Shown here: piece by piece, positions 1-64,000 of the stretch
How the letters are laid out: every line of letters starts with the position of its first letter
Position numbering within the stretch: position 1 is the stretch's first letter
DNA from: Roseburia sp. 831b
Lineage (GTDB): Bacteria > Bacillota > Clostridia > Lachnospirales > Lachnospiraceae
Assembly (NCBI RefSeq): GCF_001940165.2
Contig: NZ_CP135162.1
Location: forward strand, 2,290,001-2,354,000
DNA: 64,000 nt
Direction of reading: 5' to 3'
The notes under the pieces: generated by a model
Databases searched by the model: none
The model's input: the letters and a program-made list of their open reading frames with translations, nothing else
Told to the model about the DNA's origin: nothing
Position numbers and translations under genes: made by a program

Positions 1-973
1 GTCCTGCAATAAAATCGTAATATGCCGCCACGCCAATCATCGCTGCATTATCAGTACAAAAGATCGGCGATGGATGATAGAATTTCACACCTTTCTTTTC
101 ACAGGCCTTTCGCATCTCTTCCCGCAAAGTTCCGTTCGATGCCACTCCACCTGCAATTGCGAACTTGTCCATTCCGAATTCATCGATTGCCTTCATTGCA
201 TTTCCTACCAGAACATCCGTTACCGCTTTCTGGAAGGATGCTGCTACATCTGCCTGCACAATCTCAATGCCTTTCATCTGGCAACCGTTGAGATAATTTA
301 GTACAGAAGACTTAAGTCCACTGAAACTAAAATCATAAGGACCGTCTACAATTTTGGCTCTTGGGAATTCCATCGCGTGCGGATTGCCTTCCTGTGCCAC
401 TTTCTCAATCTTCGGTCCACCCGGATATCCCAGACCAATCGCTCTTGCCACTTTATCAAACGCCTCGCCTGCTGCATCATCTCTGGTTCTGCCTAGTATC
501 TCATATTTTCCATAATCCAATACTTTCACCAGATGTGTATGTCCGCCAGAAACCACAAGGCATAAAAATGGTGGCTCTAGCTCCAGGTTTTCAATATAAT
601 TGGCGCTAATATGTCCTTCGATATGATGTACTCCTACTAATGGGATATTTTTTGCATAACTGATTGCCTTTGCTTCTGCAACACCAACCAACAGGGCACC
701 CACAAGCCCCGGACCATATGTGACACCGATCGCGTCAATCTCATCTAACGTCGTGTCGGCGTCTTTTAATGCCTGCTCAATCACCTGGTTTATTTTTTCG
801 ATATGTTTTCTAGAAGCAATTTCAGGCACTACTCCACCGTATAAGGTATGTAATGCAATCTGTGATGAGATTACATTGGATCTGACATCTCGCCCATTCA
901 CAACTACGGCTGCTGCCGTTTCATCACAAGAACTCTCTATTGCCAAAATTTTTACTTCATTGTTGCCCTTCAT
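1..973 (-). CDS. tsaD: tRNA N6-adenosine threonylcarbamoyltransferase TsaD (3' end cut by window)
   Basis: TsaD transfers the threonylcarbamoyl group onto A37 of ANN-decoding tRNAs, acting with TsaB and TsaE, both encoded upstream in the same operon. The start reads [19 protein letters not shown], the ASKHA nucleotide-binding opening of the family. Further in are the paired metal-ligand histidines (VGVHHIEGH), the SGGHTHL loop, [10 protein letters not shown] and AGGVASN. About 324 codons are inside the window and the C-terminus is missing. The ATG overlaps the stop of the preceding gene as ATGA (970-973), so translation is probably coupled. Family assignment is secure. Confidence 0.96.
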
Positions 974-1542
974 TTTGAAGAATCTCCTTCTATCTGATAG
1001 AATACCAGAATCTTCCAGTTTCCATCGTCATCTTTTCTTAATACATATTGTTGATTCGTGCGCGTAAACTCATTCTTTTGTTTTACAAAATAGGAAGCTG
1101 TCACATAGGCACACTCATCCCCATCTATCGTCTTATACTCTACATCATTACTGCCACACACGGAAGTCTGCGAAATCGTCTTGGAATTTTCCGCATAAGA
1201 CGCAATATCCGCTTTTAGCGACTGCAAAAACTGATCTCTTGGATTGTTTTCCAGTAACTCATTGTCCATAAGCATTCTTGCCTGGTCTGCTAATTCTTCT
1301 AACTGCTCGTCTGTGTAATCACCATCATAGTAGCATTTCAAAATACGGTTGTAAAATTTGATAACTTCACGCGGCGTTGACGGATAGTCATTTTTCAAAT
1401 CTTTGGTAATAAGCTTATCCGTCTCTGTTAATGTCACTTTTTCCTCTGTACTTGCTGTGTTTTTTGCAGACAGATAATAATAGTAACCTACAATCAGACT
1501 AATACAAATAATAGAAACCACCAAAACACGAACTTTTTTCAT
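970..1542 (-). CDS. Membrane-anchored conserved protein of unknown function
   Basis: About 190 residues with one N-terminal membrane segment ([19 protein letters not shown], near residues 5-23) followed by an extracytoplasmic domain of about 165 residues. I chose the ATG at 1542 because GAGG lies six bases upstream; an ATG at 1554 overlaps the rnz stop but has a poor ribosome site. The outer domain has mixed helix and strand and ends in [15 protein letters not shown], resembling small NTF2-like or DUF6715-type proteins of Lachnospiraceae; that comparison is from memory. It lies between rnz and tsaD in the operon, which gives no functional clue. Confidence 0.75.
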
Positions 1543-1550
1543 AGGACACC

Positions 1551-2489
1551 TCATTTCTCCGGTTGACTGTTGCAACCAGCTTCATCATCGAACATCAGTT
1601 CCACACTCTTTCCGTCTTTTCCAAGATAAGATGATTCAAATATCTTGCGTACCTGTGGCATATATTCTTCTGCCCTCACAAGGGAAGGTGAAAAATGCGT
1701 CAGCCACATTTCTTTTACGTTCGCCTTCGCTGCGACATCCGCTGCCTCGTAGAACGTCATGTGTTTGTATTGTTTTGCTTTTGCTATCTTTTCTTTTTCT
1801 GCATACATACCTTCACAGATAAGCAAATCAGACTGGCCCGCCGAACGAACCAGCGACTCTGTCGGTCTTGTGTCGGTACAGTAAGTCACTTTGATTCCCT
1901 TTCGCTGTGGTCCTAACACCATATCCGGGGTATAAGTCTTGCCATCTTCTGTCACACTTTCCCCACGCTGAAGAACGCTCCAGTATTTCTTTGGAATCTG
2001 GTGCTCATTCGCACGCTCTACCTCAAATCTTCCTGCCCGCTTAATTTCCACAGAGTAGCCATAACAGGTAATGTTATGATTGACACGGAATGCATGAATC
2101 TGATATCCATTCAATTCCAAGTCCACTTCCGGCTCTGTAAGCTCAATATATTTTATTTCAAAAGGGAGTTCCGGTGCAATCATGCGAAGTGCACCGACTA
2201 CCCTTTCCAATCCTTTTGGTCCCACCATCGTAAGCGGTTCGGTTCGGTCTGCATTTCCCATGGTAAGAAGCAGTCCCGGCAACCCACTGATATGATCCGC
2301 ATGATAATGTGTAAAACAAATGACGTCAATCGGTTTAAACGAAAGACCTTTTTCCTTGATTGCAATCTGCGTTCCCTCACCACAGTCAATCAACAGACTG
2401 CTGCCGTTATAACGCATCATCGCCGCTGTTAACCAACGATTTGGAAGCGGCATCATTCCCGCCGTTCCTAAAAGACAAACGTCTAACAT
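1551..2489 (-). CDS. rnz: Ribonuclease Z
   Basis: Ribonuclease Z is the metallo-beta-lactamase-fold endonuclease that matures tRNA 3' ends. The 312-residue protein matches the usual bacterial length of about 305-320. It opens with MLDVCLLGTAGMMPLPNR and carries the zinc motif FTHYHADHISGLPGLL near residues 60-75, a later CTDTRP motif holding a metal-ligand aspartate, and the C-terminal LTHFSP histidine motif. It sits in the tsa/rimI operon, 10 bp after the zinc-ribbon gene, so two tRNA-processing functions (t6A and 3' maturation) share a transcript. Confidence 0.95.
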   Translation of the reverse strand: MLDVCLLGTAGMMPLPNRWLTAAMMRYNGSSLLIDCGEGTQIAIKEKGLSFKPIDVICFTHYHADHISGLPGLLLTMGNADRTEPLTMVGPKGLERVVGALRMIAPELPFEIKYIELTEPEVDLELNGYQIHAFRVNHNITCYGYSVEIKRAGRFEVERANEHQIPKKYWSVLQRGESVTEDGKTYTPDMVLGPQRKGIKVTYCTDTRPTESLVRSAGQSDLLICEGMYAEKEKIAKAKQYKHMTFYEAADVAAKANVKEMWLTHFSPSLVRAEEYMPQVRKIFESSYLGKDGKSVELMFDDEAGCNSQPEK

Positions 2490-2499
2490 GGATTCTCCT

Positions 2500-2730
2500 T
2501 TACAAGTACTCTGTTATTTCACTTTTGTCGGGAGGCAATAAAAATCCTTTCGTCCATTTATCGTAACAGGCTTCACACAAATCGATTGTGTGGATTTCTC
2601 CATCCTTCTGGCCGGAAAAATATCCCCATGTCTTTTCTATGGAAAGAAACTCTTTTTTGTTCTGCTCCTCCTGACAGCAGATGACTCTGCCACACTGGTT
2701 ACAAATAATCTGATTTCCTTTTCGACTCAT
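2500..2730 (-). CDS. Small zinc-ribbon protein of unknown function
   Basis: A 76-residue protein starting MSRKGNQIICNQCGRV. The start at 2730 has GGAGGA four bases upstream; an earlier in-frame Met at 2757 lacks such a site. It carries two cysteine pairs, CNQCG near residue 10 and CEAC near residue 53, plus a CC pair, the pattern of a small treble-clef or zinc-ribbon fold. It has no signal peptide and no membrane segment. It is co-oriented between rimI and rnz. I do not recognise a function; a nucleic-acid or protein-binding role is only a guess from the zinc motif. Confidence 0.7.
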   Translation of the reverse strand: MSRKGNQIICNQCGRVICCQEEQNKKEFLSIEKTWGYFSGQKDGEIHTIDLCEACYDKWTKGFLLPPDKSEITEYL

Positions 2731-2828
2731 AGGCTCCTCCTGCCATACATGGCACATCTTTTCACTGGTATGTCAAATTGTTTCCATCCTTATTATATCG
2801 GACAGTTCCTGTGCCTGAATAGAGGAAA

Positions 2829-3266
2829 TTACTGGCCATATATCATAATATAGGCATCTTCTTTCGGTTTTTCATAGAAGTTCGGGCGGACACCACAATT
2901 GCGGAATCCGTTTCTCTCATAGAGACGAATCGCGCTCTCGTTCGATACTCTTACTTCTAACACCAGCCTGCCAATGGAACGCTTCTCTGCCTCGGCCAAA
3001 ACCGCCTTAATCAGCTGTGCACCCACTCCACGGCAGCGCTCTGTCTGTGCCACTGCTACATTTGTGATTTCCCCTTCATCAATTGAGACAATCATCCCGC
3101 AGTAACCTATGATTTTATTCTGCTCCTCTGCCACGAAAAAAACGGCATGGCCGGAATTTAAGGATTCTTCAAATCCTTTTTTGCTCCATGGCATGGAAAA
3201 AATCTCTCGTTCTAATGCACTGACCGCCTCTGTATCTTTCAATTGCATCGTTCTTACGGTAATCAT
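2829..3266 (-). CDS. rimI: Ribosomal protein bS18-alanine N-acetyltransferase RimI
   Basis: A 145-residue GNAT acetyltransferase. The acetyl-CoA pyrophosphate loop appears as RCRGVGAQLI near residue 80, followed by LEVRVSNESAIRLYERNGF, the signature that separates RimI from generic GNATs. It would acetylate protein N-termini, classically ribosomal protein S18. Its ATG overlaps the tsaB stop as ATGA at 3263-3266. The tsaE-tsaB-rimI-tsaD linkage is common in Firmicutes and supports the name. Confidence 0.92.
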   Translation of the reverse strand: MITVRTMQLKDTEAVSALEREIFSMPWSKKGFEESLNSGHAVFFVAEEQNKIIGYCGMIVSIDEGEITNVAVAQTERCRGVGAQLIKAVLAEAEKRSIGRLVLEVRVSNESAIRLYERNGFRNCGVRPNFYEKPKEDAYIMIYGQ

Positions 3267-3970
3267 TGCTGTTGATCCTTTTCTAATCTCTCCCGCTCTG
3301 CCTGGGAAAGTCTTAAATATTCTGGTTTATGTTCCTCTGCGGTCTCAATACGGCCTTCCTTAAAATACTGCATTCCAAGGACTGCCACTGCGCCTGCCCT
3401 TTGCTTATTCATATGTGCCGGTGCAAACAGGTACGGTACTTTGCAGTTTTCTTTCAGATAATCCCGAAAGACCGGTACTCCATCTCCCAAAAAGACAACC
3501 GATTGTCCTATTGTATTAATTTTTCCTACAATTTCATCAATTCCAACTGCACACTGCTCTAGCACAACCTCCATCTTATCTCCATCAAATCGGTAAAGAC
3601 CCGTGTAAGTCTGATTTCTTCTCGCATCCATCAACGGACATACCATATCCCGGTATCCGACAAGGTTATAGGCAATACCATCCACGGTTGGCACATTTAC
3701 AATTGGCTTTTTTAACGCCAATCCTAATCCCTTCGCTGTTGCAGAACCAATTCGAAGTCCGGTAAAAGACCCTGGTCCCCCTGCAATCGCAATGGCATCG
3801 ATGCTATTAAGGTCCAATTCAATCATTTTGGCAATCTCATCTAACATAGGCAGCAAAGTCTGAGAATGTGTTTTCTTATAATTGACGGTATATTCTCCTA
3901 ACAGATTATCATCCTCTACGATTGCCACACTTGCAACCAGCCCAGAGCTGTCTAATCCTAATATTTTCAT
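3263..3970 (-). CDS. tsaB: tRNA threonylcarbamoyladenosine biosynthesis protein TsaB
   Basis: TsaB is the inactive ASKHA paralogue that dimerises with TsaD in the t6A complex. The 235-residue protein opens MKILGLDSSGLVASVAI and has the diagnostic AGGPGSFTGLRIG motif near residues 64-76, then a degenerate C-terminal half. Length is normal (about 220-240). It begins 16 bp after tsaE and overlaps rimI by four bases. Confidence 0.95.
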   Translation of the reverse strand: MKILGLDSSGLVASVAIVEDDNLLGEYTVNYKKTHSQTLLPMLDEIAKMIELDLNSIDAIAIAGGPGSFTGLRIGSATAKGLGLALKKPIVNVPTVDGIAYNLVGYRDMVCPLMDARRNQTYTGLYRFDGDKMEVVLEQCAVGIDEIVGKINTIGQSVVFLGDGVPVFRDYLKENCKVPYLFAPAHMNKQRAGAVAVLGMQYFKEGRIETAEEHKPEYLRLSQAERERLEKDQQQ

Positions 3971-3986
3971 TTCACTTCATACCCTT

Positions 3987-4430
3987 CTATTTTTCTTTGT
4001 CAACAATCGTAATCTTACGATAATCAAATCCTTTTTCCAAATCCTTTTCAATCGTAATCTCACGGCGCTTTTCGGGCAGGATTTCCTCGATAAGGTTCGC
4101 CCACTCAATCATGGTTAATCCCTGGCCATAAAAATAGTCTTCGTAACCAATCTCATCCATCTCTTCAATATCGCTAATCCGGTACACATCAAAATGGTAA
4201 AACGGCATACGCCCTTCTTCATAAACCTGCACGATTGTAAAAGTCGGGCTGCAGATTGGTTCCTGAATTCCAAGTCCATCCGCTATTCCCTGTGTCAGCA
4301 CCGTTTTTCCAACGCCCAAATCACCGACTAACGTATATACCTCCCCTGGCAAAGCTTTTTCGCCAAGCTCTTTTCCAAGCGCATGTGTCTCTTCCCAGGA
4401 GTTTGTCTCATAGATTTTTACTTTTTCCAT
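3987..4430 (-). CDS. tsaE: tRNA threonylcarbamoyladenosine biosynthesis ATPase TsaE
   Basis: TsaE is the small P-loop ATPase that drives turnover of the TsaBD complex. The 147-residue protein has the Walker A motif GDLGVGKT near residues 37-44, SPTFTIVQVY after it, and the FHFDVYRI-type strand (YHFDVYRISD) with the conserved MIEWANLIEEILPE near the end. It follows the YcxB-like gene after 11 bp and leads into tsaB. Confidence 0.96.
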   Translation of the reverse strand: MEKVKIYETNSWEETHALGKELGEKALPGEVYTLVGDLGVGKTVLTQGIADGLGIQEPICSPTFTIVQVYEEGRMPFYHFDVYRISDIEEMDEIGYEDYFYGQGLTMIEWANLIEEILPEKRREITIEKDLEKGFDYRKITIVDKEK

Positions 4431-4441
4431 CTTCTCTACCT

Positions 4442-4939
4442 TTATTTCATATTGACACGATACTTTTCTAATTTCTGTTTTGCAAGCTCTGCCACCTTAT
4501 CGTACTGTGCCCCTAACTGTTCCCTTGGAATCACATACGCATTCAGCCTTGTACTGTAAATCAGTACATTGCTCTTTGTGGAAACCATCTTATAAACCTG
4601 CTCCCATGGCAAAACTGCGCTTTCCCCGCCCTGTGAGACATGCACACCATCCTCCTCTAAGGAATAATGTAACACACCTTTTAGAACCTCCGATGTTGCA
4701 ATGGCATGTTTCGAGCGCATCCATAACGTAACTGGCATATAAACAAGAAAAAGAATTCCAAAACATACATATAATATGGTGTATGTCATCTCAACCTTTC
4801 CACGTGTAAGAACTGCTGCGATAAAAACAAAAATTGCAATCACAATCGACATAATTCCATGAAAGCCGGAATAGGTCTGGTACATATTAAAACGATACAT
4901 ATCCTTTGGCTGTAATTTGATATCAAATTCTATTGGCAT
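4442..4939 (-). CDS. YcxB-like membrane protein
   Basis: About 165 residues starting MPIEFDIKLQPKDMYRF at 4939, chosen because AGGAGG lies seven bases upstream; an in-frame Met at 4960 is less likely. Two membrane segments lie near residues 28-45 and 55-75. A cytoplasmic C-terminal part contains DGVHVSQGGESAVLPWEQVYKM and VIPREQL, the pattern of the YcxB-like domain, a PH-like fold seen in many Firmicutes membrane proteins. Function is unknown. It is the first gene of the tsa operon, with a TATACT -10 candidate at 4969-4974 just upstream. Confidence 0.75.
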   Translation of the reverse strand: MPIEFDIKLQPKDMYRFNMYQTYSGFHGIMSIVIAIFVFIAAVLTRGKVEMTYTILYVCFGILFLVYMPVTLWMRSKHAIATSEVLKGVLHYSLEEDGVHVSQGGESAVLPWEQVYKMVSTKSNVLIYSTRLNAYVIPREQLGAQYDKVAELAKQKLEKYRVNMK

Positions 4940-4984
4940 ATCGTAACCTCCTGTATACATCTATCGAAAGTATAGCATTTTTTA

Positions 4985-5017
4985 CGCAAAAAGAAAAGAC
5001 GCTAATCTCTTAGCGCC
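4985..5017 (-). terminator. Intrinsic terminator of ribU
   Basis: Perfect inverted repeat CGCTAA/TTAGCG at 5000-5015 with a four-base loop, followed on the minus strand by CTTTTCTTTTT. It lies about 15 bp after the ribU stop and separates ribU from the tsa operon. Confidence 0.85.
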
Positions 5018-5031
5018 CTTTCTTTGGTCTT

Positions 5032-5655
5032 TTAAGCATTTCTTCCTTTTAAAATCGGAGAAATGTGTTTGTAAATCAAAAATGTAATCACAACAGATAA
5101 CAATCCTTTTACCATGGTAAATGGAAGGTTAAAGCAGATTAAACACTGTAAAATAGATTTCATCTGTGGCAAAATCGCCTGATAAGCATTTAAAATGGTT
5201 TCTTTAGGCATGAAGTTGTAGTAAAACGGATAAACCAATAAGTAATTCGACACGATACTGAACACGCCCATGAACAAATCGCCAAGTAAAGAACCGATAA
5301 GAGCGCTTTTTCTTGACTTCTTGTGCTTATAAATCAAACCTGCCGGCACGACAAAGGCTGCTCCTAAAAGGAAATTGGAAAGTTCCCCCACACCGCCTGT
5401 TGTGGTAATTGCAAGATGAAGTACATTTTTAAGTAAACAGATGAGTACACCACAAAGAGGTCCCATCGCAAAAGATCCAATCAATGCCGGGAGTTCGGAT
5501 AAATCCATCTTGATGAATTCCGGCATAATAAACGGAACGCTAAAATCAAAAAACATTAAAATGTATGCGATTGCTGTCAGCATCGCTGTTACGGTCAGGT
5601 AACGCACGTTTACCCTTTTGTGTGTGTTGGTGTTTGTTGTTGTCTGCATATCCAT
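5032..5655 (-). CDS. ribU: ECF transporter S component for riboflavin, RibU
   Basis: RibU is the membrane substrate-binding subunit that captures riboflavin for the shared ECF module (EcfA, EcfA', EcfT, not in this window). The 207-residue protein has about six membrane helices. It carries the loop EFIKMDLSELPALIGSFAMG near residue 45 and the KNVLHLAITTTGGVGELSNF segment, both typical of RibU. The ATG at 5655 has AGGAG eight bases upstream; a GTG at 5664 touches that site and is rejected as the start. The FMN riboswitch and terminator directly upstream confirm the substrate. Confidence 0.93.
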   Translation of the reverse strand: MDMQTTTNTNTHKRVNVRYLTVTAMLTAIAYILMFFDFSVPFIMPEFIKMDLSELPALIGSFAMGPLCGVLICLLKNVLHLAITTTGGVGELSNFLLGAAFVVPAGLIYKHKKSRKSALIGSLLGDLFMGVFSIVSNYLLVYPFYYNFMPKETILNAYQAILPQMKSILQCLICFNLPFTMVKGLLSVVITFLIYKHISPILKGRNA

Positions 5656-5735
5656 GATATTCACTCCTTTTTTGAAAATAGAATTCCATCTGCCAGTATT
5701 TCTAAGGAGTTGCGAAGTGATTTCCTAACAGAAAC

Positions 5736-5766
5736 AAAAAGCCCCAAATCCTTGTGGATCCGGGGC
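5736..5766 (-). terminator. Riboswitch-controlled intrinsic terminator upstream of ribU
   Basis: An 11-bp stem (two G-T pairs) at 5741-5766 with an ACAA loop, followed on the minus strand by TTTTTG. It lies between the FMN aptamer and ribU, as expected of a transcription-attenuating FMN riboswitch that turns the transporter off when FMN is high. Confidence 0.85.
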
Positions 5767-5826
5767 ATCTCTTTTCACTTCAACAAGCCTTTGTAACTCT
5801 CACTCTGTTACATTCAGCTCTTAGCT

Positions 5827-6032
5827 ACTTCTTCTCTCATCCAGACTATACTGTCGGTTCCGGATTCTCACCGGATCAATCGTTTGCACGACTCACGGAC
5901 TTGCTAAGGAACACCGGAAAGCCACCTTGTGCCTTCCTGTCTTCTAGCTATCACCGTCGGTCGGGAATCTGTCGGATTGCAATTCAACTACAATTGTTAT
6001 TGCATCTTCCATCACCCTGCCCCGAAGAAACT
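5827..6032 (-). promoter_or_regulatory. FMN riboswitch (RFN element)
   Basis: Read on the minus strand, the RFN consensus blocks appear in order: CTTCGGGGCAGGGTGA near 6028, CCCGACCGACGGTGATAG near 5960, an accessory helix around 5900-5945, GTGAGAATCCGGAACCGACA near 5870 and GTATAGTCTGGATGAGAGAA near 5835. This is the complete FMN aptamer. It sits 170 bp upstream of ribU with a terminator between, so FMN binding should stop transcription. Confidence 0.96.
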
Positions 6033-6075
6033 CTATATTCATTTTCTATTTTTACATAATATTTTATGCACTTAC

Positions 6076-6104
6076 ATTGTATGCGCACACGGATGTGATG
6101 TCAA
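6076..6104 (-). promoter_or_regulatory. Sigma-A-type promoter of the riboswitch-ribU transcript
   Basis: TTGACA (6099-6104 on the complement), a 17-bp spacer and TACAAT (6076-6081). It starts about 40 nt before the aptamer. Confidence 0.8.
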
Positions 6105-6122
6105 TAGGAATCTCTTCCTTTT

Positions 6123-8444
6123 TTAAGAATCTAATTTAATGCCGTCAAAGAAACTGTTTCCCTTGTGTCCTCTGTCATTTTTTCTGCGGTCGTTCTGATT
6201 CTTTCCATTCTGCGAACGGTTCTTGTTGGTATTGCGATTTGAATTCTTTTCTTTTTCCTTTTCTTTTCGCTCTTCCTTCTTCTGTGCTTCCGGCTTTCCA
6301 CCACCAATTTTCATGGTAAGCTGGATACGCTGCTTTTTCAAATCAACGGAAAGCACCTGGACGTCCACAACATCCCCTACACTGACTGTTTCTAATGGGT
6401 GTGAAATATAGCGGTCACAAATTTCTGAAATGTGCACAAGACCATCCTGGTGAACACCGATATCGACAAATGCACCGAAATCGATTACGTTACGGACAGT
6501 TCCCTTTAATACCATTCCCGGTGTTAAATCTTTCATTTCTAAGACATCGCTTCGCAAAATTGGCTTTGGCATGTCCTCACGTGGGTCACGCGCTGGTTTT
6601 TCCAACTCTTTTACAATATCCTGTAACGTAATTTCGCCAATGCCAAGTTCTTCGGCAAGCTGTTTGTAATCTGCGATTTTCTTTGAAATGCCATCTAACT
6701 TACGCTTTTTGACATCTTCCATCGTATAGCCAAGCTTGTCTAATAATTTCTTGGTTGCATCGTAGCTCTCCGGGTGGACACCTGTTGCATCCAGCGGATT
6801 TTTACCTTCTAAGATTCGCATGAAACCGGCACACTGTTCATAAGCTTTTGGTCCAAGTTTTGCAACTTTTAAAAGCTGGGAACGGGACTCAAATTTTCCA
6901 TTTTCTTCCCGGTAAGTCACGATATTTTTGGCGATCGCTTTGCTGATACCGGAAATATATTCGAGTAAGGATGCGGACGCTGTATTTAAGTCGACCCCTA
7001 CTTTATTCACACAGTCCTCCACAACTCCGCTTAACGCTTCGCTGAGTTTCTTCTGGTTCATATCATGCTGATACTGACCGACACCGATGGATTTTGGATC
7101 TATTTTTACAAGTTCTGCCAGTGGGTCCTGTAAACGTCTTGCCATAGAAGTCGCACTTCTTTGTCCTACGTCAAAGTTCGGGAACTCCTCGGTTGCAAGT
7201 TTGCTCGCGGAATAAACGGATGCTCCTGCCTCATTTACAATGATGTACTGTACTTTTACCGGAATCTCTTTTAACAAATCCACAATAATCTGTTCGGATT
7301 CACGGGAGGCGGTTCCATTTCCAAGGGAAATTAAGGTAATGTGATATTTGGAAATCAGTTTCTTTAGAACAACTTTTGCCTCTTCTACCTTATTCTGTGG
7401 TGCGGTCGGGTAAATGACTGCCGTATCTAATACTTTTCCGGTCGGATCTACCACTGCAAGCTTACATCCGGTACGGAATGCCGGGTCCCATCCTAACACA
7501 ACCTGGTTTGCAATTGGCGGCTGCATCAAAAGCTGCTCTAAGTTCTTGCCAAACACCTTGATTGCACCATCCTCTGCGCGCTCGGTAAGGTCACTTCGAA
7601 TTTCACGCTCGATTGCAGGTCCGATTAATCTGGAATATGCATCTGCAACCACTTCTTTTAAGACAGGGGTCGTCTCTTTATTGTCATTTGTTATAACTTT
7701 TTTCTCTAAATACTGTAAAATATCTTCTTCCGGAGCCTCGATTTTTACCGTTAAAATCTTCTCTGCTTCTCCACGGTTTAACGCAAGGATTCGATGACCT
7801 GCCAGTTTTGCAACCGGCTCATCAAATTCGTAATACATCTCATAAACAGATTCTGCTTCCGGATCTTTTGCTGTGGAGGTAATCCGTCCCTTTTTAACCG
7901 TTAAATCACGGATATGAATACGGTAATCTGCCTCGTCGGAAATGGACTCTGCGATGATATCCTTCGCTCCGGCGATTGCGTCCTCTTGGGATGCAACCTC
8001 TTTTTCCGGATTTACGAATTTGGCTGCCTCTTCTAACAGGGATGTTGTAAGATTCTGTGCCAAAATCAGCTCTGCAAGTGGCTCTAAGCCTTTTTCTTTT
8101 GCAATCGTCGCACGTGTTCTACGTTTCGGACGATATGGACGATACAAATCCTCTACAACCACAAGCGTTTCGGCTGCTAAAATCTGACTTTTTAATTCTT
8201 CTGTCAGTTTTCCCTGCTCTTCGATGGTCTTTAAAACGGTCTCTTTCTTCTCCTCTAAATTGCGCAGATAATTCAGTCTGTCGTATAAATTACGGAGCAC
8301 CTCATCATTTAATGCTCCGGTTACTTCTTTTCGATAACGGGCAATAAACGGGATGGTGTTCCCTTCATCAATCAATTTTACTGCGGCATCTGCCTGACTT
8401 TTCTTAATTCCGAGTTCCTCGGCAATTTTTGCTATGATATCCAT
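6123..8444 (-). CDS. tex: Tex-family RNA-binding transcription accessory protein
   Basis: A 773-residue Tex protein, the normal length for the family. In order: an N-terminal helical Tex domain (IAKIAEELGIKKSQ onwards), a YqgF/RNase H-like domain (VVLGWDPAFRTGCKLAVVD, near residue 320), a helix-hairpin-helix region (NTASASLLEYISGISKAIA, near residue 490) and a C-terminal S1 domain (LTPGMVLKGTVRNVIDFGAFVDIGVHQDGLVHISEI). A basic, lysine- and asparagine-rich tail follows. The ATG at 8444 has GAGG six bases upstream. The exact role of Tex is not settled; links to RNA polymerase and RNA quality control are known. It is monocistronic with its own promoter. Confidence 0.95.
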   Translation of the reverse strand: MDIIAKIAEELGIKKSQADAAVKLIDEGNTIPFIARYRKEVTGALNDEVLRNLYDRLNYLRNLEEKKETVLKTIEEQGKLTEELKSQILAAETLVVVEDLYRPYRPKRRTRATIAKEKGLEPLAELILAQNLTTSLLEEAAKFVNPEKEVASQEDAIAGAKDIIAESISDEADYRIHIRDLTVKKGRITSTAKDPEAESVYEMYYEFDEPVAKLAGHRILALNRGEAEKILTVKIEAPEEDILQYLEKKVITNDNKETTPVLKEVVADAYSRLIGPAIEREIRSDLTERAEDGAIKVFGKNLEQLLMQPPIANQVVLGWDPAFRTGCKLAVVDPTGKVLDTAVIYPTAPQNKVEEAKVVLKKLISKYHITLISLGNGTASRESEQIIVDLLKEIPVKVQYIIVNEAGASVYSASKLATEEFPNFDVGQRSATSMARRLQDPLAELVKIDPKSIGVGQYQHDMNQKKLSEALSGVVEDCVNKVGVDLNTASASLLEYISGISKAIAKNIVTYREENGKFESRSQLLKVAKLGPKAYEQCAGFMRILEGKNPLDATGVHPESYDATKKLLDKLGYTMEDVKKRKLDGISKKIADYKQLAEELGIGEITLQDIVKELEKPARDPREDMPKPILRSDVLEMKDLTPGMVLKGTVRNVIDFGAFVDIGVHQDGLVHISEICDRYISHPLETVSVGDVVDVQVLSVDLKKQRIQLTMKIGGGKPEAQKKEERKEKEKEKNSNRNTNKNRSQNGKNQNDRRKNDRGHKGNSFFDGIKLDS

Positions 8445-8483
8445 TCTAATCCTCACTTCTGTATCATTCTAATCTCGTTTTCT

Positions 8484-8512
8484 ATTATAGTAAAAAAGGA
8501 CACGTTCTTCAA
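8484..8512 (-). promoter_or_regulatory. Promoter of tex
   Basis: TTGAAG (8507-8512 on the complement), a 17-bp spacer and a perfect TATAAT (8484-8489), 40 bp before the tex ATG. Confidence 0.75.
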
Positions 8513-8524
8513 GAATAGGTTTCC

Positions 8525-8962
8525 TTATCCAATCTTCGCCAAAACATCCACGCCAAGTCCAAGCAGCAGGGCATCTTTTACGATGACATTGATTCCAATA
8601 ATCACAAGCGAAATCCATAGATAGCAGTCGCGGTAACGCATCCCGATTCTCACTTTTCCTCTGGAGAGACGCTCGATCGTCTGGCTAAGCAAAAACCATC
8701 CTCCAACTACAAATGTATATGGAACAAAGGGGTGATAGAGAAAAGATTTTATAAAATGTCCTTGCAACAGGGCAATGGACGCCCTTGTTCCACCGCACCC
8801 CGGACAGTATATCCCTGTCAACTGATGAAACACGCACGGGAGTAAAAATTTCCCAAGGTGAAATCCTAGTTTTTCTGCGAAAAGCCAATATAAAAATCCA
8901 ACTCCAATAACGCACCAGCCTGCCACAAACAGCCCGTTCTCTATTTTTTTCTCTTGTACCAT
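8525..8962 (-). CDS. DUF2752 membrane protein
   Basis: A 145-residue protein with about three membrane helices. The diagnostic DUF2752 motif CPGCGGTRASIALLQGHF sits near residues 55-72, after the YWLFAEKLGFHLGKFLLPCVFHQLTG segment. The CPGCG pair may bind metal or form a disulfide, but the function of the family is unknown. It is divergent from the DUF975 gene. Confidence 0.8.
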   Translation of the reverse strand: MVQEKKIENGLFVAGWCVIGVGFLYWLFAEKLGFHLGKFLLPCVFHQLTGIYCPGCGGTRASIALLQGHFIKSFLYHPFVPYTFVVGGWFLLSQTIERLSRGKVRIGMRYRDCYLWISLVIIGINVIVKDALLLGLGVDVLAKIG

Positions 8963-9055
8963 ACATTTTTTTGCTCTCTTTCCTACCTGTTTTATCCAAA
9001 ATCAAGTATCTTTCTAACCTATCATACTTGGAAGTATTTGCTTTGTCAAAATTTG

Positions 9056-9084
9056 TTGGCATTTTCTTTTTTTTCATATATAAT
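9056..9084 (+). promoter_or_regulatory. Promoter of the DUF975-permease operon
   Basis: TTGGCA (9056-9061), a 17-bp spacer and a perfect TATAAT (9079-9084), 37 bp before the ATG. Confidence 0.75.
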
Positions 9085-9120
9085 AGCAAAAGAATGTAAA
9101 ATAAGGAGTCGAATCCAATC

Positions 9121-9849
9121 ATGAAAAAATCAAAAGAACTAAAACGCATAGCACGTGAAATATTAAACAACCGCTATGGCGTACCAATGGGGGCTTTCTT
9201 CGTAACCAGTGTTATTACCCTTGCGATAGAAATCCCTTTTTCTCTGTCTATGGGAGACCATCCCGGAATTCAGCAATACATCATCTCTTATCTTGCTGAC
9301 TTTCTTATCTCCCTGTTAGCAGCAATCTTAGCTGCAGGTCAGCTGCGAATCCATCTGGATATGGCACGTGGAAAAGAAGTCAAGGTATCCCAGGTTTTTT
9401 CCTATTTTAAAAACCGCCCGGAACGCTACATAGGTTCCGCTTTTCTTCTTTCCATCCTTTCGCTGTTATGCCTGCTGCCGCTTTTCGCCGGTTTCCTGTT
9501 TTTCTACGTTACGGGCTTAAGTGATGCAGGTGCTGTCGCAGTTGTTGTAACGGCGCTTGTTAGTATCGTCCTGATGCTCTATGTCTCTATCTGCTACGCA
9601 CTTGTCACTTACCTTTTAGTGGATAACCAGAACATGAAAGTACTGGATGCCTTACGGGAGTCCAGACGGCTTTTAAAAGGGAATATATGGCGTTATCTTT
9701 GCCTTAGCTTAAGTTTTCTTGGCTGGAGCATTCTCATTCTCCTGACCCTTGGAATTGCTTCCCTTTGGATTCAGCCTTATATAACACAGACGTTTACCCA
9801 GTTTTATTTAACACTTTCTACACAACAAGGAGGAAATTCTTATGAATGA
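9121..9849 (+). CDS. DUF975 integral membrane protein
   Basis: A 242-residue membrane protein of the DUF975 family. It shows the typical short N-terminus (KSKELKRIAREILNNRYG), several hydrophobic segments, and the conserved end VLDALRESRRLLKGNIWRYLCL followed by LGIASLWIQPYITQTFTQFY. Function is unknown in the family. It overlaps the next gene by eight bases, so the two are co-translated. Confidence 0.8.
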   Translation: MKKSKELKRIAREILNNRYGVPMGAFFVTSVITLAIEIPFSLSMGDHPGIQQYIISYLADFLISLLAAILAAGQLRIHLDMARGKEVKVSQVFSYFKNRPERYIGSAFLLSILSLLCLLPLFAGFLFFYVTGLSDAGAVAVVVTALVSIVLMLYVSICYALVTYLLVDNQNMKVLDALRESRRLLKGNIWRYLCLSLSFLGWSILILLTLGIASLWIQPYITQTFTQFYLTLSTQQGGNSYE

Positions 9850-11251
9850 AAAAAATGAACCAATCCGTGACGCCAGTATTCTTGGTGTCCCTAAAATGCT
9901 GATTCTCGGATTGCAGCATATGTTCGCGATGTTTGGTGCAACCATTCTTGTTCCAATCTTAGTCAACAGTTACTTTGGCGAAGATGTACTTCACGTTCAG
10001 GTTACTTTAATCTGTGCCGGCATCGGAACTTTGTTTTTCCACATCTGTTCGAAATTTAAGGTACCGGCATTCCTTGGTTCCTCTTTTGCCTTTTTGGGCG
10101 GATTTGCGACGATTGCAAACATGGATACCGGTATTTTTGCTGATATGTCCAATGCAGACAAGCTCTCTTATGCCTGCGGTGGTATCGTTGTCGCTGGTCT
10201 TTTGTATCTGATTCTTGCTTTGATTATCAAACTGGTTGGCGTGAAAAAGGTTATGCGCTTTTTGCCACCTGTTGTAACCGGTCCTATCATCATTTGTATC
10301 GGACTTAGCCTAGCAGGTTCTGCAATCAACAACGCCTCTACCAACTGGCTTCTTGCTTTGATTGCACTTGCAACGATTATTATCTTTAATATCTGGGGCA
10401 AAGGAATGTTCAAAATTATCCCAATTTTAATGGGTGTTATCATTTCCTATTGCGCAGCCCTTATTTTCAACGCACTTGGCATGACAAATGCGGACGGTTC
10501 TGCCATCCTTGATTTTACAAACATTGCATCCGCTGCCTGGGTGGGACTTCCTAAATTCTCACTTTGCAAGTTCAACGTCTCTGCGATTCTTGTGATGGCT
10601 CCGATTGCACTTGCCACGATGATGGAGCATATCGGTGATATGTCCGCTATCTCTGCAACCGTCGGAGAAAACTTCATTGAAGATCCAGGCTTACACCGCA
10701 CCTTAATCGGTGACGGACTGGCAACTGCTTTTTCTGCCTGCGTCGGCGGACCTGCCAACACAACTTATGGGGAAAACACCGGCGTTCTGGAATTAAGCCG
10801 TGTATATGATCCAAAGGTTATCCGTATTGCTGCCTGCTACGCCATTTTGCTTAGCTTTATTCCTAAGATGGCTGAGGTTATCGGCTCTATGCCTTCCGCT
10901 ATCATCGGTGGTGTCAGCTTTATGCTTTACGGTATGATTTCTGCCATTGGTGTCCGTAACGTAGTCGAAAACCATGTTGATTTTACAAAATCACGTAACC
11001 TGATTATTGCGGGTGATATCTTTGTATGTGGTCTTGGTTTCTCCGATGGATTAACTTTCACTGTTGCAGGAACTTCCATCACGCTTACTTCCCTTGCCAT
11101 CGCTGCCATTGCCGGTATCGTTTTAAATGCGATATTACCTGGAAATGACTACCACTTTGGCAAGGATGCACATGTGGATGCAAACCGTGGTCTTGACATG
11201 ATTCCAAACCTTCATGAAGACACCAGCTACAAGGATGACGAAGAAGAATAG
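9842..11251 (+). CDS. NCS2-family uracil/xanthine permease (UraA-like)
   Basis: A 469-residue nucleobase:cation symporter of the UraA/SLC23 fold, with about 12-14 membrane helices. Visible signatures are the opening LILGLQHMFAMFGATILVPIL, the PAFLGSSFAFLGG loop, VVTGPIIICIGLSLAG, and the central EHIGD motif plus GGPANTTYGENTGVL, the half-helix that lines the substrate site of uracil permeases. NTTYGENTGV favours uracil over purines, but specificity is inferred. The ribosome site AGGAGG lies inside the end of the DUF975 gene. Confidence 0.9.
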   Translation: MNEKNEPIRDASILGVPKMLILGLQHMFAMFGATILVPILVNSYFGEDVLHVQVTLICAGIGTLFFHICSKFKVPAFLGSSFAFLGGFATIANMDTGIFADMSNADKLSYACGGIVVAGLLYLILALIIKLVGVKKVMRFLPPVVTGPIIICIGLSLAGSAINNASTNWLLALIALATIIIFNIWGKGMFKIIPILMGVIISYCAALIFNALGMTNADGSAILDFTNIASAAWVGLPKFSLCKFNVSAILVMAPIALATMMEHIGDMSAISATVGENFIEDPGLHRTLIGDGLATAFSACVGGPANTTYGENTGVLELSRVYDPKVIRIAACYAILLSFIPKMAEVIGSMPSAIIGGVSFMLYGMISAIGVRNVVENHVDFTKSRNLIIAGDIFVCGLGFSDGLTFTVAGTSITLTSLAIAAIAGIVLNAILPGNDYHFGKDAHVDANRGLDMIPNLHEDTSYKDDEEE

Positions 11252-11322
11252 GAAAACAAAGAGGTTCCTCCCCACGGTACATCTTACCGGATAAGAAAGT
11301 AGACTTCCTTATAAAAGAAAAG

Positions 11323-11370
11323 AACTCTTGGTCGTTTGTGAAATTTTAAACAACCAAGAGTTTTTGTTTT
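11323..11370 (+). terminator. Bidirectional intrinsic terminator
   Basis: Stem AACTCTTGGT.../...ACCAAGAGTT with an inner GTTT/AAAC step, then TTTTTGTTTTT on the plus strand. The complement runs into TTCTTTTCTTTT, so it also serves the convergent DUF4097 gene. Confidence 0.85.
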
Positions 11371-11401
11371 TCTTATCTTTCTTTCTGTCTGATTTTCTCT
11401 T

Positions 11402-12142
11402 TTACTTCTGGTCAATTGCCAGTCCCAATGTGTTGACTGCAATCTTTCCAAGTCCGCAATTTAATGTGACGGTTCCAACAGAATCTGCATGTCTGACACT
11501 CTTGTTGGAAATGCCTCTTCCAATGCTGGAATGATTCAGTTCTACTTTTCCTAAAGCACAGGAAACTTCATAGTTATAATCCTGTTCTTTTGCATCTAAG
11601 TCCACTTCCACGGTTCCAACGCCACAGTCCACGTTTAAATTCGAATGAACGTTTCCACGCATATAGAGTTTTCCAACTCCACACTGGATATTGGCAGCAC
11701 CGGCTTCCACGTTCTCTAATTTTACTTTTCCAGCGCCGACTTCAACTTCCATTGTGTTATGCACGCAGATTGCACCGGAATCCAGCTTTGCTGCGCCAAC
11801 CTCAAGACTTAATTTTTCACAGGACAATACGCTCTCCTCAATCACAGTCTCACCGGCACCAAGTCTTACTTTTACTTTCTGAAAACTTTTTTGTTTTGGA
11901 ATCAAAACGGTAATGTTGTTCTTGGTCTTTCTTTCTATATGATTTACCTTATGTACCTCATAAGCAACATGTAATTTATGATTTTCTTTCAAACTACATT
12001 CGTAGTTACTATCGTTGTCTTCGGCATCGAGGCGGACAATGATTTCTTCCCCATCCGCTGCGCCTATCGTAAGATTCGCATAACCAATTTCTAATTTCAG
12101 ACGTTCTACACAATTTCCTTCAAATCTGTCTTCCTGCTGCAT
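11402..12142 (-). CDS. DUF4097-type beta-strand repeat protein
   Basis: A 246-residue protein made of repeated short beta strands of the DUF4097 type, for example LSLEVGAAKLDSGAICVHNTMEVEV, AANIQCGVGKLYMRG, LNVDCGVGTVEV and VTLNCGLGKIAV. The repeating [GC]xG[AKT] turn suggests a beta-helix. No signal peptide or membrane segment is visible, so it is probably cytoplasmic or a partner of the LiaF-like membrane protein upstream. Such proteins commonly sit next to LytTR and LiaF-like genes in Firmicutes; their function is not established. Confidence 0.75.
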   Translation of the reverse strand: MQQEDRFEGNCVERLKLEIGYANLTIGAADGEEIIVRLDAEDNDSNYECSLKENHKLHVAYEVHKVNHIERKTKNNITVLIPKQKSFQKVKVRLGAGETVIEESVLSCEKLSLEVGAAKLDSGAICVHNTMEVEVGAGKVKLENVEAGAANIQCGVGKLYMRGNVHSNLNVDCGVGTVEVDLDAKEQDYNYEVSCALGKVELNHSSIGRGISNKSVRHADSVGTVTLNCGLGKIAVNTLGLAIDQK

Positions 12143-12210
12143 AACTTTCTCCTTTTCTGTTCACTTTCCGTGACTCTTGTTTCTTTATGAATTCTTTTCC
12201 CGTTACATTT

Positions 12211-12912
12211 TTAGATGTAGATGATTTTAATGGAACCGAAATTTGTTTCTCCTTGAATATATAACATATTGCTGCTGGTTCCTTCCCATCTTCCCTCTTC
12301 CGTAACACCGCCAAAAGAACGGTCTATGTTATTATTAATCTTCCATTCCTTTGGAATATAAAGGTTGGTTTCGCCAAAATTGTTTTCAATTCTTACATAA
12401 GCTGTTCCACTCTGAATGACTGCGTTGTCAAAATAAACGGTAAGGCTGCCAAAGTTATTTTCTAATTCTGCGTTACAAAAATTATCGGAGTTGATGTATT
12501 TGATGGAGGAACCAAAATTGTTCTCACAGCGGACATGTTCTCCGTTGCACTGATCCTTTGAGGTAGCGTTGAGAATCTTTGCATCACCACTGTTCCAGCT
12601 CCAGGTGTTTTTTTTTCGAAAAATCATGGATAATCCGATACTGCCGAGCAATGCCGCACCAAGTACCGGCCATGGTGTCAGATTTTCAATTCCTAACGGC
12701 TTTGCGTAAATACAACATACAAATGCCACACTGAACAAAATCTCATAAAAATTTAATTTACGGATGCCATTGATAAACATCCAGATAAAAAATACCGTTA
12801 ACACGATGCCAAATATGCTGACCTCCGGCAGTGCGTAAATTCTGCTGACTACTAAATAAACTGCTGCAAGGATAAAAAATAATCCCCAAAAGATTTTTCC
12901 ATTTCTTCTCAT
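12211..12912 (-). CDS. LiaF-like membrane protein
   Basis: A 233-residue protein with about four N-terminal membrane helices (residues 7-110) followed by a soluble beta domain. That domain carries repeated NNFG steps (CENNFGSSIKYI, ELENNFGSLTVYF, IENNFGETNLYI, GETNFGSIKIIYI), the pattern of the LiaF C-terminal cell-envelope stress domain. In Bacillus LiaF inhibits the LiaRS system. Here the partner is a LytTR protein whose stop overlaps this ATG as ATGA (12909-12912), so it may modulate that regulator. That role is inferred. Confidence 0.8.
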   Translation of the reverse strand: MRRNGKIFWGLFFILAAVYLVVSRIYALPEVSIFGIVLTVFFIWMFINGIRKLNFYEILFSVAFVCCIYAKPLGIENLTPWPVLGAALLGSIGLSMIFRKKNTWSWNSGDAKILNATSKDQCNGEHVRCENNFGSSIKYINSDNFCNAELENNFGSLTVYFDNAVIQSGTAYVRIENNFGETNLYIPKEWKINNNIDRSFGGVTEEGRWEGTSSNMLYIQGETNFGSIKIIYI

Positions 12913-13370
12913 TGATGTAACCTCTTTTCTTCTAATTTACTGACTAATGGTTTGTAATAATACCTTGATACAAAAACTTGCTTGTGACATCCACCAAACG
13001 CTACAACGCTTGCTGCAGTCAGATTCCGGTGGATGGAATAAATGTGGTTGGTATTCAAAATGGTCGATTTTGACACCCTCATGAAACAACCCGGAAGAAT
13101 TTCTTCTAACTCATACAATTTGTACTTTGTCCGGTAAATGTCATCCTTCGTGTGTGCGTGGATTTCGCCTCCCTCTGTCTCAAAAAAGAGAATCGAATCC
13201 AACGGTAAATAATACTCCGTCGTGTCCTTGTAAAAACAAAACCGCTCCTTGGTACTGATGATGTCGCTAATCGCTCTTTGAATGGAACCAATCTGCTCTG
13301 TCAGGCTCTGACATCGGATGACTACTTCATCTTCGGTCAATGCCTCGTCAATTTCAATTTTGATTTTCAT
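12909..13370 (-). CDS. LytTR-domain DNA-binding regulator
   Basis: About 153 residues: an N-terminal helical and acidic region (residues 1-55) and a C-terminal LytTR domain (about 58-150, with YYLPLDSILFFETEGGEIHAH, FMRVSKSTILNTNHIYSI and VSRYYYKPLVSKL). There is no receiver domain, so it is not a classic response regulator. The ATG at 13370 follows GAGGAG; an upstream Met at 13391 is less supported. It is the first gene of a three-gene operon with the LiaF-like and DUF4097 proteins. A pair of direct repeats in LytTR geometry sits upstream of its promoter, suggesting autoregulation. Confidence 0.88.
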   Translation of the reverse strand: MKIKIEIDEALTEDEVVIRCQSLTEQIGSIQRAISDIISTKERFCFYKDTTEYYLPLDSILFFETEGGEIHAHTKDDIYRTKYKLYELEEILPGCFMRVSKSTILNTNHIYSIHRNLTAASVVAFGGCHKQVFVSRYYYKPLVSKLEEKRLHQ

Positions 13371-13418
13371 GCTTTCACTCCTCTGTCGCATTGGGTTCCT
13401 TCCTCATTGCTTGATTTT

Positions 13419-13489
13419 AGTATAGAGAATGTGCTTTTAAATGTAAATAGATTTCCGGTAAGTGGTAAGTTTGAGCGGGTAAGTGGTAA
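13419..13489 (-). promoter_or_regulatory. Promoter and LytTR-type direct-repeat operator
   Basis: On the minus strand: -35 TTTACA (13442-13447), a 17-bp spacer and -10 TATACT (13419-13424). Upstream lie two identical 12-mers, TTACCACTTACC, at 13457-13468 and 13478-13489. Their starts are exactly 21 bp apart, two helical turns, with the proximal one nine bases upstream of the -35. This is the geometry of LytTR activator sites such as AgrA. Confidence 0.75.
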
Positions 13490-13542
13490 AAAAACTCCCT
13501 TCCAGGGAACCAGGGCTTTACCTGATCTCCTGAAAGGGAGTC
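13488..13542 (-). terminator. Intrinsic terminator after mrp
   Basis: Stem ACTCCCTT/AAGGGAGT extended by TCAGG/CCTGG around an internal loop, ending in seven T on the minus strand. It lies about 30 bp after the mrp stop and abuts the distal LytTR repeat. Confidence 0.85.
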
Positions 13543-13573
13543 TGTACTTCTATCTTTGTCTGCTCAAATATCT

Positions 13574-14431
13574 CTATTTATTTAAGTTTTTTAATACTTC
13601 CACCGCTTTTTCTAAATATGGATTCTCCATCTCGAAGAATTTACCTGCATCCGCACTTTCTGCGTATTTAGGGTCTAATGGCATTTTGCCTAATACCGGA
13701 AGTCCTAATTCATCCGCGACATCATCTACATGACTTTCTCCAAAGAGTTTAATCTCTTTTCCACAGTCTGGACATTTTAAATAGCTGAAGTTCTCCACAA
13801 CGCCAAGTACCGGAACATGCATCATCTCAGCCATGTTGTAAGCCTTCTTGACAATCATCTGAACCAGTTCCTGTGGGGATGTTACAATCACAATTCCATC
13901 CACTGGGAGTGACTGGAATACGGTAAGCGGAACATCACCGGTTCCTGGTGGCATATCAACGAAAAGATAATCGACATCGCCCCATACGGTCTCATTCCAG
14001 AACTGTTTTACCACACCTGCAATTACCGGGCCTCTCCAGATAACCGGTGCTTCTTCATCCTCTAACAAAAGGTTGATGGACATTACCTTGGTTCCATCCT
14101 CTGCAACCATCGGAATCATGCCTTCCTCGGTTCCATAGACCTGTCCGTGTACGCCGAACATCTTTGGAATGGATGGTCCTGTGATATCGGCATCCATAAT
14201 TCCTACTTTATAACCTGCTTTATTCATGGCGCTTGCAAGGGAAGATGTCACAAATGATTTTCCGACACCACCTTTTCCACTGACAACACCGATTACTTTT
14301 TTGACATTTGAAGACGCATTCATTGGCTCTCTGAAATCTGCAGAACCCTGATTTGCTTTATTGTGTGAACAACCTTCACAACTTTCTTTTGAACAGCTTG
14401 ATGCACCACTACATGTACTATTTTCTGGCAT
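13574..14431 (-). CDS. mrp: Mrp/NBP35-family iron-sulfur carrier ATPase
   Basis: A 286-residue P-loop ATPase of the Mrp/ApbC family, which binds and transfers Fe-S clusters. The deviant Walker A GVVSGKGGVGKS is near residue 40, followed by GIMDADITGPS and FVDMPPGTGD. The CxxC cluster motif is CPDCG near residue 225. The N-terminus has four extra cysteines (C7, C13, C18, C21) in a short ferredoxin-like stretch common in clostridial versions. The ATG at 14431 follows AGGAGG; the frame is open upstream but that part is leader. It has its own promoter at 14573-14601. Confidence 0.93.
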   Translation of the reverse strand: MPENSTCSGASSCSKESCEGCSHNKANQGSADFREPMNASSNVKKVIGVVSGKGGVGKSFVTSSLASAMNKAGYKVGIMDADITGPSIPKMFGVHGQVYGTEEGMIPMVAEDGTKVMSINLLLEDEEAPVIWRGPVIAGVVKQFWNETVWGDVDYLFVDMPPGTGDVPLTVFQSLPVDGIVIVTSPQELVQMIVKKAYNMAEMMHVPVLGVVENFSYLKCPDCGKEIKLFGESHVDDVADELGLPVLGKMPLDPKYAESADAGKFFEMENPYLEKAVEVLKNLNK

Positions 14432-14480
14432 ATCAAATCCTCCTGAATTTTCTTTTTTCAAACAAAACAAACACACTATG

Positions 14481-14545
14481 CTGCCATGCAACAACCATGT
14501 TGCTATGCAACCATGCTCTAATGCAACTATGTTGCTATGCACCCT
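14481..14545 (-). repeat. Repeated, self-complementary motif in the mrp leader
   Basis: Two copies of the 13-mer TGCATAGCAACAT (complement of 14498-14510 and 14530-14542) exactly 32 bp apart, each flanked by partly complementary GTTGC/GCAAC segments. They lie downstream of the mapped -10 box, so they are in the untranslated leader RNA of mrp and could form alternative hairpins. Confidence 0.6.
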
Positions 14546-14572
14546 ATTTAGGATGTTACAGCACTTTTGTCA

Positions 14573-14601
14573 TTATACTATCTTTCTACCTTTTTTCCAA
14601 G
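14573..14601 (-). promoter_or_regulatory. Promoter of mrp
   Basis: TTGGAA (14596-14601 on the complement), a 17-bp spacer and TATAAT (14573-14578). The start site would be near 14566, giving a leader of about 135 nt. Confidence 0.7.
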
Positions 14602-14644
14602 GCTTTGACAGTACTTTTGCAAGTACAATCTCTTTGAGATTCTC

Positions 14645-16288
14645 CTATGCTTCCTCGTGTACGCGCTGTTTTGCCGCCGCAATAATACTCTTTGGGAATG
14701 AGACAAACTCTAATAGTTTTATTGCATTTCTTGAGGTTGCCGGCTCTTCTTTTAATAAGTAATCAAAAACAATATCCTCTTCTCCGATGTCCTCGGAAAA
14801 ATGGTAGTTTACATAACTATCATTCCAGCCATCGGTCAGTTCTTTATCGTGCGATGCCACAAAGGAAATACAGTTCTTTGTGGAAAGATAATCTAAAATC
14901 GCCTTCGATGCCGCAATTCGCTCCTCCGTATTGGTTCCGCGCAAAATTTCATCAATGGCACAAAATGTGATTTTATCTTCCTCTAGGCTATCAATAATAC
15001 GCTTTAAATATTTTATCTCTTTGATGAAGTAACTTTCCCCTGCAAGAATGTCATCTGCAACTGCCATTGATGTAATCACATGCATTCTTGGAAGACACAT
15101 ACTTTTCGCCGTCACCGTGTGAATGGATTGCGCCAGAATCAGGTTCACTGCCACCGCTTTGATAAACGTGGATTTCCCAGATGCATTTGAACCGGTAATG
15201 ATACAGCTTTTCTCTAATTCCATCGAATTGCTGACCGGATGCTCTAGCAAGGGATGATACAACTCCGTAAATTTCAACCGGCGGTCTTTTTCAAACTCCG
15301 GCAGCGCCACATAGGGAACGCTCTCCCGGAAAGATGCAATTGAAATTGAGGCATCTAACTCCCCTACTATTTTGTAAATGTCCAGATATTCCGGCACATA
15401 CTGTTCTAACTTTTTCATGATTTTGTCATAGGAAATCAGATGCCACATCGTCGCGCCTATCAGATAATCCTGAAATATTGCAAATGGGTCTCCTGAGTAC
15501 TGAAGCGTTTTCTGCCTCTGCAATGCCACAACTCCACGGCTTATTTTGCCAAACAGGTTTGCCTTTTCCCCTAATCCGTCACAAATACCGTCCTGTTCAT
15601 AATCTCTTGCAATATGGGAGGCCGCCTGAATCAGGAATGCAACCGTACCAAGCATTTCAAGTTCAACCTCGTACTTTGACTTTGCAATTACATAAGTCAT
15701 GATATTAAAAAGAAAGAGAACTGCAAATACCGTGACTGCCCGGATATCTCTGGTAAGCGGAATCGCAAGCAGCGAGAATAACAGCAATATTTGCTGCAAA
15801 CGATAACGCTTTATCTCCGGCATTTTAAACTCTGACACACAATCCAGATAGGATGGAATATAATACGCAGACTCATTTTTTCCAAGGTCGGATAACAAAT
15901 ACTCCATATCCATTCGTTTCTTTGGATTCTCTTTCCAATATGAAATCCGCTTTTCCAAAAGTTCGTCTTCCTCTTTTGCAGTGTCACATTTGCGTAATTT
16001 GTGATACAAAAGCTCCTCCCCAATGGAACTGTCACAATTGTTTATCCGTGCAAAAACTTTGTCCATCGACAAATCATTCCAGGTAACAGCATCAATTCCT
16101 TCTGTTTCGCCAAATGTGTTATGGTAATTATCCACATTTTCTGAAATTTCCACTCTCTTTTTCAACGGATTTGTCCCAAATTTCCCCTCAATGTGTTCTT
16201 TTCTTTTATCTTTTGCCACCTTTTTTCCACTGAGCGACATCAGAAGAAACATCCCAAACATAATTGCAAAAAAAGCCAGGAAACCCAT
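14645..16288 (-). CDS. Membrane-anchored MutS-family ATPase
   Basis: A 547-residue protein with the MutS core and ATPase domains but no mismatch-recognition domain. An N-terminal membrane helix (residues 2-18) is followed by a helical region, two adjacent membrane helices (about 165-180 and 183-201), a lever-like region, and a C-terminal ATPase: Walker A GSNASGKST at 366-374, Walker B TFCAIDEILRGT at 441-452 and the switch histidine in VASHD near 480. The ATG at 16288 follows AGGAG. Membrane-bound MutS-like proteins occur in Clostridia and Bacteroidetes with no known function; canonical mismatch repair is unlikely. It is preceded by a terminator. Confidence 0.85.
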   Translation of the reverse strand: MGFLAFFAIMFGMFLLMSLSGKKVAKDKRKEHIEGKFGTNPLKKRVEISENVDNYHNTFGETEGIDAVTWNDLSMDKVFARINNCDSSIGEELLYHKLRKCDTAKEEDELLEKRISYWKENPKKRMDMEYLLSDLGKNESAYYIPSYLDCVSEFKMPEIKRYRLQQILLLFSLLAIPLTRDIRAVTVFAVLFLFNIMTYVIAKSKYEVELEMLGTVAFLIQAASHIARDYEQDGICDGLGEKANLFGKISRGVVALQRQKTLQYSGDPFAIFQDYLIGATMWHLISYDKIMKKLEQYVPEYLDIYKIVGELDASISIASFRESVPYVALPEFEKDRRLKFTELYHPLLEHPVSNSMELEKSCIITGSNASGKSTFIKAVAVNLILAQSIHTVTAKSMCLPRMHVITSMAVADDILAGESYFIKEIKYLKRIIDSLEEDKITFCAIDEILRGTNTEERIAASKAILDYLSTKNCISFVASHDKELTDGWNDSYVNYHFSEDIGEEDIVFDYLLKEEPATSRNAIKLLEFVSFPKSIIAAAKQRVHEEA

Positions 16289-16321
16289 TTTTTCTCCTTT
16301 TGACATCAAAGTCTTTAAAGT

Positions 16322-16360
16322 AAGAAAAAGGCAGGAAATCTATGTAGTTCCTGCCTTTTC
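16322..16360 (-). terminator. Intrinsic terminator after the ECF S-component gene
   Basis: Perfect 11-bp stem AAAGGCAGGAA/TTCCTGCCTTT with a 10-base loop, followed on the minus strand by TTTCTTACTTT. Confidence 0.85.
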
Positions 16361-16373
16361 CTATTTTCTTCTA

Positions 16374-16976
16374 TTAACGCAATGCTTTTCTTAATGCTGC
16401 CGAAATTGCTGTTCCGACCACAAAGCATACAATCGCTTCTACCAATCCATTCACGCCGACAAACGCGAGAATGAAAAGGAATGCATTCTTTGCACCAAGT
16501 GCTGTTACCATCGACTGTATGTAATCTGTATGGTAAAAACAAATTACTAATACAGACATGAAAAATGTCGTATTTAACAATGGGCAGCAAAGATTGGAAA
16601 TGGTGAGAGATGCACTTGCCGGCATCTTTGTTTTGCGTAATCCTTTGAAAATTACACCGGTGAGCCATCCCATCAAGATTCTAGTTGGAACGCACACAAA
16701 AAATGTTGCAACCGGGTTAATGCTAAGAAGCATTGCTCCAAACGCACTCATTCCAAAGCACTGAATGAAACTTGTGATACCAAATACACCACCTAAAATT
16801 GCTCCAGCTGCTGGTCCTAATGTTACTGCTCCTACCGCTACTGGCACTACAATTAAGGTAATCTCTAATCCTGCTGTTTTGATGTAACCAATTGGGGTAA
16901 AAGCCATGATTAAAATAATGGCAACTAACAATGCCATTTCCACGAAATATTTTGTGGAAAACGTCTTTTTACTCAT
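16374..16976 (-). CDS. ECF transporter S component, substrate unassigned
   Basis: A 200-residue membrane protein with about six helices. The start at 16976 (MSKKTFSTKYFVEMALLVAI) has AAGGAAGAG upstream. The AGLEITLIVVPVAVGAVTLGPAAGAILGGVFG block and the final helix with a short basic tail match ECF substrate-binding components of the general PF12822 type. No riboswitch or biosynthetic neighbour reveals the vitamin. It works with a shared EcfAA'T module located elsewhere. Confidence 0.82.
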   Translation of the reverse strand: MSKKTFSTKYFVEMALLVAIILIMAFTPIGYIKTAGLEITLIVVPVAVGAVTLGPAAGAILGGVFGITSFIQCFGMSAFGAMLLSINPVATFFVCVPTRILMGWLTGVIFKGLRKTKMPASASLTISNLCCPLLNTTFFMSVLVICFYHTDYIQSMVTALGAKNAFLFILAFVGVNGLVEAIVCFVVGTAISAALRKALR

Positions 16977-17092
16977 AGTCTCTTCCTTCTTTCTATATGC
17001 TATGTATTTCCTATCCGTAGCCGTTCTTTTGAATCGACTCGGACAAGCAAGTTCTAGTATAGCACTTTGTGAAAATATTATCAATAAGGTTA

Positions 17093-17139
17093 TAAAAAAA
17101 GACATTGCAGCGTTTTCTTTCGAATTCACTGCAATGTCT
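17093..17139 (-). terminator. Intrinsic terminator of the butyrate operon
   Basis: Ten-bp perfect stem GACATTGCAG/CTGCAATGTC at 17101-17138 followed on the minus strand by seven T. It lies 22 bp after the etfA stop. Confidence 0.9.
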
Positions 17140-17160
17140 TGCATCTATTGATAGCAAATC

Positions 17161-18204
17161 TTATTTGTTACCCATTTCAGCTTTTAATGCTGCTGTTAAT
17201 GCTGGAACAATCTTATTTAAGTCTCCTACCATACCGTAATCAGCTACATCGAAGATTGGAGCATCTTCATCTTTGTTGATTGCGATGATAAGATCAGAAT
17301 CTTCCATACCTGCAACGTGCTGGATTGCTCCAGAAATACCGATTGCGAAGTAAATCTGTGGACGAACTGTTTTACCTGTCTGTCCAACCTGAAGATCTAC
17401 TGGTAACCAGCCATTTTCAACAACGGCACGGGAACAGCTTACGGTACCACCAAGTACTTCTGCTAAATCCTCTAATAATTTGAAGTTCTCTTTAGAACCA
17501 ACACCACGTCCACCAGAAACTAAGATCTTAGCGTCCATGATATTTGCTGTTGTCTTAACAGCTTTTACGATATTTAAGATTTCAACATATCTGTTGTCTG
17601 GTGTGAATCCAGGATTGAACTCTTCTACGTTTGCTTTTGCACCTTTGATTGGAGCAATTTTCTGCATAACACCAGGACGAACGGTTGCCATCTGTGGACG
17701 GTTGTCCGGGCAAGCGATTGTAGCGATTGTGTTACCACCGAATGCAGGACGAGTCATTAATAACTGGTTATGTTTCTGTTCCTGTCCAGCAACTGCTTTG
17801 AGTGGGAAATCACCAATCTCAAGAACAGTACAGTCTGCTGTAAGACCTGTTTTTACTCTTGCTGATACAGTAGGACCAAGATCACGTCCGATTGCTGTAG
17901 CACCTACTAACATAATTTCAGGTTTGTATTTGTTGATTACAGATGCAAGTGCATGTGCATATGGCTCTGTTCTGTAATCTTTTAATTCTGGATCATCAAC
18001 AAGGATGACTCTGTCAGCGCCGTATTCAGCTAACTGATCTGCAAGTCCTTTTACACCGGAACCAAGAAGTACTGCTGTAACTTCTGTGTTTAAATCTTTT
18101 GCTAAGTCTTTACCTTTGCCGAGCAATTCGAATGCTACGCCATCTAATACGTTATCTACCTGCTGTGCAAAGACAAATACTCCTTTATATTCTTCTAAAC
18201 CCAT
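17161..18204 (-). CDS. etfA: Electron transfer flavoprotein alpha subunit
   Basis: EtfA pairs with EtfB and butyryl-CoA dehydrogenase. In butyrate-forming Clostridia this complex bifurcates NADH electrons to crotonyl-CoA and ferredoxin. The 347-residue protein has the N-terminal Rossmann-like half and the C-terminal FAD-binding half, with LVSGGRGVGSKENF near residue 225, VGQTGKTVRPQIYFAIGISGAIQH and the final INKDEDAPIFDVADYGMVGD. I give the ATG at 18204; GTG codons at 18213 and 18216 are possible starts because AAGGA lies just before them. It is the last gene of the operon. Confidence 0.95.
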   Translation of the reverse strand: MGLEEYKGVFVFAQQVDNVLDGVAFELLGKGKDLAKDLNTEVTAVLLGSGVKGLADQLAEYGADRVILVDDPELKDYRTEPYAHALASVINKYKPEIMLVGATAIGRDLGPTVSARVKTGLTADCTVLEIGDFPLKAVAGQEQKHNQLLMTRPAFGGNTIATIACPDNRPQMATVRPGVMQKIAPIKGAKANVEEFNPGFTPDNRYVEILNIVKAVKTTANIMDAKILVSGGRGVGSKENFKLLEDLAEVLGGTVSCSRAVVENGWLPVDLQVGQTGKTVRPQIYFAIGISGAIQHVAGMEDSDLIIAINKDEDAPIFDVADYGMVGDLNKIVPALTAALKAEMGNK

Positions 18205-18231
18205 TTTATTCACCACTTTTCCTTATTTTTA

Positions 18232-19017
18232 TTAGATAATATGTTTCTCTTTGAATTTACCGATTAATGCGCTTACTAATTCATCTGCAGAATCGCCAGG
18301 TAACATTTCGCCTGCTCCCTTTGGTACCTTATCAGATGCTTTTGCAATCTTAGTAGGTGAACCTTTTAAACCAAGGTCAGAATCATCTACATCTTTTAAG
18401 TCTGCTCTGCCCCATACGGTTACTTCTTTGTCAAATGCATCGAAGATTCCGCCTGGAGTCATGTAACGTGGCTCGTTTAATTCGGAAAGAGCTGTTACTA
18501 AGCAAGGCATTTTTGCTTTTAATTCATGATATCTGTCTTCGAACTGACGCTGTACAATAACAGAATCACCTTCTACTTTGATACCCTGTGCATAAGAAAT
18601 TACTGGAAGTCCAAGATGTTCTGCAATCTGTGGTCCAACCTGAGCGGTATCACCATCGATAGCCTGACGTCCTGTGATAATCAAATCATAATCTAAGTTA
18701 CGAAGAGCTCCAGCGATTGTAGTAGATGTTGCCCATGTATCAGCTCCACCTAATACTCTGTCTGTTACAAGGATTGCTTCATCAGCACCCATTGCTAATG
18801 CTTCACGTAATACAGCATCAGCTTTTGGAAGTCCCATTGTAAGAACTGTAACTTTTGCTCCTGTTTCGTCTTTAATTTTAAGTGCTGCCTCAAGACCAGC
18901 TTTATCATCTGGGTTCATGATAGCAAGCATTGCTGCTCTATCAAGAGTTCCATCTGGGTTAAATTTAACTCCACCCTTTGTATCAGGAACCTGTTTAATA
19001 CATACTACGATATTCAT
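18232..19017 (-). CDS. etfB: Electron transfer flavoprotein beta subunit
   Basis: A 261-residue EtfB starting MNIVVCIKQVPDTKGGVKFNPDGTL. The ADP-ribose-type nucleotide motif appears as VLTMGLPKADAVLREALAMGADEAILV, followed by DLIITGRQAIDGDTAQVGPQIAEHLGLP. In bifurcating complexes EtfB carries the bifurcating FAD. It lies between bcd and etfA, the usual clostridial order. Confidence 0.96.
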   Translation of the reverse strand: MNIVVCIKQVPDTKGGVKFNPDGTLDRAAMLAIMNPDDKAGLEAALKIKDETGAKVTVLTMGLPKADAVLREALAMGADEAILVTDRVLGGADTWATSTTIAGALRNLDYDLIITGRQAIDGDTAQVGPQIAEHLGLPVISYAQGIKVEGDSVIVQRQFEDRYHELKAKMPCLVTALSELNEPRYMTPGGIFDAFDKEVTVWGRADLKDVDDSDLGLKGSPTKIAKASDKVPKGAGEMLPGDSADELVSALIGKFKEKHII

Positions 19018-19068
19018 GTATTTTCCACTCCTTATGTTATTATATTTGATATGCGGATTGAATCGCGA

Positions 19069-20223
19069 CTATTTCAGTAAAGAACCTGAGATTACCATTC
19101 TCTGAACTTCGCTTGTTCCTTCATAAATCTCTGTGATCTTAGCATCACGCATCATACGTTCTACATCGTATTCTCTGATGTATCCGTATCCACCGAATAA
19201 CTGAACACATTCTGTTGTTACAGCCATTGCTGTTTCAGCAGCAAATAATTTTGCTTTTGCAGCTTCTACAGAGTAAACTTTCTGAGTAGCTTTTGCCATT
19301 GCAGCTTTGTAAACTAACATCTGAGCAGCCTCTACTCTTGTAGCCATATCAGCTAATTTGAACTGTGTATTCTGCTGCTGAGCGATAGAACGTCCGAACT
19401 GTTTTCTTTCTTTGGTGTAAGCAATTGTTCTCTCTAATGCACCTTCTGCAATACCAAGTGCCTGAGCAGCAATACCGATACGTCCACCATCAAGTGTATG
19501 CATAGCGATTGGGAAACCTTTTCCTTCTGGTCCAAGTAATGCATCCTTTGGAATTCTGCAGTCTTCGAAGATTAATTCGTATGTAGAAGAACCACGGATA
19601 CCCATCTTCTTCTCTTTTGTTCCGAAGGAGAATCCTGGAGCACCTTTTTCTACGATAAATGCGGAGAAGTTCTTTTTCTTTCTTCCTCTCTTATCTTCTG
19701 TGATGCTTGTGATTGCGATTACGATATAAACATCTGCAACTTTACCGTTTGTGATAAAGCATTTAGATCCGTTTAATACCCATTCATCACCATCTAATAC
19801 AGCCTTTGTCTGAGCTCCCTGAGCATCAGTACCAGCACCTGGCTCTGTTAATGCGAAAGCACCTAACTTCTCACCTGTTGCTAAAGGTCTTACATATTTC
19901 TGTTTCTGTTCTTCTGTACCGTATGTCATGATAGGATCGATACAAAGAGAAGTATGTGCAGATACAATTACACCTGTAGTTCCGCAAACTTTTGATAATT
20001 CTTCTACACACATAACATATGTTAATGGATCACATCCCTGTCCGCCATATTCCTTTGGCACTGGAATTCCCATGAATCCATATTTTCCCATTTTGTCTAC
20101 TGTTCCCTGTGGGAATACTTCTGTCTCATCCACTTCCTGAGCCAGAGGTTTTACTTCATTCTCAGCAAAGTCTCTGAAAAGAGATCTCGCCATTTCATGT
20201 TTCTTGTCTAAAGTGAAATCCAT
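19069..20223 (-). CDS. bcd: Butyryl-CoA dehydrogenase
   Basis: A 384-residue short-chain acyl-CoA dehydrogenase that reduces crotonyl-CoA to butyryl-CoA with EtfAB. It starts MDFTLDKKHEMARSLFRDFAENEV. The signatures ALTEPGAGTDAQG (FAD and substrate loop), QLFGGYGYIREYDVERMMRDAKI and the catalytic glutamate in ITEIYEGTSEVQR near residue 367 are present. The ATG at 20223 has GGAGG ten bases upstream. Operon context makes the butyryl-CoA assignment firm. Confidence 0.95.
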   Translation of the reverse strand: MDFTLDKKHEMARSLFRDFAENEVKPLAQEVDETEVFPQGTVDKMGKYGFMGIPVPKEYGGQGCDPLTYVMCVEELSKVCGTTGVIVSAHTSLCIDPIMTYGTEEQKQKYVRPLATGEKLGAFALTEPGAGTDAQGAQTKAVLDGDEWVLNGSKCFITNGKVADVYIVIAITSITEDKRGRKKKNFSAFIVEKGAPGFSFGTKEKKMGIRGSSTYELIFEDCRIPKDALLGPEGKGFPIAMHTLDGGRIGIAAQALGIAEGALERTIAYTKERKQFGRSIAQQQNTQFKLADMATRVEAAQMLVYKAAMAKATQKVYSVEAAKAKLFAAETAMAVTTECVQLFGGYGYIREYDVERMMRDAKITEIYEGTSEVQRMVISGSLLK

Positions 20224-20260
20224 GATTTCAAATCCTCCTTGTTTTTGTGGAGAAAAATCC

Positions 20261-20279
20261 AATTTCACATTGTGAAATT
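20261..20279. repeat. Palindrome between hbd and bcd
   Basis: AATTTCACA/TGTGAAATT, a perfect 9-bp inverted repeat around one central base, in the 102-bp gap between hbd and bcd. It does not match the Rex consensus and has no T-run. It could be an operator or an RNA-processing stem. Confidence 0.5.
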
Positions 20280-20325
20280 TGTCCCCTCTGAACGAGGAGA
20301 GGATTTTCCTCCTTCATTTTTCTAA

Positions 20326-21198
20326 TTACTGAGCGTCTACTGGTGTCTTTGTACGATCTGCATTGTATACATAGAAACCTTTTCCGCTCTTAGCACCGAG
20401 GTTACCACCACGTACCATTTTACGGATTAATGGGCAAGCACGATATTTGCTGTCGCCTGTCTCTTTGTAAAGAACGTCCATAATTGCAAGGCAGATATCA
20501 AGACCGATGAAATCACCTAACTCTAATGGTCCCATTGGATGGTTTGCACCAAGTTTCATAGCTGCATCGATACCAGCGATATCAGATACACCTTCCATCT
20601 TGATGAAAGCTGCTTCGTTGATCATTGGGATTAAGATACGGTTTACAACGAATCCTGCTGCTTCATTTACCTGTACAGGTGTTTTGCCGATTTCTACAGA
20701 AATCTTCTTGATAGCTTCTACAGTTTCAACAGGAGTATTTACACCTGCGATAACTTCGATTAATTTCATACGATCTGCTGGGTTGAAGAAATGCATACCA
20801 ACCATTGGACGGTTTAATCCGTTTCCGATTTCTGTGATAGAAAGGCTGGATGTGTTAGATGCAAAAATACAATCTGGTTTTGCAATCTCATCTAATTCTT
20901 TGAATGTTGTTTTCTTAACCTGCATATCTTCAAATGCAGCTTCAACGATTAAATCACAGTCTTTGCAAAGGTTTTCTTTTAAACCAGGAGTGATTTTAGC
21001 AACGATTGCATCAACAGCTTCCTGTGTCATTTTTCCTTTTTCTACAAGTCTTGCATAGCCTTTTTTGATTTTTTCTTTTCCAGCTTCTGCCCACTCCTGT
21101 TTGATATCACAGAGTGCTACTTCATATCCATCTACCTGAGCAAATGCTTTTGCAATGCCCTGTCCCATTGTTCCTGCGCCAATAACTCCAACTTTCAT
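20326..21198 (-). CDS. hbd: 3-hydroxybutyryl-CoA dehydrogenase
   Basis: A 290-residue enzyme that reduces acetoacetyl-CoA to 3-hydroxybutyryl-CoA. The NAD(P) motif GVIGAGTMGQGIA opens the protein. The catalytic histidine lies in GMHFFNPADRMKLIEVI near residue 138, and NEAAGFVVNRI and GPLELGDFIGLDICL follow in the C-terminal domain. Length and motifs match clostridial Hbd. It follows thl after a 92-bp gap with no crotonase gene between. Confidence 0.96.
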   Translation of the reverse strand: MKVGVIGAGTMGQGIAKAFAQVDGYEVALCDIKQEWAEAGKEKIKKGYARLVEKGKMTQEAVDAIVAKITPGLKENLCKDCDLIVEAAFEDMQVKKTTFKELDEIAKPDCIFASNTSSLSITEIGNGLNRPMVGMHFFNPADRMKLIEVIAGVNTPVETVEAIKKISVEIGKTPVQVNEAAGFVVNRILIPMINEAAFIKMEGVSDIAGIDAAMKLGANHPMGPLELGDFIGLDICLAIMDVLYKETGDSKYRACPLIRKMVRGGNLGAKSGKGFYVYNADRTKTPVDAQ

Positions 21199-21290
21199 GT
21201 TAGTTCTCCTTTTTATATAAAAACTATAATGTATTACTGCTTACGTAAACGGAACAGCCTGCCGCAGCAAGCCGTTCCAACTATGTAATC

Positions 21291-22475
21291 TTAGTATTTC
21301 TCAACGATTGTAGAGCAGCCCATTCCGCCACCGATACATAAAGTAGCAAGACCTCTCTTAGCATCTCTCTTCTGCATCTCATGTAATAATGTAACTAAGA
21401 TACGGCATCCTGATGCTCCAACCGGATGTCCAAGTGCGATTGCACCACCGTTTACATTTACTTTAGACATATCGAATTTCAAATCTCTTGCAACAGCGAT
21501 TGACTGAGCAGCGAATGCTTCGTTTGCTTCGATTAAGTCCATATCGTCGATTGTAAGTCCTGTTCTCTCTAATACTTTTCTTGTAGAAGCAACTGGTCCA
21601 ACACCCATGATTTCAGGTTCAACACCACCGAGTGCTCCAGCTACCCATGTAGCCATTGGTGTAACACCAAGTTCTTTTGCTTTTTCTTCGCTCATAACAA
21701 CGATTGCAGCTGCACCATCGTTGATACCGGAAGCATTACCAGCTGTAACAAGTCCGCCTTCTTTTCCAGAACAGCATCTTAATTTTGATAAAGATTCTGC
21801 TGTTGTACCTGGACGTGGTCCTTCATCTTTTACGAAATCAACGATTTCTTTCTTAACTTTTACTGGTACTGGTACGATTTCATCATCGAATTTACCTTCA
21901 GCAATAGCTTTTTCACATTTCTGCTGGCTGTTTGCTGAGAACTCATCTAATTCTTCTCTTGTAATGCCATATTTATCACATACGTTCTCTGCTGTAATCA
22001 TCATGTGGTAATGATTGAATGCATCTGTTAATGCATCGTTTACCATTGTATCGATGATTGTTGCATTGTTCATACGATATCCAAAACGAGCTTTTGTCAT
22101 AGCGTATGGAGCCATGGACATGTTTTCCATACCACCTGCTACAACGATGTCTGCCTGACCAGCAAGAATCTGTGCTGCTGCTTCATTGACACATTTCAAA
22201 CCGGAACCACAAACTACGTTCAAAGTAACTGCTGGTACTTCAATTGGTAATCCTGCTTTGATAGATGCCTGACGTGCAACGTTCTGTCCCTGTGCTGCCT
22301 GGATAACACATCCCATAAGAACTTCGTCAACCTGTTCTGGTTTTACTCCAGCTCTCTTTAATGCTTCTTTGATTACGATTGCTCCTAATTCTGGTGCTGG
22401 AGTATTGCTTAATGCTCCACCCATTTTACCAATTGCGGTACGGCATGCGCCTGCTAAAACTACTTTTCCTGCCAT
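21291..22475 (-). CDS. thlA: Acetyl-CoA C-acetyltransferase (thiolase)
   Basis: A 394-residue biosynthetic thiolase that condenses two acetyl-CoA to acetoacetyl-CoA, the first step to butyrate. The nucleophilic cysteine is in [15 protein letters not shown] near residue 88. The active-site histidine is in [15 protein letters not shown] near 350, and the second cysteine is in [10 protein letters not shown] near 380. It is the first gene of the operon, downstream of two Rex-type operators. Confidence 0.96.
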
Positions 22476-22513
22476 TTTCTCGTCTCCTTTTTCTAATAGG
22501 TTTCGCTCTGATA

Positions 22514-22531
22514 CTGTTAATTTTTTAACAA
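22514..22531 (-). promoter_or_regulatory. Candidate Rex operator, proximal
   Basis: The complement reads TTGTTAAAAAATTAACAG, matching the clostridial Rex consensus TTGTTAANNNNTTAACAA at 13 of 14 defined positions. It lies 39 bp before the thlA ATG. Rex senses the NADH/NAD ratio and represses butyrate genes in several Clostridia. Confidence 0.75.
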
Positions 22532-22740
22532 TATTTGGGCTAAAAAAAAATAAATTTCAAATATTTCATTTAAAATTTATGTTTTCATGGTCGTGAAGTC
22601 ATAAAACAGCTTGTTTTCCGCTTGTTTACTGACTTTTTCTTACTTCCTCATGCTATCACACTTTACTCTGAAATGCAAGATATTTCTTCTTATTTTTTTC
22701 AGTTCCTTTTCGTTGTGGTATCGCATGACCATACCAATAT

Positions 22741-22760
22741 CCCGTATTTTCGGGCTTTTT
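22741..22760 (+). terminator. Orphan plus-strand terminator-like hairpin
   Basis: CCCG/CGGG with a TATTTT-type loop followed by CTTTTTTTG. A second small hairpin (GGTAT/ATACC, about 22716-22734) lies just before it. No plus-strand gene ends here, so it may close a short RNA or be fortuitous. Confidence 0.4.
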
Positions 22761-22778
22761 TTGTTAAAAACTTAACAT
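22761..22778 (-). promoter_or_regulatory. Candidate Rex operator, distal
   Basis: TTGTTAAAAACTTAACAT on the plus strand matches the Rex consensus at 13 of 14 defined positions. A weak promoter reading toward thlA overlaps it (TTGCTA, 17 bp, TGTTAA on the minus strand). The rest of the 388-bp gap (22476-22863) is AT-rich with imperfect palindromes and no gene. Confidence 0.65.
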
Positions 22779-22794
22779 TGTTTTTTCTAAAAAT

Positions 22795-22842
22795 TAGCAA
22801 AAAGAAAGCAGAATTTGTGCACAATACACAATTCTGCTTTCT
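22795..22842 (-). terminator. Intrinsic terminator of the hydrolase gene
   Basis: Thirteen-bp perfect stem AGAAAGCAGAATT/AATTCTGCTTTCT (22803-22842), then TTTTTG on the minus strand, 22 bp after the stop at 22864. Confidence 0.9.
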
Positions 22843-22863
22843 AATGTGAACGCTATCATTTTT

Positions 22864-24018
22864 TTAATAAAAGACATGATTTCCGATTACGGTTCCCTGA
22901 ATGATTCCGTTGTTTCTTCTAAAGTAAAGACAGTTTAACGTAATCTGTCCATCCAGTACCGCCTGTGCTGCCTGCAGACATTCTGCATTGACACCTGCCT
23001 CCAGCCGGTACGCCAGCCTGCCGCTTGCCACCGGCGAAAATTGTCCGCTCTGATAAATAACGCCTGCAATCGTACCCGGAAAATAAGAACTTTTTACACG
23101 GTTGATGACGACACTTCCAACGGCAAGTTTTCCCTCGTAAGATTCTCCTTCTGCCTCACACTGGATAATGGCTCCTAACAGATAAAGATCCCCATCCGCC
23201 GGCACTACGGTAACGTTGGAATAGTCCTCCTGTTCCTGCGCCTTGATTGCCTCTAGTCTTGCGGCGTCTTCTTTTGCCTTTTGTAATTCGAGCTGTTCCT
23301 CGTAAGCCTCCATATCGGAAATCTGTTTCTCTAAATCCGATACATTCGACTGCGCATCCTGCAAATCTTGTGCCGCCTCATTGATTTTTGCCTGTGTCGA
23401 GGAAATCAGACTGCTTACATTCTCTTTTTTCTTCTGTGCTTCCTGCTGCATTGCCACAAGTTCTTCCTTTTGAGAGGACAGCTCCTCTTTTTGTGCTGCA
23501 ATGTCCTCCTGAAGCTTGTTATAAGTTTCTAGCATATTACGGTCGTATTCATTAATTTCCTTAATATATTCTGTCCGGTTAAAAAAATCGGATACGGACT
23601 CTGACTCAAGCAGCATCTGAAGCATTGTTGTATTCCCATTCTCATACATGTACTGAATGCGAATCTTCATATCTTCATACTGCTTCTTCGAATCCTCCTG
23701 TGCTTTCGTAAGCTTTGCATCGGTCTCCTCAATCTCTTCTTCCTTCTCCTGAATCTGTTCCTCTAAATCATTCAATTCACCCGTGACCGTTGAAAGCTGT
23801 TTATTTAACCCGGACAAGTCCCCTTCTAAACCCGCTTTTTCATCCGCAATATCGTCTGCGGCATTCTGCGCATCCTCTTTTTGTCTCTGTAAATCTTCTA
23901 CTTTAGAATGTGCATCATCAATATCCGATTGTGTCGTCTCTGCAAAAACAGAACCGGTACATAAAAAACTGCATAAAAGAATAAGTGCAATCATTCTTGT
24001 TACTCTATTTTTTTTCAT
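22864..24018 (-). CDS. Secreted coiled-coil cell-wall hydrolase (PcsB-like N-terminus, SleB-type catalytic domain)
   Basis: A 384-residue exported protein. The signal peptide is MKKNRVTRMIALILLCSFLCTGSVFA, with cleavage after VFA (26). Residues about 28-265 form long coiled coils of the PcsB/CwlO type. The C-terminal Hydrolase_2 (SleB/CwlJ) domain runs from LYLLGAIIQCEAEGESYEGKLAVGSVVINRV to the end; the glutamate in QCEAEGE is the expected catalytic residue. It probably cleaves peptidoglycan during growth, with the coiled coil as a control or FtsEX-interaction arm; that last point is by analogy. Confidence 0.88.
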   Translation of the reverse strand: MKKNRVTRMIALILLCSFLCTGSVFAETTQSDIDDAHSKVEDLQRQKEDAQNAADDIADEKAGLEGDLSGLNKQLSTVTGELNDLEEQIQEKEEEIEETDAKLTKAQEDSKKQYEDMKIRIQYMYENGNTTMLQMLLESESVSDFFNRTEYIKEINEYDRNMLETYNKLQEDIAAQKEELSSQKEELVAMQQEAQKKKENVSSLISSTQAKINEAAQDLQDAQSNVSDLEKQISDMEAYEEQLELQKAKEDAARLEAIKAQEQEDYSNVTVVPADGDLYLLGAIIQCEAEGESYEGKLAVGSVVINRVKSSYFPGTIAGVIYQSGQFSPVASGRLAYRLEAGVNAECLQAAQAVLDGQITLNCLYFRRNNGIIQGTVIGNHVFY

Positions 24019-24049
24019 TGTAATCTCCTAAATTCATCCATCTAACGAC

Positions 24050-24078
24050 ATGATAGCAGATTGTATTTCACGTTTCAA
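24050..24078 (-). promoter_or_regulatory. Promoter of the SleB-type hydrolase gene
   Basis: TTGAAA (24073-24078 on the complement), a 17-bp spacer and TATCAT (24050-24055). It overlaps the divergent promoter at 24061-24089. Confidence 0.65.
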
Positions 24079-24089
24079 TATGATAAAAT
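24061..24089 (+). promoter_or_regulatory. Promoter of the HD-GYP-like gene
   Basis: TTGTAT (24061-24066), a 17-bp spacer and TAAAAT (24084-24089), 52 bp before the ATG. Confidence 0.6.
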
Positions 24090-24141
24090 TAGTTATATTT
24101 AGCAGAATATTTTTGTTTTGGATAATAAAGGAGGGATATTC

Positions 24142-25350
24142 ATGCAATTTGTAAAAACAGCGGATTTAAAGCCTGGAATGCGGCTTGCAAAACCGATTTA
24201 CAACCGGATGGGTGTTCTTTTGTACGAGCGTGATACAAAACTTACCATTCAGGGTATCAACAGTATTGAGAATTTTGGTCTTATCGGTATCTTTATCTTA
24301 GAGCCTGCGGAGCCACTTCCACCGCTTTCCAAGGAGGATTTGGAATTTGAACAGTACCAGACGGTTTATCTGTTCAAACTTCGTGAAAACATCAAAAAAA
24401 TTCAGGAACAGAAGAATCCGGAAACTTTGCACGAACTTGTCGAGGACATCATCAAACGATATGGTTCCTTAGATCACCGTTTAAACTTCACGCAAAACCT
24501 TAGAAGCTCTGCCGACTTCACCTACAAGCATGCCATCAGCACTGCCATTTTAACTGCTTTGATTGGAAAGCAGATGGAGCTTTCCCATACGGAAAAGATG
24601 ATTTTGGTGTACGCTTCTCTTCTATATGATATTGGATACTTAAACGTTCCTTATTCGATTTTAGATAAAGGGAAAAATCTTTCGTCTGAGGAAAAGGAGC
24701 TCGTACAACGTAAACTTGAGAACGGTTATCAGCTTCTTCACCCGGAGTACAATGATTTTCAGCTGCCGGCAGCTACGTTACAGCTTATTTATTCTTATCT
24801 TTTTTCCAAAAATACGCAGCATAATGTGAAAGCGGAGTCCATCTCGCCTGTTGCGCAAAAGCTGCTTCCAATTTTACATACGGCAATCACTTTTGATAAG
24901 ATGACCGCTATGAACCTGAATCAGACACCTGTTTCAGAGATTGCGGCAATTCGGATTCTTTCCAAAGAGCCTGCCGTTTATCCTGCAAATGTCGTTTATG
25001 CGTTATCCCGCGCGATTCATATTTTACCGGTTGGCTGCAGTGTCGAACTGTCCAACGGTGACAAGGCACTTGTCTTGGAGGACAACCCGCAGGATTTCAC
25101 CAAACCACTTATTTTACGATTTGAAAATAATGAGGTTATCGATTTGAGTGACCCGGATTCTTACGCCGATTATCATGTCATTGATACGATGAAAACAATG
25201 GATAACCGTATCAAGATTGATGAAGAAACCTTAAAGCACTTTAAGGCAGATGAGAGAATCATGGAAATTGCCGAACGTTTCCGCCAGAAAAAGGCAAGAA
25301 TTGCGGCGCAACGCGCTGCGTCGGCATCTTCGGACAATGTCACCGTTTAA
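24142..25350 (+). CDS. Degenerate HD-GYP-like protein
   Basis: A 402-residue protein starting MQFVKTADLKPGMRLAKPIY, the usual N-terminal segment of HD-GYP proteins; the ATG follows GGAGG. The HD region runs from about residue 125 (KHAISTAIL) to 330. The canonical HDIGK motif is replaced by YDIGY at 162-166 and the HHExxDGxGYP motif is absent, so the metal site is broken. It is unlikely to hydrolyse cyclic di-GMP; it may bind a nucleotide or act as a scaffold. The C-terminal part repeats the HD-GYP beta extension (CSVELSNGDKALVLEDNPQDF). Confidence 0.8.
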   Translation: MQFVKTADLKPGMRLAKPIYNRMGVLLYERDTKLTIQGINSIENFGLIGIFILEPAEPLPPLSKEDLEFEQYQTVYLFKLRENIKKIQEQKNPETLHELVEDIIKRYGSLDHRLNFTQNLRSSADFTYKHAISTAILTALIGKQMELSHTEKMILVYASLLYDIGYLNVPYSILDKGKNLSSEEKELVQRKLENGYQLLHPEYNDFQLPAATLQLIYSYLFSKNTQHNVKAESISPVAQKLLPILHTAITFDKMTAMNLNQTPVSEIAAIRILSKEPAVYPANVVYALSRAIHILPVGCSVELSNGDKALVLEDNPQDFTKPLILRFENNEVIDLSDPDSYADYHVIDTMKTMDNRIKIDEETLKHFKADERIMEIAERFRQKKARIAAQRAASASSDNVTV

Positions 25351-25368
25351 TTTAACTATATTTGTAAT

Positions 25369-25440
25369 AAAAAAAAGGAGCTGTTACTTCTAATGAGTAT
25401 CCGGCATACTGGATGCACATTAGAAGTAATGCTCCTTTTT
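25369..25440. terminator. Bidirectional intrinsic terminator
   Basis: Long stem AAAAAGGAGC...TTACTTCTAATG/ATTAGAAGTAA...GCTCCTTTTT between convergent genes, with A- and T-runs on both sides. It ends both the HD-GYP-like and GH25 transcripts. Confidence 0.85.
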
Positions 25441-25444
25441 CTTA

Positions 25445-26926
25445 TTATTCTACGGTTGTAATATAGCTGGAAATGCAGTACAGTGTCTGTCCGTTATACT
25501 CTACCCTAGACCAGCCGTATTCGTTTGAAATTCCGGTTCTGGTCACAGTCTCACCATTGTGAATGGTTGCAACAACCACGGCATCTGGATTTGTCACACT
25601 TGGAAGTGCCCGCAAATTTACCTCCTCTTTTGCAGTTACCGTATCATTGATGCTGGTAAATTTTGTTTTCAGTCCATCCCCGCTGTCCGACGGAGAAATC
25701 GAATATCCTAAATCCGTTGTCAGATAATTGGAAACCGCGTAATAAGTCTGTCCGTTATATTCCACCCTGGACCAGCCACTTTCGCTCACACCGGTCCTTG
25801 TTGCAGTGTCACCATTTTTCAATGTAACCATAACCTCACTGTCAGTGTCCTGACTCGGCTTATTTCGAAGGTTTGTCTCCTGTTTTGCCGTCACAGTCTC
25901 ATTAACTGTCTCAAAGTTCATAAGCGCCTCTACATCTGCTGTCACTTCTTCCGGTGCCACATCACTGAGCGCCCCTGTCACACCATCATAGGAAAAATAG
26001 GCAACGTTAATATCCACCGTTTTCTTAATTCCGGCAACGGTTCCCTTATTTGTATACTGCCACATCGCATGCGTTCCTGTATAATCCGATGCTGTCGTAT
26101 CCGGATATGGTGTCGCCGGATATTGGGATACCCACACTTTATAGGTCGTATCAATTCTTGATGTCTCCCAGAGCGCATCATTTATCATCTCATTTTTTGC
26201 TGCATAAAACATTGGCGTATAACCTTTTTGATAAATCTCATCCAAAAAGGCAATTGCAATATCCGTTCTCGTCGTCTTATCCAGGGAATATTGACGGTTT
26301 TCGCTATCGTTAAATCCTTCACAATTATATGCAACCGGGTACGTAATCTGATACTGTGCAATATAATCTGCCACCCAGTCGGCCTCTTCCACTGCCTCCT
26401 CTTTTGTCACTGCACTGGAGAAAAAGTATACTCCAACCTTGATACCAGCTTTTTGTGCCTCCTGCATGTTATATTTTGCAAGCGGATCTTCTGTGATTTC
26501 ACCTGTTTTTTGTGTACGGTATCCAACACGAATCATTGCAAAATCAATGCCTGCATCTGCCACCTGGCTCCAGTCAATCGTTCCTTGGTATTTTGCGACG
26601 TCAATACCAATGGTAATTCCTTTTGTCTCTGCGGCTCCGCTTGCAGCTAAAAGTTTTGTCTCATCCACTGTCGCCCCGTCGCTTTGCACCGGAGCATTTC
26701 CTTCATTCTGAGGATCTTGTGTGTCTTCCTGATAGGTAATCTCATCCACCGTATCCTGCTGTTCGGACGCCGTGCTGCTTTGTGTGGAACCCTCCTGTGC
26801 TTTCTTCCTTTTTATATTTCCAACCACAAGCATTGCAACCAACAGCAGTGACAAAACAACTGCCACTACAATTGGTATCAGGTATCGTCTATCCTTCTTT
26901 TCGTCAAATGATGTCTTCTTTTTCAT
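25445..26926 (-). CDS. Membrane-anchored GH25 lysozyme with two SH3 domains
   Basis: A 493-residue muramidase-type protein. A membrane anchor lies near residues 15-36, then a serine-, glutamine- and acid-rich linker to about 100. The GH25 domain (about 103-310) starts ITIGIDVAKYQGTIDWSQV with D109, and the acid pair region reads YPVAYNCEG, with E203 kept but asparagine 201 where many GH25 enzymes have aspartate. Two SH3b domains follow (about 345-400 and 425-490), each with the WSRVEYNGQT signature. It probably trims peptidoglycan at the cell surface. Confidence 0.9.
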   Translation of the reverse strand: MKKKTSFDEKKDRRYLIPIVVAVVLSLLLVAMLVVGNIKRKKAQEGSTQSSTASEQQDTVDEITYQEDTQDPQNEGNAPVQSDGATVDETKLLAASGAAETKGITIGIDVAKYQGTIDWSQVADAGIDFAMIRVGYRTQKTGEITEDPLAKYNMQEAQKAGIKVGVYFFSSAVTKEEAVEEADWVADYIAQYQITYPVAYNCEGFNDSENRQYSLDKTTRTDIAIAFLDEIYQKGYTPMFYAAKNEMINDALWETSRIDTTYKVWVSQYPATPYPDTTASDYTGTHAMWQYTNKGTVAGIKKTVDINVAYFSYDGVTGALSDVAPEEVTADVEALMNFETVNETVTAKQETNLRNKPSQDTDSEVMVTLKNGDTATRTGVSESGWSRVEYNGQTYYAVSNYLTTDLGYSISPSDSGDGLKTKFTSINDTVTAKEEVNLRALPSVTNPDAVVVATIHNGETVTRTGISNEYGWSRVEYNGQTLYCISSYITTVE

Positions 26927-27057
26927 ACAAACCCTTTCTCACAACTTCTATCCCTGTTATCCTGTAACCAATTTTTCTTATAACACCTTTATTTTAGCTC
27001 TTTTCCCCGAAGAATACAATTTTTTCTTATTTCTTTCTTAACTCTTTCTTTTCTACA

Positions 27058-27086
27058 TTGCATAGACCGGTAAAATCCCGTATAGT
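27058..27086 (+). promoter_or_regulatory. Promoter of the PF06541-type gene
   Basis: TTGCAT (27058-27063), a 17-bp spacer and TATAGT (27081-27086), 40 bp before the ATG. Confidence 0.65.
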
Positions 27087-27126
27087 GAAATAAGATTTAA
27101 TATTTTACAAAAGAAGGGAATCTTAC

Positions 27127-27903
27127 ATGACATTTCATTTTACTACATTATTTTTAACCTTTTTCATATACAGTATCCTCGGCTGGATTTTCGAAACCAT
27201 CTATTGCAGCCTGGTACACCAGTCCTGGGACAACCGTGGCATGTTAAACGGCCCGTATTGTCCTATCTATGGTTGCGGCGCCATTCTTGCCATCCATGTC
27301 TGTGCGCATTTTAACAGCCCGGTTCTGATTTTTTTCGTATGCGCACTTGGCTCTGCTATTTTAGAGTATGCCACTTCTTACCTGACGGAAAAGTTCTTCC
27401 ACACCGTCTGGTGGGATTACAGTTATCTTCCTTTTAACCTAAATGGGAGAATCTGCCTTACCGTAGCGCTTGGGTTCGGACTTGGCGGCCTGGTTGTCAC
27501 CTACATGATTGGACCTTTTGTGCATGGAATCATCCGTCATATTCCATTTTTTATCCAGGAACCTCTTGCCCTTATCTGCATGGCAATTTTTGCCGCCGAC
27601 CTGACATTAACCCTGGATGCATTAACCTCTTTAAACCAGAAGCTTACCACATTAGAAGACCAGATTAACAATAATATTTCAGAACGGTATGATGCCTTTC
27701 TTTGCAAAACCAAAGAAAAATTTTCTTTAGAAGAATTTAAAGAAAAATTCACCACGGACGAGATTAAAAATATGTTACCCTCGTTAAATTTTCCACAAAT
27801 ACATGTGTTGAAAAGCTCACTTGGATTTCGGAAAGTGGATTATAGCGATTTGGGGAAAAAGTTAAAACAGACGATTTCGGAGCATAAAAAAAAGAGGGAA
27901 TGA
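27127..27903 (+). CDS. Putative ABC-transporter type IV membrane protein (CmpB-like, PF06541)
   Basis: A 258-residue membrane protein with about five helices in residues 5-165 and a charged cytoplasmic tail. The family marks are FIYSILGWIFETIYCSL, NRGMLNGPYCPIYGCGA, LEYATSYLTEKFFHTVWWDYS and NLNGRICLTVALGFGLGG. The family is annotated as a putative ABC transporter component but no transport partner is nearby and its function is uncertain. The tail (170-258) is rich in lysine and glutamate. Confidence 0.8.
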   Translation: MTFHFTTLFLTFFIYSILGWIFETIYCSLVHQSWDNRGMLNGPYCPIYGCGAILAIHVCAHFNSPVLIFFVCALGSAILEYATSYLTEKFFHTVWWDYSYLPFNLNGRICLTVALGFGLGGLVVTYMIGPFVHGIIRHIPFFIQEPLALICMAIFAADLTLTLDALTSLNQKLTTLEDQINNNISERYDAFLCKTKEKFSLEEFKEKFTTDEIKNMLPSLNFPQIHVLKSSLGFRKVDYSDLGKKLKQTISEHKKKRE

Positions 27904-27923
27904 TTGATCATCATCATTCCCTT
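27894..27923 (-). terminator. Intrinsic terminator of the lipoprotein/toxin-cassette transcript
   Basis: Stem AGGGAATGAT/ATCATTCCCT overlapping the 3' end of the convergent gene, followed on the minus strand by CTCTTTTTTTT. On the plus strand the T-run is weak. Confidence 0.8.
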
Positions 27924-27947
27924 AAAAATATTATGCCTCTATATTTT

Positions 27948-29051
27948 TTAGTCATTCTTCGTTTCAAGTACCTGTACGTTATACTCCGAGTCCTCATTCT
28001 TGCCCGTTTCAGTATCACTCCCTCTATATCTCACAATCAGATAATCGCCACTCCAATCAAATACAATATCATTTGAATGTGGAACTGACATTAATTCTGT
28101 TTCCTCACCTGTTAATGTATGACTGTAAATCTTGTAATCTTCCTTGAACAAATAAATAATACCGCTGTCATAACCTATTATTCTGGTATTGTTATCCCCA
28201 GTATCATATAATATTTTACTCTCTCCTGTATCAATATCTAAACAAAAAAGAATATCTTTTTTGATATCATGTTGATATAAATCCACACTTGTTCTGGCAT
28301 TATCGGACACATTCATAATTCCAATAATCGTGTCTTTTCCCTCTGGAATCATATATTGCTGAAATAATTGTGATCTATTATATTCATTTCCTTCAAAACA
28401 ACTAATCGAGTACTCTTTTTCTCCTTCTACCTGGTAACTATATGGCATTTCTGCCTTTGCTCTCTTATCCCTTCTTATCACAACATTCTTATTTCCAACT
28501 TTCACATTTTGTTCTGTATCTGTTGAAATACCATCATTAGTTTCAAAAAAGGAATTTGTCTCCTCTAAATCCGTTGCAAAATTAGCATCCTCTGCTGCTC
28601 TATATGCATATTTATCGTTCTCCCCTGTCATAATATAGAGATAGCCATTTTCAAGATAAATCTGTAAATTATCTGCTTTGGGATTTTCATAAATACATTC
28701 TTCCTCTTTTGTTTCTAAGTTGACCCTGTTTATTTTCTCACGCCCCTCTAACTTATAGGTATAAAACAAGTATTTGTCCGATATGCGATATGTTTGAACC
28801 ACATACTCTGCTTGGTATAGTAATTCTTGTGATTTTGTTTCATAGGAATAGCGATAAATATCACAATATGGATCCATATAATAATAATATTGCTTTTGCA
28901 TCTGATTATTCGTACTGCACTGTTGCGCATTTATACATATCACCCGAAACAAACCTTCTTTTGAAAAGACTGCATTTTCTCGCATTGTACATCCACCTGC
29001 AATTAGCACAATCACCAAACATAACACAACATAAAAATTTCTCTTTTTCAA
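27948..29051 (-). CDS. Lipoprotein of unknown function, candidate toxin-immunity partner
   Basis: A 367-residue lipoprotein: signal peptide MKKRNFYVVLCLVIVLIAGG and lipobox cysteine C21 (AGGC). The mature part is rich in beta strands and aromatic residues (YLFYTYKLEGREKINRVNLETKEEE, ILFCLDIDTGESKILYDTG), resembling DUF5050-like beta-propellers. The likely start is a TTG whose ribosome site GGGGGT is formed by the last codons of the toxin-cassette gene six bases upstream, so translation is coupled. Immunity against the upstream cysteine-peptidase-like protein is a hypothesis from context only. Confidence 0.7.
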   Translation of the reverse strand: MKKRNFYVVLCLVIVLIAGGCTMRENAVFSKEGLFRVICINAQQCSTNNQMQKQYYYYMDPYCDIYRYSYETKSQELLYQAEYVVQTYRISDKYLFYTYKLEGREKINRVNLETKEEECIYENPKADNLQIYLENGYLYIMTGENDKYAYRAAEDANFATDLEETNSFFETNDGISTDTEQNVKVGNKNVVIRRDKRAKAEMPYSYQVEGEKEYSISCFEGNEYNRSQLFQQYMIPEGKDTIIGIMNVSDNARTSVDLYQHDIKKDILFCLDIDTGESKILYDTGDNNTRIIGYDSGIIYLFKEDYKIYSHTLTGEETELMSVPHSNDIVFDWSGDYLIVRYRGSDTETGKNEDSEYNVQVLETKND

Positions 29052-29057
29052 GTTTTC

Positions 29058-30272
29058 TTACCCCCAACTAGTATTTTTATATTTTGGGAAATCTCCCATC
29101 AACGCTTGTTTTACTCCTATTGTGCTGATTATCGCAGGATCAGAACCTATGCACTGAATTGCTTCCTCTAAAGTAGTTTTTTCATCTGAAGATACATATA
29201 TACCACTATTCTCTTGTTTGTATATATTATGTGCAACATACTTTCCTTCATCCGTTTTTGTAATACATACTGTATGTATCATTTGCGATATATCATTTTG
29301 ATCATTGTATACGGTCACAATAATAACATCGTTATTACTTCCTAACTGGTTAATTATATTTACATCTGTGGAATCTGTCATGTCTACTACATATCCCTCT
29401 TTGCGAAAATAATCAGCAATTGCATTCGAATTCACTCCAAATTCGCCATTAAACATAGCACCTGTTTTCTCATAACCCTCAATTAAAGATATCATTGTAT
29501 CTGCAGATGCTGCATTTCCTAAAGCAGACAGCGCATTATAAGTCGCGATAATTTCGCAGCCTGAATAACTCATATTCGAATGAACACTATTTCCGAATCT
29601 AACTTTCTCCCAATGTGCCTGATTCTCAATATAGAATCCATCGGGAGGTATATATCCTTTCTTTCGCAATTCCTCCCTATTTTCTGCTACATTGTCTTTT
29701 CTTACTTTTTCACTAATAAAATTTGCTTTCTGTAATATATCAAACATCTCTAATACAGACTTATTATCGATATTTTGTGGTATAAACGCTTTGATTTTTG
29801 ATTCGTAAAAATCCCTTATAAGCTTTATGTTTTGATTAATTTCTTCTACTGATTTTACCCCTCTTTTTGCGCAAGTACAAAGTATTTCTTCTATATCAAT
29901 TCTTCTGTCCCACACGCCAATTCCCTGTGTCTCACGCTCTTGTGCTGCATCCTTTAAGTTCTGCTCTGCCTCCAGCATAGCCTCATATACATCTTTGTTA
30001 TCCTCATGCTGCTGATAAAATACCTGGCTGATATTAGCTAATGTATAGACATCTTTATCTGTGTAAAAGCTGTTGCTTTCATAATTTGCAATTGCAGCTG
30101 TGTTCAATCCGATTTTTGCAATACAGGTATTCAAACTCGATAGTAACAATTCCACAAAATTCTCCAGCACTGTTACGGTACTGCTTTCCTGATTCTGGAT
30201 TGTTGTAATAAAATTCAATAGCTCCTGATCCAACTGCTCATGTAGTTCTAATACACCATTAATTAACATCAT
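29058..30272 (-). CDS. Orphan LXG-type toxin cassette with cysteine-peptidase-like C-terminus
   Basis: A 404-residue protein. Residues about 53-117 are almost identical to the pre-toxin segment of the upstream LXG protein (GLNTAAIA, NSFYTDKDVY, FYQQHEDNKDVY). Residues 6-50 (GVLELHEQLDQELLNF onward) look like the second half of an LXG domain whose first half is missing. There is no clear ribosome site before the ATG pair. The C-terminal domain (about 205-400) has YSGCEIIATYNAL with C239 and later MIHTVCI with H333, the spacing of papain-like C39 peptidases. This is a typical orphan polymorphic-toxin cassette; whether it is expressed is unknown. Confidence 0.7.
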   Translation of the reverse strand: MMLINGVLELHEQLDQELLNFITTIQNQESSTVTVLENFVELLLSSLNTCIAKIGLNTAAIANYESNSFYTDKDVYTLANISQVFYQQHEDNKDVYEAMLEAEQNLKDAAQERETQGIGVWDRRIDIEEILCTCAKRGVKSVEEINQNIKLIRDFYESKIKAFIPQNIDNKSVLEMFDILQKANFISEKVRKDNVAENREELRKKGYIPPDGFYIENQAHWEKVRFGNSVHSNMSYSGCEIIATYNALSALGNAASADTMISLIEGYEKTGAMFNGEFGVNSNAIADYFRKEGYVVDMTDSTDVNIINQLGSNNDVIIVTVYNDQNDISQMIHTVCITKTDEGKYVAHNIYKQENSGIYVSSDEKTTLEEAIQCIGSDPAIISTIGVKQALMGDFPKYKNTSWG

Positions 30273-30373
30273 GGATTCTTAATTGCTTCTGGACAGCCAT
30301 AATTTTTTATTAATAGGAGTACAGGAGTTGTAAGTTGTTAGAAGTCAGTCCTAAAATATAACTCTAATTAAAA

Positions 30374-30715
30374 TTATAACCAACCATATTCTTCCAAATA
30401 TTTATCTGGTATTCTCAATCTAACTAACTTATCTATCTCTTTCCAATAAATCGCATAATTACACTCATCATCCCATTCGATATTGCTTTGTAATGACACA
30501 GTATCTTCTCCAAATAAAATACTGCATCCAAAATGACCTCTATCATAGTTATATACAACGATATAGTAATTATAAAGTGTAAATTTAATGCTAAACATTT
30601 TATATGGTTCATCGGTAACTGAAGAAAGCGTTATGTTATTTATCCTATCTCCAAATATTAGTTTTGCATTTCTAATTATCTCTTTTGCTGTATCATTTGC
30701 ATTACTTTTCTGCAT
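30374..30715 (-). CDS. Candidate immunity protein for the LXG toxin
   Basis: A 113-residue soluble protein (MQKSNANDTAKEIIRNAKL...). Its start overlaps the end of the toxin gene by 14 bp, the usual place for a cognate immunity gene. It has a central beta region (FSIKFTLYNYYIVVYNYD) and acidic patches, but I recognise no family. The immunity role is inferred from position and size. Confidence 0.6.
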   Translation of the reverse strand: MQKSNANDTAKEIIRNAKLIFGDRINNITLSSVTDEPYKMFSIKFTLYNYYIVVYNYDRGHFGCSILFGEDTVSLQSNIEWDDECNYAIYWKEIDKLVRLRIPDKYLEEYGWL

Positions 30716-31961
30716 ACCAAAATCCTCCTTCTTCTCTTAAATATAAATATCCCCATTTTTCCTGCAAATGTTTCCATTCCTTATCCGTGAATGATCCTGA
30801 ATACTCTTTCAGCTCTGGATTATGTGTAAATCTAATAGTTTTTCCTTCACTTGCAGCCTTGTCTAATGCTGGAACATTAAAATACTCAAACATATTTTGA
30901 TATGATAAATTATAATTAGCAAGTGTAGCATCATACAAGCCATCCTTCATATCAAAATACATATCTCCATTTTTATGTGCTATTACATTGTATGAATCGG
31001 CACCTGCAATTTTCCAATTTTCACTGCCATCTGGATTAACGGTAGGTCTAAATTTACCTAAAGTCATTGTATCTGAATTTTCATTATGAATACCTTTTCC
31101 AAAAATATCTTGGTATTTATCCAATGGAATCTTCCCATCTACTTTTCCATCAATTATTTCTAATCCATTAATAGTTGTTTTACCACTTTTTACAGAAGCA
31201 CCATCACCTACATCATTTAATACTGAACCTCCTCCGTCTCCAACATCTCCAAGCTTCGGCTTCTCTAGTTTCTTCGCTCCCGCTTCAATTCCATTCAATC
31301 CCTTCGCAGTTGCCATACTTGCTGCCATACCTGCTAACATTCCTGCAGTTTGATTTCCGGTCAGGTCAGTGGTTACTTTCTGGGCTCCTGCACCTGCTGC
31401 TGTTGATATTCCTTCTTTTGCAACAATCGTTGCTCCACTTCGGAATGTCAAATTTCCTGCCGCAGATGCCTGACCAATTGGTATCATTGCGGAGGCTGCG
31501 AATGCGAAAGCACTCTCTGTCAGGTAGTATGCTTCCTCATTCCCCTGAAAAACCACATCTTTTAGATTGTTTACCGCGGTACTGTCAATATCTCCCATAC
31601 TTCCATAGTAGATATCCTGGGCTCCCTCTGCGGAATCTGCAATTCCAAAAATGGTGGTTCCGGTTCCAACAATTCCCTCTGCGGCTGCAACAATTGGTGT
31701 TGCTGTTCCCCATGATGCGACTATACATACTCCGCCTACTACAAGCAAACCTACTCCGAAAACGGTCTTCCACACTCCCTGCGTCTCACGTTCTTCTGCT
31801 GCATCCTTTAGGTTCTGTTCCGCTTCACAGATTGCATCATATACATCTTTATTGTCTTCGTGCTGCTGATAAAACAGTTCACTGATATTGGCAAGTGCAT
31901 ACACGTCCTTATCTGTATAAAAGCTGTTGCTTTCATAACTTGCAATTGCTGCTGTGTTCAA
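30702..31961 (-). pseudogene. C-terminal part of a frameshifted LXG polymorphic toxin
   Basis: A 419-codon reading frame from a TTG, without its own ribosome site, that continues an LXG toxin out of frame with the N-terminal part (31933-32364). It holds the pre-toxin helix (NSFYTDKDVYALANISELF), a hydrophobic glycine/alanine-rich stretch (VFGVGLLVVGGVCIVASWGTATPIVAAAEG, cut here in two membrane-like halves) and a C-terminal domain of about 150 residues (from KSGKTTINGLEIIDG to GGFWYAEK) that I do not recognise. Intact homologues would be exported by the type VII (Esx/LXG) system, absent from this window. Confidence 0.65.
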
Positions 31962-32364
31962 TCCGATTTTTGCAAATGCCAGAAACTGCTCCCTGTATTT
32001 TTCCGGTGTAAGACTCCGTATCCGAATAATTGGTGCTTAGTTTTGTCCGAAATGCACGGATTGCCTCCTCGCTAAGTTTAAAATTTGTAGAATTGTCAAT
32101 ATCATAATACCCGGCTTTGTATAATGTCATGTTATCAAGCAGGTTCTGCGCTGTGACTCTTATACTTGAAAGCATTGTGATATGTACATCGGTCAGATAA
32201 CTTTTTACTGCATCTCCTGTTTCTCCGGTAAACACTGCATTTTTTATAAAAAAATTAATGCAGTTCTCACAAGTATCAATTTTATTCATCAGATTCTCTA
32301 AATTTGTTTTGTACTCCCAGAACAAATCATAGATATCTGTATAATTAATTTGAAACCCTTCCAT
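31933..32364 (-). pseudogene. N-terminal LXG domain fragment (frameshifted toxin)
   Basis: A 143-codon frame starting MEGFQINYTDIYDLFWEYK with a strong AGGAGAGG ribosome site. It is the N-terminal helical half of an LXG export domain, including VFTGETGDAVKSYL (the LxG-type turn) and YTGKIQGAVSGI. It then runs into CKNRIEHSSNCKL and stops. The last 42 bases read as the conserved AKIGLNTAAIASYE in the other frame. Compared with the downstream paralogue, about 45 or more residues (GVLELHEQ to SSLNTC) are missing at this point, so a deletion with a frame change is the simplest cause. Confidence 0.7.
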
Positions 32365-32475
32365 TTTCCTCTCCTGTCATTCTTATGAAAAATATTATAT
32401 TTCTCGAATAACTGCCCCTATTGTGACTTACCCTATCATTTAATTGTAATGTTCTTATAAATTACTGTCAATATT

Positions 32476-32524
32476 TCAAAAAAGGGTTATTGCATAGAAT
32501 CTTATATCTTCTATGCAATAACCC
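32476..32524 (-). terminator. Intrinsic terminator of carAB
   Basis: Fifteen-bp perfect stem GGGTTATTGCATAGA/TCTATGCAATAACCC (32484-32524), then TTTTTT on the minus strand, 13 bp after carB. Confidence 0.9.
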
Positions 32525-32536
32525 AAATTTTAAATC

Positions 32537-35500
32537 TTATAAATTCTTCACTTTTGCAATATCTACCGGTGTCAACGTATCCATTGCGGTCTCTAAGCTT
32601 CTTGCTAATGCATTGGCGGTATCCATTGCAGTGATACAATAAACACCTGTCTCGATTGCATTTCTTCGAATCAGGAAACCGTCACGGCTCTTATCACCAT
32701 TTCCCTGTGTAGGAGTGTCGATAACCAAATCAATCTTATGTCCTAAGATTAAGTCCATCACATTTGGTGACTCCTGGGAAATCTTATTGACACGAAGTGC
32801 ATTTACACCATGCTCCTGCAGGTATTTTGCGGTACTTCTTGTCGCATAAATCTTGTATCCTAATGCTTCAAAACGTTTTGCAACACCAACTGCCTCTGGC
32901 TTGTCGGCATCTTTTACCGTCATAATCATCTGTTTGTATTTTGGAAGTGTCACACCAGCTCCCAGGAATGCTTTGTACAAAGCTTCGTTGAAAGTCTTTG
33001 CGATACCAAGACACTCACCGGTTGACTTCATTTCCGGTCCTAAGGAAATCTCGGCACCACGCAATTTTTCAAAGGAGAATACCGGCATCTTGATTGCAAT
33101 ATAATCTGCAACCGGTGCAAGTCCAGGTTCATAACCCATTCCTTTGATGGTATCTCCAATAATTACCTTGGTTGCAAGGTCAACGATTGGAATACCGGTT
33201 ACTTTACTGATATATGGTACGGTTCTGGAAGAACGTGGGTTTACCTCGATGACGTAAACCTGTTCATCCATGACGATAAACTGAATGTTAATCAATCCGA
33301 CAACGTGAAGTGCCTTTGCAAGACGTTTGGTATATTCTACAATCATCTCTTTGACTGGCTCACTGATGGTTGGTGCCGGATAAACAGAAATACTGTCACC
33401 GGAGTGAACACCAGTACGTTCGATGTGTTCCATGATACCTGGAATTAAGATATCGGTTCCATCACATACGGCGTCAACTTCGATTTCTTTTCCCTGTAAG
33501 TATTTATCAACCAGGATTGGATGATCCTGTGCAATTCGGTTGATGATTCCGATGAACTCTTCGATTTCTTCATCGTTGAATGCAATCTTCATACCCTGTC
33601 CGCCTAATACATAGGAAGGACGAACCAAAACCGGGTATCCAAGACGGTTTGCCACCTCTTTTGCCTCTTCTGCTGTAAATACGGTTCCGCCTGCTGCTCT
33701 TGGGATTCCGGTCTGCTCTAAGATTTCGTCAAATAATTCACGATCTTCTGCTGCATCTACATCCTCTGCTTTTGTTCCAAGAATCTTAACGCCCATCTTC
33801 ATCAAGTCTTCTGTCAACTTGATGGCGGTCTGTCCACCGAACTGAACAACGGCTCCGTCCGGTTTCTCTAAACGTACAATTGCCTCCACATCTTCTGGAG
33901 TCAGCGGCTCAAAGTAAAGCTTGTCTGCAATATCAAAGTCTGTTGAAACAGTCTCCGGGTTGTTATTGACAATAACAGTCTCCCATCCTTCTTTTGCAAA
34001 TGCCCAGGTACTGTGAACGGAACAGTAATCGAACTCGATACCCTGACCGATACGGATTGGACCGGAACCAAGTACTAATACTTTTTTCTTTGGATTGGTT
34101 TCTACGGCTTCGTTTTCGCTTCCGAATACAGAGTAGTAGTAAGGTGTTGTTGCCTCAAACTCTGCTGCACAGGTATCTACCATCTTGAAGGCTGCCACAA
34201 TGCCATTTTCGTAACGCATATCGTGGATTTCTTCTTTTGTTTTTCCAGTTAAATCTGCAATCACGTGGTCTGGGAACTCGATACGTTTTGCTTCTTTTAA
34301 CAATTCTATGGTGAGTGGCTCGTTCTTTAATTTTTCTTCCATCTCCACTAAGATTGCTAACTTATCAATAAACCAGATATCAATCTTGGTGATGGCATGA
34401 ATCTTGTCGTAGCTGACACCACGGCGAAGTGCCTCTGCGATAACCCAAATTCGTCTGTCGTCTACCACAGCTAACTGTTCCATGAGCTGTTCATCGGTAA
34501 GATTTGTAAAGTCATAAGACATTAAACTGTCTACATGCTGCTCTAAGGAACGGATTGCTTTCATCAAAGCACCTTCGAAGTTATTACAGATACTCATAAC
34601 CTCACCGGTTGCTTTCATCTGAGTGGTAAGTGTTCTCTTTGCTGTAATGAATTTATCAAATGGAAGTCTTGGAATCTTTACAACGCAGTAGTCTAACATT
34701 GGCTCAAAACTTGCATAAGTTTTTCCGGTGATTGCATTTTTAATTTCATCTAAAGTGTATCCTAATGCAATCTTAGCAGCAACTTTTGCAATTGGATATC
34801 CAGTTGCCTTAGAAGCTAATGCAGAAGAACGGGATACACGAGGGTTTACCTCGATGACACAGTATTCAAAAGAATCTGGATTCAGCGCATACTGTACGTT
34901 ACATCCACCTGTGATATTTAATTCGGAGATAATGTTTAATGCAGAAGTACGAAGCATCTGATACTCTTTATCACCTAATGTCTGGGATGGTGCAACTACG
35001 ATAGAGTCTCCGGTATGAACACCAACCGGGTCAATGTTTTCCATGTTACATACGGTAATACAGTTACCGTTTGCATCACGCATTACCTCGTACTCAATCT
35101 CTTTCCAGCCGGCGATACATCTTTCTACCAATACTTCACCAACACGGCTTAAACGAAGACCGTTTGTTAAAATATCTACTAATTCCTGTTCGTTGTGTGC
35201 GATACCACCGCCGCTTCCACCAAGGGTGTAAGCAGGACGAAGTACAACCGGATAACCGATGGTGTTGGTAAACTTGATACCATCTTCTACATTATGTACA
35301 ACCTGGGAAGCTGCACATGGTTCTCCGATTTTTTCCATTGTATCTTTGAACGCCTGACGATCCTCTGCTTTAAAAATGGTCTCTGCTGTTGTACCAATCA
35401 GCTTCACACCATATTTTTCCAGAATACCTTTTTCCTCTAATTCCATACCGAGGTTTAATCCAGCCTGTCCACCTAAGGTTGGAAGAACGCTGTCCGGTTT

Positions 35501-35743
35501 TTCTTTTGCAATAATCTGCTCTAATACAGAAGCGGTTAATGGTTCAATGTAAACCTGGTCTGCAATTTCTTTATCTGTCATGATGGTTGCCGGGTTAGAG
35601 TTAACTAACACAACTTCCACACCTTCTTCTTTTAAAGAACGGCAAGCCTGCGTACCTGCGTAGTCAAACTCTGCTGCCTGTCCAATGACAATAGGGCCGG
35701 AACCAATTACTAAAACTTTTTTAATCTCTTTATTTCTAGGCAT
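32537..35743 (-). CDS. carB: Carbamoyl-phosphate synthase large subunit
   Basis: CarB makes carbamoyl phosphate from bicarbonate, ATP and ammonia for pyrimidines and arginine. The 1068-residue protein has the usual two ATP-grasp halves. The first opens [24 protein letters not shown] and has [14 protein letters not shown]; the second opens [24 protein letters not shown] near residue 555 and has [14 protein letters not shown]. An MGS-like allosteric domain ends the protein ([24 protein letters not shown]). It follows carA by 39 bp. Confidence 0.98.
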
Positions 35744-35782
35744 TTTCTATCTCCTTTTCCTTTTTGCTGCTGTTTTCTCTTG

Positions 35783-36844
35783 TTATGACATCATATCAAT
35801 AAATCTATCAAACAGATAAGAAGAATCCTGTGGTCCCGGGCAAGCTTCCGGATGGAACTGTACGGTGAAAATATTTTTTCCTACATATTCCAAACCTTCA
35901 TTTGTTCCGTCGTTTACATTGACAAATGCCGGTTTTGCAATCTTTGGATCTAAGGTATCGGTATCCACAACATATCCGTGGTTCTGGGATGAGATGTAGA
36001 CACGGTTTGTTGCAAGATCTTTTACCGGATGATTTCCTCCGCGGTGTCCGTATTTCATTTTATGGGTATCAGCACCGGTTGCAAGAGCCATCAACTGGTG
36101 TCCTAAACAAATTGCAAAAATAGGGGTATTGGAATCATATAATTTCTTGATTTCCTGAATGATATCCTGACATTCCTTTGGATCTCCAGGTCCATTACTG
36201 AGCATGATTCCGTCAGGATTTGACGCAAGAATTTCTTCTGCTTTTGTATGCGCCGGATAAATGGTAACTTCACATCCGCGCTTATTTAAAGACTGGGCGA
36301 TATTATTTTTTGCACCGAAGTCAAGAAGTGCAACTTTCTTTCCGGTACCTTTCAATACTCGTGGTTTGTCACAGGTAACTTTGTCTACCACGTTTCCTGT
36401 TGTGTATGCTTTTAATTTGGGAATAATTTCTTCTATATTATAGTTCTCGTTTGTGGTAATCATACCGTTCATGGTACCCTTCTCACGAAGAATCTTCGTC
36501 AAAGCACGAGTGTCAATTCCGGCAATACCAGGAATATCATGCTTTGTTAAAAAGTCCTGAATCGTTCCTTCACACCGGAAATTGCTTGGCATTCTGGATA
36601 ATTCTCTTACAATATAACCATCCGGCCAAGGTTTACCAGATTCCATATCTGGTGTAATTCCATAGTTACCAATCAATGGATAAGTCATAACAACTGCCTG
36701 TCCCGCATAAGAAGGATCTGTTAACACCTCCAAATAACCGGTCATTGAAGTGTTGAATACGATTTCGCTAATCACTTCTTTTGTGGAACCAATGCTGGTT
36801 CCGGCAAAAACATTCCCGTCTTCGAGTATTAAAAATGCTTTCAT
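35783..36844 (-). CDS. carA: Carbamoyl-phosphate synthase small subunit
   Basis: CarA hydrolyses glutamine and channels ammonia to CarB. The 353-residue protein has the N-terminal CPSase domain (MKAFLILEDGNVFAGTSIG, NTSMTGYLEVLTDPSYAGQ) and a class I glutamine amidotransferase domain. The nucleophile is in FAICLGHQLMALATG near residue 242 and the histidine-glutamate pair in VQFHPEACPGP. A leader with two hairpins precedes it. Confidence 0.98.
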   Translation of the reverse strand: MKAFLILEDGNVFAGTSIGSTKEVISEIVFNTSMTGYLEVLTDPSYAGQAVVMTYPLIGNYGITPDMESGKPWPDGYIVRELSRMPSNFRCEGTIQDFLTKHDIPGIAGIDTRALTKILREKGTMNGMITTNENYNIEEIIPKLKAYTTGNVVDKVTCDKPRVLKGTGKKVALLDFGAKNNIAQSLNKRGCEVTIYPAHTKAEEILASNPDGIMLSNGPGDPKECQDIIQEIKKLYDSNTPIFAICLGHQLMALATGADTHKMKYGHRGGNHPVKDLATNRVYISSQNHGYVVDTDTLDPKIAKPAFVNVNDGTNEGLEYVGKNIFTVQFHPEACPGPQDSSYLFDRFIDMMS

Positions 36845-36891
36845 TCGTTTCCCTGCCTTTCTTTTTTACGTTTGCAATTAAATTTACCCGC

Positions 36892-37020
36892 AAAAAAAAA
36901 AACGTTTCCGTTTTTTTCTAAAGTAATCGCTATTCATTTGCCACAATCGGCTGTTCACTTTTTGGAACCGCCGATTGCTTAAATTGTTATGAGTTTATCA
37001 TAAGTAACACTTTTTTTCAA
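36892..37020 (-). promoter_or_regulatory. carAB promoter and structured leader with terminator-like hairpin
   Basis: On the minus strand: TTGAAA (37015-37020), a 17-bp spacer and TAAACT (36992-36997). The leader then has an 8-bp hairpin CAATCGGC/GCCGATTG (36944-36977) and an AT-rich hairpin AAAAAACG/CGTTTTTT (36897-36916) followed by 11 T, ending 48 bp before carA. This could be a transcription attenuator; no PyrR-type site was recognised. Confidence 0.55.
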
Positions 37021-37092
37021 CCTTTTTGCCCGAATAAATCATACAGATATTTTTTCAGAACAATTTAATTTTTATGCACTATCGACAAAACA

Positions 37093-38556
37093 CTATTGTG
37101 CCTCATAATATTGCCAGAAATCACTGGTCGTCTGATATGGTGCAAGGTCGTCTTTCCAATACGCAACACTGTTAGACCCTGCCAGATACAAATGAGTAGA
37201 TGCATAGTGATAAGTAAAATTGATTCTTATTTTGTCCTTACAAACAGAATAATTACTGTAAAAGCGATTATCGACCACTTCGCCTGACATCGTTCTCGCC
37301 AAAAGTTCCGGTGTAATGCCCTCTGCCTCTTTTAGTGATGGCTCCTGGTCACATAACGCATTATAATAACTTTGTTCAAATTCTTCATCATGAGAAAGAA
37401 CATCTTCTATATAATAAAGTTCTCCCGTCTGCACATTAAAATTCAATGCATAAATATCACATTTCTCTAATATCGTATCTCCCATCCAATAATGATCCGT
37501 GAATGTAACGCTCAGAAGATGATTGTCCATATAGGTTACCTGATAATTGACCTCTGTCATATAATTATACTTTCCTAAGGATTCATCCATTTGATAGGCT
37601 TCATCGATTGTCGGATAAATCATGTCCATATAATAGCAGGCTGTATCCCGAATCTTCTGGTTGATAACGGATGCATCCCGTCCATCTGCAAATACAAGCT
37701 GTGGATAGTTTACATTAATTTTCTTTACTCCTGCCTGCTTATCCTCATTAAAGGAAAAATTTTGCGGGTCTAACGTATAGCCACAATCCTCTGACATATA
37801 CATATCGCTCTCTTTTACAAGAATGGTCTCACCACGTCCATCCGAGCACTCTACCTTCTCTAACGCATCGCCCGCACTGCTCTCTGTTTCATTCTCCGTT
37901 TCCTCTGTCGAATCAGTTCCTTCCGATGGCGTCACTTGTGTTCTTGGCTCTGGCAGACTTGGTTCAATCCCTTCCGCCACAACATGATAAACCGAAAATG
38001 TCACAGCTATAACTACAATTATAGTTAAAAAGATACTGATTACTGCCACAATCGCACCGGTTGAAACGTTCCCCTTTGGCTGCAAAGAGAAATCTTCCAG
38101 ACTTTTTACCGTCATTGGCAGATAATTCTTCTGTGGATTTCCCGATAAAACCGGCTGAAATTTCTGGCGATAGAAAAATGGTGCTGCCGCAATCGGAATG
38201 ACATTAACTGTCACCTGTTCCAATCCTAAACACTCTTTGGCATACCCTCTCATATAAAGAACAAGCGCTTTCCCGTATCCTCTACGTTGATACACCGGTC
38301 TGACATAAAGCATGGTAATATGCCCGTTTTTCTGCATCGCAGAGACTGCGCAAAGCTCTCCCTGTTCAAATAAGCCCCACAAAAACAAGTTTCCTTCGTG
38401 TACCTGTCTCCAGATTGTCTCAAGGTTTACATAATCATTGTATAGGGCAACCTCTTCCTCGGAATGAACCAGAGGAAGCAGGCATACCCGGTATGTTTCA
38501 TGCGCAACATTTATCGCACGCTGGATTTCATGTTCTTCTAATAATCTGATGTTCAT
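37093..38556 (-). CDS. GNAT acetyltransferase fused through a membrane helix to an extracytoplasmic DUF3298-type domain
   Basis: A 487-residue fusion. Residues 1-150 form a GNAT domain (acetyl-CoA loop RPVYQRRGYGKAL near 86-98). One membrane helix lies at about 166-190. A Ser/Thr/Glu-rich linker follows (200-235), then a large outer domain (240-487) with NYPQLVFADGRDASVINQKI, YQVTYMDNHLLSVTF and NFNVQTGELYYIEDVL, the pattern of DUF4163/DUF3298 (RsiV-like) domains. The ATG at 38556 follows GGGAG. An acetyl-CoA enzyme inside joined to a sensor-like domain outside suggests signalling or wall modification; unproven. Confidence 0.8.
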   Translation of the reverse strand: MNIRLLEEHEIQRAINVAHETYRVCLLPLVHSEEEVALYNDYVNLETIWRQVHEGNLFLWGLFEQGELCAVSAMQKNGHITMLYVRPVYQRRGYGKALVLYMRGYAKECLGLEQVTVNVIPIAAAPFFYRQKFQPVLSGNPQKNYLPMTVKSLEDFSLQPKGNVSTGAIVAVISIFLTIIVVIAVTFSVYHVVAEGIEPSLPEPRTQVTPSEGTDSTEETENETESSAGDALEKVECSDGRGETILVKESDMYMSEDCGYTLDPQNFSFNEDKQAGVKKINVNYPQLVFADGRDASVINQKIRDTACYYMDMIYPTIDEAYQMDESLGKYNYMTEVNYQVTYMDNHLLSVTFTDHYWMGDTILEKCDIYALNFNVQTGELYYIEDVLSHDEEFEQSYYNALCDQEPSLKEAEGITPELLARTMSGEVVDNRFYSNYSVCKDKIRINFTYHYASTHLYLAGSNSVAYWKDDLAPYQTTSDFWQYYEAQ

Positions 38557-38624
38557 TGTTTGTCTCCCTGTCTTTTTGGCTTTCACATCTTCTTATTATC
38601 ATATCACATTTGAATCCAAATTGT

Positions 38625-40196
38625 CTATTTTCCTTCGTATTTTACCCATTTTACAAGTGAAGTACCACTGCATTCTTTTCCATTACCGGTCGCATACAAG
38701 GCAAACAGATTTCCGGTAAATGCACCACCGGTCTCCGTCGTCAGATACGCCACTTCCCCTTGTCCTGCCGGTATCCATCCTGTACCTGGCTTTGCATAGG
38801 AAAAACGGTACCATTCTTTATCTGCCTCTATCTGGAACAAAACGCTGTCCTTCTGATATGGAATTGCCCACTCCACCTTCCAGAGACTTCCAATCCGGCG
38901 GCGAAGCAATAACTGTTTCATTCCATTTACATTTGTAATTGCAATCTCGTAATGATGATTCCGATTTAAAAAGATACTAAGTCCAGCCTCTTCTCCATCT
39001 TCTTTGAAATCCGTAAGTATTTCTGTCTGGATTTTGCAAAAATGGTGTTCCTGGCGCACGCCAAGGAAAGTGCTTTTTTTCGTATCGGAAATGGTTGCCG
39101 CCCTTCCTTTTAAAAGAAGTCCTTTTCCTGGCTCAACCTTTACAAAATCGCCCCAGTTCTCATCCGGTTCGTAGAGACTAACCCAGCGCGCACTTATCTT
39201 TTCCCTGGAAAAATCATCCTGCCACTGATACACTTCTCCTGCAACCGGCATGGAAATGGCATCCTCTTTTCCGCTTCTTTTGTCTGGAAGTTCTTTTCGA
39301 TTCACGGACATTTGTTCTTCGATTACGCCATTTTTTCCACAAACCGGCCAGCCATCTTCGTTCCATTCCACCGGGAAAAGGAAGGTCTCCCTGCCAAGGT
39401 TGTGCTTTGGCGGATAATAGATTGGGCGGATTCCAAGGCAAATGCCCCACCAGTTGCCGTAGATATCATCCACCAAATCTGCGTGACCGGTTGCCATAAT
39501 TGCCGCACCCAGGCTTCGGTTGGATAAAATCGGATTTCCCTCGTATGCCACGTATGGACCTTCGATATTCCGGCTTCTTGCAATCGTTTCCATATGACCA
39601 TATTCCGTTCCACCCTCAGCAATCATCATATAATACCAGCCATCTTTTTTATAAAGATGCGGGCCTTCCGGGCAGCAGCCTCCGGTGCCTTCCCACACAA
39701 CCTTTCCTTTGGAAAGTATCTCTCCTGTGTCCGGATTTATTTTGCAAAGATATGCGCCCTGATTACTGCCACAGCAATAGACGCTGCCATCATCATCCCA
39801 GAAAAGGGACGGATCAATGCCTGGGAAGTCAACCCAGACCGGATCTGACCAGGTTCCATACGGATCTTTTGTTGTCACAATAAAGTTGCCGTAACGGGAA
39901 TCCTCCATCTCTGCGGTTGCCACATTCGTACAGATGACATAAAATGTTCCGTCATGATACCGGATGGTCGGCGCGTAGATTCCACTTGCGTTTGGGCTGC
40001 CAATCATAAGAGGCAGCGTTTTCGGATTCGTCATACAATGGCCAATCAATTCCCAATCCACAAGATTGGTACTGTGAAAAACCGGTATTCCCGGAAAATA
40101 TTCAAATGTGCTTGTTACCAAAAAATAGTCTTCCCCTACCCGGCAGATACTTGGGTCCGGGTGAACCCCTGAAAGAATTGGATTCTGATATTGCAT
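38625..40196 (-). CDS. GH43 glycoside hydrolase (xylosidase/arabinofuranosidase type)
   Basis: A 523-residue intracellular enzyme without signal peptide. The five-bladed propeller opens NPILSGVHPDPSICRVGEDYFLVTS with the catalytic base aspartate in HPDPS. The pKa-modulating aspartate is in GIDPSLFWDDDG and the acid glutamate in CCPEGPHLYKKDG. The C-terminal third (from about 330) is the beta-sandwich of GH43 subfamily 11/12-type enzymes such as XynB. It acts on xylo- or arabino-oligosaccharides; exact specificity is not visible. The ATG at 40196 follows AGGAGG. It is separated from the amylase operon by a terminator. Confidence 0.88.
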   Translation of the reverse strand: MQYQNPILSGVHPDPSICRVGEDYFLVTSTFEYFPGIPVFHSTNLVDWELIGHCMTNPKTLPLMIGSPNASGIYAPTIRYHDGTFYVICTNVATAEMEDSRYGNFIVTTKDPYGTWSDPVWVDFPGIDPSLFWDDDGSVYCCGSNQGAYLCKINPDTGEILSKGKVVWEGTGGCCPEGPHLYKKDGWYYMMIAEGGTEYGHMETIARSRNIEGPYVAYEGNPILSNRSLGAAIMATGHADLVDDIYGNWWGICLGIRPIYYPPKHNLGRETFLFPVEWNEDGWPVCGKNGVIEEQMSVNRKELPDKRSGKEDAISMPVAGEVYQWQDDFSREKISARWVSLYEPDENWGDFVKVEPGKGLLLKGRAATISDTKKSTFLGVRQEHHFCKIQTEILTDFKEDGEEAGLSIFLNRNHHYEIAITNVNGMKQLLLRRRIGSLWKVEWAIPYQKDSVLFQIEADKEWYRFSYAKPGTGWIPAGQGEVAYLTTETGGAFTGNLFALYATGNGKECSGTSLVKWVKYEGK

Positions 40197-40318
40197 GTAA
40201 AAACCTCCTGTATATCCATTTTTTCCTATGTTATCACACCGCCGGGTATGCGAATACCAGAACAATTCTTACTTTTCTACCACAACTATTCTCACTTTTT
40301 CTAAAAATACGAAAATCA

Positions 40319-40345
40319 GCCGGAAAGCTTGTCCCACTTCCCGGC
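40319..40345 (-). terminator. Terminator-like hairpin after the amylase gene
   Basis: Nine-bp stem GCCGGGAAG/CTTTCCGGC with a nine-base loop, about 75 bp after the amylase stop. On the minus strand it is followed by TGATTTTCGTATTTTT, a poor U-tract. Confidence 0.6.
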
Positions 40346-40419
40346 CGACCTTTTATTTTCTTAATTCTTCCCTGTAATCTGATATGGCATTTATCACTTA
40401 CATTTCATTTTCTAACATC

Positions 40420-42567
40420 TTACTGCCAGTCCACACAAACGGTGGCTGTTCCATCTGCTGGTGTTGTCACCACATGGTTGGAACCACTTTCCCATGTCAC
40501 ATTTCCACTTCCATCTATTTTTACAAATTTGTATTCGATGGTGGTTCCTGCAGGTACACTTACATCATAAAACCAGGTTGGATAAGATGCGATACTTGCC
40601 GTAGAGTTAAAAAAGGAACCAATTGCTTTGGAAGGATTCCAGTTTCCTAATTCCGGTACACTTCCCACTAGATATACATTAGTTCCGTAGTCTGTGGACG
40701 CGTTGTTCACCATAAAGCGGACGGATACCTGCTCTCCTGTCAGCACATCAAATCCTGCGTAGGAATCGGAACTGCTTCCGGCTGCATTGGTAACGGTAAT
40801 CGCATATTCGCCTGCTGCAACACCCGGAATCTGCACTGTGATTCTGCTGTCTGACCAATCAACTACACTTGCAGTTGTATCTCCAAAAGCCACACTTCCT
40901 GCTTTATCACCAAATCCTCTACCTGTGATGGTTATCTCATTTCCGGCAATTCCCATGCCAGGGTCTACATTTCCAATTGCAACGTCTGCTGCATCTGTCT
41001 TTGTGAACTCCCATACGGCGGAGGCACCGGCACCTAGCGTAAAGTTCGATACGGCACCGCTTCCACTTACTGTAATTCCATTTCCACCAAGCAGTCCATT
41101 CATGACATCCGAATAGTTTCCTGCCGGTAAATCTGTGTATAATCCGCTGATGGAATAACTCTGATTCTGATTTCGGTTAACCGCTGTCAAAATCACACTT
41201 CCGTTAAACTCGCGCTCATAAATTAATACATCATCATTCATCCAGCGCTCCTGCGTGGTTCCGTAGGCTGCTGCCGGATTTGTTTTCCGAAGTGGTGAAA
41301 GCGCGCTGATTACTTTGTATGCAGTCGAATTCTCATCAAACGATGTCATATCTCCACGGTTATATGGGTCTGTTGTTCCCTGTGCGTACTGCTCCGAACC
41401 ATAATAAATCGTCGGAACACCTCTGGAGGTCAGAAGAAGTACATAAGCATTCTCCACGTCTCTGCCATTGCCATCTGCAAGTGTCATAAAACGGCTCATA
41501 TCGTGGTTGTCAATAAAGGTAACCTGGTCATTGACTTCCTCATAATCCGAAGCCGTATCCACCATTACCTGATACAAATCTTCCATCGTTGCACTCTCGG
41601 TTCCAAGCGCATTTCTGACTGCATTTGCATAACGGAAATCAAGCAGACTCATACCGCTCTCATTTGCAAATGTAGTCATCTGGCTGTCGTTTCCGGTTCC
41701 GCCATTGTACCATTCCCCAAAAACAAATACCGAATGATCCTCATAGATACTGCTTAGCCAGTTCGTCTGCCATCCCATCGACATATGTTTGACCGCATCG
41801 ACACGGATTCCGTCCACGCCGTAGTCTAACCACTTATCAATTGCTTCCTTTAAATAGGAATCCACCGTGGCATTCTGCTGGTTTAAATCAGCCAGACCGT
41901 ACATACTATGATAAACCCCATTCTCATAAGTACTGTAATCCGTCCAGCTCTCATGGTTAAAAATTCCGGCAGAATCATTTGAAAATGTTCCAATCAGACT
42001 TCCATTCCGGTAAAGTGCACCATCTTCCGGAAATGTATATCCGGCAAATTCTGCTGTTGAGGTGTGATTCGGTGCAAAATCAATTACAATCTTAATTCCA
42101 TTTTCATGTGCTGTATCTACAAGATTGGTAAAATCCTGCTCGGTTCCAAACGCTTCGTTTGTCTCAAAAAAGTCTTTTGCCCAATATCCGTGATACGACG
42201 CGCACTGGTTTGTCGGATCAAGTGTCATAATGTTTTCCACCGGTGAAGAAATCCACAATGCCGTGACTCCCATATTGGAAAAATATCCGTCTTCAATCTT
42301 TTGTGTAATGCCAGCCCAGTCGCCGCCGTGATATTTTTTCATATCATTTTTATCAAAAATATCACCGGATGGATTGTTGCTGCTATCCCCATCTGCAAAG
42401 CGATCTGTCACAATCTGATAAATCACATCCGTTGAAAAGCTGGCTGAGTTATCTGTGTCTGCATCTGTCTGTGCAAAAACCGTGCTTCCAATTCCTGCTG
42501 TCATCCCCAATGTACATATAAAACCACATACTGCTTTTGTAAAAAATACACCATGTTTGTTCCTCAT
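40420..42567 (-). CDS. Secreted GH13 alpha-amylase/CGTase-like enzyme with IPT and CBM20 domains
   Basis: A 715-residue exported enzyme with a signal peptide ending near VFA (32). The GH13 barrel spans about 45-430: the nucleophile D257 in GIRVDAVKH, acid E285 in VFGEWY and D356 in FIDNHD are all present. A C domain, an IPT/TIG domain (about 520-605, PGMGIAGNEITITGRGFGD) and a starch-binding CBM20 (about 610-715, LVGSVPELGNWNPSKAIG) follow, the domain order of GH13_2 cyclodextrin glucanotransferases and maltogenic amylases. It should degrade starch outside the cell and supply the adjacent importer. Hydrolase or transglycosylase activity cannot be told apart here. Confidence 0.92.
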   Translation of the reverse strand: MRNKHGVFFTKAVCGFICTLGMTAGIGSTVFAQTDADTDNSASFSTDVIYQIVTDRFADGDSSNNPSGDIFDKNDMKKYHGGDWAGITQKIEDGYFSNMGVTALWISSPVENIMTLDPTNQCASYHGYWAKDFFETNEAFGTEQDFTNLVDTAHENGIKIVIDFAPNHTSTAEFAGYTFPEDGALYRNGSLIGTFSNDSAGIFNHESWTDYSTYENGVYHSMYGLADLNQQNATVDSYLKEAIDKWLDYGVDGIRVDAVKHMSMGWQTNWLSSIYEDHSVFVFGEWYNGGTGNDSQMTTFANESGMSLLDFRYANAVRNALGTESATMEDLYQVMVDTASDYEEVNDQVTFIDNHDMSRFMTLADGNGRDVENAYVLLLTSRGVPTIYYGSEQYAQGTTDPYNRGDMTSFDENSTAYKVISALSPLRKTNPAAAYGTTQERWMNDDVLIYEREFNGSVILTAVNRNQNQSYSISGLYTDLPAGNYSDVMNGLLGGNGITVSGSGAVSNFTLGAGASAVWEFTKTDAADVAIGNVDPGMGIAGNEITITGRGFGDKAGSVAFGDTTASVVDWSDSRITVQIPGVAAGEYAITVTNAAGSSSDSYAGFDVLTGEQVSVRFMVNNASTDYGTNVYLVGSVPELGNWNPSKAIGSFFNSTASIASYPTWFYDVSVPAGTTIEYKFVKIDGSGNVTWESGSNHVVTTPADGTATVCVDWQ

Positions 42568-42596
42568 CGAAAATATCCTTTCCCTTTCCCAAAAAA

Positions 42597-43436
42597 CTAT
42601 CCTTTTACCGCTCCTTGTGCCATACCATTTACCATATCTTTTACGAGGAAGAAATAAAGAACGACGATTGGAACTGCTATAAAAACACTTCCGGCTGCAA
42701 ATCTTGCAAACTCCGTTTCATCTAAGCTCATCAGTCCGACTGCAACGGTGTAGAGGTCTTTTTCTTTTAACAGAAGTTTCGGTAAAATGAAATCACTCCA
42801 CGGCCATGTAAAAGACGTCAGGGCTGTGTATACAATGATTGGTTTTGAAAGTGGCAGGTTGATTTTCGTAAACACCTGAAAATTCGTGGCGCCATCAATT
42901 CTTGCCGCCTCGTCAATCGCTTTCGGGATTGTGTCAAAGAATCCCTTCTGCGTCAGGTAGCCCATCGGCGCGCCTGCCGCATAAATCAAAATCAATCCCC
43001 ACAGATGGTTAATCAGATTAAACTGCGTCATCAAAAGATAGACTGCAATCATTCCCATAAAAGAAGGGAACATTCCAAGTACCATTGTAGTTTTCATCAT
43101 TGGTTTTCTGGCTTTGAACGTAAATCTTGACATCGTATAAGCCGTCAAAATTACAAGAAACGTTCCTAAAATACAACTTCCCGTCGCCACAAAAAGTGTG
43201 TTCAAAAACCATCTCGGGTAATTGTAAATCGTTGTATCGGTAAAAAGCTTCTGAAAGCTTGCCAGACTATATTCTTTCGGGAAAAATCCGTCAAAGGAAT
43301 AGATGGTTCCCGATTTTGAAAAAGATGCTAAAATCAGCCAGAGGCATGGGAAAAAGAACACAAATGCCACGGCAATCAAAATCAGATACGTCACGCCGGT
43401 ATCCATAATTCTGCCAAATTTCCATTTTTTACTCAT
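42597..43436 (-). CDS. malG: Maltodextrin ABC transporter permease, MalG-like
   Basis: A 279-residue permease with six membrane helices starting MSKKWKFGRIMDTGVTYLI. The EAA loop reads EAARIDGATNFQVFTKINLPLSKP. The C-terminus VKDMVNGMAQGAVKG is typical of MalG. Its ATG overlaps the malF stop as ATGA (43433-43436). It lies between malF and the secreted amylase. Confidence 0.9.
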   Translation of the reverse strand: MSKKWKFGRIMDTGVTYLILIAVAFVFFFPCLWLILASFSKSGTIYSFDGFFPKEYSLASFQKLFTDTTIYNYPRWFLNTLFVATGSCILGTFLVILTAYTMSRFTFKARKPMMKTTMVLGMFPSFMGMIAVYLLMTQFNLINHLWGLILIYAAGAPMGYLTQKGFFDTIPKAIDEAARIDGATNFQVFTKINLPLSKPIIVYTALTSFTWPWSDFILPKLLLKEKDLYTVAVGLMSLDETEFARFAAGSVFIAVPIVVLYFFLVKDMVNGMAQGAVKG

Positions 43437-44749
43437 TGAAATGTGTCCTCCTCCCGATAAGATGGTGATTTTATGTAAACCGTTAACGAAATCACGGATG
43501 TAATCAAGAAAATAATCAAACTGATAGCCGCTCCGATGCAATAATAGTTATTGTCGATGGAAAGGTTATACAGCCAGTTAATCAGCAAATCCGTATCGCT
43601 CGCAAGGAAATAGCCATCCAGATATAATCCGCCTCTTAAGAAATAGAAGATACCGAAGTTATTAAAGTTTCCGATAAACTGCCCCAGTAAAACCGGCATC
43701 GTGGAAAATAACATAAACGGCATCGTCAGCTTCTGGAATTGTTTCCATCTGCTTGCACCATCGATTTTAGCCGCTTCATATAAGGAAATGTCCCGGTTGG
43801 AAAGATTTCCGGTTGCAAGCAGCATAATCGACGGCACGCTGATCCAGCAGTTTACCAAAAGTCCAATCAGCCTTGCACTCCATTTTGCATCCAAATCCAA
43901 AAATCCGATTGCACTGCCGCCTCCTGCGGTAATAAGCTGGTTGATTGGTCCACCGTAAGAAAACATGAATTTGAACGCCAAAAGTGTGATAAATCCCGGT
44001 ATCGCGTAGGCTAACACCGGAAAAGCCCTCCAGAATGCTTTTCCTTTTACGCACTCCTTATCGAGCAAAAGCGCCAGACCCAGTCCCGCAAAATAATTGA
44101 GTGCCGTCGACACGATTGCCCACACGATATTCCAGCCTAAAATCTTGAAAAATGTCGGTGCAAACTGCGAAAGTGTAACCAGTTTCTTAAAATTGGAAAA
44201 GCCAACCCAGTCCACTAATTCCGGCGGCACAATGTTTCCACCATAATTGGTAAATGCAATCAAAATCATAAACACAATCGGAAGAATGTTAAACACGCAC
44301 ACGCCAAGCACCGGCAATGCCAGCACCAGCACGTAAAACTTTTTGTCGAGAAGCTGTTTGACTTCTTCTTTGAAAGTGAAAAGGTGCTTTCCCTGCTCTT
44401 TTCTTTTTTGCATACTGTATACATCTTTCAGATTCAACCGGTACAACAGCAGAAAGACTCCAATCACAATCCATGCAAAAATGCCCATCAGAAGCATGAC
44501 AACCGAATTATCGCCCACGGTTCCAAGCCATGCATCTCCTTTTTGTGTTCCCAGGGTAAAAAATCCCTGAATGTCCCGCCATCCTCTTGTCACAAAGTAC
44601 CAGACAATGCTTATTTCTGCCAGTAAAAATAAAATTCCCTTGATGACGCTTCCATAACAAATCTGACCTGCCCCCATGAACACAGCCGACAGTTTCACCT
44701 GCCAGCTGCTATCCCGGCAGCACTCCCCAATCTTCTTTCCTCGTCGCAT
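43433..44749 (-). CDS. malF: Maltodextrin ABC transporter permease, MalF-like
   Basis: A 438-residue permease. Compared with common six-helix permeases it has an N-terminal extension with two extra membrane helices (about 25-60 and 80-105), as in Gram-positive MalF/MdxF proteins. The EAA loop is YEAAKIDGASRWKQFQKLTMP near residue 340. The ATG at 44749 follows AGGAG. The ATPase (MsmX/MalK type) is not encoded in this window and is presumably shared. Confidence 0.9.
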   Translation of the reverse strand: MRRGKKIGECCRDSSWQVKLSAVFMGAGQICYGSVIKGILFLLAEISIVWYFVTRGWRDIQGFFTLGTQKGDAWLGTVGDNSVVMLLMGIFAWIVIGVFLLLYRLNLKDVYSMQKRKEQGKHLFTFKEEVKQLLDKKFYVLVLALPVLGVCVFNILPIVFMILIAFTNYGGNIVPPELVDWVGFSNFKKLVTLSQFAPTFFKILGWNIVWAIVSTALNYFAGLGLALLLDKECVKGKAFWRAFPVLAYAIPGFITLLAFKFMFSYGGPINQLITAGGGSAIGFLDLDAKWSARLIGLLVNCWISVPSIMLLATGNLSNRDISLYEAAKIDGASRWKQFQKLTMPFMLFSTMPVLLGQFIGNFNNFGIFYFLRGGLYLDGYFLASDTDLLINWLYNLSIDNNYYCIGAAISLIIFLITSVISLTVYIKSPSYREEDTFQ

Positions 44750-44760
44750 AATTTCTCCTT

Positions 44761-44881
44761 TTTTGCGCTGTTTTCTGCGCATCCCAAGTTTGTGCATCGC
44801 ACAAATCTTGCGTGTGAAACATCTATGTTTCACACTGTCTCCATTTTTTGCGCTGTTTTTTTGCGCATCTCAAGTTTGTGC
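44761..44881 (-). repeat. Structured intergenic region between the binding-protein and MalF genes
   Basis: Two direct repeats of 35 bp (44761-44795 and 44847-44881) flank a perfect 11-bp hairpin GTGTGAAACAT/ATGTTTCACAC (44812-44835). Each repeat contains GCGCA.../...GCGC inverted elements, and GCACAAA/TTTGTGC pairs can also form. The distal repeat touches the stop codon of the binding-protein gene. No T-run follows the hairpins. Confidence 0.7.
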
Positions 44882-46356
44882 TACTTCAACGTATAGACCG
44901 CATCATATATCTGCTGGTCGACCTCTTCTAATCCCGCCTTTAACGATGCTAAATCCGGGTATTTTTTCTCATTTTCTGCACGGAATGCATCTTTTGCAAG
45001 GTCGGTAAAGAAAGTCTGACCCGGTGTCCATATCTGGGATACTTCCTGAATCGACGGCATTAAGGTGATATTTCCATTCTCTAGGTTCTGATATAAAAGC
45101 TCTGACGTTCCGCCTGCTTCTTTCGCTGCATCTTCCCTTGCCGGTGCGATTCCAAGCATCTCGCTTCGCTCCACCATCATGTCATAACTGGTTGCAAACT
45201 CAATAAAGGCAAGGCAGGCATTCGGATATTTCGTGTAAGCGCTGACTGCGTAGCCGTTGACGCCACCCATCGTCTTGCTGTCGATAAGCTCCGGATTCTC
45301 CTCGGTCAAGTCGCCGCTTGCCGGAAGCTGTGGTAACGTTGTCATCACAAGATTTTCTTTTGCCTTCGCTGCTGCTTCCTCACTGCTTAAGCCTTCGCTC
45401 TCATACTCTGCTGACAACTCATCTAAAAAAGTCGAATAAACATCCGGTGTGGAGATGGTCGCAAAATAGGTTCCGTCTGCTAACTTGCTGTATGCATTTG
45501 TTGTGATGGTATCATCGATACATTCCTCGTTCATCGCACTTGCGAGCTGTTCTAACACCCATGCACCTTTTTCTGCCTCCCCTGCTGCAAAGCCGATATC
45601 CGATGCATCTGTGTTGTTATTTCCAAAGACATAACCGCCATAGGAAAATAAAAATCCACTGGAAAAATAGACATCATAGAGTGATTTCATGTATCCGTAC
45701 TGGGAAGCATCTGCCGCATGACGCTCTATGGAAAAAGCGTACATGTCATTCCAGTTTTCAATCATATCCGGCACCTTGTCTCCGTCGTCATCCCAGGTCG
45801 TCTCCCAGTCCTCCGGCAGCAAATCGGTGCGGTAATAAAGCATCGGTGCCTGCACGTTTACCGGAACGCCACAGTAGTAAGTCGTGCCGTCTTTTTCCAT
45901 CTTGTATGCATCCCATGCCGTCTGCGGTATCTGCTTATAGCACTCCATTGACTCAACCGGCAATGGATAAATATGTTTGCCCTGTGCATACTGCATGATA
46001 ACGTCATTTGCCTGATACAAAACATCCGGTCCATAACCATAAGGGCCATCGTTTGCCAGATCTAAGTACTGATCCATATTGGCATCCACCGCTGTGATTC
46101 CCTGGTCCTTATAGGCCTCATTAAACGCTTTAATCAGTTCATCAAAATAACCTTTTTCGATTGCGGTATCATTTTCCAATACCTGAATCGTCACATTCTG
46201 CTCTAGTTCCCCGGTAAAGATATTGCTAAGTGCCGCACCAGACGACGCCTCCGTACCTGTCGTGGCAGTTTCTTCTTTTGCCGTTTCACCACAACCGCAT
46301 AATTGCTGTGCCAGTAACAAGGTTGCCATTACAACTACAAATGTCTTTCTTTTCAT
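44881..46356 (-). CDS. malE: Maltodextrin-binding lipoprotein, MalE-like
   Basis: A 491-residue solute-binding lipoprotein: MKRKTFVVVMATLLLAQQL then the lipobox LCGC, with C22 as the likely lipid site. The mature protein is a family 1 binding protein (FGNNNTDASDIGFAAGEAEKGAWVLEQL and KTMGGVNGYAVSAYTKYPNACLAFIEFA are typical). It is longer than average (usually about 400-430). The ATG at 46356 lies two bases after the stop of the GH13_20 gene. It should deliver maltodextrins to MalFG; specificity is inferred from the neighbours. Confidence 0.9.
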   Translation of the reverse strand: MKRKTFVVVMATLLLAQQLCGCGETAKEETATTGTEASSGAALSNIFTGELEQNVTIQVLENDTAIEKGYFDELIKAFNEAYKDQGITAVDANMDQYLDLANDGPYGYGPDVLYQANDVIMQYAQGKHIYPLPVESMECYKQIPQTAWDAYKMEKDGTTYYCGVPVNVQAPMLYYRTDLLPEDWETTWDDDGDKVPDMIENWNDMYAFSIERHAADASQYGYMKSLYDVYFSSGFLFSYGGYVFGNNNTDASDIGFAAGEAEKGAWVLEQLASAMNEECIDDTITTNAYSKLADGTYFATISTPDVYSTFLDELSAEYESEGLSSEEAAAKAKENLVMTTLPQLPASGDLTEENPELIDSKTMGGVNGYAVSAYTKYPNACLAFIEFATSYDMMVERSEMLGIAPAREDAAKEAGGTSELLYQNLENGNITLMPSIQEVSQIWTPGQTFFTDLAKDAFRAENEKKYPDLASLKAGLEEVDQQIYDAVYTLK

Positions 46357-46358
46357 GA

Positions 46359-48104
46359 TTAAGCCCCCATTTCCTCTTTTACAACTACAAACCCTTTTGA
46401 TTGTAAGAAAAGATGCCCTTTTTTGCAACCTTTCCCGTCCAATCTGTTTTCTGCACAAATGACTCTTGTTCCATGCGACTGCTCCCTCGAAATCTCTTTT
46501 GTGCTGTCTGTCTCATTAATCCATAATGTGATGGATGATGTTTTCCATGTTCTTTGCACGACAAGCATTTGATTTTCTTCCCAAATCTGAATATTTCCAT
46601 ACTGAAGAATCTCTTCTTTTTTCAGTGCAATTAATGTTTTTATCTTTTCTAAAACTGCTTTATCCCATCGCGTTTCCTCCCAGTCAAAACATCGTCTGGA
46701 ATCCGGGTCGTAGCCGCCTTCCATACAGATTTCCGTGCCATAATAGATACAAGGTGCGCCAAGAAATGTCATTTCCAGTGCGAGCGCTGCAAGCAACTTT
46801 TCCTTATCACATCCGACTTCCGAAAAGAAGCGGTGCGTATCGTGGGAATCTAAAAGGTTTAGCATCATCACATTTACCTGTTCTAAATTGCGCATAAGGT
46901 TTGCATTTAATTTTTCCGCCATTGCCTTCGCATCAAATGTTTCCCTTGCAAAATAATCCAGACACGCCTTGGTGAAGGAGTAGTTCATGATACTGTCATA
47001 CTGGTCGCCTTGCAGATATGGATAGGCATCGTGCCAGTTCTCTCCAATAATCACACAGTCTGGATTGATTTTTTTCACTTCTTTTCGAAATCTTCTCCAG
47101 AAATCATGCGACACTTCATCCGAGACATCCAGCCTCCATCCGTCGATTGCCGCCTCCTTCATCCAATAGGCTGCAATCTGAATCAAAAATTCCTGCACCT
47201 CTTCGTTTGCGGTATTAAACTTCGGCATATAATGACACGCTGCAAAACATTCGTAATTGCCTTTTTCCACATCCACGACGTCCCCATCAATCAAAAACCA
47301 ATTGTAGTAAATGGAATCGCGCCCCTTTTTTACAACATCCTGGAATTGTTCCAAATACATGCTGCAATGGTTAAATACAGCGTCAAGCACGACCTTCATT
47401 CCTTTTGCATGGGCTTTTTTTACCAGTCGTTTGACATCCTCTTTCGTTCCAAACTGCGGGTCTACTTTCCAGTAATCCTTTATGTCATATTTATGATTGG
47501 ATACAGAAGAAAAAATCGGTGTCAGATAAAGTGCCGTCACGCCTAAATTTTCTAGATAATCCAGTTTTTCTATAATACCCTCGAGATCTCCTCCCGCAAA
47601 ACTTTTCGGTGTCGGTTTTTCTCCCCATGCCATGTTGACATATCCCGTATCTTTTTGCTTGTTTCCCTGGAAAAAACGATCGATAAAAATCTGATAAAAC
47701 ACGGCATCCCGCATCCAGTCCACCGTCTTTAGCACGTCATTTTGGTTGATGTAAGGCATTTGAAAGAAATTGTAAAATCCTTCCTCAAAGCGATACGTCT
47801 CGGTGACTCCATCCTCACTGAAATAATAGATTTTGCCATCTTCTTCAATTTCAAACAGGTATGCAAACCGGACATCTTTCAACTCTAATTTGATTTCGTA
47901 GTAACTATATAGCTGGTCTCTATAACATACCTCCATAACCTGCCTATGACGTTCTAAAGTAAAATCATATTTTTGTGCGTAGATTAGGGACACTTTTGTC
48001 CCATCGTCCTCCCTGGACATCCGGAGTCGAAGCACCAGCTCTTTTGCACCGGTTGCAAAACAATACCTCGAATCCGGAATATGTAAAATTGCGTATTTAT
48101 TCAT
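46359..48104 (-). CDS. Cytoplasmic GH13_20 alpha-glycosidase (neopullulanase/cyclomaltodextrinase type)
   Basis: A 581-residue enzyme without signal peptide. Residues 1-120 form the N-terminal N-domain typical of GH13_20 (LRLRMSREDDGTKVSLIYAQKYD). The barrel carries D326 (DGWRLDVSDE), E355 (VIIGENWHDA) and D422 (LLDSHDTHRF). It would hydrolyse imported linear or cyclic maltodextrins to glucose and maltose. It is the first gene of the malto operon and is divergent from the LacI regulator, with a LacI-type operator between. Confidence 0.92.
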   Translation of the reverse strand: MNKYAILHIPDSRYCFATGAKELVLRLRMSREDDGTKVSLIYAQKYDFTLERHRQVMEVCYRDQLYSYYEIKLELKDVRFAYLFEIEEDGKIYYFSEDGVTETYRFEEGFYNFFQMPYINQNDVLKTVDWMRDAVFYQIFIDRFFQGNKQKDTGYVNMAWGEKPTPKSFAGGDLEGIIEKLDYLENLGVTALYLTPIFSSVSNHKYDIKDYWKVDPQFGTKEDVKRLVKKAHAKGMKVVLDAVFNHCSMYLEQFQDVVKKGRDSIYYNWFLIDGDVVDVEKGNYECFAACHYMPKFNTANEEVQEFLIQIAAYWMKEAAIDGWRLDVSDEVSHDFWRRFRKEVKKINPDCVIIGENWHDAYPYLQGDQYDSIMNYSFTKACLDYFARETFDAKAMAEKLNANLMRNLEQVNVMMLNLLDSHDTHRFFSEVGCDKEKLLAALALEMTFLGAPCIYYGTEICMEGGYDPDSRRCFDWEETRWDKAVLEKIKTLIALKKEEILQYGNIQIWEENQMLVVQRTWKTSSITLWINETDSTKEISREQSHGTRVICAENRLDGKGCKKGHLFLQSKGFVVVKEEMGA

Positions 48105-48179
48105 TTTAATAATAAGCCTTTCTGTATTCGTGTAAAAAAGTTTTTTCCCACTATTTTGTTTTATTTTCTGTTTTTTTAG

Positions 48180-48234
48180 TTGACAAATGTAACATTTTTC
48201 TTTATAACAAATGAGTGAAGCTTAAACGTTTCAC
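48180..48234 (+). promoter_or_regulatory. lacI promoter with LacI-type operator at the start site
   Basis: Perfect TTGACA (48180-48185), a 17-bp spacer and TATAAC (48203-48208). The operator core TTAAACGTTTCA (within 48220-48234) covers about +6 to +20. The complement offers TTGTCA (48181-48186) and TAAAAC 17 bp on as a possible divergent promoter for the GH13_20 operon, so the two promoters would share the -35 region. Confidence 0.75.
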
Positions 48235-48273
48235 TTATTGAAAACACGGGGTTGCCCGAAAGGAGTCTCACAA

Positions 48274-49071
48274 ATGAAACAGACCATTACCATCAAAGAT
48301 GTTGCCCGCGAAGCAGGTGTTTCCGTTGCCACTGTATCCTACGTGATTAACAATCGCACGGACAAACGAATCAGCGAAAAAACAAGAAAAAAAGTGCTTC
48401 AGGTCATCAATCTGTTGGATTACACGCCAAACCAGTCTGCAAAAGCACTGGCGACAAACCGTAATCAGATGATTGCGCTTTATCTTTCCACTGAGGATTC
48501 TCCTTTAAAAAATGCAGAACAGTCTTACTTTTTGCATTTTCTTGTTTCTTATTTTCATGAAAAAAATTACGATCTTATTTGTTTAAATGAATCCTATACC
48601 GAAAAGTTTGACCATGCAGATGCTATTATCTGTTATGACATTTCTTCTGAACTTTTTCATCAGATTGGTGATAGTAACTTCATTCCACTGGTTGCCTTTG
48701 ATTGTATGATTCATGACCCGCTGTTTTTCCAGATTAATTCTAACTACAAATGTATTTTGGAAAAAGCGGATACTTTCTTTTCCGGTAAGCCTTACACGCT
48801 TGTATTGCTGGATACGAAGAACCAGGAGAAAAAAGATTACCTTGCCACGCTCCATTCTGATATTCGGTATGTGAACGACTTTTCAGAGGTTTTAGATTTG
48901 GAAGAGGAAAATATCGTTGTCGTCGACCATACGTTGTACCAGTTGTTAGAGACGTCACATCATACACTTTATGTTCCTGCCATCACAACGGAAAAAGCGG
49001 ATGCATTGCTTACCTGTCTGGAATATGCATTGCAGCGTACTCCAATCCAGCAACACGACATCTTAATCTAG
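48274..49071 (+). CDS. LacI-family regulator of the maltodextrin genes (short effector domain)
   Basis: A 265-residue LacI-family protein; the ATG follows AGGAG at 48274. The HTH reads TIKDVAREAGVSVATVSYVINNR and the hinge helix LDYTPNQSAKALATNR. The effector-binding part is about 60-70 residues shorter than the usual 330-340-residue family and lacks the final conserved repeats, so ligand binding may differ. It is divergent from the GH13_20-malE-malFG-amylase operon and probably represses it and itself through TTAAACG-type operators. Confidence 0.88.
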   Translation: MKQTITIKDVAREAGVSVATVSYVINNRTDKRISEKTRKKVLQVINLLDYTPNQSAKALATNRNQMIALYLSTEDSPLKNAEQSYFLHFLVSYFHEKNYDLICLNESYTEKFDHADAIICYDISSELFHQIGDSNFIPLVAFDCMIHDPLFFQINSNYKCILEKADTFFSGKPYTLVLLDTKNQEKKDYLATLHSDIRYVNDFSEVLDLEEENIVVVDHTLYQLLETSHHTLYVPAITTEKADALLTCLEYALQRTPIQQHDILI

Positions 49072-49075
49072 GAAA

Positions 49076-49108
49076 CCGCCGCCGGGGAATTGCACCGGCG
49101 GCTTTTTT
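49076..49108 (+). terminator. Intrinsic terminator of lacI
   Basis: Eight-bp GC-only stem GCCGCCGG/CCGGCGGC followed by TTTTTT, seven bases after the stop. Confidence 0.92.
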
Positions 49109-49110
49109 GA

Positions 49111-49217
49111 GACTCGGGTGCCAAGAGGCAGCTTACAGTTTTCTTACTGGAAAATTACACAATGTCAAGTCTATTTTGTTCCGATGAGTGAACATAAGAA
49201 AAATCTAGGTATGCCTG
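49111..49217 (+). repeat. Inverted repeat copy A bounding the 49-53 kb segment
   Basis: A 107-bp segment that matches the reverse complement of 52921-53027 at 96 of 107 positions with no gaps. The sequence to its right (49218-49285) is a decayed version of the other arm of the palindromic element seen complete at 52838-53028. It starts just after the lacI terminator. Confidence 0.85.
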
Positions 49218-49271
49218 CTGAAATTTGTTTCAGAATAACGTGACCGGCATTTTTCTAAATATTGCAATAAG

Positions 49272-50444
49272 TTACTTACAAGCCACCGTTAAGACCTGTG
49301 TGGACGGATCGTAGGTAAAGGTGTAAGTACCTGCCTGATTTGCAACGAGGTTGCCACCCTCTTTTCCGGTTACATAGGACAAGCTTTCTGTGTCATCTTT
49401 TGCAATATTGGTGTAACGGATGTACTCTGTTCCGACACTACTTGTATCTCCTACTGTTACCATGGAAGTGAACATGAATTCATCCCCTTCTTCTAGGTCA
49501 ACGGTCAGGGTATAACTTCCATCTTCCTCTACAAATTTCGTCTCGTCTGTGTATACGTCTTCCCAATTTGTGATTTTGGCACCCTTGATGTAGTAATCTA
49601 CCTGTTTTTCTTCTCCTGCTGACTCACTTTCTCCGTTATAAGTCCAGTCGATGGTATCATACATGTTGATGTTGAATGCTTCCTTATTGTCCTCGCTGTA
49701 ATCGGCTGCATCCTCTTCATAAATATCTTCACCTGGATAGGTTGTTAACGTGAAGGTATAATTGCCGGCAACAAGGCACTTGATATTTGCTCTTTTTGTG
49801 CTTGCATCCCCAAGACTGCCGGAATTCTGGAAATAATCTGTTCCATCTTTGGAAAAAGCGGTCAGATAACCGCATCCTCTTTGATCATTCCAGGAAGAAT
49901 TGATGGCAAACTGGAACTCATCGCCAGCTTCTAAGTCTAATGTAATCGTGTATACATTGGCATCCAGGTTATCCTCTTTGGTCATTGTCTGTGCATCCCC
50001 AATCACAGCTCCCCAGTTTGACTCTAATAACACCGGACTTGTTCCACTTCCTACAATTGCAAAACTTCTGGTGTCTTCCTGATAGGAAACAAACCCTGCA
50101 AAGACCTCCGTATCTGCTGTAATTGCTGTTGTAAAGTCAAATTTATGACTCATCTGTGGTGTTGCAAACCAGCCTGCAAACGTATAACCTTCTTTTTCTG
50201 GCACATATTCGTCTACACAAGTTCCATCTTCAACCTCTTTTGTCTCTAAGACGGTCTTTCCGTCTGCATCATAAAAAGTGACAACATGGGTAGAAGCTGC
50301 CTGATCCTGTGTCTCAGTCACGGCCTGCTCGGTTGACGTTACATCCGTCTCTTCCTCCTTCGACTGACATCCTGTTAACATTGAAATACTCATTGAAGCA
50401 ACTAATGTTATGGCTGCAATCCACTTTAATCCTTTTCTTTTCAT
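49272..50444 (-). CDS. Surface lipoprotein with InlB-type repeat and starch-binding-like modules
   Basis: A 390-residue lipoprotein with lipobox LTGC (C26). After a Thr/Glu/Gln-rich linker comes one InlB/Listeria-Bacteroides repeat (VTFYDADGKTVLETKEVEDG to AGWFATP, about 53-118). Two beta-sandwich modules follow, each with an L(D/E)xGDEFxF motif (ITLDLEAGDEFQFAINSSWND and LTVDLEEGDEFMFTS), similar to CBM26/SusE-like starch-binding modules. It ends with a short strand repeat. LacI-type operators in its promoter tie it to the maltodextrin genes. Starch binding is inferred. Confidence 0.75.
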   Translation of the reverse strand: MKRKGLKWIAAITLVASMSISMLTGCQSKEEETDVTSTEQAVTETQDQAASTHVVTFYDADGKTVLETKEVEDGTCVDEYVPEKEGYTFAGWFATPQMSHKFDFTTAITADTEVFAGFVSYQEDTRSFAIVGSGTSPVLLESNWGAVIGDAQTMTKEDNLDANVYTITLDLEAGDEFQFAINSSWNDQRGCGYLTAFSKDGTDYFQNSGSLGDASTKRANIKCLVAGNYTFTLTTYPGEDIYEEDAADYSEDNKEAFNINMYDTIDWTYNGESESAGEEKQVDYYIKGAKITNWEDVYTDETKFVEEDGSYTLTVDLEEGDEFMFTSMVTVGDTSSVGTEYIRYTNIAKDDTESLSYVTGKEGGNLVANQAGTYTFTYDPSTQVLTVACK

Positions 50445-50497
50445 CCTTCTCCATTTCCTTTCTCATCAAATTCTCATTCCCCAATTTCTCTGCACGT

Positions 50498-50514
50498 GCT
50501 TAAACGGTTAACCG
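50498..50514 (-). promoter_or_regulatory. LacI-type operator in the lipoprotein leader
   Basis: Core TTAAACGGTTAA, a palindrome around CG, 54 bp upstream of the lipoprotein ATG and 145 bp from the promoter operator at 50644-50658, a distance that would allow DNA looping. The 348-bp gap 50445-50792 otherwise holds only the promoter below and the start region of the small ORF. Confidence 0.65.
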
Positions 50515-50643
50515 CAAAGGTAAGAAAAAGCCGTTCCTGTCTGGAAACTTCTTAAACACCTTGTGCTTTCTTCTGGATTCCATCAGGTACGAGCATGTAT
50601 CAGTCCCTTATGATTGCAAAACTGCTTTCCTAGGTTCAGGTTT

Positions 50644-50695
50644 GCTTAAACGATTAACTTAATTTTAATGTAACACTTCATACAGTTCCTGTCAA
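50644..50695 (-). promoter_or_regulatory. Promoter of the starch-binding-type lipoprotein with LacI-type operator
   Basis: On the minus strand: TTGACA (50690-50695), a 17-bp spacer and TACATT (50667-50672), then the operator core TTAATCGTTTAA (complement of TTAAACGATTAA, within 50644-50658) at about +2 to +16. This is the same operator-to-promoter geometry as at lacI. Confidence 0.7.
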
Positions 50696-50792
50696 GCATA
50701 AAAAATATCACTTTTTTCTTCACTTTTGACATGTATCTTCCTGTGCTTCTTCTTTATACTAAACTCAATAAATACCAAGGAGGAACTTACAA

Positions 50793-51011
50793 ATGAAAAA
50801 TTTATTTCCAAACGCAGCCAGATACCATTTTTTCCGTAAAAGAAAAAAGACAGCCTTTTTCCTGCTGCTTCTTTTCGGTCTATACCTTTGCAACAGTTCG
50901 GGATGTCTTTTTACGATAACTTCACAAAGTGCAGTTTCTAGTGCGCAAAGTGAATCTCCATCTCTGGATCAATTTCAGCGTGGAATTGTTCCAGGTAAAA
51001 TGCCTGGATAA
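50793..51011 (+). CDS. Small signal-peptide-bearing ORF, candidate pheromone precursor
   Basis: A 72-residue ORF preceded by a strong AAGGAGG site nine bases before the ATG. Residues 1-19 are basic (RKRKK), 20-35 are strongly hydrophobic (TAFFLLLLFGLYL), and the rest is a short polar tail ending RGIVPGKMPG. This is the layout of RRNPP pre-peptides. It is convergent with the downstream HTH regulator and its last 74 bp are antisense to that gene's 3' end. It could instead be a fortuitous ORF; no good promoter was found (a TTGACA at 50726 is 23 bp from a TATACT). Confidence 0.5.
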   Translation: MKNLFPNAARYHFFRKRKKTAFFLLLLFGLYLCNSSGCLFTITSQSAVSSAQSESPSLDQFQRGIVPGKMPG

Positions 51012-51900
51012 TTTTTTTCTCTTTTTCCTTCTTTCCTGCCTGTGCAAGATAGAAGGCAAGTTTTAAATACGCCTTGCAATCTTCCAATTCCGATTCATCT
51101 CTTTTTCCAGATTTAATCAGTTCCAGAAGGTTCCAGGATGCTTCAAGTAGAATGGTAGGGAAAAACACTTCATACTGACACTTCTTTGCCTCTTCTAAAT
51201 TATTGGCACAAAGCGTCAGTGCTTCTTGATGCTTTCCAAGCATTCCAAGCATTTTGGCACGGTTACAATTGATTAAAATCCGCCATTCCATTGCACTTCG
51301 TGCGTCTAAATATTCTTTTTCCAGGGAGCGGAGCATCATTTCCAGAATCTGTATGCCGCGTGATACTTCGCCCCTTTCTTTATAAGCAATTGCAAGGCTT
51401 AAAAGCGTATCCAATTCCTGTTCTGTGAATGGATACGTCTTTTTTATGTAAACCCTATAATCTGGAATCGTTAATTGTATGTTTTTTTCTAATTTTTCAA
51501 CAAATTCAGTCACTTTTATTCTGCCACCGCAATACTCAACCACGGCCTGCTGCTTTCCAAGATATTGCCTGCTCACAATACTTTTTCCAATTTTGCTTTC
51601 AAAACGTCTTAAATGCACTTTTGCGCGTGAAAAATCATGTTTTCGAAGGCTTGCCTCTAACTTTTCCCGCTCCTCAAAAAGTTCTAACTGTCTGCCGGAA
51701 AACACTGCATACATTTTATGTGGATAGCGGTTCATCCTTTGCATGAGCTGTTCGTAAACTTCACGTTTTACCTTATGTTTTCCATTTTCAATCCTAGAAA
51801 GCGTCCGCGGTTCGCAGATATTTTCGCAAAGCTCCTCCTGTGTCATATTGCAGGCAATTCTGGATAGTCGAATGATATCACCGGAACAATAACACGACAT
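50938..51900 (-). CDS. XRE-family HTH regulator with C-terminal helical (TPR-like) repeats
   Basis: A 320-residue protein starting MSCYCSGDIIRLSRIACN at 51900, with GGGAGG upstream. The XRE HTH is residues about 8-65 (MTQEELCENICEPRTLSRIENGKHKV). The remaining 250 residues are all-helical pairs (TLLSLAIAYKERGEVSRGIQILEMML, CNRAKMLGMLGKHQEALTLCANNL), as in RRNPP regulators (Rgg, PlcR, PrgX) that bind imported peptides. It overlaps the previous gene by 58 bp and converges on the small ORF at 50793-51011. Peptide sensing is inferred from architecture and context. Confidence 0.82.
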   Translation of the reverse strand: MSCYCSGDIIRLSRIACNMTQEELCENICEPRTLSRIENGKHKVKREVYEQLMQRMNRYPHKMYAVFSGRQLELFEEREKLEASLRKHDFSRAKVHLRRFESKIGKSIVSRQYLGKQQAVVEYCGGRIKVTEFVEKLEKNIQLTIPDYRVYIKKTYPFTEQELDTLLSLAIAYKERGEVSRGIQILEMMLRSLEKEYLDARSAMEWRILINCNRAKMLGMLGKHQEALTLCANNLEEAKKCQYEVFFPTILLEASWNLLELIKSGKRDESELEDCKAYLKLAFYLAQAGKKEKEKKIIQAFYLEQFHAEIDPEMEIHFAH

Positions 51901-52811
51901 GGCTCTTCCTCCCTTCCCACATAACGGTGTAAGGGACTTTCTTCTTTTGTGCAAACCAGATAAATTGCCTGTGCCATCGCCATACACTGTTGCGCTTCTT
52001 TTCTTTTTTCATTCCACTGTCTGCTGCCTTCATATTGTTTCTTAAGGCAGTCAGCCTTTTTTTCATACAGCATTGCCAACGGGAAAAGGTATGCCGTCTC
52101 TTGATAAATTTCGATGGTTTTCTCCAGATAAACAATGGTCTCCTCCCACAGCATCCTTTGCATTGTAATCTGAATCAGCGCCTCATAAACTGGCACCTCA
52201 TATGTTTCCCTCTGTCTCCCTTTTGCAAACAATTTCACATATTGCAATATGTGGCGTAACTTCTTTTTGGCAAAAGAGAAATCTTCCACCGCAAGATAAC
52301 GGAAACGGCAGCAAATTAACACCAGTTCCTGTTTGCTATACAACGCCCCTGGCGCATCCCCTCTGGTGCAAAGCAATGCCTCCATCGTTTTCTCCAATAA
52401 CAGCGGTAGGGAGGCACCCCTTTTTTCCAACAATAAAATCTCGTAAACACGGCAGAATTGCTGATGTACCTTTTGTTCTTTTGGCATAATATTTCTGTAT
52501 TGTTTTAATAATTGTTCTAATTCTGATTGTTTGTCCAATTCTGACAATTTATGTGCAACGCACTGCTCTATTTTTTGTCTTAACTGCCACTGCTTATAAT
52601 CTTTTGCATTGAGCATCATCTCAAACTGGTTCACTTCTTTTCCAATTCGCGACAACAACATCTGGCAGGTCAGACTGTCCATCTCCCGGACACCGTCCTC
52701 TAGCAGATAAAAATTAGACGGCGAACAAATCCCCCCGCAGATTTGCATTGCCGACAGTTTATACTTTTTCCGGTAATAATGAAGTACCGTTCCAACTGTA
52801 TTCTGTTCCAT
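51843..52811 (-). CDS. Second HTH/helical-repeat regulator, tandem paralogue
   Basis: A 322-residue protein with the same plan as its neighbour: a divergent XRE-like N-terminus (VGTVLHYYRKKYKLSAMQICGGICSPSNFYLLEDGVREM) and a helical C-terminus (EALIQITMQRMLWEETIVYLEKTIEIYQ, LAMLYEKKADCLKKQY). The two proteins are only distantly similar. The gene is first in a two-gene operon and ends 58 bp inside the next gene, so the products are probably made together and may form hetero-oligomers. Confidence 0.78.
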   Translation of the reverse strand: MEQNTVGTVLHYYRKKYKLSAMQICGGICSPSNFYLLEDGVREMDSLTCQMLLSRIGKEVNQFEMMLNAKDYKQWQLRQKIEQCVAHKLSELDKQSELEQLLKQYRNIMPKEQKVHQQFCRVYEILLLEKRGASLPLLLEKTMEALLCTRGDAPGALYSKQELVLICCRFRYLAVEDFSFAKKKLRHILQYVKLFAKGRQRETYEVPVYEALIQITMQRMLWEETIVYLEKTIEIYQETAYLFPLAMLYEKKADCLKKQYEGSRQWNEKRKEAQQCMAMAQAIYLVCTKEESPLHRYVGREEEPCRVIVPVISFDYPELPAI

Positions 52812-52837
52812 AACTCCCCCTCATTTCTCTCTATAAA

Positions 52838-53028
52838 GATTCGAATGTCAAAAGGTTGCTCACAAATTAGTTATTGGCAAATTGCACAAAGACAAGACTA
52901 TTTTTGTGACTTTGAGGAAACAGGCATACTTAGATTTTTCTTATGTTCGCTCATCGGAACAAAATTGGCTTGTCATTGTGTAATTTGCCAGTAAGAAAAC
53001 TGTAAGCAACCTTTTGACACCCGAATCC
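52838..53028. repeat. 191-bp palindromic element (copy B)
   Basis: A near-perfect giant inverted repeat. The ends GATTCGAATGTCAAAAGG and the complement GATTCGGGTGTCAAAAGG match over 24 bases with three mismatches, and the arms stay about 75-80% complementary to the centre near 52920. Its right arm (52921-53027) is the 107-bp inverted partner of 49111-49217. No ORF is inside. It resembles a MITE or large hairpin repeat and occupies most of the 336-bp gap 52812-53147. Confidence 0.8.
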
Positions 53029-53089
53029 TATAAAAAACTTCTACACTTTTCTCTATGAGAAACACATCTTACACTTTTCTCCTGTAACC

Positions 53090-53127
53090 TAAAAATGCAG
53101 GCGCAAAGTCACCCTTGCTCCTGCATC
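53090..53127 (-). terminator. Intrinsic terminator of glpK
   Basis: Stem ATGCAGG.GC/GC.CCTGCAT (53095-53126) followed by TTTTT on the minus strand, about 20 bp after the stop. Confidence 0.8.
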
Positions 53128-53147
53128 TTTCTCTTTCAACAAATGGA

Positions 53148-55004
<1,857 letters not shown>

Positions 55005-55111
55005 TCATATCACACAAATGTATGTTAAATTTTTAACTATTGACTTATGTAGGATGGTTTGGATGGTTTCCTTGGGGCTGGGCGTTCCACTTTATTTGGC
55101 GGATTAAGCAT

Positions 55112-55352
55112 GGCTTTAGGTGGTTTTTGTGGATTTTTAGATTTTCTGCTCTATTGACCTGGCGGCTTTAGGTGCTTTTTTAGGATTCTTAGATTTTCTA
55201 CTCCATTGACAGACTATGATTAGAGTAGAAATCGCATAAGTTGTTAAAAAACACCTAAACCTCTATCACCCTATGTCGTGAACTCACAGTTTTCATAATT
55301 TAACCTTTATAGTTAAACATTACCCATGTCGTGGACTCGCAGTTTTCATAAT
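55112..55352. repeat. Two families of short direct repeats upstream of the IS110 element
   Basis: A 47-bp unit at 55112-55158 recurs at 55164-55210 with about six differences. A second unit, CATGTCGTGGACTCGCAG-type, occurs at about 55270-55300 and 55323-55352 with AACCTTTATAGTTAAACATT between, and a diverged copy lies beyond the transposase at 57027-57078. The stretch 54966-55454 contains no plausible gene. Confidence 0.65.
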
Positions 55353-55454
55353 TATAATCCGCCTTTCTGCGAAAGGCACCAATGCGTCATGAAACACTTT
55401 GGCTAACTTCCGCTTTTCTAATTTATATTCCTTCTGATATTATTTACCTATAAG

Positions 55455-55630
55455 ACTGACACACTACAGAACACGTGGAGGTGAGTGGCGGGGCTGTATA
55501 GCGGCGACCTCGTATAATTATTTGTTGTCGGTCATCCGTTAAGGCATCAATGATTGGCGCATAACGTAGCCCGTAAACTTATCTCTTCCAAAGTCGACTC
55601 GATTTTGCCGGATGACCAGTCACTGTCAGT
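55455..55630 (+). ncRNA. Candidate IS110 bridge RNA
   Basis: An outer stem ACTGACA/TGTCAGT (55455-55461 with 55624-55630) encloses two stem-loops. One closes with GAGGT/ACCTC (55478-55482 with 55507-55511). The other closes with a perfect 9-bp GGTCATCCG/CGGATGACC (55530-55538 with 55609-55617) around a 70-nt loop. It ends 33 bp before the transposase start. Two large internal loops upstream of an IS110 transposase is the known layout of bridge RNAs, whose loops pair with target and donor DNA. Confidence 0.65.
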
Positions 55631-55663
55631 TTTATAACGCTAAATCATCAGGAGGTACTTTTA

Positions 55664-56923
55664 TTGTCGTTTAAAATTCTCAAAAATAACTGTTGTGGTC
55701 TTGACGTCCACAAAACCTGGATCTATGCCTGTATCGGCATAACTGATTCCCTGAAACGTACCGAGTATAAAGAAGCCCGCTTTTCTTCCTTTACCAAAGG
55801 TCTGCAGGAGCTGTGTGACTGGCTTTCCAAATACAACTGTACGGATGTCTGCATGGAATCTACCGGTAAGTACTGGATCCCTGTTTTTAATGTTCTGGAG
55901 AAGAATAACATCTGGGTTACTCTTTCCCACCCCAAATATACCAAACCGCAAAAAGGCAACAAGACTGACCGCAAGGATGCTAAATGGATTTGTGACCTAT
56001 ATATGTGTGGAATGGTAAAACCTTCCTTTATTCCACCGGCTGACATCCGTGAATTAAGAGATTTAGTAAGATACCGTTTCAAACTCACTTGTATGATCAC
56101 CGGTGAGAAGAATCGTGCTCATAACTGTCTTACTGTTTCTAACTTAAAACTGGATGATGTCTTTTCTGATATATTTGGTAAATCCTCCCGTTCCATTACG
56201 GAACAGATTTTACAACACCCTGGGGAAACATTTGATGTGTCACCTTTTGTGGATAGCAGATGTAAGACTCCTACCGAAGAAATACAAGCTGCTGTTGATG
56301 GTGCCATATCCAAACAACAAGCTGTAAAGCTCAGACAATGTTTAAATCACATTGATGAATTAGAAATGCACAAAGTAGAAATAGAACGGGAAATCTTTCG
56401 TCTCAGTGATAAGTATGAAAGCATTCTCAATCTTATACGAACCGTACCTGGATTCGATAAGACCCCAATGACTGCTATTCAGGTGCTTTCTGAAATCGGA
56501 GGTGATATGTCTGTCTTCCCCACAGCTAAAAACCTCATATCATGGGCTGGATGTTGTCCCCGTAATGATCAAAGCAATCATAAAATCAAATCCACTAGGA
56601 TTTCCCGTGCTGGTTCTTATTTTAAACCAGTTTTGGTGCAAGTTGCAAATGCTTTAATCAAATCCAAGAAACACCCAGAATTTACAAACCGTTATCGACG
56701 TATAAAAGCACGTCGTGGTCACAAGAAAGCTATCATTGCCATCTGTCGTATGATCCTGACCGCTATCTGGCACATACTCACAGATCTAAAACCATATACG
56801 CCTGAAGGTTTTCTTGAATCGCGACCTGTGAATAAATCCAAAGTATTGACTACTTCACAGGCACTTAATTTAATGAAGCAGCGAGGCTACATTATCAAAG
56901 ATGATGTTGTTCCTGTTACCTGA
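55664..56923 (+). CDS. IS110-family DEDD transposase/recombinase
   Basis: A 419-residue recombinase starting at a TTG, eight bases after GGAGG. The N-terminal RuvC-like domain has D14 (CGLDVHKTW), E65 (CMESTGKYW), D102 and D105 (KTDRKDAKW), the complete DEDD set. After a coiled-coil segment (about 215-255) the C-terminal Tnp20 domain has VPGFDKTPMTAIQVLSEIG and the conserved serine S304 in CCPRNDQSNHKIKSTRISRAGSYF. All catalytic residues are intact, so it may be active. Noncoding RNA upstream rather than downstream suggests the IS110 rather than the IS1111 group. Confidence 0.93.
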   Translation: MSFKILKNNCCGLDVHKTWIYACIGITDSLKRTEYKEARFSSFTKGLQELCDWLSKYNCTDVCMESTGKYWIPVFNVLEKNNIWVTLSHPKYTKPQKGNKTDRKDAKWICDLYMCGMVKPSFIPPADIRELRDLVRYRFKLTCMITGEKNRAHNCLTVSNLKLDDVFSDIFGKSSRSITEQILQHPGETFDVSPFVDSRCKTPTEEIQAAVDGAISKQQAVKLRQCLNHIDELEMHKVEIEREIFRLSDKYESILNLIRTVPGFDKTPMTAIQVLSEIGGDMSVFPTAKNLISWAGCCPRNDQSNHKIKSTRISRAGSYFKPVLVQVANALIKSKKHPEFTNRYRRIKARRGHKKAIIAICRMILTAIWHILTDLKPYTPEGFLESRPVNKSKVLTTSQALNLMKQRGYIIKDDVVPVT

Positions 56924-57218
56924 TTAGGTGTTGTGTATATATTCAATTTTTAAAACCGACTGCTTAGGCGGTTTATTTGCTATGCTCTTTATTTTTAGGC
57001 TGTCCTCTACTTGTTTGTTTCAAACTTTAACCTTTATACGTAATTATTACCTATATAATAGACTCGCAGTTTTTCAAACCAATACCACCTTACAAGGTCA
57101 TACCTGAAAAAAGACATGCTATTTTGCCACATTCACAACACCCGCATACACCACTACGTCTGTGATGATAGACAGCACCAAACTATGAGAACTATGCTTT
57201 TCAAGTTTCTCATCGTTG

Positions 57219-57298
57219 TCACTGTACTCGTCAAATTTCCTGTAAGTACTCATGCTTCTCACTGTACTCGTCAAATTTCTTGTAAGTACCCATGTTTC
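57219..57298. repeat. Two tandem 40-bp repeats with a partial third
   Basis: The unit beginning TCACTGTACTCGTCAAATTT repeats at 57219-57258 and 57259-57298 with three or four differences, and the first six bases recur at 57299. The 56924-57370 stretch has no supported gene. Two copies without spacers exclude a CRISPR array. Confidence 0.7.
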
Positions 57299-57365
57299 TC
57301 ACTGCCCGCGCAAAGAAATACTTTTGAATCATTTCATTTTCTATTTACACCACTACTCTATCCAA

Positions 57366-57437
57366 ACAAAAAGGAACCGCGTTCCTGCGATATCTCTCTA
57401 TTCGACCAGTAGAGAACATATCGCAGGAACGCGGTTC
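57366..57437 (-). terminator. Very strong intrinsic terminator after mtnN
   Basis: A perfect 20-bp stem (57374-57393 with 57418-57437, arms beginning GAACCGCGTTCC) with an inner TCTCTA/TAGAGA step, followed on the minus strand by CTTTTTGTTT. It lies about 100 bp after the mtnN stop. Confidence 0.8.
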
Positions 57438-57533
57438 AATTGACTTTATGCTTTATAGCTCGTTTCTACAAGAACTTCCGATGGTAATTCTTCTTACTTT
57501 TCCATCAAAAGTTCCATTGTTGCCTTTTTCCTA

Positions 57534-58232
57534 TTACAATTCAGCAATGAACTCTTCCACTAATTTTGCGCAGTGTTCTGCAGCTTTTTTCTCAAAGGTT
57601 GGGTAGTCCATCTCTGCTGAGTTATCTGCTTTATCAGAGATTGCACGTAAAATGACAAAAGGCACTTCATTTAAGTATGCAGCCTGGCCGATTGCAGCTC
57701 CTTCCATCTCGGTACAGAGTGCATGGAAATTGGATACAATGTTGTCTTTTACTTCTTTATCACAGATGAACTGGTCTCCGCTGACAATACGTCCCTGGAA
57801 TACTTTGATTTCTGTGTTCACTTTTTCACAGACACTCTTTGCAAGTTCCGCCATCTTCTCATCAGCAGGGAAACTTAATGTTCCAAGCTGTGGCACCTCA
57901 CCAAGCGGATAGCCAAAGACACGCACATCCATATCATGCTGTAACACATCTGTGGAAACGACAATATCTCCGATGTCAATTCTTGCATCCAGGGAACCTG
58001 CGATACCGGTATTGATAATGTGTGTTACCCCAAATACATCGGAAAGAATCTGTGCGCAGACTGCTGCATTGACTTTTCCAATACCACTTCTTACGATGAC
58101 AACCGAAACGCCATTTAAGGTTCCTTCAAAAAATTCCATTCTTGCTTTCTTCGTTGTCTTTGTCACCTGCATTTTAGATTTTAATGTTTCAACTTCGAGC
58201 TCCATCGCTCCGATAATTCCAATTTTTTTCAT
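57534..58232 (-). CDS. mtnN: 5'-methylthioadenosine/S-adenosylhomocysteine nucleosidase
   Basis: A 232-residue nucleosidase that cleaves adenine from MTA and SAH, recycling methionine and sparing SAM enzymes. It opens MKKIGIIGAMELEVETL. It has GIGKVNAAVCAQIL, NTGIAGSLD, the substrate loop CTEMEGAAIGQAAYLNEVPFVILRAISD with the catalytic aspartate in ISDKAD, and a normal length. It is probably a single-gene transcript. Confidence 0.96.
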   Translation of the reverse strand: MKKIGIIGAMELEVETLKSKMQVTKTTKKARMEFFEGTLNGVSVVIVRSGIGKVNAAVCAQILSDVFGVTHIINTGIAGSLDARIDIGDIVVSTDVLQHDMDVRVFGYPLGEVPQLGTLSFPADEKMAELAKSVCEKVNTEIKVFQGRIVSGDQFICDKEVKDNIVSNFHALCTEMEGAAIGQAAYLNEVPFVILRAISDKADNSAEMDYPTFEKKAAEHCAKLVEEFIAEL

Positions 58233-58367
58233 TTGTTATCTCCATTTTATTTGATTCGGGTACCAAATCCTTATTTTCAAAAATTTCCGGCGCCTCTTTC
58301 TGTCAAAAACTGCATATTTCTCTTTCTGCATAAGCTCAACATAAAGTACCCCGGAAATTTTATTTTA

Positions 58368-59570
58368 CTACATTTGTAGCAGATATTCAATTAATTTGTG
58401 ACCTTTTTCAATGAAGTTGTCGGTCTGTGCTGCCTCTTTTTCATTATAATGCCAGGTTTCGGTTCTTGGCTTTGTGCTGTCATAGAGCAGGTATGGCACG
58501 CTTTCTGAAGAGTGCGTACGAATGCAAATTGGCGTTGGATGATCTGGTAAAATTACCATTCTAAAGTCCTCACCTGCTGCCTCAAGACCTTCTACAATCG
58601 GCTTGATGATACGGGAATCTAAGCGTTCAATCGCCGTTACTTTCTTTTCTACACTGCCCTGGTGCCCCATCTCATCCGGTCCTTCTAAGTGAACATAAAC
58701 AAAATCATAGTTATCCTTGGTTAAAACATCCACTGCTGCCTGGGCTTTTCCTTCATAATTAGTATCAAGTCCGCCATTTGCCCCGTCTACCGTAATGACT
58801 TTCATAGAAGAACCAACTGCAATTCCTTTCAAAAGGTCAACCGCAGAAATCATCGCACCTTTTAAATGCGTCTTCTCTTCAAACGGAGAAAGGAATGGCT
58901 TGGTTCCAGCTCCCCAGAACCAGCAGGAATTTGCCGGATGAAGCCCTTTTTTCTTACGCTCAATGTTGATTGAATGATTCACTAAAATGTCATAACTCTT
59001 TTTCATCATATCATAAAGATCTTTTTGTTTTGGCAGTTTATCACCAATCTTCTGACCTAAAATATCATGTGGCTGCACTAAATCTACAACCTCACCATGA
59101 TCCCAGATTAAGCAGTGACGGTAGCTTGTGCCCAAATAAAAACGATAAATGTCTGTCTCTAACTCTTTCCGGACTGCCTCAAGCAGCACGGCACAATCTT
59201 CTGTGCTGATTTCACTGGCACTGTGGTCAATCATGGTACGTTCCTCGTAAGTATCCTCTTCCTCGGAAAGTGTTACGATATTACAGCGAAGTGCTACGTC
59301 GGTATCCTTCATTGGTACGCCGATGCTAAGTGCCTCCAATGGAGAACGGCCGGAGTAATATTTTCTTGGATCATATCCCAAAACGGACAGGTTTGCTGTA
59401 TCACTGCCCGGCTTCATTCCATCTGGAATTGTGTGCACCATTCCGATTTCACCTTTTGCTGCCAGTTCATCCATGGTTGGTGTTTTTGCATACTCTAACG
59501 GTGTCTTGTTTCCTAAACTTTCGATTGGACGGTCAGCCATACCATCCCCTAAGATGACTAAATATTTCAT
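58368..59570 (-). CDS. Archaeal-type phosphoglycerate-mutase-like enzyme, candidate homoserine kinase
   Basis: A 400-residue member of the cofactor-independent phosphoglycerate mutase (ApgM) family in the alkaline-phosphatase superfamily. It opens YLVILGDGMADRPIESLGNKTPLE. It has PGSDTANLSVLGYDP with the conserved serine, DFVYVHLEGPDEMGHQG and VILPDHPTPICIRTHS, with the metal ligands of the family. It follows homoserine dehydrogenase and an ACT regulator. ApgM-like proteins act as homoserine kinase in some bacteria lacking ThrB, and this context fits that better than glycolysis. The kinase role is an inference. Confidence 0.85.
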   Translation of the reverse strand: MKYLVILGDGMADRPIESLGNKTPLEYAKTPTMDELAAKGEIGMVHTIPDGMKPGSDTANLSVLGYDPRKYYSGRSPLEALSIGVPMKDTDVALRCNIVTLSEEEDTYEERTMIDHSASEISTEDCAVLLEAVRKELETDIYRFYLGTSYRHCLIWDHGEVVDLVQPHDILGQKIGDKLPKQKDLYDMMKKSYDILVNHSINIERKKKGLHPANSCWFWGAGTKPFLSPFEEKTHLKGAMISAVDLLKGIAVGSSMKVITVDGANGGLDTNYEGKAQAAVDVLTKDNYDFVYVHLEGPDEMGHQGSVEKKVTAIERLDSRIIKPIVEGLEAAGEDFRMVILPDHPTPICIRTHSSESVPYLLYDSTKPRTETWHYNEKEAAQTDNFIEKGHKLIEYLLQM

Positions 59571-59740
59571 ATGCTCCTCTTTTCTATTTCACAGTCTGTT
59601 TTAGATTGTGAAATTCATAACAATCTCTACTTTACTCTCACAAAATCTGCCAGATATATCCTACTTACATAACTATTAGAAAATCTGCCAAATATTTCCT
59701 ATTACATAAGCAAATAGGCAGGAATTACCCTGCCCATTTT

Positions 59741-60946
59741 TTAATCTGTCACACGAATCACGTTAAGAACTTCTGCCAGCTGTTCTTTCTTTGCCTCAAA
59801 ATCAGCCTCTTTCATAACACCTGTTACGAATCCGACCTCATTCTCGACACCTTCTGCCTCCACAAAAGTTACGTTTCCAAACAAGGCTTCCACCTCGTCC
59901 TTTGAAGCATTTGCGCGGACAAAAAATTTATTTTCTGATTTTTTGTAGTCTACGAGTTCCATCTTCTTAGAACTCCATTCCACTGCAACATTCACATTGC
60001 GGTGTTTCGCCATATCAACAATGTCTGCAACAACCGCACTTGCAGTAGGCAGTTTTCCGGCACCACTACCATAAAACATTGCATCACCTAATACATTTCC
60101 ATGCACAAAAATAGCATTAAATACATCGTTGACATTATAGAGCGGATGCGCCGGTGGAAGTAAAAATGGCGCAACCATTGCAACATAGCCGTCCTCTACT
60201 TTTTTACTTGTTGCAAGAAGCTTAATCTTACGGTTCATTGCCTTTGCATAGCGGATATCTGTTGCAGTAATCTTTGTGATACCTTCTGTGTGAATATCTT
60301 CGTAATCCACCTGCTGTCCGCATACTAAGGATGTTAAAATCGCAATTTTACGGCAGGAATCATATCCTTCGATGTCTGCTGTCGGATCTTTTTCCGCATA
60401 TCCCATATCCTGGGCATCCTTTAAAACATCATCGAATTCTGCACCCTGCTCTGCCATTTTGGTCATCATGTAGTTTGTAGTTCCATTGACAATACCTGTG
60501 ATTTCTTCAATCTCGTCTGCTGTTAAACAGGAGTTCAATGGACGGATAATCGGAATACCGCCACCAACACTTGCTTCAAACATGAAGTTCACGTTCTTTT
60601 CTTTTGCAAGGGCAATCAGTTCAGCACCCTTTGCAGCAACCAACGCTTTGTTTGATGTCGTAACGTGTTTTCCGGCCTCTAACATTGCTTTTACAAAAGT
60701 ATACGCAGGTTCTACGCCACCCATTGTCTCAACTACAATCTCAACTTCCGGATCTTCTAAAATAGTCTTGTAGTCGTGAACAATTTTTTTCTCCATCGGG
60801 TCGCCTGGGAAGTCTCTTAAGTCAAGTACATATTTTACCTCAACTTCATCCTTGGCGCGTTTTGCAATGTTGCTTTTATTGATGTTCAAAACTTCTACGA
60901 CACCTGAACCGATGGTTCCGTATCCCATTACTGCTACTTTAATCAT
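59741..60946 (-). CDS. hom: Homoserine dehydrogenase
   Basis: A 401-residue NAD(P)-dependent enzyme making homoserine for threonine and methionine. It opens MIKVAVMGYGTIGSGVVEVL. It has FEASVGGGIPIIRPL, GIVNGTTNYMMTKM, DPTADIEGYDSCRKIAIL and a C-terminal ACT-like regulatory segment (KSENKFFVRANASKDEVEALFG). The ATG at 60946 follows GGAGG. It is co-oriented with the ACT protein upstream and the ApgM-like gene downstream (170 bp gap). Confidence 0.96.
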   Translation of the reverse strand: MIKVAVMGYGTIGSGVVEVLNINKSNIAKRAKDEVEVKYVLDLRDFPGDPMEKKIVHDYKTILEDPEVEIVVETMGGVEPAYTFVKAMLEAGKHVTTSNKALVAAKGAELIALAKEKNVNFMFEASVGGGIPIIRPLNSCLTADEIEEITGIVNGTTNYMMTKMAEQGAEFDDVLKDAQDMGYAEKDPTADIEGYDSCRKIAILTSLVCGQQVDYEDIHTEGITKITATDIRYAKAMNRKIKLLATSKKVEDGYVAMVAPFLLPPAHPLYNVNDVFNAIFVHGNVLGDAMFYGSGAGKLPTASAVVADIVDMAKHRNVNVAVEWSSKKMELVDYKKSENKFFVRANASKDEVEALFGNVTFVEAEGVENEVGFVTGVMKEADFEAKKEQLAEVLNVIRVTD

Positions 60947-60972
60947 GATGTCCTCCACTTTTTTAATCTGTT

Positions 60973-61416
60973 CTACTCTCTGGCTAAAATCTTAACGTAA
61001 TGAACGCCTGGCAAAAGTTCTACTCGATGTACCATTTCCTCGATGTCTCCTGTCTGTGGCAATACATCCATACTGAAAGTCAAAGATGCAATTCCGTTAA
61101 TCGGAATACTCTGGTGAATTGTTAAAATATTCACATGAAATTCTGCAATAACATTCAATACAGTTGACAAAAGACCTGGCTCATCATCCAGCTGAATGAC
61201 CAGCGTAATCGTCTTTCCTTTTGTTGTCTCGTGAAATGGGAAAATATCGTCTTTGTACTTATAAAAAGAACTTCTGCTGATTCCAACCATTTCCGTAGCG
61301 TCCTGAACCGATGCTGCCCTTCCAGAATCCACCAGTCTCTTTGCTTCGACAACCTTTAATAAAACCTCAGGTACTGCTTTTTCCTTTAATACAAAATATG
61401 CTGTTTTCTCTGCCAT
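60973..61416 (-). CDS. HTH-ACT domain regulator of the threonine operon (PheB/UPF0735 type)
   Basis: A 147-residue protein of the UPF0735 ACT family. Residues about 1-65 hold a helix-turn-helix-like segment (ASVQDATEMVGISRSSFYKYKDDIFPF). Residues about 70-147 form an ACT domain (ITLVIQLDDEPGLLSTVLNVIAEFHVNILTIHQSIPINGIASLTFSMDV). ACT domains bind amino acids, so it probably senses threonine or a related amino acid and controls hom, 26 bp downstream. This role is inferred. Confidence 0.88.
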   Translation of the reverse strand: MAEKTAYFVLKEKAVPEVLLKVVEAKRLVDSGRAASVQDATEMVGISRSSFYKYKDDIFPFHETTKGKTITLVIQLDDEPGLLSTVLNVIAEFHVNILTIHQSIPINGIASLTFSMDVLPQTGDIEEMVHRVELLPGVHYVKILARE

Positions 61417-61535
61417 ATTCCAAACATGCCTTTCTCTTAAATTTTAAAACATCCCTCTTCTAAGGAGCCTAAGCCTTTACAACCCATTGTGTTCTTTCCA
61501 CGCTTACATTTGTCCTCATGAGGAAGATAATAACA

Positions 61536-61562
61536 CAAAGAGGCTGCAACCGCAACCTCTTT
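61536..61562 (-). terminator. Intrinsic terminator after prfB
   Basis: Stem AAAGAGG.TGC/GCA.CCTCTTT with an AACC-type loop, about 70 bp after the prfB stop. T-rich sequence follows on both strands. Confidence 0.7.
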
Positions 61563-61632
61563 TTCCTTTATCTGGTATTCCCTTTTGATATGGGTACTAT
61601 TCCGCAAAAGGTTTTTCATGTCAAAAGTTCTT

Positions 61633-62770
61633 CTACGAATCCATACCAGTATTTGCTTTCGGGCATCCTAAGGACAGCCACTTCAAGTAACCATTTATGA
61701 ACATATTGATGTTTCCATCCATGACACTGTCAACATTTCCGGTCTCAACCCCTGTTCTGTGGTCTTTGACCATGGTGTATGGCTGCATGACATAGGAACG
61801 AATCTGATTGCCCCAGCCATTGTCTGTCACTTCTCCACGGATTCCCGCTGCTTTTTCTGCGTTCTCCTGCTGCTTTAACAGATAAAGCTTTGCCTTTAAC
61901 ATCTGCATCGCCTTGTCCTTGTTCATATGCTGGGAACGCTCATTCTGGCACTGCACCACGATTCCGGTCGGAAGATGCGTGATACGGATTGCAGAAGAAG
62001 TCTTGTTGATGTGCTGTCCACCGGCTCCGCTGGAACGATAGGTGTCGATTCGAATCTCATCATCGTTAATCTCAACATCCAAATCCTCTTCAATGTCCGG
62101 CATAACATCACAGGACGCAAAGGAAGTCTGTCTTTTTCCTGCCGCATTGAATGGCGAAATACGAACTAGACGATGCACCCCTTTTTCTGATTTCAGATAG
62201 CCGTAGGCATTCTCCCCGTTTACCTGGAAAGTAATCGACTTGATTCCCGCCTCGTCTCCGTCTAGGGAATCTAACACTACTACTTCAAATCCCTTATCCG
62301 CAGCCCATCTTGTATACATACGATAAAGCATCGAACACCAGTCACAGGACTCGGTTCCACCTGCTCCCGCATGTAAAGAAACAATGGCATTGTCCCTGTC
62401 ATATTCCCCGGAAAGCAATGTCTTGATACGAATTGCCTCGTAAGTTTCTGTAAACTCATGCAAAAGTTCCTCAATCTCTGGAATCAAAGAGGCATCATTT
62501 TCCTCATATCCCATCTCGATTAAGGTTTCCATATCTTCAAACTGTGTCTTTAGCTGTGCGTATGTGGCAACATCGTCCTTCATACTTTTCAGCTCTTTCA
62601 TCTTGTTCTGTGAAACCACCGGATCATCCCAAAAGGACGGTGCTTCCATTTCCCGCTCTAATTCCTGGATTTTTTGCTCTTTATTCGCCAGGTCAAAGTG
62701 AATCCCTCACTTCCTGTAGCGGTTCCCTGTATGTATTCAGGGTTGTCTTAAACTGATCTAACTCGACCAC
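61633..62770 (-). CDS. prfB: Peptide chain release factor 2 with programmed +1 frameshift
   Basis: RF2 ends translation at UGA and UAA. A GTG start at 62770 (GAGGTG upstream) gives 25 codons ending in CTT, then the in-frame TGA stop at 62695-62693 followed by C. Shifting +1 at CTTTGAC continues with GAC and gives a total of about 378 residues. An AGGG-type internal ribosome-like sequence precedes the site. Downstream are the SPF anticodon-like tripeptide (RISPFNA) and the catalytic GGQ (SGAGGQHINKTSSAI). The frameshift is the classic RF2 autoregulation. Confidence 0.96.
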
Positions 62771-62879
62771 AGTATCACCTCTTTCTTATTTTAAAATCTA
62801 TCTTACAATATCGTTCGGTGGCACACGCGGTTCTTTCTCCCCGTGTTGGCACCTTATTGGGATTTTCCCCAACGTCTAT

Positions 62880-63368
62880 CTATTTTAAGGGATTTTTCCA
62901 TTTTTCGCAAGTCAGATAACAAAGCAGCAAGCCAAGCATTGCACCCAGTGCGTCAATCAGCACGTCTCTTACCTGTGCGCTGCGTCCCGGTATAAAATAC
63001 TGGTGGAACTCATCGGTTGCGGCATAGACCACCGTAAAAAGAAAAGCAAGCACATCATTCTTCCTTGTGCCTCTGCTCCTTTTCCCTGCGCGAAGATGCA
63101 TAAACAGCAACAGTGCCAAAAGCGCATACTCGCTCATGTGGGCAATCTTTCGAACCGGAAATTCTATCATCTGCGCAATCTTTTGCTGCATCTGGCTGGA
63201 CCAGTCAAGTGAAAATGCCTGGTTTACTTTTGCAACCAAACCATCGCATACACCACTGCTTAGTTCACCAGACGTCACGCCCGGCTGATTGGAAAAATGA
63301 AAAATCACAACCATCCAAAGAATTATCAGAATTCCGGTAACGATGGATTCTTTTGTTATTTTTTTCAC
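62880..63368 (-). CDS. VanZ-like membrane protein
   Basis: A 162-residue VanZ-family protein with about four helices. The family marks are WMVVIFHFSNQPG near residue 18, PVRKIAHMSEYALLALLL, and DEFHQYFIPGRSAQVRDVLIDALGAMLG near the end. VanZ raises teicoplanin tolerance in some enterococci, but most homologues have no known function. It starts 10 bp after the S41 peptidase gene, so the two are probably co-transcribed. Confidence 0.85.
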   Translation of the reverse strand: MKKITKESIVTGILIILWMVVIFHFSNQPGVTSGELSSGVCDGLVAKVNQAFSLDWSSQMQQKIAQMIEFPVRKIAHMSEYALLALLLFMHLRAGKRSRGTRKNDVLAFLFTVVYAATDEFHQYFIPGRSAQVRDVLIDALGAMLGLLLCYLTCEKWKNPLK

Positions 63369-63378
63369 AAATTGCTCC

Positions 63379-64000
63379 TTACTGGTTCAACTTCTCGTTT
63401 AATACTTCGATTGCTTTCTGTATCTGATTGTCGTATGCCTTATCGTAGCCTGCATCCTGATCCCCGGTGTATTCATATTCCAGCTCGATATCCGGTTCGA
63501 TTCCGACACCGTGAATGTTATTTCCTTTTGGTGAAAAATATTTGGCTGTCGTAAGTTTTACCGCATCGCCATCCTCCAGTGGGAAAATGGTCTGCACAAT
63601 ACCTTTTCCAAATGTGGTTGTACCAATCAAAGTTCCATACTGATAATCTTTGATTGCACCTGCTAAAATCTCAGAGGCAGACGCACTGTCACCGTTTACC
63701 AAAACTGCGATTGGAACATCCAGATAGGTGTCACCACTTGAAGTGAAGTCCTGTCTGTTTCCATTTTTATCCTCCGTATAAACAACCACGCCTTCCGGTA
63801 AGATGTCATCCAGAATCTGTACCACAGAAGTTACCATTCCGCCTAGGTTGTAACGGACATCCAGCACGAGTGCCTTCATTCCCTGGGACTGTAAATCTGC
63901 AATCGCATCCTCGAACTGCGTTGCTGTTCCTTTTTCAAACTGCTGAATGTAAACGTAACCAATCTGATTATCGAGCATCTCATGTGTCACACTTGGGAGC
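63379..64000 (-). CDS. S41-family C-terminal processing peptidase (5' end cut by window)
   Basis: About 207 C-terminal residues of a CtpA/CtpB-like protease. The catalytic part reads IGYVYIQQFEKGTATQFEDAI, VLDVRYNLGG, VLVNGDSASASEILAGAIKDY with the serine nucleophile in the SASASE segment, then GTTTFGKGIVQ with the general-base lysine and the PDI(E)LEYE tail. The N-terminal signal/membrane segment and PDZ domain lie outside the window. Such exported proteases trim cell-envelope proteins. Confidence 0.92.
   Translation of the reverse strand, partial: LPSVTHEMLDNQIGYVYIQQFEKGTATQFEDAIADLQSQGMKALVLDVRYNLGGMVTSVVQILDDILPEGVVVYTEDKNGNRQDFTSSGDTYLDVPIAVLVNGDSASASEILAGAIKDYQYGTLIGTTTFGKGIVQTIFPLEDGDAVKLTTAKYFSPKGNNIHGVGIEPDIELEYEYTGDQDAGYDKAYDNQIQKAIEVLNEKLNQ

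Follow-up and report, generated by a model that had tools for sequence, protein, structure and literature searches.

A probable PlcR-like peptide-sensing module with two receptor genes and a convergent peptide gene in Roseburia

Background

Do two overlapping regulator genes and a small convergent open reading frame (ORF) in the genome of Roseburia sp. 831b form a peptide signalling system of the RRNPP type, and if so, of which kind? The question was raised by an initial annotation of a 64,000-nucleotide window (the whole stretch of DNA analysed here), which took the locus for a peptide-receptor system, unusual in having two regulators and lying beside starch genes within a segment bounded by an inverted repeat. 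Here we describe the regulators (reg1 and reg2), the small ORF and the region upstream of it, and compare them with related loci, denoted by L and a number.

Results

Anatomy of the locus

The claimed gene layout was confirmed in the sequence in every part: two overlapping regulator genes, both on the minus strand and sharing 58 bp, and a convergent 72-codon ORF with an AAGGAGG site and a basic, then hydrophobic N-terminus, overlapping reg2 by 74 bp (Table 1). The inverted repeat, on the other hand, had to be rejected as part of the system: it is a dispersed, MITE-like element with 93 matching pieces in the genome. One copy, beginning 27 bp upstream of reg1, may be the source of the promoter of this gene.

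Table 1. Positions of features in the window and in related loci
Feature	Sequence	Position	Strand	Remarks
Pre-pheromone-like ORF, 72 codons	window	50793..51011	+	ATG start; N-terminus basic, followed by a hydrophobic segment and a polar tail that ends in QRGIVPGKMPG
reg2, HTH + TPR-like receptor, 320 aa	window	50938..51900	-	PlcR-like; HTH_3, predicted fold
reg1, paralogous partner receptor, 322 aa	window	51843..52811	-	hhalign to reg2 family; HTH motif degenerate in this genome
Ribosome-binding site AAGGAGG of small ORF	window	50777..50783	+	sequence; 9 nt from ATG
-10 box TATACT of peptide gene	window	50755..50760	+	27 bp after GACATG
Operator right half-site	window	50716..50739	+	matrix from 8 relatives
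Candidate operator left half-site, degenerate	window	50682..50705	-	core TGTCAA 50690-50695; 15/24 positions as in consensus, counted by eye
Mirrored -10-like box TAAAAT, toward gene X	window	50662..50667	-	43 bp from operator pseudo-centre, hand count
LacI-type box TTAAACGATTAA	window	50646..50657	+	between mirrored -10 and gene X
Second exact-pattern copy of LacI-type box	window	50500-50511		
Gene X, List_Bact_rpt protein of starch locus	window	49272..50444	-	divergent neighbour; Pfam PF09479, 7.6e-10
LacI-family gene	window	48238-49071		
Dispersed MITE-like element	window	52838-53027 and 49111-49217		67-nt arms, 82% complementary; latter copy at genome 2339111-2339217
FMN riboswitch	window	5825-6033	-	Rfam RF00050, 90.5 bits
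419-aa ORF	window	55664-56923	+	presumably IS110-type transposase
Second module, convergent ORF	L102	3436-3588	+	same genome, 2010435-2011498
Second module, receptor	L102	3585-4499	-	same genome, 2010435-2011498
Fused-type receptor, apparently broken	L103	3447-5045		same genome
Module of the same kind	L148	6001-7019		MAG labelled Anaerolineaceae
reg2 beside repeat-bearing propeptide	L145	6001-6939		Mobilitalea sibirica
Precursor-like ORF, LAGG and Cys-containing tail	L106	5742-5888	-	adjoins radical-SAM-like gene; Roseburia
Precursor-like ORF, LAGG and Cys-containing tail	L109	4444-4593	-	adjoins radical-SAM-like gene; Roseburia

A PlcR-like receptor and its paralogous partner

In Pfam, reg2 has an HTH_3 match above the cut-off (2.7e-6); its TPR matches are weak and below cut-off (best E 0.032), and RNPP_C is absent from its matches at E<=1. 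The same family (PF18768) is precomputed on several homologues and scores below cut-off in the relative L107. The AF2 model of reg2 (pLDDT 92.5) has as its best solved match in Foldseek PlcR in complex with PapR7 and DNA (E 3.9e-8). PlcR is also ranked first by VIA-align and is the best hit of a PDB sequence search (1.9e-4). Structure prediction, suggested earlier as a check on the helical-repeat C-domain, thus supports it for reg2, and the predicted fold, including the HTH, is that of the PlcR/PapR subfamily. The database cluster containing reg2 has 46 members; relatives at 69% and 47% identity retain a C-terminal extension of similar length, as judged from protein sequences only.

An XRE-like N-terminus had been claimed for both regulators. 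The claim stands for reg2; reg1 itself has no HTH or TPR match in Pfam at E<=1, though an HTH-like motif is visible in the alignment of its orthologues. When three reg1 relatives were scanned for HTH_3, one scored just above the cut-off, one just below, and the third had no match at E<=0.01. Over their full length reg1 and reg2 are homologous (hhalign of two 11-sequence alignments: 99.7%, E 2.1e-26). Their recognition stretches share 5 of 14 residues here and 6-11 of 14 in ten relatives, and the HTH of reg1 is degenerate in this genome.

Related receptors and their convergent ORFs

Relatives were found in 30 of 62 genomes of the genus and 51 of 397 genomes of a family sample (both at 1e-5), and in 9 of 391 genomes of a class sample at 1e-10, the window's genome being included each time. 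Roseburia, Blautia, Faecalibacterium and Herbinix are among the genera concerned. A contig scan with a single protein gave no match; an alignment query gave 104 relatives, of which the best 80 were kept. Altogether, 226 distinct receptors in 205 sequences were scanned; 17 were excluded for having no stop or less than 450 bp downstream, and 154 terminal and 55 non-terminal receptors were used. An ORF of 28-110 codons was counted if it began with ATG behind a ribosome-binding site, carried a net positive charge ahead of a hydrophobic 12-mer, and lay on the opposite strand with its end within -120 to +60 bp of the receptor 3' end.

Such convergent, signal-peptide-like ORFs are present at 83/154 terminal receptors, the window ORF among them, compared with 3/537 control ORFs (other long ORFs of the same loci); by this strict test 71/154 have none. 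Codirectional and divergent settings gave 1/154 and 2/154, non-terminal receptors 0/55. With the pilot loci (7/10 terminal receptors positive) excluded, 76/144 have the ORF (Fisher 4.6e-56, a value that ignores kinship). When receptors are clustered at 50% identity, convergent ORFs occur in 59 of 106 clusters. The commonest overlap is exactly 4 bp (34 of the 83 modules).

Contrary to what had been supposed, a second regulator is nothing out of the ordinary in this family: 56/154 terminal receptors are fused double chains (at least 540 residues), 45/154 form tandem pairs, and 53 are single, that is, with no second receptor in the DNA examined. The ORF test was passed by 35/56 fused, 28/45 tandem and 20/53 single receptors. 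Many matches are ORFs of about 600-680 residues, whose first half is best matched by reg1 and second half by reg2. The fused protein of Acetivibrio ethanolgignens (L197) was modelled with pLDDT 92.6 and pTM 0.91, and its best match is again PlcR (7.0e-8). This fixed order, together with the fusion, suggests that reg1 and reg2 act together.

The genome of the window carries a second module, in which a single receptor is accompanied by a convergent 50-aa ORF with a 4-bp overlap and by a palindromic operator, as well as a fused-type receptor apparently broken by one in-frame stop (L103). The module in the MAG labelled Anaerolineaceae (L148) may reflect transfer or misbinning.

The peptide ORF

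The initial annotation had proposed conservation of the small ORF in relatives as a check. The position and kind of the ORF are conserved, as the survey counts show. For its own sequence, a search depending on shared exact 5-residue words matched one 93%-identity database cluster only, with 20 member sequences on 23 contigs. Among pairs of related peptide ORFs, which are not independent, 12/14 give a finite dN/dS of 0.11-0.55, which fits translated ORFs.

Some tail motifs recur. In 80 tails, with near-duplicates removed, I-x-P was found 33 times (shuffle mean 16.2, maximum 24) and P..D 39 times (mean 19.9, maximum 28). The window tail reads G-I-V-P where its database relative (20 members) has G-I-L-P; I-x-P is present, and the following acidic residue is missing. 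Tails of several relatives contain D-L-P, and the Mobilitalea sibirica propeptide (L145) contains NDLPP(V/T)ESY three times, internal repeats that resemble multi-copy pheromone precursors.

Operator and promoter

Upstream of the peptide ORF, a palindrome scoring at least 12 was found in 49/83 modules and in 0/1660 approximate dinucleotide shuffles (tandem 23/28, fused 17/35, single 9/20); in Roseburia its arm reads like GACCATGTCAAAACTGGAAAA. Its centre lies 40-48 bp before a -10-like box in 38/49 cases; equal scores were settled in favour of 45 bp, a rule that promotes the observed clustering. At these palindromic promoters a -35 box at 17 bp has 0-4 of 6 matches, and the promoter looks activator-dependent. 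The -10 box is enriched on either side of the palindrome, with 35 of 49 and 32 of 49 against an expected 16.6; as this expectation comes from the peptide-side shuffle in both cases, the mirrored figure is approximate.

In the window, the right half-site ranks second of 127,954 positions with the matrix from eight relatives, and 0.4% of random 197-nt window stretches score as well. For the left half-site the proportion is 8.6% of random 77-nt stretches; alone it is not significant. A -10-like box at 27 bp occurs in five of the eight relatives (L105, L106, L107, L131 and L109, the last a 4-of-6 tie); L136 and L191 were improperly anchored by the spacing script, and L108 reads 26 with a shifted anchor. 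The window thus retains one half-site and the -10 spacing, and its left half-site and reg1 HTH have diverged; this copy may accordingly be altered or decaying.

Across 63 loci, the window included, reg1 HTH integrity seems to track palindrome strength (Spearman 0.39, p 0.0015), a correlation that is suggestive only, as it ignores kinship and uses a C-unit scan that is crude for fused chains. Besides the window site, the genome has only two half-sites with 3 mismatches (reversed control: 1 match), and no regulon is claimed. Three half-sites lie on one contig of G414, apparently within a repeated stretch with similar ORF fragments.

Neighbouring genes

Radical-SAM genes lie behind the palindrome in L106, L131 and L197 (Pfam, above cut-off) and, by NCBIfam matches below cut-offs, in L107; CxxxCxxC ORFs occupy this place in L109 and L079, by motif alone. 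NCBIfam matches to radical-SAM peptide maturases were all below the curated cut-offs, and no specific maturase family is claimed. Three of these loci (L106, L107 and L109) belong to Roseburia; L106 and L109 have in addition an ORF resembling a LAGG-type precursor, along with an ABC transporter (NCBIfam in L106, motif in L109). The radical-SAM-like motif was present in 6/33 modules with enough flank, compared with 1/30 on the other side. EAL or GGDEF-EAL genes adjoin the module in four relatives (L135, L143, L145 and L138), suggesting a link to cyclic-di-GMP. The remaining neighbours are of other, unrelated kinds, among them transporters of the ABC and MFS types, a peptidase and ORFs without match. 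As a general conserved output the divergent neighbour was rejected, its orientation not being enriched (53/77 divergent from the peptide gene, against 224/291 codirectional control pairs).

A motif scan of the window found no radical-SAM-like ORF or cluster; the neighbour there is gene X, a possible though unproven output of the module, and probably secreted, to read its N-terminus. The LacI-type box would be linked to the nearby LacI-family gene.

Discussion

We conclude, with a probability of roughly 0.82, that the window locus is a peptide-sensing module of the RRNPP type, similar to PlcR/PapR and working as outlined below. The PlcR-like fold of reg2 and the excess of convergent ORFs over controls both support the peptide-receptor reading of the initial annotation.

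The gene anatomy, the predicted fold of reg2, the conserved gene arrangement, the operator geometry in relatives and one half of the operator in the window are established directly. From them we infer export, processing and binding of a peptide, a receptor heterodimer, activation and an output. The 72-residue pre-pheromone would be exported by means of its signal-like N-terminus, cut to a short peptide from its C-terminal region (...QRGIVPGKMPG) and re-imported by an oligopeptide permease; the genome has three binding proteins of the peptide-permease type (SBP_bac_5, PF00496). The mature peptide would then be bound in the TPR groove of reg1, reg2 or both, these forming a heterodimer that in relatives is often one fused chain. 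The receptors would read the operator, whose centre lies some 44 bp before the -10 box of the peptide gene, and probably activate this gene in a positive feedback, perhaps together with the divergent gene on the other side.

A further-reaching proposal is made tentatively, with the odds somewhat against it. A subfamily of RRNPP systems in Clostridia might be defined by a receptor that is either an obligate heterodimer or a double receptor in a single chain, its two TPR grooves being non-equivalent. This receptor would read a palindrome acting in both directions, towards the pheromone gene on one side and towards an output operon on the other, the latter in some Roseburia a radical-SAM peptide cluster. 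The window copy would be derived: a DNA-reading head and an arm of the operator would have decayed jointly, and its output side would now face a LacI-controlled starch gene. Density and starch signals would then meet at one promoter.

It is rather unlikely that the module is a silent relic, descended from such signalling, which in this species has lost the symmetry of its operator, one of its DNA-reading heads and the output it once had, an account that overlaps with ours as to origin. The degenerate HTH of reg1, the weak left half-site, the overlap of 74 bp where 4 bp is commonest, the window's want of a radical-SAM-like ORF in the motif scan and the dispersed repeat upstream of reg1 would all fit decay; yet all three ORFs are open, the database clusters to which they belong hold 20 members for the small ORF and 46 for reg2, reg2 relatives keep a C-terminal extension of similar length, and the half-site with its -10 spacing is retained. 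Separate homodimers, with reg1 independent of reg2, would be compatible with peptide sensing and are suggested by apparent single receptors that have a peptide ORF of their own (20/53), nine of these 20 also with a palindrome; the overlap of the genes, their frequent fusion in the reg1-reg2 order and the shared recognition stretch make this arrangement unlikely.

The exported peptide could instead be a regulated, bacteriocin-like product, the receptors sensing another signal. Peptide genes are indeed highly variable and some modules adjoin modified-peptide clusters, but two such clusters (L106 and L109) have precursor-like ORFs of their own, and the receptor is of PlcR type with D-L-P tails in several relatives, so that we regard a product role as highly improbable. 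That the small ORF encodes a type I toxin-like membrane peptide, its mRNA antisense-controlled by the overlapping transcript, is hardly credible: the ORF is small and hydrophobic and the convergent genes overlap at their 3' ends, but the recurrent pairing with HTH-TPR receptors, the palindromic operator, the tail motif and repeats, and the polar, variable tails speak against it.

Under the peptide-sensing reading, several gut commensals and other Clostridia would use short peptides as signals, sensed by a kind of receptor probably overlooked by the published detector when run with its defaults. Fused double receptors and the tail-to-tail layout with its 4-bp overlap provide a simple search signature, and each module supplies its own candidate pheromone and operator. 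Fused chains could also act as natural single-chain models of the receptor dimer.

Comparison with known systems

RRNPP_detector (PMC10075063) by default takes receptors of 250-500 aa that have a TPR HMM match at 1e-5 and lie at a distance of -60 bp or more. By size, reg1 and reg2 fall within this range, and fused relatives of about 600 aa outside it; the TPR domain of reg2 is recognised by predicted fold and missed by HMM (0.032). The propeptide, sought as an adjacent ORF of 10-100 aa with a Sec signal, is adjacent and has 72 aa, its signal being judged from hydropathy and charge only. The intergenic distance of -74 bp lies outside the default range of -60 to 400 bp, which is a software search setting and no biological definition (reference systems: -50 to 191); 81 of the 83 modules are at -46 or higher. 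The defaults would thus probably exclude both fused receptors and the window copy.

In the open PMC literature searched, covering part of the RRNPP literature, we found no account of paired or fused tail-to-tail RRNPP systems and no paper on RRNPP and Lachnospiraceae together; Lachno-, Roseburia and Blautia are absent from the main text of PMC10075063. The layout suggests a kind of peptide communication between cells for which that literature gave no description. RRNPP systems are known in Clostridia, namely Qsr/Qsp of Clostridium acetobutylicum and QssR/QssP of C. saccharoperbutylacetonicum (PMC10075063); compared by description only, they share the class with our locus, and paired or fused receptors are not mentioned in the accessible text (PMC10075063).

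In Streptococcus pneumoniae, tprA2 lies on the strand opposite to its small peptide gene phrA2, beside a lanthionine-peptide cluster (PMC5436883); TprA2/PhrA2 resembles our modules in this opposite-strand peptide gene; both TprA/PhrA and TprA2/PhrA2 differ in having a single receptor. Rgg/SHP controls RaS-RiPP operons in streptococci, an RRNPP receptor standing beside radical-SAM peptide clusters (PMC13361665), and a similar adjacency is seen in L106, L107, L131 and L197, although SHPs are short hydrophobic peptides and the receptor is of another branch.

The D-L-P tails of several relatives resemble PapR7, which is ADLPFEF (PMC6568020). PlcR/PapR of the Bacillus cereus group shares with our locus the HTH and TPR receptor fold and an adjacent short pre-pheromone gene. 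There the peptide gene is codirectional with the receptor gene. In PlcR/PapR a sole receptor gene is directly followed by that of the pheromone (PMC9765709), a layout that the window lacks; here, in contrast, the receptor is encoded by two genes or fused into a double chain, the peptide gene is convergent and a long palindrome is present, in Clostridia. These three traits together make up an RRNPP variant with no description in the literature searched: RRNPP in kind and PlcR-like in fold, yet outside the PlcR/PapR layout.
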